A DNA stretch of 64,000 bases, taken from Clytia hemisphaerica. Its lineage: Eukaryota > Cnidaria > Hydrozoa > Leptothecata > Clytiidae. The notes beneath the pieces are model-generated. The model saw nothing but the letters and a program-made list of their open reading frames with translations, had not been told where the DNA came from and did not search any database. This document shows, piece after piece, positions 1 through 64,000 of this stretch (positions are counted from its first letter, which is position 1; each line of letters starts with the position of its first letter). Location of the stretch: positions 777,233 to 841,232 of the forward strand of contig CACVBU010001235.1 in assembly GCA_902728285.1 (NCBI GenBank). The letters are read 5' to 3'. The translations under genes were made by a program, and so were the position numbers.

Positions 1-1598
1 TTGAAAGACTTAATTCATTTTCATGTTTTGCAATACTTTCGTCTCTACTTTAGCGACCCGTTAGCGTGGGTGAGAAAATATAAAGATTTTGCACTCGTTA
101 CAAAGTCCAAAGATTTGAGCAGCCCTTCAAGTTTTAATTGAAATTGAAATTCAATTAACTTTTATTTACATAAAAACTAATCTCATAACAGAACATCCAT
201 TCTACGCATCAAGCTCTATCCTAAGGATTTGCCATAACCTTTAGTATACTTTTTATTTTTTTCATCAAAGCTGATATAACATTGAACTTTGAGAACAGAA
301 AAATGAAAATCTTTCTCTTCTGCCGCCATTTTGCTTGTTTATGTTTATGCAAATTTTGCTGAATCGACAAAAAGCCCGATATGTTCTGACTCTTTAGCAA
401 AAAGTGGAATATATCCTCAACAAAAGTTGAGCCAAAGTCAAAATTTAGCATGAACATTCCCCTGACAATGGGAAACCAGATATTTTTTAAAGAAGACGCG
501 ACTATTGATATTTCGTCAGTGCAATCGACATTTTTGTCGATAGACTAAACAGCATATACCAAGCTAATTTGATAGTGTCCTTGACTGTCCAGGGGGTACT
601 TTTTTACTTTCGGATGATGGGGACACAAGGAAAGTATGTTTAATATGTAGCCAATAGAATGCCAAATAAATTTTACATCTACGTCTGACTTGTATTTCTG
701 CATATATCACCTGATTAAGTCAATATCTTATTTTTCAAAAATGAAAAAAGGGAAATTTCTGGTACATTTTTGGTTATTGTACCCCCTGAAAAGACTAAAT
801 ACAAAGTCGAAATTAGAGTCGGATGGGGAATTCCTATGATAAGGTTTGACGCGGTTTGACGTTGATTTTGTCATGAGAAAGTAAAAAAAAAAACATCAAA
901 AAACTTTTTTCACGATTGGACTAAAAACTAGACGGTTCCCCTAGTCCCATAAACACCGGTTGAACAAGACTATGTTATAGTCTAAGACAAATCACTATCT
1001 AAGAAAAAAGCCCAAAGCCGAAGAAAATTCGCAAACGGGTTTTTTTGCCGAAACGAGTTTACAGTCGGTAGAGTTGCCAGTCTTCTGTCAGTCTTCTGTC
1101 AGTCTTCTCCCGCCGATTTTTTCCCGTATACCGCCATAACGCCATACCGCCATATTTTCCCGCCTTTACTACCACTGTAACGGACGATAACATCGTCTAC
1201 GGTTGAACTTACCATCAAAAGCCCTAAGGCTAGGCTAACTTAATTTGTTGTTTTACGGGCCAAGCTCCCCGCGAAAAAAAGGGTCGGTCGGTCGATCGGC
1301 GAAAAAATTAAAATAAGAGTAGAACTTATAAAAACACTTATAAAATCTCCTAAAAAGGCAGCAATTTGCGATTACCGATCCGGCTGCGTTAGAGAAAAAC
1401 ACCCAATCATCGCTGGCCCATCACATTGCCACTTCTGGGGGCCTATGGGTGGATTCAATACTTTTTTTGCTTACAATCAAGTGCATGACCCTATAAATAT
1501 TTTGCTTGTATCCTACGAATTGAGGACATCTGCCCCTCTAGATCACTACGCAAAATATACACGTTTTTTGGCGTATGTATAACTTGATGATTTAGGGA
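1..1598. other. no gene recognised; AT-rich intergenic sequence
   Basis: I see no open frame with family resemblance and no exon series. Around 1224-1262 the sequence resembles one terminus of the TIR element at 4006-4397 (shared AATTTGTTGTT and a GGTCGGTCGG-type stretch), so part of it is probably decayed transposon. A short GTCTTCTGTCA direct repeat lies near 1080-1105. Confidence 0.5.
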
Positions 1599-1638
1599 AT
1601 GCAGAAAAGTATAACTATCCAGCCAAACACCGACCAGA

Positions 1639-1890
1639 AATTATCTGGGCGCGTCAAATTATCTGGGCGCGTCAAATTATCTGGGCGCGTCAAATTTTTA
1701 GGGCGCGTCAAATTATCAGGGCGCGTCGATATTTTAAGGCGCGTCAAATTTTTAGGGCGCGTCAAATTATCAGGGCGCGTCAAATTTTTAGGGCGCGTCA
1801 AATTACCAGGGCGCGTAGGCGCGTGGGCGCGTAAGGCGCGTAAGGCGCGAAGGCGCGTTAAAAATACGAGGGCGCGTGGGCGCGTAAGGC
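1639..1890. repeat. GCGCGT minisatellite (~18-bp unit)
   Basis: Tandem units of roughly GGGCGCGTCAAATTATCT run for about 190 bp, then collapse into shorter GGCGCGTA units. It is far more GC- and CpG-rich than its surroundings. Because the unit is divisible by three, both strands stay open across it (for example LSGRVK repeats on plus), but this looks like a by-product of the repeat and not a gene. Confidence 0.85.
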
Positions 1891-2041
1891 GCGTCATTTA
1901 GCAGACTCGACCACAACCGGCGATCAGATAAATTTAGGTTATCGAATTTGTTCTCTTTCTCCAGCGTAGAGTGTCTCTCCTCGTCATTTCATTTGAATAT
2001 ATTGTACTAAAGAGTAAGGTCACCCCTGTCTCATCTTTTTC

Positions 2042-2160
2042 ACGAGCCCGGTGGGGGGGGGGTGTAGTTAGGCACATAGAGGGTACGGTATGTGCCGCCC
2101 TTATAAGGGTACCTTTTTTGTACCCTAACAGAGGAAATCCCGCTAAGGGTCGGAAAAATC
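2042..2160. mobile_element. fragment of G-run-ended MITE family
   Basis: A run of G is followed by GTACGGTATGTGCCGCCC and AAGGGTACC motifs. The same motifs end the element at 50691-51125, and an inverted match lies near 36120-36200. Only one end is recognisable here, so this is a partial or rearranged copy. Confidence 0.55.
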
Positions 2161-2177
2161 AAATTTTATCTATGATT

Positions 2178-2262
2178 GAACGACGACCTCTACGTTTGGA
2201 CGACGACCTCTACGTTTGGACGACGACCTCTACGTTTGGACGACGACCTCTATGATTGGATA
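2178..2262. repeat. 20-bp tandem repeat
   Basis: About four units of ACGACGACCTCTACGTTTGG in direct repeat. Degenerate CGACCTCTA echoes continue to about 2440. No gene context. Confidence 0.85.
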
Positions 2263-2897
2263 GTGACGTGTATTTTCCAGACCTTAATGTTATAAATCAA
2301 AGACCAGATCTTAAAATGTTGAATTTTACACTACGACCCACTACGACCTCTATAGTCCGCTCACGACCTCTTTGTAATGGACGACGACATCGATGATTTC
2401 TACGGCGACCTCTATGAATTGAACGACGGCCTCCGTGCTTCGGATTTTTGACCCCGACCCCCCCTGATATTTTATTTAGACTATTTAGTTAGCCTGAGTT
2501 GAAATTTGAATAGGGTGTCAATTTCTATCCTTTTGTATATCAGCATCATGATTAACAACTAGTGGTGAAAATCTTGCTAGCGCCCCGCCCGAGGCGCCCC
2601 ATAGGCTAGGCAAAAAAGAGAACTTAACAGGGGGACAAATTAGCAACGAACAGGGTCTAAATTTAGTAATAACTTATTTGATTGTGATGGTCATTAGCAA
2701 TGGTAGGGATCCAAATAGTATGGTCAAGTTTCCGTTACGTGTTTTTGAGCATCACCTACAAAATCAGCAGAGAGAAATAATTAAGTTTGTAAAACTACCC
2801 CCTGAAAATCACTATGGCATTTGTGTAAATCAATAAGTTCTTTAAAAATGGTACCCGAGCTGTGGAGCAGAAGATCAAACTGAAGGATGCAGAAAGA

Positions 2898-3440
2898 GGA
2901 AGGTGATAGAAATTGACCGTCAACCGAACATCCTCCCTCTGTTTTTCTACTTCCTATCTCTCTATCTCCTTTTCTATTTTCTGACTTTCTGAGACTTGTT
3001 TTCTGATTTCTACTAACTTTTCTATGATTTCTATGAATTTCAAACTTTCTCCAAATATCGACCCGGCCGGGATTCGAACCACCAAATGTAAGAGTCTATG
3101 ATCAGAAACACACCGCGCTATCCATTGAGCCACACTCGCACAGCAGAACACAAAATTAGGAAATACTTATAGAATAACAAAAAAGACGGGGGTAATGTCA
3201 TTATAATATGGGTAAAAGTACCCCTTTTTTAACCTGACTGAAATTCGAGCCGTTACTAGCAACCCTGCGGGGCCCAAGGCGCCGAGTATGCACCCGGCAC
3301 AGTGACAAGCCGTTACTAGCAACCCTGACCCTACCTAACTGTTAGTTAATCAATTCTATACAACAAAACCCCCGGAAACACAAAATCGTAGATAAGAAAA
3401 AAAACCATGTTCGACTGACGGTCAATTTTTATCACCTTCC
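2898..3440. mobile_element. ~540 bp TIR element carrying a tRNA-like module (copy 1)
   Basis: The ends are inverted repeats of about 34 bp with roughly three mismatches, starting GGAAGGTGATA and ending TATCACCTTCC. The element is flanked by a perfect 9-bp direct repeat, GCAGAAAGA (2889-2897 and 3441-3449), as expected for a target site duplication. It has no transposase frame, so it is non-autonomous. Inside, read on the minus strand, are a ~150 bp block with two copies of GGGTTGCTAGTAACGGCT, then a tRNA-like module, then an A-rich tail. The block is almost identical to that in 17152-17690, but the TIRs differ. A 9-bp duplication would suit a Mutator-like (MULE) origin, which is an inference. 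Confidence 0.85.
3060..3140 (-). other. tRNA-like module inside the TIR element
   Basis: On the minus strand there is an A-box-like GTGGCTCAATGG followed by GATAGCGC, and a perfect B-box core GGTTCGAATCC. The A-box region resembles arginine tRNAs, and the loop region reads TTTCTGA (possible TCT anticodon). The acceptor stem does not pair well, so it is a tRNA-derived promoter or SINE head and not a working tRNA gene. Confidence 0.7.
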
Positions 3441-3742
3441 GCAGAAAGATGCTGGTATGTTTTTTGACATTGATGCAGATTGATGGCTGAGTGCTGAGAG
3501 GCAAAAATTTGAATAAAATCTATTGGTGATTGACCGCTTTAAGTGTATCAGAAAGTCAAATTGACAAAGCCAAGGCTGTTGGTGTTAGAGGTACCGTAAG
3601 TTGGTCTAATGTCAACATCATGTCATCCCGCAGATGGAAACTATTATCTTTGCCTAGCAGTCATAGAAGAAAAAATCCCGGGGGGTCATTTCATGCCTAC
3701 GTCATCATGTGGGGTTTTTCAGAGCATCCCAAAATAAAAATG

Positions 3743-3990
3743 CACCTCCGCTCTCTGTCTAAGCTTTGATAGCATCACTTGATAAGAACTTTTTAAAGTT
3801 ATTTTTGTTCAATCTTTTTTTTGCCACAAGCGATTATTCAAGGCTGAGATATAGAAGAACGGGTATAGGCGTTTGCACCTGTGTTTGCAGCCTGACAGTT
3901 TCACTTTCACTTTCACTTTCAGCCAGCGAGTGAGCAAGCGATTCTTTGTTAGAGAATCGTCAAAATAATAACTTCTTTCAGAACCATTGA
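3743..3990. repeat. dispersed ~240 bp repeat
   Basis: A stretch running from ACCTCCGCTCTCTGT through GGCTGAGATATAGAAG to a TTTCACTTTCACTTTCAGC tract recurs in the same orientation at about 12100-12330. Class unknown. The second copy lies inside a larger inverted-repeat element. Confidence 0.75.
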
Positions 3991-4005
3991 AATTCTTCTT
4001 TTATA

Positions 4006-4397
4006 CTTTAGGCGAGAGCAATTTAATTTGTTGTTCTACAGGCCCGACCGACCCTATTTTTGCTAAAATCAAAAAAAAAATAATATTGAATTTCCACTAC
4101 AATATATTTTACACACTACTTATTTGTAAGAATCAAATTTGAATAAAGCTGAAAATTAATTCAAGAAATTGAAAAATTTAGAAAATCGAGCATTCCATAC
4201 ATTAAAATTTTATTATGATCTTCATCGAAGATTAAAAAAGTGAATTTCTAAACTAGATATTTTTTGGAAAACATTTTCGGTACTTTGCGAACCCTGATAA
4301 ACGAAAAATTTATTCTTATTTTACCGACCGACCGACCCATATTTCTCTAACGATCTGCCCGTATAGAACAACAAATTAAATTGGTCTCGCCTTAGGC
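4006..4397. mobile_element. MITE with ~45 bp TIRs
   Basis: The left end reads CTTTAGGCGAGAGCAATTTA and the right end is its imperfect inverse (TAAATTGGTCTCGCCTTAGG). Both are followed inward by AATTTGTTGTTCTA and a GACCGACCGACC-like stretch. About 390 bp, non-coding. Confidence 0.75.
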
Positions 4398-4405
4398 AGA
4401 ATAAT

Positions 4406-5149
4406 AATAGACCTTTTCGCCTTTCCGTCCGCCATCTTGAATTGTATGCAAAAATACAGGAACGAAAATGCCGTGGTTGGATTTAGTTGGAATGTATGCA
4501 AAACATATGCAAGTTTACACAAAGATTAAAAAGACAACAAAGCATCTTATAAATAAATATTATAATCATTAGAACAATAAAAGATGGAATTTCTTGATCC
4601 AAAAGGAAATATTTACAGAACAACAAAAGCCTTTTAGGAATATGTTCTTAAAGACATTGCATATTCTGTTTTCATGCCATTAAAAAATTCCACGAAGACG
4701 GAGTACACATATCAAACTTTCAAAACACGCAAACTGAAAGCAGTAATTATGACGTCACACTTTATCAATGTTTTGATTTGATCATTTGGCGGCTCTATTC
4801 GCTCTATTCCCAGGAGAATAATTTGCCGTCAGCCGAATAAGGATTTTTTTACCTTCGCGGGTGATTTTTCAGTTTGAGTTTTAGTCTAATGTTATGGTCT
4901 TTTAAAGTGCTTGTTCTAAGAGACGAGTGAATATAATTGTTTTTAGTTTTCAAGAGAAGCAAATTTAATCTTTCTTCTACAAGATTACACTTTAATATAA
5001 TGCCAATTATGCATGTAAGTTTTTATTTAATACTTTCTTTTTGCATATGTTTTGCATACTTTCTAAGGGAATTTTACCACGGCAATTCGGCCACCATAAT
5101 TTTTGCATACAATTCAATATGGCGGATGGAAAGGCGAAAAGGTCTATTG
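4406..5149. mobile_element. ~745 bp TIR element
   Basis: Inverted arms of about 50 bp or more start AATAGACCTTTTCGCCTTTC and end GAAAGGCGAAAAGGTCTATT. ATTGTATGCAAAAAT is conserved deeper in each arm. The interior has no convincing coding frame. The right arm contains GGCAATTCGGCCACCAT, also seen in the TIR elements at 39996-40295 and 40723-41305 (the latter with small differences). Confidence 0.75.
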
Positions 5150-5229
5150 ATTTCCAGGTCAAAATGTTTGACACTTGATCCTATTGTTTGCTTATCTTTC
5201 TTGCGTGGTCGTTATTTTAATTTCAGTAT

Positions 5230-6441
5230 TCAATGCTTATAAAATACAGTTGTAATAAGGGTATTCCAAGGGAATTTCCAAAAGACTGGCTTCATGCCCA
5301 CGTATCACCAATCTACAAAGGTGGAAACAAAGACCGCTGCTCGCCAGAGAACTACCGACCAGTCTCACTAACGAGCATTTCATGTAAAATATTAGAACAC
5401 ATTATATATAGCAACATCATTAAACATCTGAACAAACACAATGCCATCACTGAGGTCCAACACGGTTTTAGAGAGAAAAGGTCATGCGAATCGCAACTGC
5501 TATCGCTGTCATGATTTGCCAACAGGGATCAGATGGACACCATATTGCTTTCAGCAAAGCTTTTTGACAAAGTTGATCTCGAAACTTTGCCTCAAACTCG
5601 CCCACTACGGTATCAAGGGTAAATCAATTGGATCCAATCATTTCTATCAGGACGAACTCAACAAGTAATCTTAAATGGCAAATCTTCAGAGAAATCAAAT
5701 GTCACCTCAGGAGTCCCACAAGGAACCGTCTTAGGACCTCTATTGTTCCTAGTTTATATTAACGACATGGCATCAGCTGTTCTCTCCTTGCTTCGACTAT
5801 TCGCAGACGACACCTACCTATATCGAACTATCAAAATCAATTTACGATGCCCTCATCCTTCAGAAGATCTTACAGTCTCCAAGTATGGGAAAAAGATTTC
5901 AACTGGAATTCACCCCAAAAAATGCAAGGTCTTAACATTACAAACAAACGAAACCCTTGAAAACTCATACAGTATTCACAATGAAATCCTCGAATAAAGT
6001 TGACCTGCAAAATACCTTGGAGTCCATAAAAACTAAATGAATAATTCAAGTGGCTAACATAGTAAAAATCAACCAAAGCATCACTTCCTACAGAGAAACC
6101 TCCGAGGCTGCAACAGAACGATCAAATCCCAGGCATACAAGATCTACGTGAAACCCATTCTTAATTATGCATCCTCCGTCTGGAATCCAGTCAACAACAA
6201 AAGCCTCACTAAACAACTGGAGCAAGTCCAACGAAAAGCTGCGCGTTTCGTCTACTCTAACTGGTCCTGGAAATCCAGCCCCACAACTATGATCGACGAT
6301 CTTGGCTGGGAATCCCTTGAATTCGGTCGTAAGAAAAACAATTTACTCATGCTTCACAAAATTGTTAATGAAAAAATTTCCCTACCAAAAGACTTCTTGC
6401 TTCTTGCAAGAATAAACACCAAATTCCGGGAGAAGACATAA
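5230..6441 (+). pseudogene. decayed LINE reverse transcriptase (CR1/jockey group)
   Basis: Broken pieces of a non-LTR reverse transcriptase lie in order on the plus strand. The first has an entry motif (VSPIYKGGNKD) and NYRPVSLTS. The next has SGVPQGTVLGPLLFLVYIND and the catalytic LFADDTYLY. The last is a carboxy-terminal segment (LNYASSVWNPVN). The frame is lost between about 5515 and 5690 and again near 6000, and no endonuclease domain is visible, so this is a dead 5'-truncated copy. Confidence 0.88.
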
Positions 6442-6442
6442 C

Positions 6443-6512
6443 TTGGACCCCCTATATGGACCCCAATATGGACCCCATTATGGACCCCAATATGGACCCT
6501 AATATGGACCCC
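6443..6512. repeat. ATATGGACCCC short tandem repeat
   Basis: Five to six imperfect units of about 11-12 bp (ATATGGACCCCA) directly abut the 3' end of the LINE remnant, in the position where such elements often carry a simple-repeat tail. Confidence 0.8.
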
Positions 6513-6904
6513 CTCAAAAATGGCGAGAAAGCATTTTGGTTGATTAAAGATGCTTTATATTAGACCATCTGATCATTATTTTGTAAAAATAAGTCATTTT
6601 GTCAACATCAGGACAACAGAACAATTGATGAGAATTGCATCTCTAAAACTGCACTTCCCAGTGTTTCCCTCTTCACAATATTTATCTATTTATATCAAAG
6701 GCATCTCATTTGGTACAATTAAAATATTTGGTGTAATAAAGCTAGTAGGTATCCTACTCAAGTGCCTTGTCAATATTTTTGTCGAAAAGTGTCACTTTGT
6801 CAAGAAAATGCCAGGTAGCGTCTTTCTCGTGGAAGAAACACGTTCTTTCAAAACTTTTGAAGTTATGTACAAAGTTCATACAAAAATAAAAATAATAATA
6901 AAAT

Positions 6905-7150
6905 TACTATTTTCAAATCTCTAAAACAGCTCTCTTGGAGCATTTAATGTTTTCATTGCATGACAATCTATATATCCATTTGCACCGCCAGCATCCTATT
7001 GAGCATGAAAAAGCATCTTGTTGTAAATTTGTGTATACACCTCATATTTTGTGGTAATGTCATTATTTACATAACTTAAGTGTCATTAAATTGTCAATAT
7101 TTGGGATGTGGATGATTTGTCATTGAAATCTTCTAAATGGCATATTTTCG
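6905..7150. repeat. subterminal block shared with elements at 34591 and 36735
   Basis: The sequence from ACAGCTCTCTTGGAG through CATCCTATTGAGCATGAA and TTAAGTGTCATTAAATTG to CTTCTAAATGGCATATTTTC matches 36740-37000 in the same orientation and 34700-34985 in the opposite one. Here it abuts GGTAACGAGT repeats. At the other sites it abuts AGGTCAC repeats. Confidence 0.8.
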
Positions 7151-7679
7151 TTGTTACTAAAAGAGGTAACGAGTGGTAACGAGTGGTAACGAGTGGTAAC
7201 GATGTGGTTGGTAACGAGTGGTATGGGTAACGAGGAGTGGTACCAGTTGAAAACGGTGGCCCAAGTCCAAATTTTAATTTCTCGATTCTGGGGTTTTTGC
7301 AACAGATGCTGATGGCTCTTGAGGTTCTGCAGCAGGACCTGGCAGATCTGGTGAATGTGCAGTAGGAATTGGAGATTTGGGGGAATGTTATGGTGGAGTT
7401 GAGGATCTGGTGAATGTGATGGAAATTGGTTGTTGGGTGAAATGCAAAGGTGAAATTGGGTTCTCGTGAATGAATCAAAGATTGATGGTTCGGAGTTTGA
7501 TCAAGGAGTTGGTGATTCTTGTGAATGTGCATCAGGATTGGGGTCTGGTGAATGTTATTGTGGAGCTGATGATTCTGGTGAATAAGCTGTGTTGATGGAT
7601 CTGAAATCCAATCGTGGAGTTGGTGTTTGGTGAATTGCANATGTTATGGTGGATTTGATGATTCTGGTGCATATAATGC

Positions 7680-9050
7680 TGGTGTTGATGGATCTGATGA
7701 ATCCAATGGTGGAGTTGGTGATTTTGGTGAATGTGCATCAGGAGTTGATGCTTCTGGTTAATGTACAGCAGGAGTTGGTGGTTCTGGTGAATGTACATCA
7801 GGAGTTAGTGGTTCTGGTGAATGTACAGCAGGAGTTGGTGGTTCTGGTGAATGTGCAGCAGGAGTTGGTGGTTCTGGTGAATGTGCAGCAGGAGTTGGTG
7901 GTTCTGGTGAATGTGCAGCAGGAGTTGGTGGTTCTGTTGAATGCAATGGTAGAGTTGGTGGTTCTGGTGAATGTGCAACAGGAGTTGGTGGTTCTGATGA
8001 ATCCAATGGTGGAGTTGGTGATTTTGGTGAATGTGCAGCAGGAGTGGGGTTCTGGTGATGTGCAGCAGGAGTTGGTGCTTCTGGTGAATGTTGCAGCAGG
8101 TGGTCTGGTGAATGCAGCAGGAGTTGATGCTTCTGGTGAATGTGCAGCAGGAGTTGGTGGTTCTGGTGAATGTGCAGCAGGAGTTGATGCTTCTGGTGAA
8201 TGTGCAGCAGGAGTTGGTGGTTCTGGTGAATGTGCAGCAGGAGTTGGTGGTTCTGTTGAATGCAATGGTAGAGTTGGTGGTTCTGGTGAATGTGCAACAG
8301 GAGTTGGTGGTTCTGATGAATCCAATGGTGGAGTTGGTGATTTTGGTGAATGTACAGCAGGAGTTGGTGGTTCTGGTGAATGTGCAGCAGGAGTTGATGC
8401 TTCTGGTGAATGTGCAGCAGGAGTTGGTGGTTCTGGTGAATGTGCAGCAGGAGTTGGTGGTTCTGGTGAATGTGCAGCAGGAGTTGTTGATTCTGGTGAA
8501 TGTGCAGCAGGAGTTGGTGGTTCTGGTGAATGTGCAGCAGGAGTTGGTGGTTCTGGTGAATGTAGGTGGTGGTTCTGAATGCAACAGGAGTTGGTGGTTC
8601 TGATGAATCCAATGGTGGAGTTGGTGATTTTGGTGAATGTGCATCAGATTTCGATGTTTCTGGTGAATGTACAGCAGGAATTGGTGGTTCTGGTGAATGT
8701 GCAGCAGGAGTTGGTGGTTCTGTGAATAGAGGGTTCTGGTGGAATGTTGGTGGAGTTGGTGGTTCTGGTGAATGTACAGCAGGAGTTGGTGGTTCTGGTG
8801 AATGTGGTTCTGGTGACAGCAGGAGTTGGTGATTCTGGTGATTCTGGTGATGCAGCAGGAGTTGGTGGTTCTGGTGAATTTGCAGCAGGAGTTGGTGGTT
8901 CTGGTGAGATTGGTCATCAGGAGTTGATGGTTCTGGTTAATGTGCTGCAGGATTTGATGGTTCTGGTGAATTTGATGTTGGCATTGATGGTTCTGGCGAA
9001 TTTGATGGTGGCATTGAAGGTTGTGATGAATGGTTGTAGGAGTTGATAGT
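7680..9050. repeat. 30-bp minisatellite, left arm
   Basis: About forty units related to GGAGTTGGTGGTTCTGGTGA plus ATGTGCAGCA. Since 30 is divisible by three and the unit lacks stops, all three minus frames stay open for long stretches (AHSPEPPTPA, HQNHQLLLHI and TFTRTTNSCC repeats), and plus frames are open too. Simultaneous openness in several frames suggests repeat structure and not selection for one protein. Confidence 0.9.
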
Positions 9051-9224
9051 TCTGCTGAATTTGCAGCAGGAGTTAATATTTTGATAAATTGTTATTGAGA
9101 TGTCATTCATGGATGTAATGAAAATACAGTTATGGTGAATCTGAAATTTTTCGCTAGTTAATGAACGTGTTGTTATTACATCCATGAATAACATCTCAAT
9201 AACAATTTATCAGTATATTAACTC

Positions 9225-10210
9225 CTCTTGCAAATTCACCAAAACTATCAACTCCTACAGCACGTTCACCACAACCATCAATGCCACCATCAAATTCACC
9301 AGAATCATCCACATAACCATCACATTCACCAGAACTATCAAATCCTGCAGCACATTAACCAGAACCATCAATGCAACCATCAAATTCACCAGAATCATCA
9401 ACTTAACCATCACATTCACCAGAACCATCAAATCCTGCTGCACATTCACCACAAGCATCAACTCCTGATGCACATTCACCAAAATTATCAACTCCACCAT
9501 TGCATTCACCAAAACAACCAACTCCTGCTGTATAATTCACCAGAATCACTACTTCCTGCTGTACATTCACCAGAACTATCAACTCCTACTGCACATTCAC
9601 CAGAAACACCAACTCCTGCTGCATATTCACCAGAATCACTACTTCCTGCTGCACATTCACCAGAATCAACAACTCCTGCTGCACATTCGCCAGAACCACC
9701 AACTCCTGCTGCACATTCACCAGAACCACCAACTCCTGCTGCACATTCACCAGAACCACCAACTCCTGCTGCACATTCACCAGAAGCATCAACTCCTGCT
9801 GCACATTCACCAGAACCACCAACTCCTGCTGTACATTCACCAGAACCACCAACTCCTGCTGCACATTCACCAGAAGCATCAACTCCTGCTGCACATTCAC
9901 CAGAACCACCAACTCCACCATTGGATTCATCAGATCCATCAACACCAGCATTATATGCACCAGAATCATCAACTCCACCATAACATTCACCAGAACCACC
10001 AACTACTGATGCACATTCACCAGAATCACCAACTCCTGATGCAGAACCTCCAGAACCATCAATCTTTGATTCACATTCACCAGAACCATCAATTCCACCA
10101 TTTCATTCACCCAAACAACCAACTTTACCATCACATTCACCAGATCCATCAACTCCACCATAACATTCGCCTAAATCTCCAATTCCTACTGCACATTCAC
10201 CAGATCTGCC
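9225..10210. repeat. 30-bp minisatellite, right arm (inverse orientation)
   Basis: The same unit appears as its complement (TTCACCAGAACCACCAACTC plus CTGCTGCACA). The plus strand therefore reads AHSPEPPTPA repeats here. Units near the centre are more divergent than those near 9650-9900. Confidence 0.9.
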
Positions 10211-10408
10211 AGGTCCTGCTGCAGAACCTCAAGAGCCATCAGCATCTGTTGCAAAAACACCAGAATCGAGAAATTCAAATTTGGAGACTTAGGGCCACCG
10301 TTTTCAACTGGTTACCACTCGTTACCTCGTTACCACATCGTTACCACTCGTTACCACCTCGTTACCACTCGTTACCACATCGTTACCCTCGTTACCTCTA
10401 GTAACACG

Positions 10409-11066
10409 AAAAATTATATGAAAAAGAGTAACAGTTGATAGCAGCAAAAATTTAGCTACTAACCGTTTTTTAGGGCCACACCAAATATCTAAATCAATAT
10501 AAAATATGATAGATAATTTGACCAAAAGTTGTTATTTTTACTTGACCCTCCCCCTAAAATCTCAAACCCACTATTTTATTCAGAAAATCTCCTATCCTCC
10601 CCCTATAAAGCACTTTTGGAAAAGGATGGGGACCTCAAAAAAGGGGGATTCACACTATGTTTTAAGTGTGCACTAATTTTTTCTTGACATTGTTTTAATG
10701 CTGGAGTTTTTAAAATTATTCAACATGACATCCCGTTCCTGATTACATAGCTAGTAAAAAGTCTTCCATCGCAGTGCACATTTTAATGACCAGCTTTACT
10801 AAGAGTTCCCGCTTCATATCAGACACATATTTCATAACAACACAGTGCTGATATATGCAAAATGTTTTTCTTTTCCTCTCTCCGGCCAATCTCGCTCCAC
10901 ATCTGTGTTAATCCAATGTGAAAAAGCTTGTGAATTGAAATTAATTAGTATAAAGCAAACGATATCACTCTTATTTAAAAACAAAACCTTTAATTAAACC
11001 GAAATCTTAAGAATCGAACAGTAATCAGCAGTAATCAAACTAAATATCCCGGTAGAGTTTGATTAC
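10409..11066. other. no feature recognised
   Basis: AT-rich sequence with C-rich patches (CCTCCCCCTA). I see no coding frame, terminal repeat pair or RNA-like motif. Confidence 0.4.
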
Positions 11067-11454
11067 TACCTTATGGGCGCCCTTATTGGCGTTATTTTTG
11101 GGACGGTGTTAAAAAGGCCGGCGTAAAAAGGGCCAAAATTTTGCAATTTTTGACCATTTTTTCTCAATTTAAAGGATTTTAGGCATGATTAAAGGATGAA
11201 AATCAATGATTTTCAATGGAATTTTGAACAGTTTAAGAGTGAAAGATGACATTTTAATGTAAATTTTCGTTAATACTTACTGTTTTGAAGCCTGAATAGC
11301 AATTTTTACAAGTTTTGGCGTTATTTACGGCCCTAATTGGCGTAAGCCTAACATTAAGCTTGGGCAGAATAAGGGTCGGCGTAAAAGGGGTCGGCGTTAA
11401 ATTAGGGCTGGCGTTAAATTAGGGCTGGCGTAAAAAGGGCCGATAAGGTATTCG
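11067..11454. mobile_element. MITE with TA-type ends (TACCTTAT)
   Basis: The left end TACCTTATGGGC and right end GGCCGATAAGGTA are inverted repeats. The interior is rich in GGCGTTA / GGCGTAAAAAGG motifs in both orientations. TA at both termini suggests the Tc1/mariner superfamily. No transposase frame. Confidence 0.65.
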
Positions 11455-11940
11455 TTTTGGTTCAGTAATTGAACAGTATTGTTCAATTAGTTTGATGAAA
11501 TTTGATGACACCAACCTAGATCCGCACACCAACAGATAGGTTATTTCCCAGAAATTTTGCCAGAGCTCAAACTGTCTTAGCTGCTTTGTACGGGTGAGAG
11601 TAAATCTTGTATTTTTCTATATTTGATCTGGAGATTTCTGGGGTTTCTGAACCTTTAAGATGTTTCTAGGTTGGACTCATTTTAAGAGTTCAACTTTGAT
11701 ATTTTCAAATAAACGTTTAACGTAGTGGTCTAAAGAAACGACTATTCTTTTTTAGAATCAACCTTACAATCTAGTTTTTATATTTATAAAAACTAGATTG
11801 CTGACGTGTGAAAAGGAATGTCGGCGTGAATGATCCTTTTGTTTCGATAATAACATCAAAGCGGGAACTAATTTTCTTCTCATTCCTTTATTTCCTTTTT
11901 CTTTCTAATAAGTTCAAATCTCCCTCGGACTGTCTCAAGT

Positions 11941-12013
11941 GTGGTTAGCTCAAGTGGTTAGAGCATCCGTCTCATAAGCATGGGTTTCCGAGTTCGATTC
12001 CTCTGGGTGTCAA
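11941..12013 (+). other. tRNA-Met(CAT)-like module
   Basis: GGTTAGCTCAAGTGGTTAGAG matches an A box and D-arm. GTCTCATAAGC has the CAT anticodon layout of elongator tRNA-Met. GAGTTCGATTCC is a B box. The acceptor stem does not pair, so it is probably a tRNA-derived module and not a functional gene. Confidence 0.65.
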
Positions 12014-12583
12014 ATTTTTCAACTCTTCAAATTTCTTATTTTAATTCTCTTTCTATTAAAATGAAGGTCAATCAAACAAGTAACTAGCATATATTACCTC
12101 CGCTCTCTGTGTAAGGTTTAGATAAGCTATGATAGCATCACTTAATAAGAACTCTTTTAAGTTTTTTTTTTTCTTCAATCTTTTTTTTACCACAAGCGAT
12201 TATTCAAGGCTGAGATATAGAAGAACGGGTATAGGCGTTTGCGCCTGCGTTGACTGACAGTTTCAGTTTCACTACTTTTACTTTCACTTTCACTTTCAGC
12301 CAGCGAGTGAGCGAGCATTGATTCTTCAAAAGTTTGACACTTGACCCAATCGTTTGCTTATCTTTCTTGCGTGGTCGTCATTTGAATTCAGCATCAGTTA
12401 TAACTAGTTTGTTATAAGGGTATCAAACTCCTCACTAAGAGAGAAACAGATCAAGATTCGAATTGAACGCGTAATTACTAATAGCAATTAACATTAATAA
12501 GCGTCGAGTCTCTTCACTCCCATGAAATGTGATCAAAATTAAAGTGATGAGCAGAAAAAAAATCAAGAATTGGAAAATTTGAC

Positions 12584-12656
12584 ACCCAGAGGGATCGAAC
12601 TCGGAAACCCATGCTTCTGAGACAAACGCTCTAACCATTTGAGCTAACCATGCTTG
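12584..12656 (-). other. tRNA-Met-like module, inverted partner
   Basis: The inverse copy of the module at 11941-12013. It has GGTTAGCTCAAATGG, GTCTCAGAAGC (CAT changed to CAG at the anticodon) and GAGTTCGATCCC. Differences between the arms show they have diverged since duplication. Confidence 0.65.
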
Positions 12657-13114
12657 GGAGAGACTGAGGGAAAGCTTAAAGTTATGAGAAAGAAAAAGGA
12701 AAGAAAGAAACGAGAAGAAAATTAGTTCCCGCTTTGATGTTATTATCGAAACAAAAGGATCATTCACGCCGACATTCCTTTTCACACGTCAGCAATCTAG
12801 TTTTTATAAATATAAAAACTAGATTGTAAGGTTGATTCTAAAAAAGAATAGTCGTTTCTTTAGACCACTACGTTGTTTTTCAATAGATAAAGAAAAGTTA
12901 AGTTTCATTGATACTATAGATTTATAGTCCTATTTATTTCAAACTCCTCTTCTTTTATTAAAACGCTATTTACCAGGTGTTAATATAAAGAATAAACTCT
13001 ATTCAATCTTGTTCATTCAGTTTTCATAATGGGTTCTCTACAGCTATTCAATCAATTTAGCAGTTTGGCTCTGATTCAATCCAGAGTTTAAATTTTATGA
13101 AAAAGATTAAATTG

Positions 13115-13235
13115 GCCCTTGATATCTATGAGCAGGTGGGATTCGAATCTACACATGAAAAGTACCCTTGGTTAGAAACTCTGTACGCTACCACTAGATC
13201 ACGAAGCCACAGCAAAAATCTGAATTCACAATCTA
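13115..13235 (-). other. tRNA-derived SINE-like sequence
   Basis: On minus, TGATCTAGTGGTAGCG (A box) is followed about 45 bases on by GATTCGAATCCCACC (B box), with no convincing acceptor pairing. I could not find flanking TIRs or a target duplication. Confidence 0.5.
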
Positions 13236-13647
13236 CTTATAGTGTGTATTTCAAAGACCTATATATAAATACCAGATAAAGATAGCAACCTACCAGAATC
13301 GATTTTTTATTCTTCTTTTGCCAAAGTTTTTATATAGACAAAGAATGGGATGTCAAGGTGCTGAAGTAAAGATAGAGTGCAGTCTTGGACAAGTTATAGT
13401 TATAGTTCATCATATTTCAGAATTTTCAAGATTTCAACTCTCTCAAGATTCACTCATTCACCAGCTCTTGCGGTGAGCGGTCACAGGTGTACGAGGCTTA
13501 AAACTGAGTTCTAGTCTGATTTTTTTTTAATTCTGATTCTTTTTCCATTCTTTCCATCATCTTCTTTGAACTGTAAAATGTGTGTGAGAGCCACAGGGTT
13601 GGATAGTGGCAATCCAATCCCAGTTCATTCCCTTCTAGTATGCTTTC

Positions 13648-13987
13648 TACTTTAACCGGATTAAATTTTGCGAGATTAAATTTTGCGAGCTAAAAAAATC
13701 GCGAAATTTTCTGGATTTAATTTCGCGAGTCAGAGTTTTGAAATATTTCGCGTGGATTTAATTTCGCGAATAAGCCAGAAAACAGCTGAAAATAGCTATT
13801 TTTTGCCATAAATGGAGACTTGGAACTAGTTTCTCCGCCAAAAATACAATTTTAAAAGTTTTGTGGTGGATTTAATTTCGCGAATCAGGAATCTCACGCG
13901 TGTTTGCGAGTTTTAATTTGGCAAAAAATGGCAAAAATTCGCGAAATCGCAAAATTTAATCTCGCGAAAATTAATCGGATTAAAGTA
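13648..13987. mobile_element. TTCGCGAA-rich MITE, copy A
   Basis: Ends TACTTTAACCGGATTAAA and TTAATCGGATTAAAGTA are inverted repeats with TA at both extremities, suggesting Tc1/mariner-type insertion. The interior repeats AATTTCGCGAA and GATTTAATTTCGCGAA motifs. Non-coding. Confidence 0.8.
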
Positions 13988-14063
13988 CAACGTTATGGCA
14001 GAAACGGGTCAAAGGTGTGGCAACTTTTCTAGTAGAAAGTATACTTCTTTTCTCACTGTTATT

Positions 14064-14740
14064 TACTTTAACCGGATTAATTTTTGCGAGATTAAATTTC
14101 GCGGTTTCGCGAATTTTCGCCATTTTTGCGAAAATAAAACTCGCGAAATCGTTTGGGATAGCTCGTTCGCGAAATTAAATCCGCGCGAAATTTTTCAAAG
14201 GGGTCATTCGCGAAAATAAATCCACCTGGGTTTTTTTTTTAATTTTGCTTTTCTTAGTTCACTTTTTTTTCCTTTTATGACACAATGATATGAATAATAC
14301 ATCTTTAAAATTGACAATATCTAATCTATTGTGACTACATCACTTTCCTCATTTTCCACATTTTGGGACTTTTTCTCTTGAGAAGATAACGGCGAAGATG
14401 ACGACGAGGATGCGTGGGTTTTGCCAGAGAAGCAACGCTCTGCATTTGACATTTTTGAAAATTTTGATGATGAGAAAGAATTGTAATTTTTGTACCATAG
14501 TTGTTTTTAGCAAAATTGTCAAGTTTCAAGAAAATCGTAAAGATGACTGAAGTAATTTTTTTTTTAATTTCTTCCCTTCGCAAAATTAAATCCACGTGAA
14601 ATTTTTGAAAAGGCTCATTCGCGAAATTAAATCCACGCGAAATTTTTCAAAGGGCTCATTCGCGAAAATAAATCCAAAAAATTTCGCGAATTTTTGAGCT
14701 CGCGAAATTTAATCTCGCGAAAATTAATCCGGTTAAAGTA
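14064..14740. mobile_element. TTCGCGAA-rich MITE, copy B (longer)
   Basis: Same termini as copy A (TACTTTAACCGGATTAAT and TTAATCCGGTTAAAGTA) and the same CGCGAAATT motifs. A ~350 bp non-homologous centre (about 14225-14575) makes it twice as long. The central insert has no recognisable domain. Confidence 0.8.
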
Positions 14741-15854
14741 GTTTCTTCATTTGGTTCCCTGGATTTTATGTTTTAGTTTATTTTATATTATTGCACACAT
14801 TTTAAACTTTCACTAAACACATCTTTTTACAATCTTTTATCTGTGGTGGTGTCTAATTAACACTGCTTGGCCTACCTGCACAACCCTATTTCCATCATAT
14901 AGATAGATAGGAGGATATTTTCACAAATGGCCAAAATCCTGTGCAGGTCGAAAACTGAGGAACAGATCATGTGTTTTGTTAGGCGGCAAGACTGACTCTC
15001 GAAAATTGAGTAGAATTGAGTCGGTGAGTCTGTAAATTTGTCAGACTTTTTCTTTCCTTCGTTCAAAAATTTTATTATTGCCAATTTTTTGCGAGTGATT
15101 TCTAGCACATTCGCGACATTTTGACTTTGTTTATCATTACATGCGCCATAGGTCATAATTTGAAACCACCCATAACACGCAGTTGTTTTGGCTACTGGCT
15201 ACTTTCCTTCAAGAATACACTCCAAAAATGGATGATGGAGGTAAGAAAACCCGAAAATTTTTACAACCGACCCCGACCGACCGTCCGACTCACTTTTTAG
15301 ACCCAACAAGGATGCAAATGAAGATATTTGTGATTGCCGCCTTATTGACTCATATTGATACTCAATTTTGTAAATCAGGTTTGTTTTGATTTAACTATTT
15401 TAATGACCAGACGGATCATTCATTTGAGCGAGGGCTATGCAATGTGCAAGTTTCCCTCCACCACTGATGACTGATGCAAGTTACCCGATCAATCTCACGG
15501 TACTTAAATTAACAAACAAGGGTTGGCCCTAACCCTAGGGGTGCCCCTACCACGGCATTGAGCCCCTTTTCTTACTCCCAACCCTAGTTTGACGCTCTAG
15601 GAGTCAAGTCTCCAACCCTGACCCTAACTGATCCTGCTGACCCCGCCCAAGCAACCGATATAAACGATTTTCACCCGTATATACAGAGATTGAATAACAA
15701 AAAAATCTACTTTCGCCCATACGAAGAAGTCAAAACCAGCTCAAACATTTAGATGTGCAAAATTATTCTTACTTTATTCTTACTTATTCTTAGCCTATAA
15801 TCAGGATAATCAAGACCTAACAAATCGAAACGAAGTGTGTCTCGGGAATTGAAC
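14741..15854. other. no gene recognised
   Basis: No exon series or TIR pair found. Short frames here lack family resemblance. Around 15520-15660 there is a CCCTAACCCTA-like low-complexity stretch. Confidence 0.4.
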
Positions 15855-16876
15855 CAGGGGATGTCAATCGAAAAATTCGATTACCGAATCAATCGAACTT
15901 AATCGAAGCCAATCGAATGATTGATTTTCGATTAGCCGAATTGATCGAATGCCAATCGAATTTCACATCTTTTTATTGATTGGATTCGATTACCGTTCGA
16001 TTAGTTTCGATTAGCTTTGATTGCATATACTTTTCGATTGATTCGATTACTTCGATTAATGTTCGATCAATTCTATTTATGTTCGATTGGCATTCGATTA
16101 ATTCGATTTATGTTTGATTGGCATTCGATTAATTCGATTTATATTCGATTGGCATTCGATTAATTCGATTTATGTTCGATTGGCATTCGATCAAATTTTG
16201 TTCCGTTTTTTTTGTAATTTCGATTTTCGTGGTTCCGTATTTCCTCTATACCGCCGCCCTGTTTTAAGCGCCTCCCTTAATATAAGAGCTGCACCGTAAT
16301 CTCAAGTTTCGAAATAAGCGCCTCCCCCAATAAGCCCCGCCATCCAATAACCGCCGGATTGATCGAGTGCGGCTCGCGTATTACGTGGGAACCAACCCCA
16401 CAGAACTATCTCAGTAGTAATAATTAAAGACACTCCAGAACTGTGTGAAATCAAGTGCGTATTATTACTTATAGGTAATGAATCAACGGATCCTGCACTA
16501 ATGTACTTCCCAGTTTTCTCGTTTTCTCAAAGGTAACGAATCGAGTGGGAATTGAACCCACGACCACTCCAGAAATGGTGGTGTTACAAAAAATCTTCCA
16601 AATTTAGCCCCGCAAAATTTAAACTTTTTAAAGTAAAATCGAAGTTGATCGAACGTTAATCGAAGTTGATTGAACGTTAATCGAAGCTTGTCAAACTCAA
16701 TCAAAACCAATCGAAACCAATCGATCAAATTTCACATGTTTTTCGGTTTCGATTAGAATTCGATTGCCGTTCGATCAATTCGGCTAATCGAAAATCAATC
16801 ATTCGATTGGATTCGAGTAAATTCGATTAATTCGATTGGTTCGATTGGCAATCGAACGTTCGATTGACATCCCCTG
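15855..16876. mobile_element. CAATCGAA-rich hAT-like element with partial tRNA-like segment
   Basis: Ends CAGGGGATGTCAATCGAA and TTCGATTGACATCCCCTG are perfect inverted repeats with the CAGGG start typical of hAT elements. The flanking 8-mers AATTGAAC and GATTGAAA match at six positions, as an eroded target duplication might. Both flanks of the interior are dense in ATTCGATT/AATCGAAT, including ~30-bp tandem units near 16080-16190. A B-box-like GGTTCAATTCCCAC (minus, about 16545-16560) marks the 3' half of a tRNA-like sequence. Confidence 0.75.
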
Positions 16877-17151
16877 GATTGAAAGACAAAAAATTTGGTT
16901 GGTTGATTCTGTTGGCTGCTGCACGTTAGCAATCGGTCATTTTGTTTTATTTCAAGTTTTAATTTAATTGTCTTGCTCTTGGGATCTTGAGCTTGATTCA
17001 GGTATCTCTCATCCGTGTTGTTGCAAATATCTACATCAAATAAAGTGGAAAATCAAAAGCAAAAGTAAAAGGTAAAAAGCAAAACAACATGGCTCCAAGG
17101 TAACTTTGTAAATAAAACCGATCGGTTCCGTAAATTCGAACGGACCGAAAA

Positions 17152-17690
17152 GGAAAACATAAAAGACAAACCTCCAAAATGTGATCGGCTATTGCTCATT
17201 CCGACATTTTAAATTTTCCGGGGGTTTTGCTGTTTGGGATTGTTTAGGTCAGGGTTGCTAGTAACGGCTTGTCACTGTGTCGGGTGCATACTCGGCGCCT
17301 TGGGCCCCGCAGGGTTGCTAGTAACGGCTCGAATTTCAGTCAGGTTTAAAAAAGGGGTACTTTTACCCATATTATAATAACATTACCCCCGTATTTTGCC
17401 AGTTTGGTATAAAATGTTATGAATTGCGTGGTTTTGCTGTGCGGCGATGGCTCAAGGGATAGAGCGCTGGCTTCCGGATCCGAAGGTCTTTCTTTGGTGG
17501 TGGTTCGAATCCCACTCGGTGCGAATATTAGACTGGTCGAAATTGATGAACAAATGATTGACAGGTATGAAAACTCAGTCAGAAATGAGAAACTAAGTCT
17601 CAGAAACTCAGAAGCTCAGACAGTCAGAAAAGAGAAGGACGGGATCAGAGATAAGGATCACATTTCGGAGGTTTGTCTTTTATGTTTTCC
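17152..17690. mobile_element. ~540 bp TIR element carrying a tRNA-like module (copy 2)
   Basis: Inverted ends of about 35 bp with one mismatch start GGAAAACATAAAAGACAAAC. They are flanked by a perfect 9-bp duplication, GACCGAAAA (17143-17151 and 17691-17699). The interior (17240-17400) is nearly identical to the reverse of 3185-3345 in the copy at 2898-3440, including two GGGTTGCTAGTAACGGCT repeats and a GGGGTACTTTTACCC palindrome. Beyond the initial GGAA, however, the TIRs of the two elements are different sequences. No coding capacity. Confidence 0.88.
17437..17523 (+). other. tRNA-Arg-like module inside the TIR element
   Basis: GATGGCTCAAGGGATAGAGCG (A box/D-arm) is followed by CTTCCGGATC, which places CCG at the anticodon, and then GGTTCGAATCCCAC (B box). 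The variable region is longer than in a normal tRNA. It occupies the same place as the differing tRNA-like module in 2898-3440. Confidence 0.7.
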
Positions 17691-17914
17691 GACCGAAAAG
17701 GGGCGCTGGGCGCTGGGAAGTGTTGCGGAAAAATGGGCGGGGCTATCTCGCTCGCTCCTCAATCAACCCTTTTTTGTGTTGTGTGTTATGATGTTTTTGT
17801 TGCGTCCTGCCTGCTTCCTGTCCCCGGTTTCCTGCTAGGAGTCAAACTTATTAGCCTCCTCCCCAGGCAAGCCCTGACTTAGCTTTCATGTGACGCCAGT
17901 AATTTATCCCCTTG

Positions 17915-18850
17915 GCGGAAGCGCACTTGGTCATCCGGCCGCCGAAATAGTCATCCGGCCCGCGGAAAATTGGCCGTCGGAAAAGTTATCCGGCCCGCAG
18001 AAAGTGAGGTCGAGTTGTTTTTTTCGAGTTTTTATTTTGAGCTACGAAAAAACGAGTTATGGTAATATTTTCCCTAAATTTTGGTTTAACTATGATGATG
18101 TCATTCATCATCATATCGTTATCGGTTTTTTTTTGCTTACTGTTCGAGTTGTTTCCTGTTGTTAGTTAACTACTCGGTTATTTTAAATTGAATAACTTTT
18201 AGATTAGCTATTTTAAAATTCCCTTATTTTAAACTATTCTATAACTCGGTTCCCGAATACCAGAAGGTTATTATAATCAAGCCAAAGCAAAACGCAACAA
18301 CTCGGTTTTTCATAACTCGAAAAAAAAATCACTCGAAAAAAATAACTCGACCTCAATTTCCGCGGACCGAATAACTTTTCCGACGGCCAATTTTTCGCGG
18401 GCCGGATGACTTTGTCGGCGGCCGGATAACTGTTCCGACCATTGAGTTTAAAGCCCGAAGGGCTTGAGTTCAATCTCTAACCTTTCTCAGGCAAGAAAAA
18501 GTGAAGGCCTTAAAAAATGCGCCGCATTTTTGACAACAGATTGAATCTAGCAATTCCTTTGTTTACGATTGATATTTTTTTCGAAATTTAGCGGTAAATT
18601 TTAGTTTCAATCTGTCATTTGTGTAAAAACCAGGCGAGCCGCTCAAGGCCGCGCAACTTTGGTAGGATTTGTTGGCTTCAAATCCTACCAAGGAGATTGA
18701 CTTCTAGCCCTTCGGGCTTATACTTCATTGGTTCCGACGGCCGGATGAATATTCCGACGACCAATTTTCCGCCGGCCGGATAACATTTCCACCGGCCGGA
18801 CGACTATTCCACCGACCGAGGAACTATTTCGACGGCCGAATTTCCGGCGA
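17915..18850. mobile_element. CCGGCCG-rich inverted-repeat element, interrupted
   Basis: Left and right arms both carry GTCATCCGGCCCGCG and AATTGGCCGTCGGAAAAGTT in inverse orientation, with GAGGTCGAGTT deeper in. The right side is split by the 291-bp MITE at 18440-18730; related CCGGCCGG motifs resume to about 18850. The outer borders are uncertain. Confidence 0.6.
18440..18730. mobile_element. hAT-like MITE with internal hairpin, copy 1
   Basis: The element runs from CATTGAGTTTAAAGCCC to GGGCTTATACTTCATTG and is flanked by a perfect 8-bp duplication, GTTCCGAC (18432-18439 and 18731-18738). Near its 3' end is a 13-bp perfect hairpin (TTGGTAGGATTTG with its complement, loop TTGGCTT). The sister copy is at 61234-61515. 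Confidence 0.85.
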
Positions 18851-19369
18851 ATTCTGACCCGGATCCCCCCTAATAGCCACCTGACCCCGAAAATGTAGGC
18901 GAAATTTAAATCAGACCTGAAGAAGATTTGCATTTTAAAAAACAAACAAACAAACTCCCATTTTCGTTATATTTCGGCTTTTTTTATGCTTAAAGACCTT
19001 TTCTACTGAATCAACAGAATTACAAACTTAAATATCTTAAATCTGCTGAAGAGAGAGTAATTTCATGTCATATGGTCAAAAATTTATACTAAAAAGCTGA
19101 CGTCAGTAGAAAATTTTGCATTTTTGAAGACGTATCGCCGTTTAATACTTTTCGCCGCCGTTGGACTACTAATAGGTCTTAGAAAAGCAAGGCGTCTTGT
19201 TTTTATTTCAAAAAGGCTGTTTATAACCTTTAGAATCATAAGATTTCAAGCAAAAAGCATGACCAATCATATCGTTTTATCATTTTGTTTTTCGAAGGTC
19301 ATTCGTCAAAATTATATACAATCAATATAATGCATAAAAACTGTCTACCCTCTTCTTAAACATCGTTAC
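18851..19369. other. no feature recognised
   Basis: AT-rich sequence downstream of the unknown gene at 19370-20546. I see no coding frame or terminal repeats. Confidence 0.4.
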
Positions 19370-20546
19370 CTAATTATTGAGAATTAATTGCGCTACAATC
19401 GATTTATGTTTTCCATAAAACATATCTTCTGGTACCTTATCAAAAAAACAGTTTTCGACAATTTCGTTGTTCGCTGGGTTATATTCACAATCCCAAAATG
19501 CATCCTTTACCAAACTCTTTCTTTTATCGGTGGGATGAATCAGTCTAATTTTGTGAACCCAACACGTTGACATGCTGGTCACGTGAAGGTGGTTCGGGTG
19601 GCATGGATTTGCATCCGCCCTGCTTGTCGCCCACACGTCCACCCACGACTGCGCCTTTCCGAATACTTTTCGCACAAAAATAGATTCTAAATCGGTATAA
19701 GGGCGATCGTTTTTCATCCCTTGAGACATGCATTGGTACCATTCACGATAGGATGTTTCCTCATCCACCTCTGAAACTGGAAAAGAAAATCAAATTTATC
19801 TTCACTTCCAAGTAATGTTTTGAAGTGATAAAATTTTTCTCTCGTTAACTTTGTATTAGATACTCATATGGTCCGACCCACGGCATGTGCCGCCCTTCTG
19901 GGTAGGTTTTTCGTCTACAAGGGTCTTCTTTTAGCTGGATGCACTGTAAAAATTTGATGTACTTTTATAGTTTTGACTCGCATTCATTTTGATTTGTTTT
20001 TGCACATTGTTTTCGACATCTCAGGCTCATTTTTGGGTGGCTTCAGCAAATAAAAGATAATATACAACCAAAAAACACTGTAAGGGTCAGAAACGTTCGG
20101 TAAAATGCACCTTTCACTGCACTGTAAGGGTCCGATTTAGAGAGCCAATTTTTTGGCGGCACATACCGTCGTTTAAAAATCGAGTGCCCCCCACCCCCGG
20201 GTAGGCAATGCACCTGCAATGCAAATTGTGGAAAAGAAAAGGCGAAGGGTCGTTTTGGTAGTTAGACCCGAGGACTCCATACTGGGATTAAACGGGCAAC
20301 TATGTTACCTTCATCTTTGCCATCCTTTGGGAAGAATTTCGGAGCTTGTTCCATCCATTCATTCATGTGTTTCATCTCCAAAGCATCTTTCTCGTCCTCC
20401 AATTCCCTGACCGATATCGAGCTCTCTTTTGCTGGATGTTGGTCACTCGTTGTCATCTTTTCGAGTTGAAGTCGAAGCTTTTCATTTTCTTCTTTCAAAG
20501 AAGCATTTTCTTCTTTTAGCTCTTCAATATCGTTCTTCGTGCTCAT
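19370..20546 (-). CDS. unrecognised protein with N-terminal coiled coil, two exons
   Basis: I do not recognise the family. Exon 1 (20546-20309) starts with ATG and ends at an AAG|GTAACA donor. Exon 2 starts at 19776 (CCAG acceptor; 19770 is an equally good in-frame alternative) and runs to a stop at 19370. The product is about 214 residues. Residues ~5-35 are strongly heptad-like (IEELKEENASLKEENEKLRL), and a second charged helix follows around 48-65. The exon 2 part is mixed polar sequence with several Trp and Cys and no transmembrane segment or signal peptide. Good splice sites and codon-like composition on both sides support a real gene. The intron contains a MITE (19858-20204). It lies about 0.9 kb downstream of OFD1 on the same strand. 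Confidence 0.6.
19858..20204. mobile_element. G-run-ended MITE in intron
   Basis: It shares ACTCATATGGTCCGACC, GGCATGTGCCGCCC, repeated CACTGTAAGGGT, and a right end GGCGGCACATACCGTCGTTT then GTGCCCCCC with 50691-51125. The left G run has been lost. It sits inside the intron of the unknown minus-strand gene. Confidence 0.75.
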
Positions 20547-21432
20547 CCTGATTCTCGTGTTACATAAGGTATAAGGTGTTTTGAAAAAACAACTAGAAAT
20601 GTAGGGAAAATCCTATAATGGTAACAAAAAGGGTTCTAAAGCAATAACTTGAAATCGAAACACTTTGTGAAAAAAATAAGTGAAAAAAAAAAAACAATAC
20701 AGTAATATGAATGCAAAAGGTGAAAGCAAAGTAAAATATTTTCTTTTCGCAACATTTTGCTAACTAACATCGAAACTTTCCAAGAGTAAGAACTGCAATA
20801 TAGACACATCCTTATTCGTATACAATTTTTTTCTTCCTCTGTTTTTCCCACACAACACATAAAAACTTACCAATATCAGCAATAATATTCTACCTCATTA
20901 ATCGATACCAATCTACAACCATTGTTTGTTTGAAGTAAAAACATCAACGTCATTATTCTTAGAAATGATTGCATCAGCACATTTTGAAATTTACGTCACC
21001 AATAGTTACGATAATCCACTTAGGGCATGAAACCATTTGTTTTGTTAATTCAAATATGTTCGATATTTCAAAAAAAAGAACAGTCCTTGGAAATCATATA
21101 TCTGGTTTTTGCAAAACGAGAAAATCGCCGATAAGTTTGAAATGAAATACCAAAAAATTACGGAAAGCACCCCCAAATGGTAGGCTGCACTCACTTAAAA
21201 GAAATGGCACCAATGGTGTAATTTTGCAAAGGCTTAGGACGAAGATCTACGCAGTATTGACTTAGAGGCTCAATCTTGCACAGTACTTTAAAATTTCAAA
21301 GTTACATTTCATAAATTATGAATCATATATATTTGTAATCTACTTTTCTAGCATGTATATAAATGAATGTTATTTACAAAACAAGTGTATTTACAAGACA
21401 AAGAAATGACAAATTGTTCATCGTGGTTTACT
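20547..21432. other. spacer between OFD1 and the unknown gene
   Basis: AT-rich, no further exon with recognisable sequence. It presumably holds the OFD1 3' UTR and the promoter of the downstream gene, but I cannot point to a specific element. Confidence 0.4.
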
Positions 21433-23328
21433 TCACCACTCATATTCGGAGGTGCTTGCGTCACTGAAAACAGAAGAAGAACGAAAGATAAAGATGAATG
21501 TTTAGAGCTTCTATGGTTTCTGGAAACGTATGTTTTCGTTTAGGACTGAAGACCTTTCAACGACCAGGTGGATAAAAACAGAGCAAGAGAAGCCGGTTGA
21601 CTGAAAGAAAGGAAAAAAAACATACTCCAAACGCACTTCATCTTCATCATTTGAGAGTGGAATGTCGAAGTCGTCTTCGTAACCATCATTCCCCTATGGA
21701 AAAAGAAAAGATAATAATGAAGATAATTAAAGCTCCACCCAACAGTATGTATAGGAAACGCAGAGGTGCTTAGGCATGAAAGATTTGTAAAATATGATTA
21801 GTTACCTTTTCCTCTTGTTTCTTCTCGTCGTGTGTAGCAGAGAGGTCGTTGGTTGTGCTTTTGTTCTTTTGTTGCATGACCATCTGAAGGTAATGGTCCA
21901 TCACATTGTTCTCCTCTTTCTTCTCCTCTTCATGCTCTCCATGGTCGTCGTTTATGGAAAGTGATTTCACACTACTGTCTTCGGTGACACTCTCCGTTCT
22001 CAGTAAGTCCTTCTCTTTCATGGAACCTCCATCATCTTTACTGGAAGAAATGTCACTCTTCACTTCGTCTCTTTCAGGAGTCTCCTGTAAACCCAACACT
22101 AAACCTTTAGCTGGTGTAAAAAAGACATCTTCTTCTTGAGGGTGAACACGTTTATCGGGGCTGTCGAAAGTTTCAATGCTCGTTTCTTTCAATCCGTATT
22201 CGCGCTCAACGGAGGTCGTTTTGTTAGGCACCGTTGTGCTTGCAATCACTTTCGATTGGTCGGTATGTTTGGATGATTCCGCAGACACGTCTGTCTGTTC
22301 ATCCTGTTCCGGCTCCGATTGTTCAAAAATCGTGTTAATTTCGGTGTCACCGAGAGGGTATTGTGTGAGATTGGTACGTGTGTCGTATATGTGTTGTGTG
22401 TGGATATTGGTAGTGTCTGTTAAAGGATGTTGTGTCAGCGATTGACATGTTGCGATGGTGACCGGTCGTTGATCTGTTGTTTCGTTTACCGTCCTCGTGA
22501 CACGTGATCTGTCGTGTCTGCAAAGTCAAGATACATACAAAGTAAAAGATACCTATCATGATTGACTTTAATAATAATAAACAATGCAGGCAAGAAACTG
22601 TAAAAGAGATAAGAGACCATACCTTGGCTGACTTTGTTGAGGGACAAGTGACAACCCAAACGACGGAGCACCGCCACCCCCTTCTACAGCACTTTGACCA
22701 CCAGGCGTTTGCGTTGATGATAGTGGTAGCAAGGTCCCATTTCCACTGTTGTGCGCTGGAAAGGAAATAATGTTGAATGAAATGTAAGCATTTATTGAGA
22801 ATTGAATATTATGGTCTACTATGGCCTATCGTTGTTTACAAATACATTTCTCTGTTAACTTATAATTTTGGCATAAACTTTGCTCCGTGAAATGGTAAGA
22901 AAATTTTACAAATCTAAACATTATACTGGTTGTTATTTTGTTAGAAGGTTTAATGGAGCTTTCATCGCGAATTTCCAAGGTTCTGGTGATATCAGTACTG
23001 TTGAAGGTACTGGTGCTTCTTCGTTGCACGAATGGGTCGAAGTGAACACGTGACGTGCTCTTCGCTTCTTGTTTTTGTCGTTCTTTGAAGTCATTGTATG
23101 ATTGCTCTAAGCACTAAAACATGAACAAAACATCTTGTGAGATACATGAAAAGACAAAACAGTGATTCGCAAAGTTCGGTCTAGAATTCTTGCTGGTCAA
23201 CCTAACTATGTCCAGAACATTGGTATTTGAAATTTATGGAATTGTTTTTGAAGCTAATTGCTCTAGTTAACGAGCAATATTCAATAATTTTGAATTTATG
23301 GCGAAACATTAAGTGCTTTTTTTGAAGA

Positions 23329-23359
<31 letters not shown>

Positions 23360-26300
23360 AAATTTCAATAAATCTTGCACACCTTTGCTTCTCTTTCGAG
23401 TTTCTCCAGGACATCTTCCTCGCTTTCACTCTTTTGTTCTTCCGGTTGCTGTGGAAACCTATTTTCTTTATTGTTGCTATGGTAATGTATGATGTCATCT
23501 TCTGTCCAAGAAGGACGTTTGATCGGTGTTTTTTGGTGGTTCCGTGATGAAGGATTTGTGTTCCTGAAAATATCATTGACATCTTTTATTAATTTCATCA
23601 ACAGCCAATGTTTGAAGAACGTGACTATTGAATCGAATTTTTTACGAAGATTTCATGATAAGCCAATGTTCAATCAATAGTGTTCTTAAAAAGTAGAGTA
23701 CGAGGAGTAAAGAAAACTTACTGTCTAGCTTTAGAGACTTTTTGTTGTGCTTGCAGACGTTGTAGTTTGTCTTTCTCTGTTCAAATCAAAATCAATTTAA
23801 TTTACTTTACTTTTACCGAAATTTTCCTCAGATTCTTGGTTCTAGACTTGGATCTACCTCGAAACCCATATTTGATGTATTTTTATGAATTATATTATAT
23901 TGCTGTTGTCAAAATGAAGTCAAATCTATTTGAATACAGTCACAGCAAGTTCGTCTCGGACGTAAAAGAAAAGGGACTGGTGGTTTTCTTTAAGAGCTTC
24001 AAGACATAAAAAAATATAACCTTCTCACCTTGACGTGCCAAACTTAAAGCAACGCGCAACTCATCCACCTCACGTAGAGTTTCTCGTTGTGAAAGCAAAA
24101 GCTCTTCATTTAGTTTCTTCAAATCCTCATTCTTTGCAACCTGAAGGTAGAGAATGAGAAATTGAGACTTATAAGTTTATTCAAAGACTTTAATTTCTTT
24201 TTTTCTTTCTCGTTATATCGTGAGGCAGGAGCGTTATTATCTTCGGAAACAGTTGTTCGGGAAATTGTTCGGGAGGAATATGTCATTGGGCGATGGCCCT
24301 GGTACGAGTTATAGGGATGATTAATTAATCGGTTCAGCCATACCTCAACCTGGTATTTATCTTGCATTGAATAATATTTCTCCCGAAAGAATCCATCTGC
24401 GTTGTGGTCTTTCACTTTCTCCTACAAAAAGAATCGGTTGAGAGAAGTTTGAGCGACGAATCAGAAGATTTGTGTAATTCGGTGAAATGTGAGACGTCAC
24501 GTGATGAAGACCTACCAGCTCCTCTGTGCGTGAAATCTTCTTCATCAAATCTTTCATTCGTTTTTGGTGTTCTGAAAGTCAAAGTCGTAAAAATTGCTTT
24601 AAAAGTCTAAATCTCCAGAAGAAACTATTTCACGGAAAACCAACTCGCAATACCTGCTTTTTATATTTTCTAGGTCCAAGTTAGATGTTTCATCCCGGTA
24701 GCTCCTATTATATTACATACTTCCTCCCACTCGAGTAGCTTTCTTTTCCAAGGGATGATTTCAGAGTCGGATTTCAAATAATGCATATCAATTTGCTTTA
24801 CCTTTTTCTTTTTGTGCCTTCTCCATGTTTACATTGTCAAAATTTCTGAAAAAAGAAAGACATTGAAGACTTTGTCCACTCAAAGAGAACAGTCACCCTC
24901 TGATAAATACAAGACAATGAAAGCATACGTATACCGTTTTTTCTCCAGAAAAAAACAAGTAAAACTTAACACATAAGGCCCCTGATTATAAGAAAAGCGA
25001 GAAAAAATCAAGAGAGTCCCGTTTTGGGAATTTAGAGTAGATTTTTTGTGTGAAAAGAGTTTATTTTCTCTACCAAGAGCATTTTGAATTAAATAGTCTG
25101 AAGCCTACCATCCCAAAAATACTCAGTCCTCTCAGAAGGAATACAGTAGATAACTTTTTCTCCCGGGCTCCCTAAAATCAGATTTTTGCCAAATTCTTTT
25201 TTAGAGAAGTTAAAATCTCTATCGCATATCGACAAAAAGGGCTGAAGGCACTATAGGGTGTCCGGAAAAAAAGTATCGAGTCGTACCACTTCTATAGAAA
25301 AAAGTTCTGGTGTGTGTTTCACTAAATTTGCAATGTTTATCAAAGTTTCTCTCATATTAATTGTCATGAGACATCTTTTATGAATAACTTTTACAAAAAA
25401 AACAATTCTCAATAACTTTAACGTCATGAAAATTGTAAAGAAAGTTAATTCTTTTTAATCATAATGACTGTTGTAAAAACAATTATTGTGTTGGTATATA
25501 TTTCCTTACATTTTCTTTAGCACACGCAACAACTTTCTACTCAGAACCATGTTCGAACTCGATACTTTTTTTCTTCCTGTGCATGTACCTACTAACCTTT
25601 GTAACAAAGCCATATCTCGTTCCAGAAGTTTATTCAAATTACAAACTTCTTCATAATTCGTCAACTAAGAATCATAAAAAAATTTGAGATTAGATACTGT
25701 AACAGGGTTAGTGATCATTTCCCTTATTCGTAACTTTCTACTTCCATTAGATATTTCGAAGAACAAGTCACTTTGGGTAAGCCGTGCGAGATATCCATTC
25801 TTCAATCATAGGGTTTCAGTAGGGTCTTGGGTTAAATTAGCTAAACAATAGAAGGGAGAAAACAAATAAATTGAAAAATGTACCTTTTGACATCGTTCAG
25901 TTAAAATTGCGATTTTGTTGCTCATGCTACCAATGGTCTCTTTTGATGCCAAAAGTTCATACTGACAGAAAAAAAACAATCAAGAGTTACTTGTTAACCT
26001 TTTTAAAGCAGTTTTATTTTCATTGCACAATTATATTATTTTCAAAAATCTCTGGTACCTGTTTTTCCTCCACCAAGCTTCTGAATTTTTCAGCTTCCTT
26101 TTTCCATCCCAAATGAAGATCTTTTTGTGCTTCAAAGTTCACTTTGTCCTCTAGATAATATGAAATGGTTTCAATGAAATTGTATGAAGTGGCTATTAAA
26201 AATAGGAAAAAGAAAATGCCACCACAGGACCAAATATTTTTCCAGGGTAAAAAAAAAAAACGTTTTCAAGGTTTAAACAAAAGAGAAAGGCCTGGGAAAT

Positions 26301-29300
26301 GCCAAGGTACCCCACACACAAAGGAATGGACTGTTCCATGTGAACACGGACACGAGAGTAATTTGTACCTTTAAATTTCAATTCTTGTTTTTGCAGTTTT
26401 TCATGCTGATTCCTCTCTACCATTTGAAGGTCATACTTCATTCTGAAAAGATAAAGTATCGACCGATAAGATTTTGGAGATTTTGAAAAGACTTCAAACG
26501 GTGGTGTTAGAATATGGTTTAAGAATTTCAGATGCCTAACAAGCCATCTCTTAAAGAGATGCGACATCCCAAAAGTTGAAAGACCCGACTCTAGCCAAAT
26601 GCCTATGTTTACCTGAGTACCGTAAAAGTATGATAAAAGAAAAACAAACTTGATGATTTCATTTTGCAGTCGTTCTTCGTATCTTCGCTCAAGATCTTTC
26701 ATACTTTCTTCTTTATACTTCAATTGTTCTCTTCGTGATCGCAAATTCTCCTCCTCCATATTCAAACTCCTAAAAAAAGTTTTGCTACTCAGTCAACCTT
26801 TTTTGTTATTATGGGACGATTCTGATTTTTTCAAATTGAGAGTTAGGTACATTTGGGGAAAGTACTTAGCAAAAAATATTTACTTTAAGGCGAGTTCATT
26901 GTTCTTTTCCAGTTGATTTTCACGATCTTTCAACCTTTGTAAATCAGAGAGTACTTTCTGTCGCTTGTCGTACGCCTCTTTTTCAGCATTCTAAAAAAAA
27001 GACATAAATTGAAATATGATTTAACGCAGTAAAATAACATCAACGCATAAGCTAAAAAGAATTTGAGGTCATAGAGCCATGGTAATAATAAGCTCGACCA
27101 TTAGTTTGCCTTCAATTCCAGCAATATGGGTGATAAAAAAAGACAAATCAAAAAATATATATTTTCATAAAAGCAACCGCGATTTCGGGAGGACAGGAAC
27201 TGCTTAGTATTCTAGCAGCAAAAACAATCCATAAAATAAACCAGCTGCGCTGGAAGGTCGCCTAAATGGAATAGCTTTTTAAAGAGCTTAAAAGTTTGAA
27301 AAAAGTAAAAGACGAAAAGCTTAACAGTGTAACACGTGATTTGCGAATGTGCAAAATTGTTAAAAAGCAACGTGCTTTTATGATATTATTTTTGTCATCC
27401 CTAAAATCTTAAAGGTTTTCAGAAAGTTATCATTTTTTAAAACTGACATTACAATCATGGACAAAAGGTTTGTAGACTTCTGCAATATTTGCAAAATACT
27501 TCAATATCGATCAAAGACAAGTTCCCAAGAGGTTCTGGGTGCTTTCCAAACCCATCCAAAGTCTTTCAAAGTCACCCCCTGCAGTCTAACCACAAGGGCT
27601 TGATTAACTGGCTTACACCAGTATCAAAACGCTAATTTTTTGCTTGTGGTTCCCTCAAAAGCAATTCAAAAGCAATGCAACGACTTCAAAAGTGTTTTTC
27701 TTAACTTCCCTCCCTTTTCAGACACATTGAAGAGTCATTTTGCTCTATTTGTCATCATTTGTCTACAACCTTTTGTCCATGATTGTAGGGATATAGATGA
27801 AAATAGCCTAAATTTCTTCTGAAGGGATAAAAAAAACCGTTTCAGTTAAGGACACATTCAAGTTATAGGGTTTGAGTTTGAAGAAGGTCACTTAATCATA
27901 TCATGTTTAACTTATATTAATGAATGTTTCTTGTTTGTACAATAAAAAATTGTTGCTAGAAAGTTTCAATAAATTATTATAGTAAATCTAATGATACAGT
28001 TAAAAGTATTCTTAACAAAAGTAAAGATTTTGGAGGGAATTTAATATGGCTGCGAGCTTTGAAAAATTAAATTTGACGGGAAGTTATTTGCCTTTAAATA
28101 GATAACATTTGATCCAAATTACATGTGGATGATTTTGGCCCAATCCACCAAATTAAATTCCCACTAAATTTAATTTTCAAGTTAACCACCAAATTAAAAG
28201 GACCCTCCCGGTGCTCCGGAAACTTCTGGAGTTTTCCAGAGCAGCTAAAAAAAACACTATTATCATCTCTGGAAAGTTACTCTTAACACAGCTCCAGAGT
28301 TCCAGTGTAGATCAATTGCCGAAATACGAGAAAAACGACACTTTTTGCTCCGGACGTTTCTGGAGTGCCGGGAGGGTCTTAAATTAAATTCCCTCTGAAA
28401 AAACTTTTTCGGCCATCCGCCAAATTAAATTCCTGCCAAAATTTCTTCTTTAAATGTAGGTGCGATGTCACGTTGTGTAATCAAAACTGCAGTAAATATC
28501 TTGATAACTCCATGTTTCAATGGATGCAAGGGGAACAGCAATAATAATCAAAAGGGCCATTCCAGAGAAAGGATACGTAACGTCAATCTCATTTTTGACT
28601 AAATGCCAGTAGTCCCCTACATAGAGACTGTTGTTCAGCCAGGCATAGACTCCAATAATTTCAGTTGACAACTGGACAATATCTTGAAATGGCCCAAAAA
28701 TTGTGCCCGAAATAAAAGAAATAAACTGGCTGCCAAACAGCCGACAGTTGTGTATGTTTGTTCAAGAAATTTTAAGTCAATACTTGCAATGGTTACACTT
28801 GTCTTGGAACGGTGAATCGTCAATCAAATCTTGCTTTAGCGTTTAGGTGATAAATGTTCTTTTGCTTCACTTTAAATCTGCTAATTGTAGCTAAGGTACA
28901 TTGGTTAGGTTGCCATATATGCAGTGATTGATCTTGGTTGGGACATGCTATCAACTGTTATCATAGATTTCGAGTAATTGAAACAATAATTAAACTTTTT
29001 GTTATCTAGTCTATCTTATTTTTCTTGTCAACACAAACTCAAACACATCCATCTTCCAAAACCAAATGTTTTAACATCTCAAAAGTGATTCTAGTGAAAG
29101 GAGGTTTGTTTTCAACAACATCACCAGTGTGGTAGTTTGAATGGAATAATATCAATGAAGAACCATAAATTTCAATTTCAATTTTGAAGAATCCTTATTG
29201 TAGTTGTAGATTTAAAATCTACATCAAGAATTATCTGCTGTTTGCACTTGCAGTAGAAACTTTTGACAAACTTTCACCATAATTATCTCCGTTATTTAGA

Positions 29301-31699
29301 TTTCATAAAACAAGTGCGCTAACTACTACGGAGCTAATTAGAATCTATACACCGCAAATACTGTCCGATAAGTTTGCGTGGCGTAATATAACAGAGATAA
29401 AACGGCTTATGCAAGAATTTACGCGGGAAATAATTTCCCGATTCACCGAACATTTAATTCCGAATCGGGCGACCAAACTTTCACAAAAAAAGTCTTATGG
29501 AGAAAACACCGAATTTAAAGGTCTCCTTCACTTGCGTGAGGCGACCAATTATAACATATTTATTCTTATCCGATCAAGGCTTATCATTTTCTAGAGTTAG
29601 ATTATAAAGAAGCTTTTCCTTAAGAAATAGTAAAAACTTTGGCTGGTTTCGAGCCTTAGCAACCTGGTTGCTTACAAACTTTACAACAAAATATGTAAGA
29701 ACTCACCTGTCGCTGTTCGTGACGACTCCTTTCCCAATCTTTCTCTTTGTTTTCCAAGTTGACAAGTTGCTTTTTATAAGTTGCCTCGTACTAAAATAAT
29801 CATCCAAAAATGAATCAAGGGAATTATCGAAATCTAAAGTAACTAATAAATACAACGGAATTATTGAATATAGAAAGTTCCCTTCTTTGCGTAATAATCT
29901 TTTTCTCACATGTTCTTTCATTTTGTTGAGTTGTTTGTCATGTTTTTCTCTTTCTTCCAATCGCATCATTGAAAGTTGTGTCGATTTAAACCGGTCCATC
30001 TAAGAGACAAATATTAATTAAGTAGAACGTTTGACGACCAGATGATGAACAAAATACTGTATATTTTATTTTAAAAATGTCGAAGAGGTAATTTCTGAAA
30101 ATTTAAATATCTACGCAAACCTCTATTTTGAATTCTTTTTTCTTTTGTAATTCATATCTCTTTTGATGTTCTAAAAGCTTTGCTTCCAGAGATCCGCTTT
30201 CTCTCAAATGTGATTTCTTTTGCAATGCCATTTCAACTTCTCTCAATTTGTACTCTATTGGTAGAAATGGTGACTTGTTGTAGAAAGTGTGACAGATTAT
30301 CGGGCATAGTTTAATGGATCTAATGAATAACGGCTAAACGATAACTCTTACCGAGGGTTGAGACAACTTCTTCTGTTTGTGTGGAGCAATCAGTGTTGGA
30401 ATGTGAAAGTCCGGTGGACAGTTGTCTCAAGAAGGAATACAAAAAACCTGAAATAATAGAAAAATAGAACATATCAAGAGTTCTTCAAAAAATATTATGT
30501 TCACGAGTTGACACATTCTCACAAAATTTCTATTCAAGGTAACCTTTAGACATTAACCTTTTACCTCAAATATTGAAATATTGCTCAAATTATTTTCACA
30601 TTTGAATCGACTTACTTTCCTGACTTATTTGATCATCACAACTTTGTATCTAATATGGAAAAGTTTGAAATTATTCTTACAATATCACAAAAATGTTCTT
30701 CTGTTGTTGTAGCAGAATTTATAAGAGGTTACACTAAAATCATTTTAAAAAAACATAACACCAGTACGTACTAGTCTTTGATATAAAAGTGATTCTGGAT
30801 GAACATTCAACATTTGTAATAAATCATATACACTCCATTTCTAAAAAAAGGAAAGCAAAACTTAAAAAGTTAAACCAAGTTTATGTTGTTAGCATCAAGA
30901 CTTTCATTTAGGGTGAATAAAATTAAATTTCCATACAGGGGGGGGGGGTGGACGAACCTTTTCGAGTCAAAAAATAATTTTTGAAAATGTGTGGATACCC
31001 CCTGGAAAATGGCAAAATTTGCAAAAAGACCCTTGGAAAATTTATTTTTATACCTTAAAGTGATGGTGGACCAACTGAAATCAGTCTTTAACCCCTGGAA
31101 ATTTTAAAATATTTCTATTACCTCCTAGAAAAATGAAAAACACTCTTTTAGACCCCCTGGAAATTCTGCTTCAATTACCCCCTGGAAATATTCGCTCACG
31201 CCCCTGTATGGATATAAAATGGAATGGCCCATTTAGGGTGAATAAAATTAAGATAATTACAATGAATGGAACTGATTCAATCATACCTTCTCTGAATTTG
31301 TAGAGCTTTCTGATAGAAAAACAGAAAGGGAATAATCGTATTTAGAATAATGAAGATGATTCAAGACCAGGTGATTTGAAATCTGTTGAACAAGAGTATG
31401 GTTGGATTGGTTAGTTTCTTTGGGTTGTCCATCAGAATGAAGTTTGGCTTGAAGTTCTAAAGCCAGACGATTTCGCAGTTGACTCTAGGAGAAAAAAAAT
31501 AGATTAGTTAAAAAAAGTAAAAAAAAGTTGAGCCCAGAAGCATGAATCTAACTTTGAAAGTTCTTTAAATAAACTGTACCTTGACAGACTGTAGCATTCC
31601 TTTATTTCGAAATGAATGAAAGAGCTTAGATCTTAGTTCCATAGAAGTCATTTCTGAATCCTCTTGATGCGATGATCCTTTTGATCTTGAGGATGACAT
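21433..31699 (-). CDS. OFD1: OFD1 orthologue (centriolar LisH and coiled-coil protein), many exons
   Basis: OFD1 is a centriole distal-end and centriolar-satellite protein needed for basal body docking and cilium formation. The start is ATG at 31699. Exons I could place: 31699-31580, 31484-31287, 30840-30772, 30649-30616, 30447-30352, 30254-30121, 29999-29910, 29790-29707, 26990-26884, 26769-26650, then about a dozen more. Residues ~20-106 align with vertebrate OFD1: LRSKLFHSFRNKGMLQSVK, then a LisH motif around 73-105 (HYSKYDYSLSVFLSES), followed by KWSVYDLLQMLNVHPESLLY. The middle exons are long coiled coil (YEATYKKQLVNLENKEKDWE). A large acidic exon (22522-21806) contains VMDHYLQMVMQQ, resembling the C-terminal LEKYMKIIQQ of vertebrate OFD1. 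The last residues are YEW, compared with DSW. A 2.7 kb intron (29706-26991) carries nested MITEs. Confidence 0.9.
23331..23356. repeat. GATT microsatellite
   Basis: About six perfect GATT units in an OFD1 intron. Confidence 0.9.
25252..25592. mobile_element. mariner-like MITE in OFD1 intron
   Basis: Left end TAGGGTGTCCGGAAAAAAAG then TATCGAGT. Right end ACTCGATACTTTTTTTCTTCC then TGTGCA. These are inverted repeats of about 25 bp around ~290 bp of non-coding DNA. The GGGTGTCC start is common among mariner-type ends. Confidence 0.65.
28028..28444. mobile_element. outer AATTTAAT-rich MITE, interrupted
   Basis: The ends TTTGGAGGGAATTTAATATG and AAATTAAATTCCTGCCAAAA are inverted repeats. Internal CCACCAAATTAAA motifs recur. 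A second MITE (28199-28380) has inserted into it. It lies in the long OFD1 intron. Confidence 0.6.
28199..28380. mobile_element. 182-bp hAT-like MITE nested in another MITE
   Basis: Starts AGGACCCTCCCGGTGCTCCG and ends in the near-inverse (GTGCCGGGAGGGTCTT). The flanking 8-mers are identical, AAATTAAA (28191-28198 and 28381-28388), although the host sequence is itself rich in that motif. Confidence 0.75.
28468..28745 (-). other. open frame with hydrophobic segments inside OFD1 intron
   Basis: One minus frame stays open to a stop at 28468 and reads like membrane protein (FISFISGTIFGPFQDIVQ, then GMALLIIIAVPLASIETWSY). No ATG opens this frame at the upstream end; an ATG in another frame at 28823 runs into it after a shift. 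I do not recognise a family. It may be a processed pseudogene fragment or chance. Confidence 0.25.
30925..31215. mobile_element. probable MITE with ATACAGGGG ends, in OFD1 intron
   Basis: Left CATACAGGGGGGGGGG and right CGCCCCTGTATGG are short inverted ends around repeated CCCCCTGGAAA motifs. A 20-bp host sequence (CATTTAGGGTGAATAAAATT) occurs on both sides at 30907 and 31230, as a longer direct duplication than usual for hAT. Confidence 0.5.
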
Positions 31700-33719
31700 T
31701 TCTTTTGTTGATATTATGACTGTAAAGATTAGGCAAAGTTATAGATAATGAGTCAGTGAAAAATGCTATTTAAACAAGTTTATGAAAAGTGTGCAAAGTC
31801 AACAATCATAGATTTCAAGAGGGGATACATCCCCTGGATGCTAACCCAAAGTTGGAATGAGGGTGTTGTTAACATATCTTTATGTTTATTATAAGACTTT
31901 CCAGACATCTTCGGTTTGCAGGCTTATGCTAAATTCCAGACATTTCCAGCAAACGTAATAACCTTGATTGTATAGTCAGTTCTTATAATTGCTCTAAAAG
32001 CTTTGATAACAATACAAACAATAAAAGATCGATGAGAATAGCTGTAAGTAAGCAAAGGGATTGTTCCCCAATCTTGTAGATTTTCTTGAAAAAAGAAATT
32101 AAACAGGTTTCAAGTTCCGAGGGTTCACCTTGAGAAAAATTATTAAAAATTAGTCATTGCTGCCATTTTTTTGTCTGTCTTCAATTTTGTCTTTGTCTGT
32201 CAAAACAAATTGCATGCTTTATTAAAATACCATCATATTAATTCTATCTCTAAAGAAGGGTGTCAAAATTGAAAGAGGGATGTTGACATTATACCAACTC
32301 ATTGTATTGTGTAGGTAAAAGTAGGGATTAGATGAAGTTTAGTTTACCAGCATTAAAGGGGTCATTCAAAAATCGATTTTAGGTTAGAAAAATGTCGTCG
32401 TTGCTTTTTTTAACTCCTTTAGAGCTTTAGGATAAGTGGCCGCCAATATGCCATTTGAAAATCAGATAAGAGTGAGAGGGTATAAAAAGTAAAAAATCAT
32501 TCGATTGCGTTCAATTGATTCTGCGTTCAATTTGTTTGGTTGACATCCGTCTGGACAACAAGATTATGGTCAACAGCTAGGATGGTTGTGTGGGTGAACG
32601 CAACAGTCTTTTGAATAACTAATTACTCCAGCAGAAATTCTTTTAATGATAACGTCATCCTATCGATTTGTCTTTTATAACACAGCAGTTACCTAGGCCA
32701 GACGGTTCTAATCAATAAATTCGATTATCGAAGTAATCGATAATGATAATCGATGTTTACAATAGAACGACCACTTATCGATTAAACAATCAAATCTCGA
32801 GTACCAAAATTTCAAAAACTTCACTTTCATAACAACCCTCGAAGACTCAACAACCGTTCGAGTACTTTGATTGTTATTGATCACTTTTATTACTATTGAT
32901 AAATTCAATAAAAAATTTCTCATAAAACTGTTCCCTTGATCTCCCGAATTCAGTGGCCTACCAAAGTATAAAAAGAAGCGCCATCCATAAGATTGACCCC
33001 CATTAATTTTTCCGCCATTTTGTGTGCGCATTCGCCCCAAGTTTCCTCGTGTAACTCACATCCTGCATTTTGATTGGTTCAGGAAAATAGCTTGAATTTT
33101 TCAAATCAAATACGTTTTCCGTGGCAAGTCTGAGTTTGGATAGCTCGCCTAAACGCAGTCAGGACTTCCTTTCACTTTATTGATATTACGCGAACGACAG
33201 TGCGTGCTAAATTAATTTGGTTTCGCTTTCGATTTCAAGCAAAGGTCTTAGCAACAGTACGCGCGTACATAGCAACAGGGCTGGATAGAAAAATCTAAAC
33301 ATAGAATTAAAAAAAATACCGATCATCGTATAGAGCAATAAAAAATACCCCCTTTCTATGTTTAGTTTGTTCTACCTTGGATTATAACTGAAAAGATCTT
33401 CAAATAAATTTTGTCCGCCATCAGTCCGCATGGTAATCTTTGCCTGCTTCAATTCTTAGATAATGAGTAAAAAAGGTGCACTTAACTAAGTCGTGCGGGT
33501 GGGGAATAAATTTATGTTTACTTATCTTGTATATTTTAGTGGTATTTATCCAATGAAAAGGATGTTGACAAAATATGCACGGCGCTGACGAAATAAGCAC
33601 GGCATTGATTATGACATCATTAAATATGTCAATATCGATTCAACCCCCGTTAAAGAAAATGCTTACTTGTGTAGGTGTTCGAGCAAAGTGCTCAGGTAAG
33701 ATTCTTGGGAAAAAGAATC
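31700..33719. other. upstream region of OFD1; no second gene recognised
   Basis: It should contain the OFD1 promoter and 5' UTR, but I cannot single out a core element. Around 32697-32790 there are ATCGATTA/AATCGAT-rich stretches starting CAGACGGTT, possibly a decayed relative of the CAATCGAA elements. Confidence 0.4.
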
Positions 33720-34320
33720 TCAGCAGATATTTTTCATGTCAAGTATTGAATTTAAATTAGCTCTCCTGCACCCAGCATATCCATGAATTTGGGGTTCATC
33801 CGGGATCGACTTTAAGTGAGTGTCAAGGGCATTTTTAAATTTTTCAGTTGAAGTGTTTTTTAAGTTTCTTGTGCTCTTTGGCATTGCATTGAATAGTTTT
33901 GCACCTTGTACAGAAAGAGTGCAATCTCTAAGCTTGGATGTTTGATTCTTGGAGATAGACAGTTCAAGGCTCGAAATAACGATTTCAAGTGGGTCGGACA
34001 AAATGTCCGATCAGGGTTGCTTTAGCTTGAAAATTATGATTTTTGGGTCGGACATGAAGCCATTTGGGTCGGACAATGTCCGTTGTCCAACCGTTATTTC
34101 GAGCCCTGACAGTTGGCATTCGTAAGCTTTTATACTGCTATTCACGTTAGGTACTATCCCTTCTAACACCTTCCAAACATAGATGATGCGATAGCGCTCC
34201 CTTCTCCTTTGAAGGGAATAGATTTTGGATTGCTTGAGACACTCCCAATAATTGTTTGAGGTGCCTTTTATCCTTCTTGGAAAGGATTTTTTAATGTCTT
34301 CAAGTCTCTGAATGAGACGA
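33720..34320 (-). pseudogene. 3' remnant of a LINE reverse transcriptase ORF, split by a MITE
   Basis: Minus-strand pieces read in order: a segment with RRRERYRIIYVWKVLEGIVP (about 34310-34110), then LSISKNQTSKLRDCTLSVQG and NLKNTSTEKFKNALDTHLKS (33965-33740). This is the conserved C-terminal tail of CR1/jockey-like ORF2 proteins. The frame is cut by the 144-bp element at 33965-34108. Confidence 0.75.
33965..34108. mobile_element. 144-bp hAT-like MITE, copy 1
   Basis: Inverted ends CAAGGCTCGAAATAACG and CGTTATTTCGAGCCCTG surround repeated GGGTCGGACA/TGTCCGACC motifs. The flanking GACAGTT on both sides is a 7-bp target duplication (8 bp with one mismatch). It sits within the LINE remnant, so it is younger than that insertion. 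The sister copy, inverse and equally long, is at 41920-42063. Confidence 0.85.
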
Positions 34321-34321
34321 T

Positions 34322-34520
34322 TTGAGGAGTGATGGCCAAGTGGTCAAAGGCATCAGCATCTCAAACCAGGGATTCGAGGTTCGAATCCCCGCTCTTTCCA
34401 ATGTTCCGTTCAGTTCATAGATAGCCAAGCCGACTGGCCGTGGACCCCGTGAATACAATTGAAAGACTGTCTAAAAGTCCTAGATTATTGGGCTATCCAC
34501 GTGAAATACCGACTATATCC
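34322..34520 (+). other. tRNA-headed SINE-like sequence
   Basis: GATGGCCAAGTGGTCAAAGGC (A box as in Leu/Ser tRNAs), ATCTCAAAC (possible CAA anticodon) and GAGGTTCGAATCCCCGC (B box) are followed by a ~120 bp non-tRNA body ending in a CTAT microsatellite. The acceptor stem pairs only partly. This is the standard layout of a tRNA-derived SINE. Confidence 0.65.
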
Positions 34521-34590
34521 ATCTATCTATCTACTAACAGTATTTGGACTCCATATAACGGAACAATATTATATAAAATATATAAAATTC

Positions 34591-35528
34591 GGTTAGTGTA
34601 AAACACAGGTCACAGGTCACAGGTCACAGGTCACAGGTCACGGGTCACGGGTCACAGGTCATACAAATTACAGACCGGAAAACTGTAACACACTCGTAAC
34701 ATACAACTCATAACATAAGTTCCTGAAGATATTATATGTAATGGTATATCAAAATATGTTATTTAGAAGACTTAAACGACAAATCATAAACCCCAAATAT
34801 TGACAACAAATGACACTTAAATTATGTAAATAATGACGTTATCTCAAAGTATGAGGTTTTGTCCAACAATTAACATCAAAATATTTTTCATGCATAATAG
34901 GATGCTAACGCTGCAAGTGGATATATATTGACAGGTTTTGAAAACATTAAATACTCCAAGAGAGCTGTTTTAGAGATATGAAAATAGTGACGTCATTTTA
35001 TCAAAAATACAAAGCAGGGGAGAAAAATATTGAAACATTTATGAAATATAATTCCATTGATGCTATTTTCATCAATTCTTGTTATCATACCCAAGGTGAT
35101 GCATGAGATAAAATGAGATATGACAAAGTGATTGTGTAATAGCTATTTTCCTGTTAGGGGCAGTTTAAAGCAAAAGGTGAGATCAATGTTTTTTAATACG
35201 TATTCTTTGTATTTAACATACGTAACATGCATATAACATTGAAAAGATAATTTTTATTACATGTGTGATATAGGTGTAATATATAATACAAGTATTACAG
35301 GTCCGTGTTATACACAGCATAAAACACAAAAGCACGTGGTAAGTACGTGGATAGATTTTCTGCTTTAAAATAGTTCTAGATCAATAAAATACCTTTGGAA
35401 TTATATTTTTGACATTAACAACTGTTTTTCAAACATTTTCTTTGTGTTTTACAGTACTTGAAGCTGACCTGTCAACACTGACCTGTGACCTGTGACCGGT
35501 GACCTGTGACCTGCGTTTTACACTAACC
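34591..35528. mobile_element. 938-bp element with AGGTCAC minisatellite ends
   Basis: Inverted ends GGTTAGTGTAAAACACAGG and GCGTTTTACACTAACC are each followed inward by tandem AGGTCAC/AGGTCAC-complement units: about nine on the left, about six on the right. The left subterminal block (CAGACCGGAAAACTGTAACA to CTCCAAGAGAGCTGTTTT) also occurs at 36735-37123 and 6905-7150. No coding frame and no clear target duplication. Confidence 0.75.
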
Positions 35529-35689
35529 GCGGCTTGCGAAAAAGGTGGGCGAAATTGCAGGGGGGTTTTGGGGGTGTGCTGTAAGCCCCCAAAAGCCCAG
35601 AGATTTTGATCTTCTCATGCCTAAAAGTTGCTCAAAATTTTTAGAAAAAGAGAAACGAAAAACGAAACTATGTTGTTAAAAAGAAACTA

Positions 35690-36475
35690 TCATTTTTATA
35701 CGTCCAGAAAAGACGAGTTACAGTAAACGAGTTATAAATACTGTTTTATCAAAAAGTCGAGTAAGGAAGAGTTTGTACCTCGAGCTTAGAAGAAAAAAAG
35801 TGTGCTTTATTAAGAAGTGCCAAAGAGGCCATTTTCAAAGTGTCTATACCTCCTTTTCAACAAACGACCCTTTTTCAAAATGGGGCCGGACCCTTCTTGC
35901 ATCTTGGCGAGGAGGGGGGCTCGAGCCAGGGGGTACTAGGGTTGCGAGCTGACGGGGGGTGCCGCCCGACTTTCAAACTTTGGACCCTTACCGGGACTAA
36001 AAAGGAGAAAACAAAGTAAAATTTTGGGAATTTTACGACCCTTTGCGGGACAAATTTGACCAATTTTGATCAAATTCCGACCCTTAGTGGGATTGAAATT
36101 TGATTTTCAGATTTGGAAGTCCAAAAAAGGTACCCTTAAGGGCGGCACATACCGTACCCTCCATTTGCCTAAGTACCTCCCACGGGGGGGGGGATAGAGC
36201 ACATCCCAGCACCCATTTTGCATGTACCACTCCCCACCTCGGGCGGGCGGACAGGTGATTCTTCAGTAACCAAATTAGGTAAAATACGGACCAGACAGTA
36301 AAACCCGACCCACGTGACTGAATGACTTATTAAAATTTTGACTTTTTGGCTACTTCAGAGAAAAGCACGCTTTTTTTCTTACACAACAAGCCCGAGTTAC
36401 AACTCTTCCTTACTCGGCTTTTTTATAAAACCGTATTTATAACTCATTTACTGGACCTTTTCTGGACGTAAGTTT
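35690..36475. mobile_element. ~785 bp TIR element
   Basis: Arms of about 110 bp are inverse copies: TACGTCCAGAAAAGACGAGT through GAGTTATAAATACTGTTTTA and GAGTAAGGAAGAGTT on the left, and the complement at 36362-36472. The centre contains an inverted piece of the G-run-ended MITE family (about 36115-36200). Confidence 0.75.
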
Positions 36476-36483
36476 CCGACGAA

Positions 36484-36734
36484 CTGAGATAGTTTCAGTT
36501 AAATAAATATGATATTTTCTTTTTAAATAAGATAGTTTAGTTTTAAATGAGATGGTTTTGTTTTAAGGGAAATAGTATCCCCTGAATGAAACAAAGTTTC
36601 TTTTTAAACGAGATAGTTTCGTTTTAAATGAGATATATAGTTTCGTTTTAAATGAGATAGTTTCTCCTGAAATGAACTTTAGTTTCTTTTTAAGGGAAAT
36701 AGTATCCCCTGAATGCCACATAGTTGCTTTTTAA
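36484..36734. repeat. GAGATAGTTTCGTTTTAAAT tandem repeat
   Basis: Imperfect ~20-bp units (GAGATAGTTTCGTTTTAAAT and variants, with AGGGAAATAGTATCCCCTGA palindromes) directly abut the arm at 36735. Confidence 0.75.
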
Positions 36735-37123
36735 ACGAGATACAGAAACAGCTCTCTTGGAGTATTTTGTTGTCTTCAAAACCTGTCGATCTATATCCAC
36801 TTGTCAGCTTGTAGTGTCAGCATCCTATTATGCATGAAGAATATTTTATTGTTAACTGGTGTACAAAACCTCATACTTTGAGATAACATCATTATTTACA
36901 AAATTTAAGTGTCATTTGTTGTCAATGTTTGGTGGGGTTGATGATTTGTCGTAAAAAGTCTTCTAAATAACATATTTTGATATTACATTTCCATTACATA
37001 TAATATTTTCATGAACTTATGTTATGAGTTGTATGTTATGAGTTGTATGTTACGAGTGCGTTACAGTTTTCCGGTCTGTAATTTGTATGACCTGTGACCT
37101 GTGACCTGTGTTTTACACTAACC
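36735..37123. mobile_element. solo end of the AGGTCAC-ended element family, inverse orientation
   Basis: Inverse copy of 34591-34985: ACAGCTCTCTTGGAG at the inner end, then GTTACAGTTTTCCGGTCTG, GACCTGTGACCTGTG and the terminus TTTTACACTAACC. Its partner end is not seen, so it is a partial copy, or the distal end of a larger composite with 34591-35528. Confidence 0.75.
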
Positions 37124-37567
37124 ACGCAAGCCGAACTTCTTTTTGCGTGCAGCTCACTTTAATCAAATAACAATTCGGCATGGACCTTTGCATCGTTAGG
37201 ACCCTGCCGACGCACCGGACTTAACGAACACCGGACACGCTAAAGTCCGGTGTAAAATGAGAATTTTTTTCACCACCGGACAATCTCTACACCGGACTTA
37301 AGGAAGTCGAATATGTCCGGTGTCGGAGAAGGATATTTTTTTCCACCGGACAATCAAAACACCGAACATGACCAGTCCGGTGCGTCCAGTGTTTCTTAAT
37401 TTTTTGTTTCATGAATGTTCGGCGTCCAAAATTCCCTGTATGCAACACCGGACTGACACCGGACTTATTGTGTCTAGTGCTAGTGGTGTAGCGAATAAGA
37501 CATTTGGCTAAAGCTTCAGATGCATCCGGCTGGACTTAGAATTTTTTTCAAGTTGAATAGTGACCAA

Positions 37568-37646
37568 AGGGGGTCTCGAACCGGGAACCTATAGTTTCCG
37601 TATCCAATGCCCTATCCACTGGGCCAAACCGGCTGCCGAAAATTCG
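37568..37646 (-). other. tRNA-like module inside the TIR element
   Basis: On minus: GTTTGGCCCAGTGGATAGGG (A box, arginine-tRNA-like) and CCCGGTTCGAGACCCCC (B box). The anticodon stem does not pair clearly, so identity is open. Confidence 0.6.
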
Positions 37647-38711
37647 TTATTTGGGGTTACTTATACGAAGGTCTTAGTACTATATATAAATAAGTCTGAC
37701 TGACGAGTTAGGCTAACTGTTATGATCGCCATTACTCCAAAGAAGCCACCACTGCTGTTCCCCTCAGGCAAAATTGTCGATTCTGTAGAGGTCACGAAAT
37801 TGCCGAGTACAGACGTCGAAAAAAAAAATTCAAAATGGCTGCCGAGCGAGCACTGACAAAAACAAAAAATCAGGAGTTTTCAATTGCCTACTACAGCAGA
37901 ATAAGACAGAGAAATGCAGTAAAATAAAAAGTAAAAGAACCTTGAACCTTTTGTTTGTCAAAATAAAGAAAATATTATAGCGCTGCAGTAATGTTTATAT
38001 TCAGAAATAAATCCATTTTCCACCAGACTTACAACAACCACCAGCAAGGTTTCAAACCACGCTGCGGCATTACTGGCAATGAATTCTGACTTAAAAAATG
38101 TTGGCCCAGTTCCCTGGAAAGGGTATGATTACACTTCCAAATGACTTTTCTTTACAATAACATTTGTCTTCTCACAAATCCAAAAAGATAGGCTATAAAA
38201 CCAACACGGGGGTCAATTCTTTTCACAACAAACCGTCAGATCAAACCTTATAAAGATCAACCATGTAAATGTCACTTGTTTTTGTGATATTTGAATAATA
38301 TTAAAACCTTTTTGCCTATACATGGTTCTTCAAAACCATTTCCCTTTCCCGCAGCAGGCTTTAAAGTTCATGTTGACCCCCGTCTTTTTTTGCGCGGTAA
38401 TCTAGAAAGGCCTTTAGTGCGGTATAAACAAATGATTTCATTGGTTTAAAAAAGTCAAAACATCAAGCTATATCACGTGATCAGAATCATGATCGGAGTG
38501 AACGGAAGCCGTGGTCATACGTCATATGATATTTTTGCGCGTTTTAATTCGGCAAAGTTTAGTAAACTCGACCACGTATCAATATTTTGATTTTTCAAGC
38601 GGGGATTTCTGTAGAATGATAAAATATGGCTTGGCTGGAATGGACACCATAACAGCAGTGCCACCACACGTGTGCACCGCCGGGTGGGTGCACCGCCGGC
38701 CGGGTGAGGGG

Positions 38712-38760
38712 TTAGGGATGTGCACCAGGGTGGCTTCGCCACCCTGGTGCAAATCCCTAA
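38712..38760. repeat. 23-bp hairpin with TTC loop
   Basis: A 23-base arm (38712-38734, containing GTGCACCAGGGTGGC) faces its complement (38738-38760) with one mismatch and a three-base TTC loop. It reads GTGGCTTCGCCAC at the tip. Confidence 0.9.
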
Positions 38761-39336
38761 CCCTATGCTACGCGCTACGCCAGGCCGGATGCATCTGAAG
38801 CATTAGTCGAAAGTCGAATAAGGATACTTTTTGCGTCGGCAGGGTCCTGCATCGTTTCCATACTGGGCAATAGGAAGGTCAGAATGAATGATTGACAAAT
38901 AACTTTTTCCTTCTCTAAATGATATCCTGTTCTCTTTCCCAAAACATGCACTGCAAACCTGGCTAATCTCTAAATTATTTTATACCTACCTCTGGCTCTG
39001 AAAGATTGTGAAAACCTGCTATTTTGCCGCCATGTTTGATATGAATATTTACGCATCTTGTGAACTGAGTTTATTTTGATAGACCAAGCTAGCAATCAAG
39101 CGTAAACAAGCCTCTGGATCTGTTACTCCTTTGGAAATTTTATAACAGGCTAGATATTTTAAGGATTTTAGTTTGAACTTGGTGCGAGTTGCGTTTTATC
39201 AGGAAATAAATTTTCTGTTCACTGTTAGCACAACAACAAACACACAGGCAAGAAAAAAGTGACAAAACTATTGACTATGGCTTGTGAAGATGAAATATTG
39301 CATTTTTAGACACAATCATTTATCATATGGCGACTG

Positions 39337-47747
<8,411 letters not shown>

Positions 47748-50690
47748 ATTAAGCTGATTTTTATAGATAGATATTTAAATTATTGTTATCTTAAGGGAAG
47801 AAATTTTGACGAAAATTTGCCTCCAAATTCGCCCTAAAATTCGTCTTTCAAAATAACTGGTCAAAAGATATTTTCTTGACAAATTGAACAATTTTATTGA
47901 TTCACCAAAGTAACTTATGCCAAATTGCACGAAAATTGCTCGTTATAATTCGTTCTCGCCAAAATTTCTTGTTTTAAGGTATTGTCATATATTTAGTTCT
48001 TTACAATGCATTTCATACTTCTATTTTTCGAAAAAAACCTTTCGGGTTTATTGGGACGATAGTAAGTGTTACGTGATAATATTCCACGACTGACACTACA
48101 AACCTCTTTTATTTGTTATTGCGTAATCAATACAAGACAGTCGGTCATTCTGGTCCAGACGGTATTATAGCTTACTAGTATTGGAATTCATTAATTCAAT
48201 TAAAAAATTTCATGTTAATTTTCATAGAAACAAGCAATGCCAATACTTTTTTTAGGTTAAGGAATTTCTTGCCATATCTATTAAGTAGAAGTCAAGACTA
48301 AGCTGAGAATTGAGGAAGTTAGGGATGCCTTTTCTGTTAATGTGCGAGAAGAAAGATTTCACGCTATTTACCTGCTGTAACGCTTTGAAGGTAGGATATT
48401 AACGGTCAAAACCTTTGTAAATATTTTTTTTAGATATTATATAAACGGAAATTTATCATAAAATATTTCTTTTTTATTCTAGAGTAATTCCAAGTTACCT
48501 TTTAAGAGTGGCGAGAGGTTGAGACGCCTTGAAATTAGGAATGCTTTCGTGAACCGAGCCTGCCTTATTACTCTTGAGAAATTTAATTTGAAGCCGGCTC
48601 TTTTTGGTAACTTCTAATTCTGGATTAATAATTTTTGTTTATTTATTTGGTACAGTATTTCATGCTGGAAATTTTTAGTATACTGATTTTTTTGTGTTTC
48701 CATGCAAAGAGAATTTTCATCAAACGAAAGAATGAATGAACACTTCCTCTTGGATCACTTTTGTCATAACATCTAATCCTTGATGTCGTCATTAAATAAA
48801 CTTTTGACGAAAATAATCTTTGACTCTCAGTCTCTTTCTTTTGTGACTATGATATTCAGTCAGTCGGTCGTAATCCAAACAAAAGGCCGGTCAACTTGTT
48901 GTAAAGTGTGTAATAATGTACCTTTTTGTAGCCACAAAGTGGTTCATTTGACACGCGCCTAGCTCCTTCCTGTATTGACTTCTTTTTCTGACAAGGTATC
49001 AGTCTCATTCCTAGACACTAGACTGTCTCAATTAGGAACGAAAACAGAGACTCTAATCATTTTGTGACAACGAAATTCAAGAAGCGAAAGCAAACGTTCA
49101 GGTTGTTATACGCCCTAAAAGATGAGCTATCAAAGTCTTACAATGCTGCCCGTAGAAAAATTGAATATAAAGCCGAAACCTTCCTTCTTTTCTCCACCAG
49201 TGAGATTTTCCTAATGGATAAGTATCCTTAACTTATGCAAAAGGAAAAAAATCCCATTAAAGTCCACTGGCAAAACAATCTATTTTTGGAAATTTCTCGT
49301 TACTTCAGGTGAGTCTTGTCTTATAATGTGAATTTAAAAAAATTTACAAAAAAAAATTGAAAATGATGACGTTTTCATTTATGACGTCATGAAATTTCAA
49401 CAGAAAATCTCAATGGAAATCATAACCAACAATTATGTTAAAGAAACACCCTTCATCTTTCAGGGTCCTCAAACAGATTCTGAATATTGGTTCGACTATG
49501 AGAAACATTTTTGTAAACGATACATTTTTTCCGACAGAGTGAAATTTTGTCGATGGTTTGTGTCATGGTAGAGAACATCTGTACCAATTTTTACTGCCAT
49601 AATTCTTCTAGATAAAAAATAATCAAGGGTGGTTGATTCTACCCCCCCCCCTCCTCCTGGGGCTACAAAAATCAAAAAAGCTTGAGGTTATCAATAGGGT
49701 TAATAAAACTATCTCAGCCAACTATCATGTAGGAACTTCGGAGCTTCTGAAAGAAATAAAGGACTCTTCGGTTATTATGCCGATTTCCTCGAACTAACTA
49801 CTTTCCAGTCGGGCTATTCGCTATTATTTGGGTTTATCAAACTCCTGACTGCATTAACTCGAGTTAACTAGGGAAATAAGCTATACTCATTGATCAAAAG
49901 CCTTCTATATTTCAAAAAAAAAATGCTCTGTATTCAAATGTGCCAAAGTAATGAAAATAGATACGTGTACGTGTATTAAAGGTCCAGGGAGATTGGAAAT
50001 TTTACTATCAAAACAAACAAGAGTTTATCAATCTTTTTTACATCAATTTCATCTGATATCTGATTTTGATTACCCTGGGTGCTTATTAGAGACCACTTTT
50101 TTAAGAAAACCGCTAAGTATAATTTTTTTTCAAAATTTACCATTTGTAATAACTTTCTAGGTACAACCGGTGACAAAATATGTATTTCTTGAAAAATCCC
50201 TCCCCCCCCAGATATCAGTGTTGGTGTGAGCTTTCTCTGGGCCTGGTAGCAGCCTCTCCACTCATCAACATTGATACTAGACGGGTAGGGAATTCTTGCC
50301 ACAATATTTAGTCACAGATTGTAGTGATGTGAGATTTTTTAAGAATGTTTTTCACGCTGATTCATTTTGTCATAGCTCTCACCCTTGGCTTGCGATATGA
50401 GGCTGATTTTTTACGAAAATATTCGAAACTGAGGTATCAATTTTTCATGCTGATTCCAAATTTCAAATCAGTTTTTGTATATCTTCTTCCTCTGGCCTGT
50501 TATAAACCCTACTACGCGAGGTTCCTTACTCAGAAAATATCACTAAAAATGTACTAAAATATTTTGATACTAATATTTTTGAAACTAGATTCCTGTATTT
50601 ACATCCACCGTCGATCCACCGTCGATGCATCCACTCGAGAAAACTTGGTTCAGATTACATATTCAAAGTTGGAGAGAGTTTAAAGTAATT
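47748..50690. other. intergenic; exon-like frames of unknown status at 48486-48620 and 49050-49570
   Basis: On plus, 48486-48620 (after a TTCTAG acceptor-like site) reads SNSKLPFKSGERLRRLEIRN and onward. 49050-49205 reads VTTKFKKRKQTFRLLYALKD. 49464-49571 reads GPQTDSEYWFDYEKHFCKRY to a stop. The composition is protein-like, but I could not join them into one gene or recognise a family. The rest is AT-rich with no feature. Confidence 0.25.
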
Positions 50691-51125
50691 CCGGGGGGGG
50701 GGGGGTACTCATATGGTCCGACCTACGGCATGTGCCGCCCATTAGGGTAGGTTTTTTGAGGTCCTCGAAATGCACTGTAAGGGTGTACTTTTAGAGGAGT
50801 GTACTGTAAGGGTACATTTTTGGGCAAAAATCAAGATAATCGAGAGAGTCAAAAGCAGAATCAGTTCAATTCATTATCTGTTCAGCCAAAACTATCCTAA
50901 TAACTGCGTTTTTACTTTATAATCCCCAAATTTTATACTTTTGACCATTTTACTGACAGCCAAGGCTCAGTTTAAGAGAAAATTTTCCAAGACATTGTTC
51001 TATGCTACACTATAAGGGTTGGAAATGCACTGTAACGGTACCTTTTTAACGATTAAGGGTCTGATTTTGAAAGCCAAGTTTTGGGCGGCACATGCCGTTG
51101 TTTAGAAATCCAGTGCCCCCCGGGG
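50691..51125. mobile_element. G-run-ended MITE, complete copy
   Basis: Begins CCGGGGG... then GTACTCATATGGTCCGACC, and ends GGCGGCACATGCCGTTGTTT then GTGCCCCCCGGGG. AGTAATT flanks both sides (50684-50690 and 51126-51132), a 7-bp target duplication. The interior repeats CACTGTAAGGGT. 435 bp, non-coding. Confidence 0.85.
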
Positions 51126-52984
51126 AGTAATTACTTGTAGGTACTACTCCCAGTGTACTGAGCTGCTATTAGATTATCTGCCTGATAGTCAAAGATCGAA
51201 AGATGTTAAAATCAACCTGTTTAAAATATTTTGAACTAATGAACTTCTTCCAAAACAAAAAGCTATTTTTTCTTCAAAGATCACCAAAGCAAAAGCAGTT
51301 CAAAGGAGTCTCAGAATTTTGAATATCTTAGGTGTTTTCTGAATGATGTACGGTACAAAACGTTTTTAAGCGGCTTTTGTTTCCTACTAGCTTTAAATCA
51401 TAGCTCTGTTTCAGTCATTAGGTGTGAAGTTTTAGCCAGTGGGTGGATTGAATTTGAAACATCCTGTTTCTATTGGATGTGTGGGTATTTACACACCCAA
51501 CATCCAGTGAGGATTTCTGAATTCCGATTTTGGACACTCTTTTTTAATTCAGCATTTGCACCAGGATAAAAATATCGATCCAATTCGGATTAAACTTTGT
51601 GACCTAAAAATTCTGTCTCAAAACAATCTGCAGTGAAGACGAAACGGGCCGTAAACTTTGATAGATTTCGAATTTGATTGTCATATTCTATACTCGTTGA
51701 AAATATATTTATGAGTCAAACAATATCAAAAATCAAACAAAAATAGAAAAGAAAATACAAAACTGAATTAGCAGCTACATTTTTTTCAATGTAGATTATT
51801 TTATAAAACTAATTTTTGTTCCTTTACAAAAAAAATCTCATGTTCTTCACTCCACTGGAATAATAGTGACGGCACCACTCTTTCTCCCTGGTTTGTCCAC
51901 TTACTCTTTACCCTTCTTTATAATTTCACACCCCTGTGTCGGAGACCCAGTGGGACCCCCGCACCACAGGAAAAATTGGCTAAAATTTCGTTCCTGTTGG
52001 GAAAAAACCCTGAAATGTTAGCCTGACGTTGGTAAATTAACTTTGATTTCAACCCCATTTGAAATTCAATAGAAAAATTGCAAGCCAAAACCATCATCAC
52101 TGGATTATTAACATAATCATACGATGGGTTATTTTTTCTTATTTGGCACGCCCTCAAAGTAGAGAACAATTAATCGTTAATCACACTCTCCAATGCCGCG
52201 CCAATGTTTACAAAATTGATTTTAATGTTTTTTCTTACATTTTTTTTGCATCGAACGTTTTAATTGCATTCGAAATTTATTTTGTGAGAAAGAAAATCAA
52301 TAAACAACAATAAAAGAAAGACATAAAGAGAAGAGAAAAATATAAAACTCTCAGTGTAATTTCTGTAATTTACTTTCCTAACTGGGAAAAATTAGTGAAA
52401 GCCATTGTGTGATTACATATACTAACAACAAAAGAATTTTCAACCCCGCAGGGATTTCGATAGAAACTTTCCATCGGGGCTGTGAGACAGGTTGCTCTTT
52501 GCTGAGCATCAAGCACCAATTTGCAACAAGTACGAAGAAATCTTTGAAATGATCCGACCCCACCTTGCGCATCATAGAAGAAAGCTATCACAAGCTGATT
52601 TGCATTAAATAGCCTGGTAGCCTATAATTACCATATTTTGGGGTTTTCAGAGGTAAAATTTAGGACCCCCTACTTTTCGGGGGGTCTATATAGAGTAGTA
52701 GTAGTATCTTCTCATTGAAGATGGCTCAATTGAAATTAATGAAGAATTCACATATACCCCATTTTCAGATTTTAACACATCCCGGAAGAATATTAACCTC
52801 GAAAATTAAAAGATACTTCTTCTGAAACTCCAACCACAGTGAAATTCATGGATGTTTTGGTTACCCGATTCAAGTCATACAATTTTTTTCGCTTGTATGT
52901 ATGTGTATGTAATAGTTTATTTCAAGTTGACGAACAGGTAGCAACAAAGGCTAATAAAAGTCAACGCTACTTTACAATTTGTAA
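51126..52984. other. no feature recognised
   Basis: AT-rich sequence without an exon series, terminal repeat pair or RNA motif that I can support. Confidence 0.4.
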
Positions 52985-54870
52985 GGTGATTACAAAAAGC
53001 CAACACCTTCAATATAGGTTCGGCAGTTTCTACACGGGCATGATGTAGGCCTCCATTGCTTAATCTTTTCCTTAAAAATACTAAGATCAACTATATCTCT
53101 ATACTCATCCGGAATTAATTCCCAAACTTTTGGCCCTAAAAATGAAAGTGACTCTGAACCGTGAAAAACAGAGTTTATTTCTCTTGATCTGAAGTAAGGC
53201 GTTTTGCGATTTACTTTGATATTTTCATCATGTTTGAAAATTTCTTTAGTTAGATCTGATATGTTATTTTTACATTTGAAAAGTTCTATTGCTAACAACT
53301 GAAGATTTTTATGGTGGAATTTGATGGCACCGTCTTTCTCTAAAAGCTGCTCAAAAGTAGATGTATGATCAGAATACACTATCCTCAAACATCTTTCGTG
53401 GAGGTGATTTATTTTTTGATCTAGCCTGCGAACATGAAACATCCAGACAAGCGAACAATAATTGAATTGACTTCGAAAGAAGGCATTCATGAGCCTTTGT
53501 TTTTTCTTTTGATTTATGTACGGTGCTACCCTCGCAAGTGCACTGATTTTCTGGCTAGCTTTCTTATAAATCATGTTAATGTGTGGCTCAAAAGTCAGAC
53601 AGTTGTCAAAAGTTAATCCTAGGATCTTGCCTGAGTTGCTGTTAAAGATGCGTTCATTCTGTATAGTAATGAAGATTTCTTTGCTGGTATTGTTAGCTAT
53701 CAACTCAGACTTGTCTGCATTTCCTTTCATTTGATTTTGGGTTATCCATTCAAAGATGATAGCAGCTCCATTCGAGAGCTCCTCACCAACCTGTTCCCAA
53801 GAGTCAGCTATCACAAAAGGTGTTGTATCGTCTGCATAATTCAGTACATTTCTATTTTCAAGAAAGTAGAACAAATCTCTCATGTAGATGTTAAATAGTA
53901 GCGGCCCTAGAATGGATCCTTGGGGAACACCTACTTTAACATTATGCCAGGTACTGTAATGGTCGCCAATTTTCGTTCTTTGCTTTCTATCTGATAGATA
54001 GGCTGCTATGAGACCTAAGGCACTCCTTGAAAATCCGTATGCTTCAAGTTTAGCAATCAATAGTTCGTGCGAGATAGATACAGTCGAAAGCTTTTGATAA
54101 GTCAATGAGTAGCGCTGCAAACTTTTTCTTTTCATCTGTAGCTTTCTTCCAAATTTCAGTCATGACTAAAAGTGGAGTTTGTGTACTCATTCCTTTTCTA
54201 TATCCAAATTGTCTATTGCTCAAAATGTTGTTAAAGTAGGTTGAGACTTGGGTATGTATGACTTTTTCATAAATTTTTGACAGAACTGGGAGAATACTCA
54301 CCGGTCTGAAGTTGCCCTTGTCATTCTTTGAACCTTTTCTCTTATACACAGGTGTTATATCAGCAAGTTTCAATTCTTTTGGAAAAGAGTTTGACTCGAA
54401 TGACGCATTTATTTCTGAGCACAAAAACTCGGAAAACATATCACAATTATCCTTTATGATTTTCACTGGAATATCTGAGCTTGGCTGTGATTTTCCTTGA
54501 ACTAAGTCCTTGATAATTTTCCCTACTTCCTCTTTCGTTGTTGGTATAAAAGAAAATTTATTTAGATACTCAGTTTTCTTGATTTCAGTGACACTTGGGT
54601 GTTGTCTATATTTCTGAATACAAATTTCAGTATGATTATTTGTTTCGTCAAATGCAACATAGGGTGGCTCAGGCAAATCTAGTTTTGATATTATTTGGCC
54701 ATAATAGTCATTGAATATTTGAGCTATCTGTTTCTCGTCATTTATGATCTTTTCTTTATCCACTAAGGTATAACTCTTATTGTTTGAACCTTTATTTGAA
54801 AACAATGGTTGTACAGTTTTCCAAAACTTTTTGTTATCAGTTATGTTGGAATCTTTAAGGATTCTTCAGT
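52985..54870 (-). pseudogene. LINE reverse transcriptase (jockey/CR1 group), frameshifted
   Basis: Minus strand, two overlapping frames. The first (54835-54050) has KKFWKTVQPLFSNKG, DITPVYKRKGSKNDKGNFRP and LLIDLSKAFD. The second (54135-52990) has SHELLIAKLEAYGF, VKVGVPQGSILGPLLFNIYM, the catalytic NYADDTTPF, and ends CPCRNCRTYIEGVGFL, a C-terminal signature of this group. The shift coincides with a four-base tandem duplication (TATCTATC) at about 54085. No endonuclease domain, so it is 5'-truncated. Apart from the shift the reverse transcriptase is intact. Confidence 0.92.
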
Positions 54871-55898
54871 TAAGTTCCAGATTTTTCAAATTCCACTAAA
54901 CTGGTTTTTACACATCCACTTGGACATAGAGACAGAGCTGAGAGAAAGATGCTTATGAAAGATAGTAATGGAGTCAGATAATAAAAAGTTTCTTGATGCG
55001 ACCATGCATTAATAGACCAGTTGAAATTCAACAAAGATATATTTTAACACCCATAAATATACAGACAATTTCTGTTGAAAGACATGAATGAATAGTCATG
55101 TGAACGCCGTATGGCGAAGTCTTAGCCTCGAGATGTGCTTCAAAATAAAGCAAGACTAATGTTGATTAAAACGGACACTTGTTCTTTTGGTTGTAGATTT
55201 GTTATGTAAGAGGTATTCAAAATAATCTCTTGTTTCGTGAAAAGGATTGACAGATTGATTGGCGGGAGAGAAGGTCTCCCTTATCCCATTTCAACACCAT
55301 TTTCGTGAACAAATCAAACTTCTGCAAAAAACTTTTTGTCAATAACACCTCAATATATGGCCAAGAACATTGCCACTAAATCATTTTCGTGAAAATAAAG
55401 ATTCTTGTTCTGAAGAATTCGAGAAATATTTTTGAAGATTATTAAGTTGAACAAGATGTTGGATGGAGACTGAAGGATTTCGTTGGTGGACATTTTTTTG
55501 CTGCTTAGCAAATGGACACAACACTTTCACACCTTATCTCTTGTGGTGTTCTCAATTACATTATTTAAGCGTCAACATCCAACACGAAAGAAAAGACAGA
55601 AGTAGCAAACGACAGTCGAGAAAGAAAAGTTGTCGACACAAAACACAGTCTTCTACTCAATAACTTGTGTTGCATTCGTCAAATGAGAAACCAACATCAA
55701 AAGACCGAAAGAATATTATAACTTGGTGAAGATAACTGACTGTGGAAAGTTATTAAACAAACAGAGTAACGAATATATATAGTTCAAATTATTATAAACG
55801 ATTATCATATCTGATATAAAGTTGAGCTTTATACTCATTTAAAGATATTAACAAATTGTTATAGATTTTGTGTTGAGAGTGAAATTTTGGTCCTTGTT
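54871..55898. other. upstream region of the homeobox gene
   Basis: No exon or TIR pair recognised. It presumably contains the promoter and 5' UTR, but no specific element can be supported. Confidence 0.35.
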
Positions 55899-57642
55899 AT
55901 GGTTGACAGTGGCTTTTGCACTTTCTTTACTAAAGATTTGGACATGTTCGATGGTAAGTCACTACCTTGCTATCGAAAAAGAAGAAAGTTGATTTCGAAG
56001 ATGCCGTTAAACGGACTACTTTGATTGGATATAATTTAGCGGGGATTAAATCTCGCGGATTTTGGAAATTAAATCCTGGCGAAATCTTAGAATTTCGCGA
56101 ATGAGCTCAACCACGAAACTTAATCCCGACGAAAATGTATCCCATTGAAGTAAAGTTTATCTTCTTTTCTTCTTGTCTTCAAATTGAAACGAGAATCCAA
56201 TAAGACTATTCAATTCAATATTACTGTAACAATCTAGTGCTAAGAAATATGGAATTGAGTCTTTCACTTTAAGCACTTTTACTATTCGAGCATTTTGTTG
56301 AGCTCACTTTGCTGGGTGATAAACATCCAGTGGAATAAGACGGAGTAAAAGTAGAGTTGTTTTCACAATAAACAATCGATTCCTTCTGTTTTTATGTAGC
56401 ATTAATGGGAACCTAGGCTAAGCAACACTTCAACAAACGGAATTCAGTATCTTTTATAATATCCTTTTCATAAAAACTCTTTTGTCAATCGTTTCGTGTA
56501 TTTTTGAAGTATCATCAACAAAACTTTCCAGTGTGAAGTTGAGATCTGATCAGTAATGAAATGTTTGACGATTTCTTTAGATGCCAAGAGTGCGGTGATA
56601 GCAAATCTCGACGTGCCACCATCGAACAACAACAATGACAAACAGCAAACCAAAGCGTTCAATTTCATGAATTTCTCATTAACGAATCCTTTGGAAGATG
56701 CTTTCATGAACAACAGACCACCCTTACTCACCACCCCCTTTCACCCACAGCAGCCGTCATCTACGCCACCAGCATCTTCCACACCGCCAATCACCTCCTC
56801 TTCCTCGACAACTTCTTCAGATGAATACACTGGAAATAAATCTCCCAAAAGCGAAGTCACATCTCTTCAAGACGAACAGAACTCATTGATAGAGCAACGC
56901 ATTCAAGATCGCACAATCAACCTGAGGAACACTGCATGGCCGACCTACCCAAACAACCGTCTCTTCAACTTCGACTTGGGCATAGGAGGCACGGGTCAAG
57001 CGGACCTTTCTCCCATCTTCACCAACACAATTTCTTCATGCATGGTCACTCCTCCTAATCGAAACATGAACTGGTTTAACAGACCTTCCAGTGTTGGGAC
57101 CAATGACTCCTGGTCAAACGAATTCTCTCAAGGTAAACGTTTTCTTTAAAAGACAGTCCCGTCTCTACTCGATCTTAATTTCTCCACAGCGGCTTTCGTT
57201 TTGTTTGTTTCAAAAGGGGGTACAACGATTTTCATTCACAAAAAGCGCCTCTCGAACATTGTAAGTCAATAAGGACCAATATGGAAAAATAGGTTGCAGT
57301 GGACAAAAAAATTGATTTTGAACAAATCCTCCCATATTTTTTCATGCTGGCACTATTATCAAACATTCGTTTTTGTTATACTTTTCAGACCCAACTATGA
57401 GAAGTCGACCCTGTTTCTCTTCACACCAAACGCGAGAACTAGAAAGAGAGTTTGGCGTCTGTCAATACGTCACAAGGCGTCGACGCATCGAGCTCGCTTA
57501 CACGTTAAGCTTGACGGAGAAGCAAATCAAAACATGGTTTCAGAATCGCCGCGTGAAAGAGCGGAAACAAAAGAAGATATCAGGAGAGGTGATTGAGCAT
57601 CCAGATCATACACAAGGTCTTCTCAATCAGACGGTCATTTAG
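55899..57642 (+). CDS. Antennapedia-class (Hox/ParaHox-like) homeobox gene, three exons
   Basis: A transcription factor expected to bind TAAT-type sites in the nucleus. Exon 1 55899-55953 (MVDSGFCTFFTKDLDMFD), GATG|GTAAGT donor; exon 2 56581-57132; exon 3 57389-57642. All phases agree, giving 286 residues. Residues ~70-110 are rich in Pro/Ser/Thr. A Trp-containing stretch (MNWFNRPS) sits ~25 residues before the homeodomain, where Hox proteins have their hexapeptide, but it is not YPWM. The homeodomain is residues 205-264 with R5, F8, L16, F20, W48, F49, Q50, N51, R53. Helix 3 reads KQIKTWFQNRRVKERKQKK. TRRRRIELA is very Hox-like, whereas the KERK end recalls Cdx. I cannot assign an orthology group. 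Intron 1 holds a decayed MITE. Starting at ATG 56556 would bypass exon 1; splicing into 56581 fits better. Confidence 0.88.
56017..56152. mobile_element. decayed TTCGCGAA-type MITE in homeobox intron 1
   Basis: TACTTTGATTGGATATAATT at one end, CCCATTGAAGTA at the other, and GATTAAATCTCGCGG and AATTTCGCGAATGAGCTCA inside match the MITEs at 13648 and 14064 with many substitutions. Confidence 0.65.
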
Positions 57643-59097
57643 AATGAGGAGAGATTGTTGCTGAAAGTCATCACAGATGTGGAAGATCGTCAAAGTAGAG
57701 GCGCACGAAAACCCTCACTAAGTAGTATGGCGACACCATGGCTCAAATCACCCGTCTCCAGTTTTGTAAAGGTGAACTTTTAGCGCCGAACTTTCGATGG
57801 AGACTAAAAGCGTTCAACAAGACATTTTCAGTTCCGCTTATGAGTTTCTGGTTAAGGAAAAGAAAACAAGAAGAGTCTTGACAGGATGTTGTCTGCCAGA
57901 CGCCTGTACTTAGTGATAATGAGTGGAGAACGACACAGTGTTGTGATGGATTGTTAAGTACAGGTGAAAAGGACACCTTTTGAACAAATAAGGAGAGGAC
58001 CATATGTTGAAGCGGACCGCATATTCGACCACAACTTCAAACCATCTTTTAATCATCTGTTTATATAAAAGTAGACGAGTAAAGTAGAAGAAAGTTTTTA
58101 AGTTATTTTTGAAAGAATTTCTTGTATTTTTTGAAGGAAATGTTATTTATTATTTACTGAAATGACAGGCATGTATTGTATTGGATATATTTATTTACAT
58201 TATATATTATCACAAAGAGAAAGAATTTGAAATCTTTCCACAATTATGGAGACATTATTTCATCTACTTCAACTAATTTTAAGCACTGATTAAAAAAGGA
58301 TTAAAATCTTCTAATCTTGAACTTAAGTATCAAGTTACGAAAGAAAAACTACTCAAGATATGTCGGTTTGATGACGGGGGCAGGTTGAAACAACAACATA
58401 CCTTTTGTGTCTGGGTCACACTAAGGTTGATTTGGTCATCGTGCCATCGTGATCAATCCATTGATTATTACTTAGTAGCTTCTAAAACAAACAGGGGAGA
58501 CAATACAAAACACTTGTTAACAACATAACCGGATCGATCTATAAATAACTTTTTGAGCTCTTAAATCATAAGACGACGAGACTGAGACCCAAACAGGCGA
58601 CAAGCGAGAAGAGAAGGCAATGATATAAAGTCATCATTTTCATCATCAACATCATCATCAAATCTTTCATACAAAGAGTCATCTGAAGTCATTTTTTGCT
58701 TTTCAAAATCTTTCTTTTTTCGACATTAGTAATGATGTAGTGTTGTTGTTATTAGATTATATACAAATTATTAAAAATATTGATATTACTAAACTCTAAG
58801 AATTATAAACATTTAAAAATTAAAAAACAATCAAGCAAGGAAAAACTATTTGAAAAAATTTCTGCAACATCCCCTACAAATACAGTACAAAAATAGTCAT
58901 GAACTTCTAATAAAAAGTTAATTCTTAACAAACAAGCTAGATGCTGAATGGACCTACCTGATGATGAAAGTTAGATAGCAATGCGAGGAGAAAAAAATCA
59001 GTCAGAAAATATATCGTTTAGCGAAAATGCATAACGCAATAAATTCATCATTGATTGTTGATGGGGGGAGAGGGAAGGGTTGTAGGGAAAAATTAAT
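57643..59097. other. 3' flank of the homeobox gene
   Basis: Probably 3' UTR for the first several hundred bases, then AT-rich DNA. No further exon or repeat pair recognised. Confidence 0.4.
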
Positions 59098-59099
59098 AG

Positions 59100-60500
59100 A
59101 AAGTTCTGGTCGCATAAATCAGTTTTATTGACAATTGAATCATGCTTGATGGTGAGCATTGTTATCAATAATGTTTTTGTGTGAAGAACATAGAAATACA
59201 AGGAAAACATATAATGAAAATCTGCAAAGACGGCGATTTGCGGCATTTTCAACCGGAAAAATTTTTTTCTCAAAAATCGAACTCGGCCATGTTTTGAGCA
59301 TTGCAAATACGCATCTTTCTGCAAAAAATCAGAAAAAGCTAAAGATGAAAATTCGAGAAAATGTAAAAAAACACGGTTTTTAGGCATATTTCTGGCATTT
59401 TCGGCCGGGAAAAAATATTTTTCGAAAATCGGGCTCCGTCACATTTTAGGTATTGTCATTTTGCAATCAGTGTGCAAAATTTTCATGAAAAAAATATAAA
59501 GTACAGCTCGAGAAATTCAAGAAATACCGTTTTTTTTCCGGCGAAAATAGGCTGTTCCGCCGCGGCGATTTTTTTTTAGAAAGTTCCGGCTTCAAAAATC
59601 ACTTTTATTGACAATTAAAAATCCATGCTGATGGTGGGCATTGCTATCAATATTGTTTTTGTGTGAAAAAACAACGAAATATAAGGAAAAAGTCCGATGA
59701 AAATCTGCAAAAACGGCGATTTCCGGGGATATTTCCGGCATTTTCCGCCGGAATAGAATTTTTCTCAAAAATCGGACTAGGCCATGTTTTTTAAGACATT
59801 GTTAATACGCATCTTTGTGCAAAAAATCAGAAAAAACTAATGATGAAATCTCGAGAAAATGCCAAAAAAACCGGTTTTTTCCGGCATATTTCCGGCATTT
59901 TTCGGCCGGAAAAGTACGTTTAATTGAAAATCAGGCTCTGTCATATTTTAGGTATTGCCATTTTGCATCAGTTGTGCAAAATTTCATGGAAAAATATAAA
60001 GTACAGCTCGAGAAATTCAAGAAATACGTTTTTCCGGCGAAAATTAGGCTGTTGTTCCGGCGATTTTTAGAAAGTTCCGGCTTCAAAAATCACTTTTATT
60101 GACAATTAAACCATGCTTGATGGTAGGCATTGCTACAAATAATGTTTTTGTGTGAAAAAACAACGAAATATAAGGAAAAAGAAAGTCCAATGAAAATCTG
60201 CAAAAAAAACGGCGATTTCCGGGATATTTCCCGGCATTTTCAGCCGGAATAGAATTTTCTCAAAAATCGGAACTAATCCATGTTTTTAGGCATTGCTAAT
60301 ACGCATCTTTGTGCAAAAAATCAGAAAAAACTAATGATGAAATCTCGAGAAAATGCCAAAAAACCGGTTTTCCGGCATATTTCCGGCATTTTCGGCCGGA
60401 AATGATTTTTTTTCGAAAATCGGGCTCCGTCACATTTTGGGCATTACCATTTTGCATCTTTGTGCCAAAAATTAGGAAAAACTAATGAGCCAATCCCGAG
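59100..60500. repeat. ~485-bp tandem repeat, about three units
   Basis: Units starting AAAGTTC(T/C)GG followed by CACTTTTATTGACAATT begin near 59100, 59580 and 60071. Each contains two sub-blocks around CATTTTCGGCCGGAAAA / TTTTCTCAAAAATCGGA. Short frames open on both strands are not conserved between units. Confidence 0.85.
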
Positions 60501-60689
60501 AAAAGCTGGTAACGAACGGACGAACGGACAAACAGAGGTTAATTTATAGGACCTACAGCCCACCGGGGTAGGTCCAAAAATTAAAAGGTAGTAAAGTTTC
60601 TGAAAAATGCTGTCAGTGGTCCTCGAACGTTGCATAATCGTATTAAGTATTGATAGCGCTGAATGAATGGATGAAAAGAATGAATGGAT

Positions 60690-63600
60690 TCAGAACTTGA
60701 ATCGACCATCTTCATCAGTGTCTCGTCTTTCCAGTTTCTTTTGTGGTTTAGGTGAGCTTCTCCCCGCCTTCTTCTTATCAACAACCGACAACCGATTGGC
60801 GACGTGGGGCGGTTGATCTTTGGGAACGCCCTTCCTCTTCTCTTTCTTACCGCTCGATTTCTTTAATAAACCTTTCTTGGCCGCTCGCTCCATCACTTCA
60901 CTCACTGAATCCTCCTTGATCTGCAGAACGAGTGAAGTGTGTAAATGACAGGACTCTCAAAGAAATTCGCATATAACATTAAAGAAATCCAAATATCACA
61001 ATGACAATAAGCACTGTACTGTCAAAAATCAACTTGGTTATTTCTTTGATCAGAAGGTTTAATAGTTCAAATAACTAAGAAAGAATAATATCGAAAAGCA
61101 AACCTTTCGTTTCAACAAAGTGACAAAGAAACCATCCATTTTGTACGAAGGTTCCACTCTCAAGAAATCCCCATCTAGCAAAAAGAAAGAAAGCACATTT
61201 GATACACTTCCTGTAAAAAGGGAGGATGAGTTCCATTGAGTTTAAAGCCCCGAAGGGGTTAGAGATGAATCTGTAACCTTTATCAAGCAAGTAAAAGTGA
61301 AGCCTTAAGATTTGCGCCGCATTGAGAATGACAGATTAGATCTAGCTCTTTCTTTGTTTTTAAGCGGCGTGTTTCGAAATCTTGCGATAGCTTTTACTTC
61401 CAATCTGGCGTTTGTGTGAAAACCATACGGGTCACGCGTTTTGGATGGGAAATAAGTGGCTTCCTTTCCCATCCAGGAGTTTCCAGTTTGAACCCCTCGA
61501 GCTTTAAAATTAATGATGAGTTCAACTTTGTCTTTGTCTTCAAATAGCTTTTAAATCTTATTATTTAAGTCAATTACAAAGCATTTACCTTGGCTAGAGG
61601 TGAAAATGTCTCTCATATCTTCCAAGACGACACACATCTCGAAACGATTCTTGGAATTTTGCTGACTCTGCAAAACGCGTTGCACCAATTTCTCATTTTC
61701 TTCAGGGAAAGTTGAAAAGGAACAGTAAACAATGGATTGGACATTTGGGAAAGAGAAAGTAATCCTGATGGTAGAGGCTTGTTCTTCCGCTAGACCTCTG
61801 ATCTTGACTGGAGTGGCTTCTTTAGACAGACTGCTGGCTGTGTCTGCTCCTTCCTGTATGATAAAGTCCACCATGTTCACTACACCGCTATTGGAACAGG
61901 GTGGGTTACAAACGATCAGTTTAACGGATGAAAGCCGGTCATCGATCCCCACGATGTTCTTGAAATCTTCACTCAACAAAACATAATCTATTTTGAACTG
62001 TTAAGGTCCGTGATATCTATCTGAAAGCGAACAAAGGATAAGACCTTGAATAACTACGAGTTAATTTTCAAAAAATAAAGGCAATAAAAAGTATTGGAAA
62101 ACACTAGGTGAAAGGATACTTGATATTCCAATATTTTTCAAATTTTTCTCGACCTCTACCGCTTTGTCACCATGACAACCAAAGATAAAGAGACGTTTGT
62201 TGGTGCCAAGGAAGGAACATAAGTATGCCGCCAACGATCCTGAAGAATGAAAATATAGAAGATGATTATTTTCTTTGGATGCTCTTTTGATGTTTAACGA
62301 ATTCGATGATGGCATCAAGTAGATTTTTAGACACTTTTTGAGCTTTTTTGACCATTTTCCAAAAAAGTCGGGTGTTTTAGAGTCCATAAAGCCTTAAAAT
62401 GTCCTTAAGGGCTCGGACCATACTCGAAAAATTGATTTAAGTATTTGAACACAAAAGTTATGTTTTAGGTTTTTAACACTTTTGACAAATATTGCTTTTA
62501 TAAATTGCTTTTTAATCAAATCCCTTAAGAGTAATTAAGAATTTAATTGCAAAAATGACGTTATGAACTTTAAAGAGACGTTAATTATATGTTGCATCAC
62601 TTTCTTTTATAAAAAGTTTTAAGTTTTAATGGGTAATTAACCTTTTTGTTTCGAAGTTTTTTCAAACTGCCCCGCAAAGAATTGAACTGTTTTAGATTTT
62701 TCGGAAAAATTTTCTAAATTAACGCATCAAAAGTTATGGCTGTTTTTCTATGAAAAATTGGGATGGAAAATTGGTCAAAAAGCACTATTTTCAAGATTTT
62801 GAAGCAAATAAGCTTTTAGAAAAAAATTCCGAAAAAATAATTTTAGTTCGATAAAAGATAAACCATCTACTGCAAATAATTTTTCAAAATGTTTTTTCTT
62901 CGCCGAAACTAAGCTTTTCAAAGTTGAAATACTCTTCTTCGCGAAAGTCTTCATTTTCTTCTTTATCAAATTTTTTCATTGCGATTCTTAAATTTTCAGA
63001 CTCACGGATAATTGGCCTAACAGAAAATGTATAACATGCCACAGTTTTGTGTGCTACATCAAGTAGAACTTTATATTTTGTAAGTGACAAATATTAAAAA
63101 TTCACTATGGTCAGAGACCTTAACTTGTTCTTCAAATTTTGGCCATCGAAGCCTTATGTTCTTATAAAAAACGTGTAGCCTTTTAGAGAAAGAAAGATAC
63201 CAGTTTCAGGATGAGTGAGGACGACATCACAACCACCGTTCACCATATCATGATTCTCCTTGCCATCGGTTGCCGGGAGAACAGCGTGATGATGCGATTT
63301 CTGTTGCACTCGACACACTTCATCGTGTGCACGCCGACACGCCTTTGTCATCAGGTAACGTGGTTTACTCTGGAGAAGATATCGAAAGATTATCGAAGCA
63401 TTTATTTGTTACGAGCAACACATATGGTGAGTTTTCTATTGGTAGACAGAACTGAACTGGACCAGACAGAATTTCGAGCTTAAAATGTGCTTATGTCATT
63501 GTATGTTCGAGAGAGTTGTAGTATACTAATTTTGGTCATATCAGAATTTAATGATCTAACTGAAGTATTAGTCCTTTTTGTTAAATTCGACTTTTGGAAA

Positions 63601-64000
63601 TTGATGATTTTTACGCACTTTCCCTTGCAGCTTTGCCTGTAACGTCAGTGATCTGGCCATGATAATGATACATTTTGACATCTCTTATTCGCATACTCAA
63701 CTCCAAAGGTCTCCAAATATAATAAACTTTCTTTAAACGATAAAAAATTCCACAGTACAAATTGTTGTCACGGGTCCAATGGAATGGTCCCTCAGTATTG
63801 TAAACATGTGCATAATTCAAAACTACTTCTTTTACACGAGAGGAGGAGAGCAATCATGCGAAAAAGTAGAGAGGTTCAGTGGAATTTCTTACAACATGTT
63901 ATTTTGGATCAAAAATGAAAAATGGTGTGGAAGAAGGTGCTTACCATTGGAACAAGAGACGAATCCAATGCTAATTGATGGTTGTACACTTCATCTTTAC
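60690..64000 (-). CDS. NSUN7: NSUN7-like RNA methyltransferase-family protein, 3' part (5' end outside window)
   Basis: NSUN7 belongs to the NOL1/NOP2/Sun (RsmB-like) RNA m5C methyltransferase family. Exons: beyond 64000-63945, 63369-63201, 62239-62120, 61987-61589, 61174-61104, 60920-60690 (stop). All phases fit. Recognised parts: DVVLTHPETG joined to SLAAYLCSFLGTNKRLFIFG (SAM-binding start), then VKLIVCNPPCSNSGVVNMVD (motif IV), SIVYCSFSTFPEENE (motif VI), DGDFLRVEPSYKMDGFFVTL, and EVMERAAKKGLLKKSSGKKE with a basic tail. These align in order with human NSUN7. Motif IV keeps PPCS, but motif VI has SFS where TCS carries the nucleophilic Cys. The exon at 63369-63201 is the least certain by similarity. 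An 8-bp-TSD MITE sits in an intron. Confidence 0.85.
61234..61515. mobile_element. hAT-like MITE with internal hairpin, copy 2, in NSUN7-like intron
   Basis: CATTGAGTTTAAAGCCCC to GAGCTTTAAAATTAATG, flanked by ATGAGTTC at 61226-61233 and 61516-61523. It matches 18440-18730 throughout, but its hairpin has a different stem (TGGATGGGAAA with its complement) around AGTGGCTTC. Confidence 0.85.

Follow-up and report, generated by a model that had tools for sequence, protein, structure and literature searches.

Short MULE-like elements of Clytia hemisphaerica that combine a nearly constant 95-bp core with about 12 types of end

Two short elements bounded by terminal inverted repeats (TIRs) lie in the window, the whole 64,000-nucleotide stretch of Clytia hemisphaerica DNA that was analysed, and each is a non-autonomous MULE-like MITE. 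Element A, of end type A (GGAAGGTGATARAAATTGACC), occupies positions 2898–3440 on the minus strand (543 bp) and is flanked at 2889–2897 and 3441–3449 by perfectly matching copies of the 9-bp target-site duplication (TSD) GCAGAAAGA. Its 34-bp TIRs, at 2898–2931 on the side of the tRNA-like module and at 3407–3440 on the side of the core, match at 31 of 34 positions. The modules between them read on the minus strand: a 95-bp core at 3231–3325, with 18-bp motifs at 3248–3265 and 3308–3325, and a tRNA-like module at 3059–3139, which has the loop TTTCTGA and looks Arg-TCT-like by eye; it gave no ARAGORN call and no Rfam match. Element B, of end type B (GGAAAACATAAAAGACAAACCTCC), spans 17152–17690 on the plus strand (539 bp) between perfectly matching copies of the 9-bp TSD GACCGAAAA at 17143–17151 and 17691–17699. 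The 35-bp TIRs, at 17152–17186 (core side) and 17656–17690 (tRNA side), agree at 34 of 35 positions. The 95-bp core of B, at 17252–17346 on the plus strand with motifs at 17252–17269 and 17312–17329, is one base off the consensus. The module at 17440–17524 on the same strand, with the loop TTCCGGA, is tRNA-Arg(CCG)-like by an ARAGORN call; against Rfam RF00005 it scores 25.9 bits, under the gathering score of 29.

A sequence-only reading of this window had described two elements of ~540 bp that start with GGAA, carry ~34-bp TIRs and perfect 9-bp TSDs, and differ in the loops of their tRNA-like modules, all of which is confirmed by the features given above. It had also held that the TIRs of A and B are alike in GGAA only; indeed, their similarity over 30 bases is 0.43, inside the shuffled range (95% point, 0.47). 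The interior of ~150 bp with two motif copies, said to be nearly identical, is so in part: the 95-bp cores are one base apart, but the invariant part measures ~95–100 bp, and the interiors are 85% alike over 270 bp. Exact copies of the 18-mer GGGTTGCTAGTAACGGCT occur twice per element, 60 bp apart, giving four in the window where 0.01 would be expected. The duplications are not coincidental: when element ends were placed by BLAST match, 35 of 38 copies related to A and B, both window copies included, had a perfect 9-bp TSD.

All copy counts come from the 417-Mb C. hemisphaerica genome; end types are designated A–L (12 in all), core loci L001–L108, and contigs by C numbers (such as C188 and C517). 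The exact 18-mer occurs 1535 times (reversed-pattern control, 0) and the inter-motif core, with up to three mismatches, 936 times (control, 0), numbers that may be inflated, since L016 and L014 have flanks in common and the assembly thus seems to hold some duplicated haplotypes. No exact 18-mer was found in viral contigs, and the core had no Rfam match up to E = 5. Folding z-scores are unremarkable as well, at +1.30 (DNA) and −1.38, +0.48 and −1.27 (RNA), and the idea that the core acts as a structured RNA or hairpin was rejected. Of the 108 core loci, 16 represented the second motif of the same element or shared a flank with a kept locus and were dropped, leaving 92; the B element at L080 was lost through this rule.

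Across these loci the core hardly changes from one end type to another. Its consensus is identical in all seven types with at least four copies (A, B, C, D, E, G and K), although diverged cores are under-sampled because all 92 loci were chosen with the exact 18-mer; the other five types (F, H, I, J and L) have fewer than four sampled copies, with one or two scorable cores each. The exact 95-bp core is present at 43 of the 92 loci, in copies of eight types, and is absent from all sampled D, H, J and L copies. The cores of H and L deviate from the consensus, and that of J has one change in motif 1. Median divergence between types is 0.011 for the core against 0.333 for the left flank and 0.351 for the right, so that gradual co-divergence of TIR and core, which would have spoken against module exchange, is not seen. 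Within types, core divergence mostly resembles the between-type value; H (0.074), D (0.026) and L (0.021) exceed it. In stretches spanning the core, one short E element matches single copies of A (149 bp), F (152 bp) and C (113 bp) at 98.7–99.3% identity; A and F nevertheless differ from one another by a median of 37% in the right-hand 180 bp.

The 92 distinct loci fall into 12 end types, forming at least seven sequence groups. Part of this diversity may be ordinary divergence, since the TIRs of C and F and of A and I (similarity 0.67 each) and of D and G (0.60) look related; J and K (0.57) are marginal. When ends were set from the TIR letters alone, 66 loci of eight types could be scored, and 55 have a perfect 9-bp TSD, compared with none of 4290 cross-pairings; the split is 35 of 38 for A and B and 20 of 28 for the six other types. 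The 26 loci outside this count comprise 11 of types H, J, K and L, four untyped and 11 single-ended. Wherever both ends were typed they are of the same type (73 of 73 loci; 38 A or B, 35 other). The sequence-only reading had proposed, as the mark of module exchange, that a single core would carry many kinds of TIR and that every kind would show 9-bp TSDs; this is what was found. In type J the TSD is a perfect 9 bp at L106, C666 and C768 and matches at eight of nine positions in C543 and L073 after a one-base shift. In type K, scored by eye, it is 9/9 at L087 and 8/9 at L081, with none at L086. A first impression by eye of 8-bp TSDs had suggested hAT ends for J and K; this was set aside when further J ends showed 9 bp and K gave the matches just listed.

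Elements with both ends and a TSD are 275–601 bp long. They are short, TIR-bounded and without transposase, and occur in many copies of uniform length, as MITEs do, with TSDs in the 8–11 bp range of the Mutator (MULE) superfamily; PMC6446971 gives TSDs of 8–11 bp and TIRs of 14–500 bp for MULEs. The end pairs of G and J have mostly one spacing. In a contig-order sample of 55 loci, type E is commonest (10 loci), although A and B are undercounted there, since L006, L008, L014, L030 and L031 were counted in the other set and the B copy C49:1013165 was left out. Eight of these ten E loci have a 275-bp form lacking the tRNA block, which implies that core plus TIR suffice. At the end loci listed on contigs up to C77, the core accompanies 12 of 13 E and six of seven G ends, and genome-wide it accompanies 25 of 26 J ends.

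The spacer, upstream and tRNA-like modules have been reshuffled between types. Type I joins an A/D-like upstream block to a CCG-type tRNA-like module, and type G has a third tRNA-like module behind a B-like upstream block, combinations that support the proposed exchange of tRNA modules. ARAGORN calls a tRNA in five of the 22 loci given to it. At L071 an E TIR lies directly outside a D TIR, a trace of end replacement. Plain insertion of D into E does not account for it, because the sequences on either side of the inner D TIR repeat each other in inverted rather than direct orientation; a further step must have followed. Another such trace is the D/E subterminal sequence kept inside the TIR of B. 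At C517 an I element lies within an A TIR, with a 9-base overlap.

Type L connects these elements to a MULE. Its TIRs (78 bp, 99%) also form the ends of a 7.5-kb element at C188:29447–36936 with its own perfect 9-bp TSD, AGGGCATCC, and a 568-aa open frame containing the MULE transposase domain PF10551 (35.5 bits; cut-off 27.6). No zero-mismatch core stretch is on C188 among those listed. A search by TIR for autonomous partners covered J, G and E, with the I and K TIRs within the left-end queries. No inverted TIR pair spanning a listed PF10551 match was found for J (complete list, 46 TIR places), for G among 100 listed places of 135, or for E among 100 of 260. The suggestion that several transposases mobilise one core is supported for type L only.

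We consider it probable that these are MULE-type MITEs in which a common passenger body has repeatedly acquired the TIRs of different MULE families. The body runs from spacer through the 95-bp double-motif core, an A+T-rich upstream block and the tRNA-like module to a purine-rich tail, and for each end type a MULE family with matching TIRs would supply the transposase in trans. Ends might be replaced when a body inserts into another MULE or next to one and comes under the control of the outer TIRs; the other new end would then be copied from the first via the inverted repeat. The core may be kept because bodies use it as the homologous stretch for recombination or because it promotes amplification, two possibilities between which the data do not distinguish. 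Tentatively, and with some doubt, we also put forward that the core is an amplification cassette indifferent to the transposon that carries it. Such a 95-bp module would act in cis to favour any MULE-type end pair, for example via a host factor or escape from silencing, and one transposase family after another would capture the same body. If so, the core would be to DNA transposons what central domains are to SINEs, and would outlive its helpers.

A possible alternative, which we think rather less than probable, is that little exchange has occurred: the core would be a cis-acting module under strong selection in master copies (a host-factor binding site, an anti-silencing or a replication aid), and TIRs would diverge fast along with their transposases. 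The consensus shared over 95 bp by seven types, with sharp edges, fits such selection, as do the frequent short E form and the presence of the core at most E, G and J end loci. Private changes are fewer in the non-motif core than in the left flank when the seven types are pooled (34/4188, 0.8%, versus 151/7050, 2.1%), although sampling by the exact 18-mer may be partly behind the lower rate. In dead copies, however, the two regions change at the same pace (14/708 versus 24/1191 in A; 12/1710 versus 20/2895 in B). Moreover, a core identical at all 95 positions between flanks that cannot be aligned would be extreme for binding-site constraint, near-identity runs past the core in some pairs (~150 bp) while the other blocks are mosaic, and the structure z-scores are not significant.

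It is improbable that one transposase reads the core and a minimal end, leaving TIR sequence largely free. The core is the sole sequence found in all types, and several ends share just GG and TIR symmetry, but the 7.5-kb element, which has the 78-bp TIR of the L MITEs and a 9-bp duplication at its target site, lies on a contig for which no zero-mismatch core is listed, and this indicates that the L TIR moved without an intact core. Least credible of all is that these are SINE-like elements, copied through RNA from a tRNA promoter, whose TIRs are only apparent. SINEs begin at the 5' end with a tRNA head, finish in a simple tail, lack TIRs and make variable TSDs. The tRNA-like module does have A- and B-box-like strings, and three tRNA-like types on one body resemble SINE families with a common central domain. 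The TIRs, the fixed TSD length, ends shared with a MULE, the few ARAGORN calls and a tRNA-like module that lies downstream of the core and is dispensable in short E elements refute SINE mobility as the mechanism.

The elements resemble non-autonomous MULEs and MULE MITEs in their TIRs, 9-bp TSDs, lack of their own transposase and, for type L, a MULE-encoding relative. DNA transposon families are usually identified by their TIRs, and the members of a MULE family normally have common TIRs around varying insides, whereas here the inside is common and the TIRs vary; with a stable core and replaceable ends, TIR-named families need not be lineages. In Pack-MULEs the MULE TIRs enclose a fragment captured from a host gene, and the tRNA-like module could be such a capture. 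The CORE, V and Deu SINE families likewise place one central domain on different tRNA heads and ends, but they are retrotransposons without TIRs, whereas the Clytia unit has DNA-transposon ends and 9-bp TSDs. A literature search for the core letters and for such families found no description of a similar one. With hundreds of cores and about 12 end types in one genome, these elements offer a natural system for studying helper switching and for asking whether the non-coding core of such MITEs can raise transposition. The E-outside-D arrangement at L071 is like that of plant MULEs with tandem TIRs, which, according to PMC3310237, have an external and an internal TIR at both ends and no TSD around the inner; there one TIR is duplicated, whereas here different kinds of TIR are stacked on a common body. 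VANDAL MULEs, according to PMC10398659, similarly repeat short motifs, the targets of VANC in anti-silencing, in their non-coding parts; those targets diverge rapidly, whereas the Clytia core hardly varies.

Elements A (2898-3440) and B (17152-17690) are as the sequence-only reading describes them: each is bounded by TIRs, flanked by a perfect 9-bp duplication, and contains two motif copies and a tRNA-like module. In the orientation of the motif, both are ordered as TIR, spacer, core, A+T-rich block, tRNA-like module, purine-rich tail and TIR, with a TATA-like string in the A+T-rich block upstream of the tRNA-like module. The core, a 95-bp shared interior with two copies of an 18-bp motif, differs between A and B at a single base, confirming that one core is combined with different TIRs and tRNA-like modules. 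The motif, GTTGCTAGTAAC, may resemble an RFX X-box.

The window holds other repeats. At 42450-43516, two perfectly matching 482-bp arms form an inverted repeat around a 103-nt spacer; it contains a GIY-YIG frame on the minus strand (42669-43055; PF01541, 1.3e-5); we take it for a possible Penelope-like fragment or, alternatively, possibly an assembly fold-back. One 30-bp minisatellite forms two arrays of opposite orientation (7263-8936 and 9144-10314); among the listed arm pairs, complementarity reaches 91%. LINE-like frames occur at 44657-47011 and 52990-54159, with RVT_1 in two frames and the endonuclease domain PF14529 in that at 46364-47011. A repeat of ~490 bp with internal sub-repeats lies in tandem at 59092-60522, and an 87-bp repeat pair (3799-3885 and 12165-12251, 94% identity) is possibly another dispersed family.

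Whole-element searches of the genome (417 Mb, 951 contigs) were scored for 40 of 1115 candidates for A and 40 of 1186 for B, the window copy included. Among these, the other near-full-length matches have 91-98% identity to A and 94-99% to B, and A has two further, weaker matches at 79 and 85%. The exact 18-mer occurs 1535 times genome-wide (reversed control, 0), and the 35-bp stretch between the motifs 936 times when up to 3 mismatches are allowed (control, 0). Of 43 zero-mismatch inter-motif matches in the range that the motif listing covers, three (C8:1092791, C40:311596 and C49:458072) are missing from it, so that motif-based sampling loses few intact cores; diverged cores are lost by sampling on the 18-mer. 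The 92 distinct core loci examined comprise 37 picked for their resemblance to A or B and 55 taken in contig order.

These 92 loci carry 12 end labels, A to L. The contig-order set, in which A and B are undercounted, contains E 10, C 9, G 6, A 4, D 4, K 4, F 3, L 3, H 2, B 2, J 2 and I 2, with 4 untyped. Left and right ends are of the same type in all 73 loci with both ends typed. With ends set from TIR letters alone in eight types, a perfect 9-bp duplication is present at 55 of 66 loci (A 8/9, B 27/29, C 5/8, D 2/3, E 7/9, F 2/2, G 2/4, I 2/2), and none of 4290 cross-pairings gave a match. Such duplications were also seen for type J and for the large L element; in the H copy L041, GGATGCTCT flanks both sides with a two-base offset. 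The opening 30 bases of the left ends of 11 types (all but H) were compared in 55 pairings; C/F (0.67), A/I (0.67), D/G (0.60) and J/K (0.57) exceeded the 99% point of shuffles, 0.53, which F/I and A/J equalled. H and L share outer sequence, as judged by eye; merging H with L, and the four pairs above the 99% point, leaves seven end groups. Types J, K and H/L lack the GG start, having AGAAGCGG, AGATTTCG and GCAAATTT, respectively.

The core does not track end type. Median pairwise divergence between types is 0.011 for the core (n=83 loci). On the left side, the adjoining 60 bases give 0.333; on the right, the first 55 bases give 0.111 and the 180 after them 0.351 (n=75). Within types, the core median is 0 to 0.011 in A, B, C, E, G, I, J and K, and higher in L (0.021), D (0.026) and H (0.074). 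The core consensus is identical letter for letter in all seven types with at least four copies, and is matched by the one scorable F copy and the two of I. The exact 95-bp core is present at 43 of 92 loci, spread over eight types, and absent from every D (4), H (2), J (2) and L (3) copy examined; motif 1 is altered in both J copies, and L copies have lost one base at the core's right edge.

The proposed exchange of tRNA-like modules is borne out by four combinations of upstream block and module: TTGTCATTC with TCT (A, D, E, H), GCCAG with CCG (B, C, F, J, K, L), TTGTCATTC with CCG (I) and GCCAG with a third module (G). One short E element matches copies of A, F and C over the core region at 98.7-99.3% identity, although A and F themselves differ by a median of 37% in their right-hand halves. 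Short E elements wholly lack the tRNA block, which is thus not needed for amplification. Of 22 loci given to ARAGORN (bacterial code), five yielded a tRNA call; one of the 22, L077, is a short E without the module. Most modules are therefore degenerate as tRNAs.

Ends appear stacked at some loci. At locus L071, an E TIR encloses type D sequence at each end: on the left a D TIR follows it directly, and on the right a D remnant lies inside it. In B, subterminal sequence of D/E survives internal to the element's own TIR. From positions only, a 530-bp type I element lies inside a type A TIR at C517:424292-425372, the A positions on its two sides, 24-543 and 1-32, overlapping by 9 bases. Ends may be replaced by insertion into a foreign TIR, after which copying through the inverted repeat would yield stacks of this kind. 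Tandem TIRs occur in plant MULEs, where how they arose is unsettled (PMC3310237).

L-type TIRs also bound two larger inverted pairs, on C188 (7.5 kb) and C508 (4.8 kb), and two more widely spaced pairs, on C417 (12.5 kb) and C797 (about 49 kb), which may be unrelated ends. The 7.5-kb element, flanked by a perfect 9-bp duplication, contains one of the genome's 91 matches to the MULE transposase domain PF10551, in a 568-aa open frame. Its contig has no entry in the zero-mismatch core listing (contig order, as far as C195), and we conclude that the MULE to which the L TIR belongs transposed with no intact core inside it. None of the inverted pairs formed by type J TIRs (all 46 genomic places), by type G TIRs (first 100 of 135) or by type E TIRs (first 100 of 260) encloses a listed MULE domain.

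Two explanations of the core's invariance remain: it is a functional module under selection, or it is the homology by which bodies recombine. A function is favoured by the regularity with which ends accompany a core (E 12/13 and G 6/7 among loci listed on contigs up to C77; J 25/26 genome-wide), by E elements that dispense with the tRNA block and by a lower pooled change rate in the core, and recombination is favoured by the mosaic flanks. Both may be true.

Overall, the suggestion that elements exchange parts or that several transposases mobilise one core is largely supported: the core does not follow the ends and the modules are reshuffled, and among end types E, G, J and L a MULE partner was found for L. 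No published description of such an arrangement was found in open-access text, and we judge a shared core with differing ends to be an apparently new form of MULE MITE.
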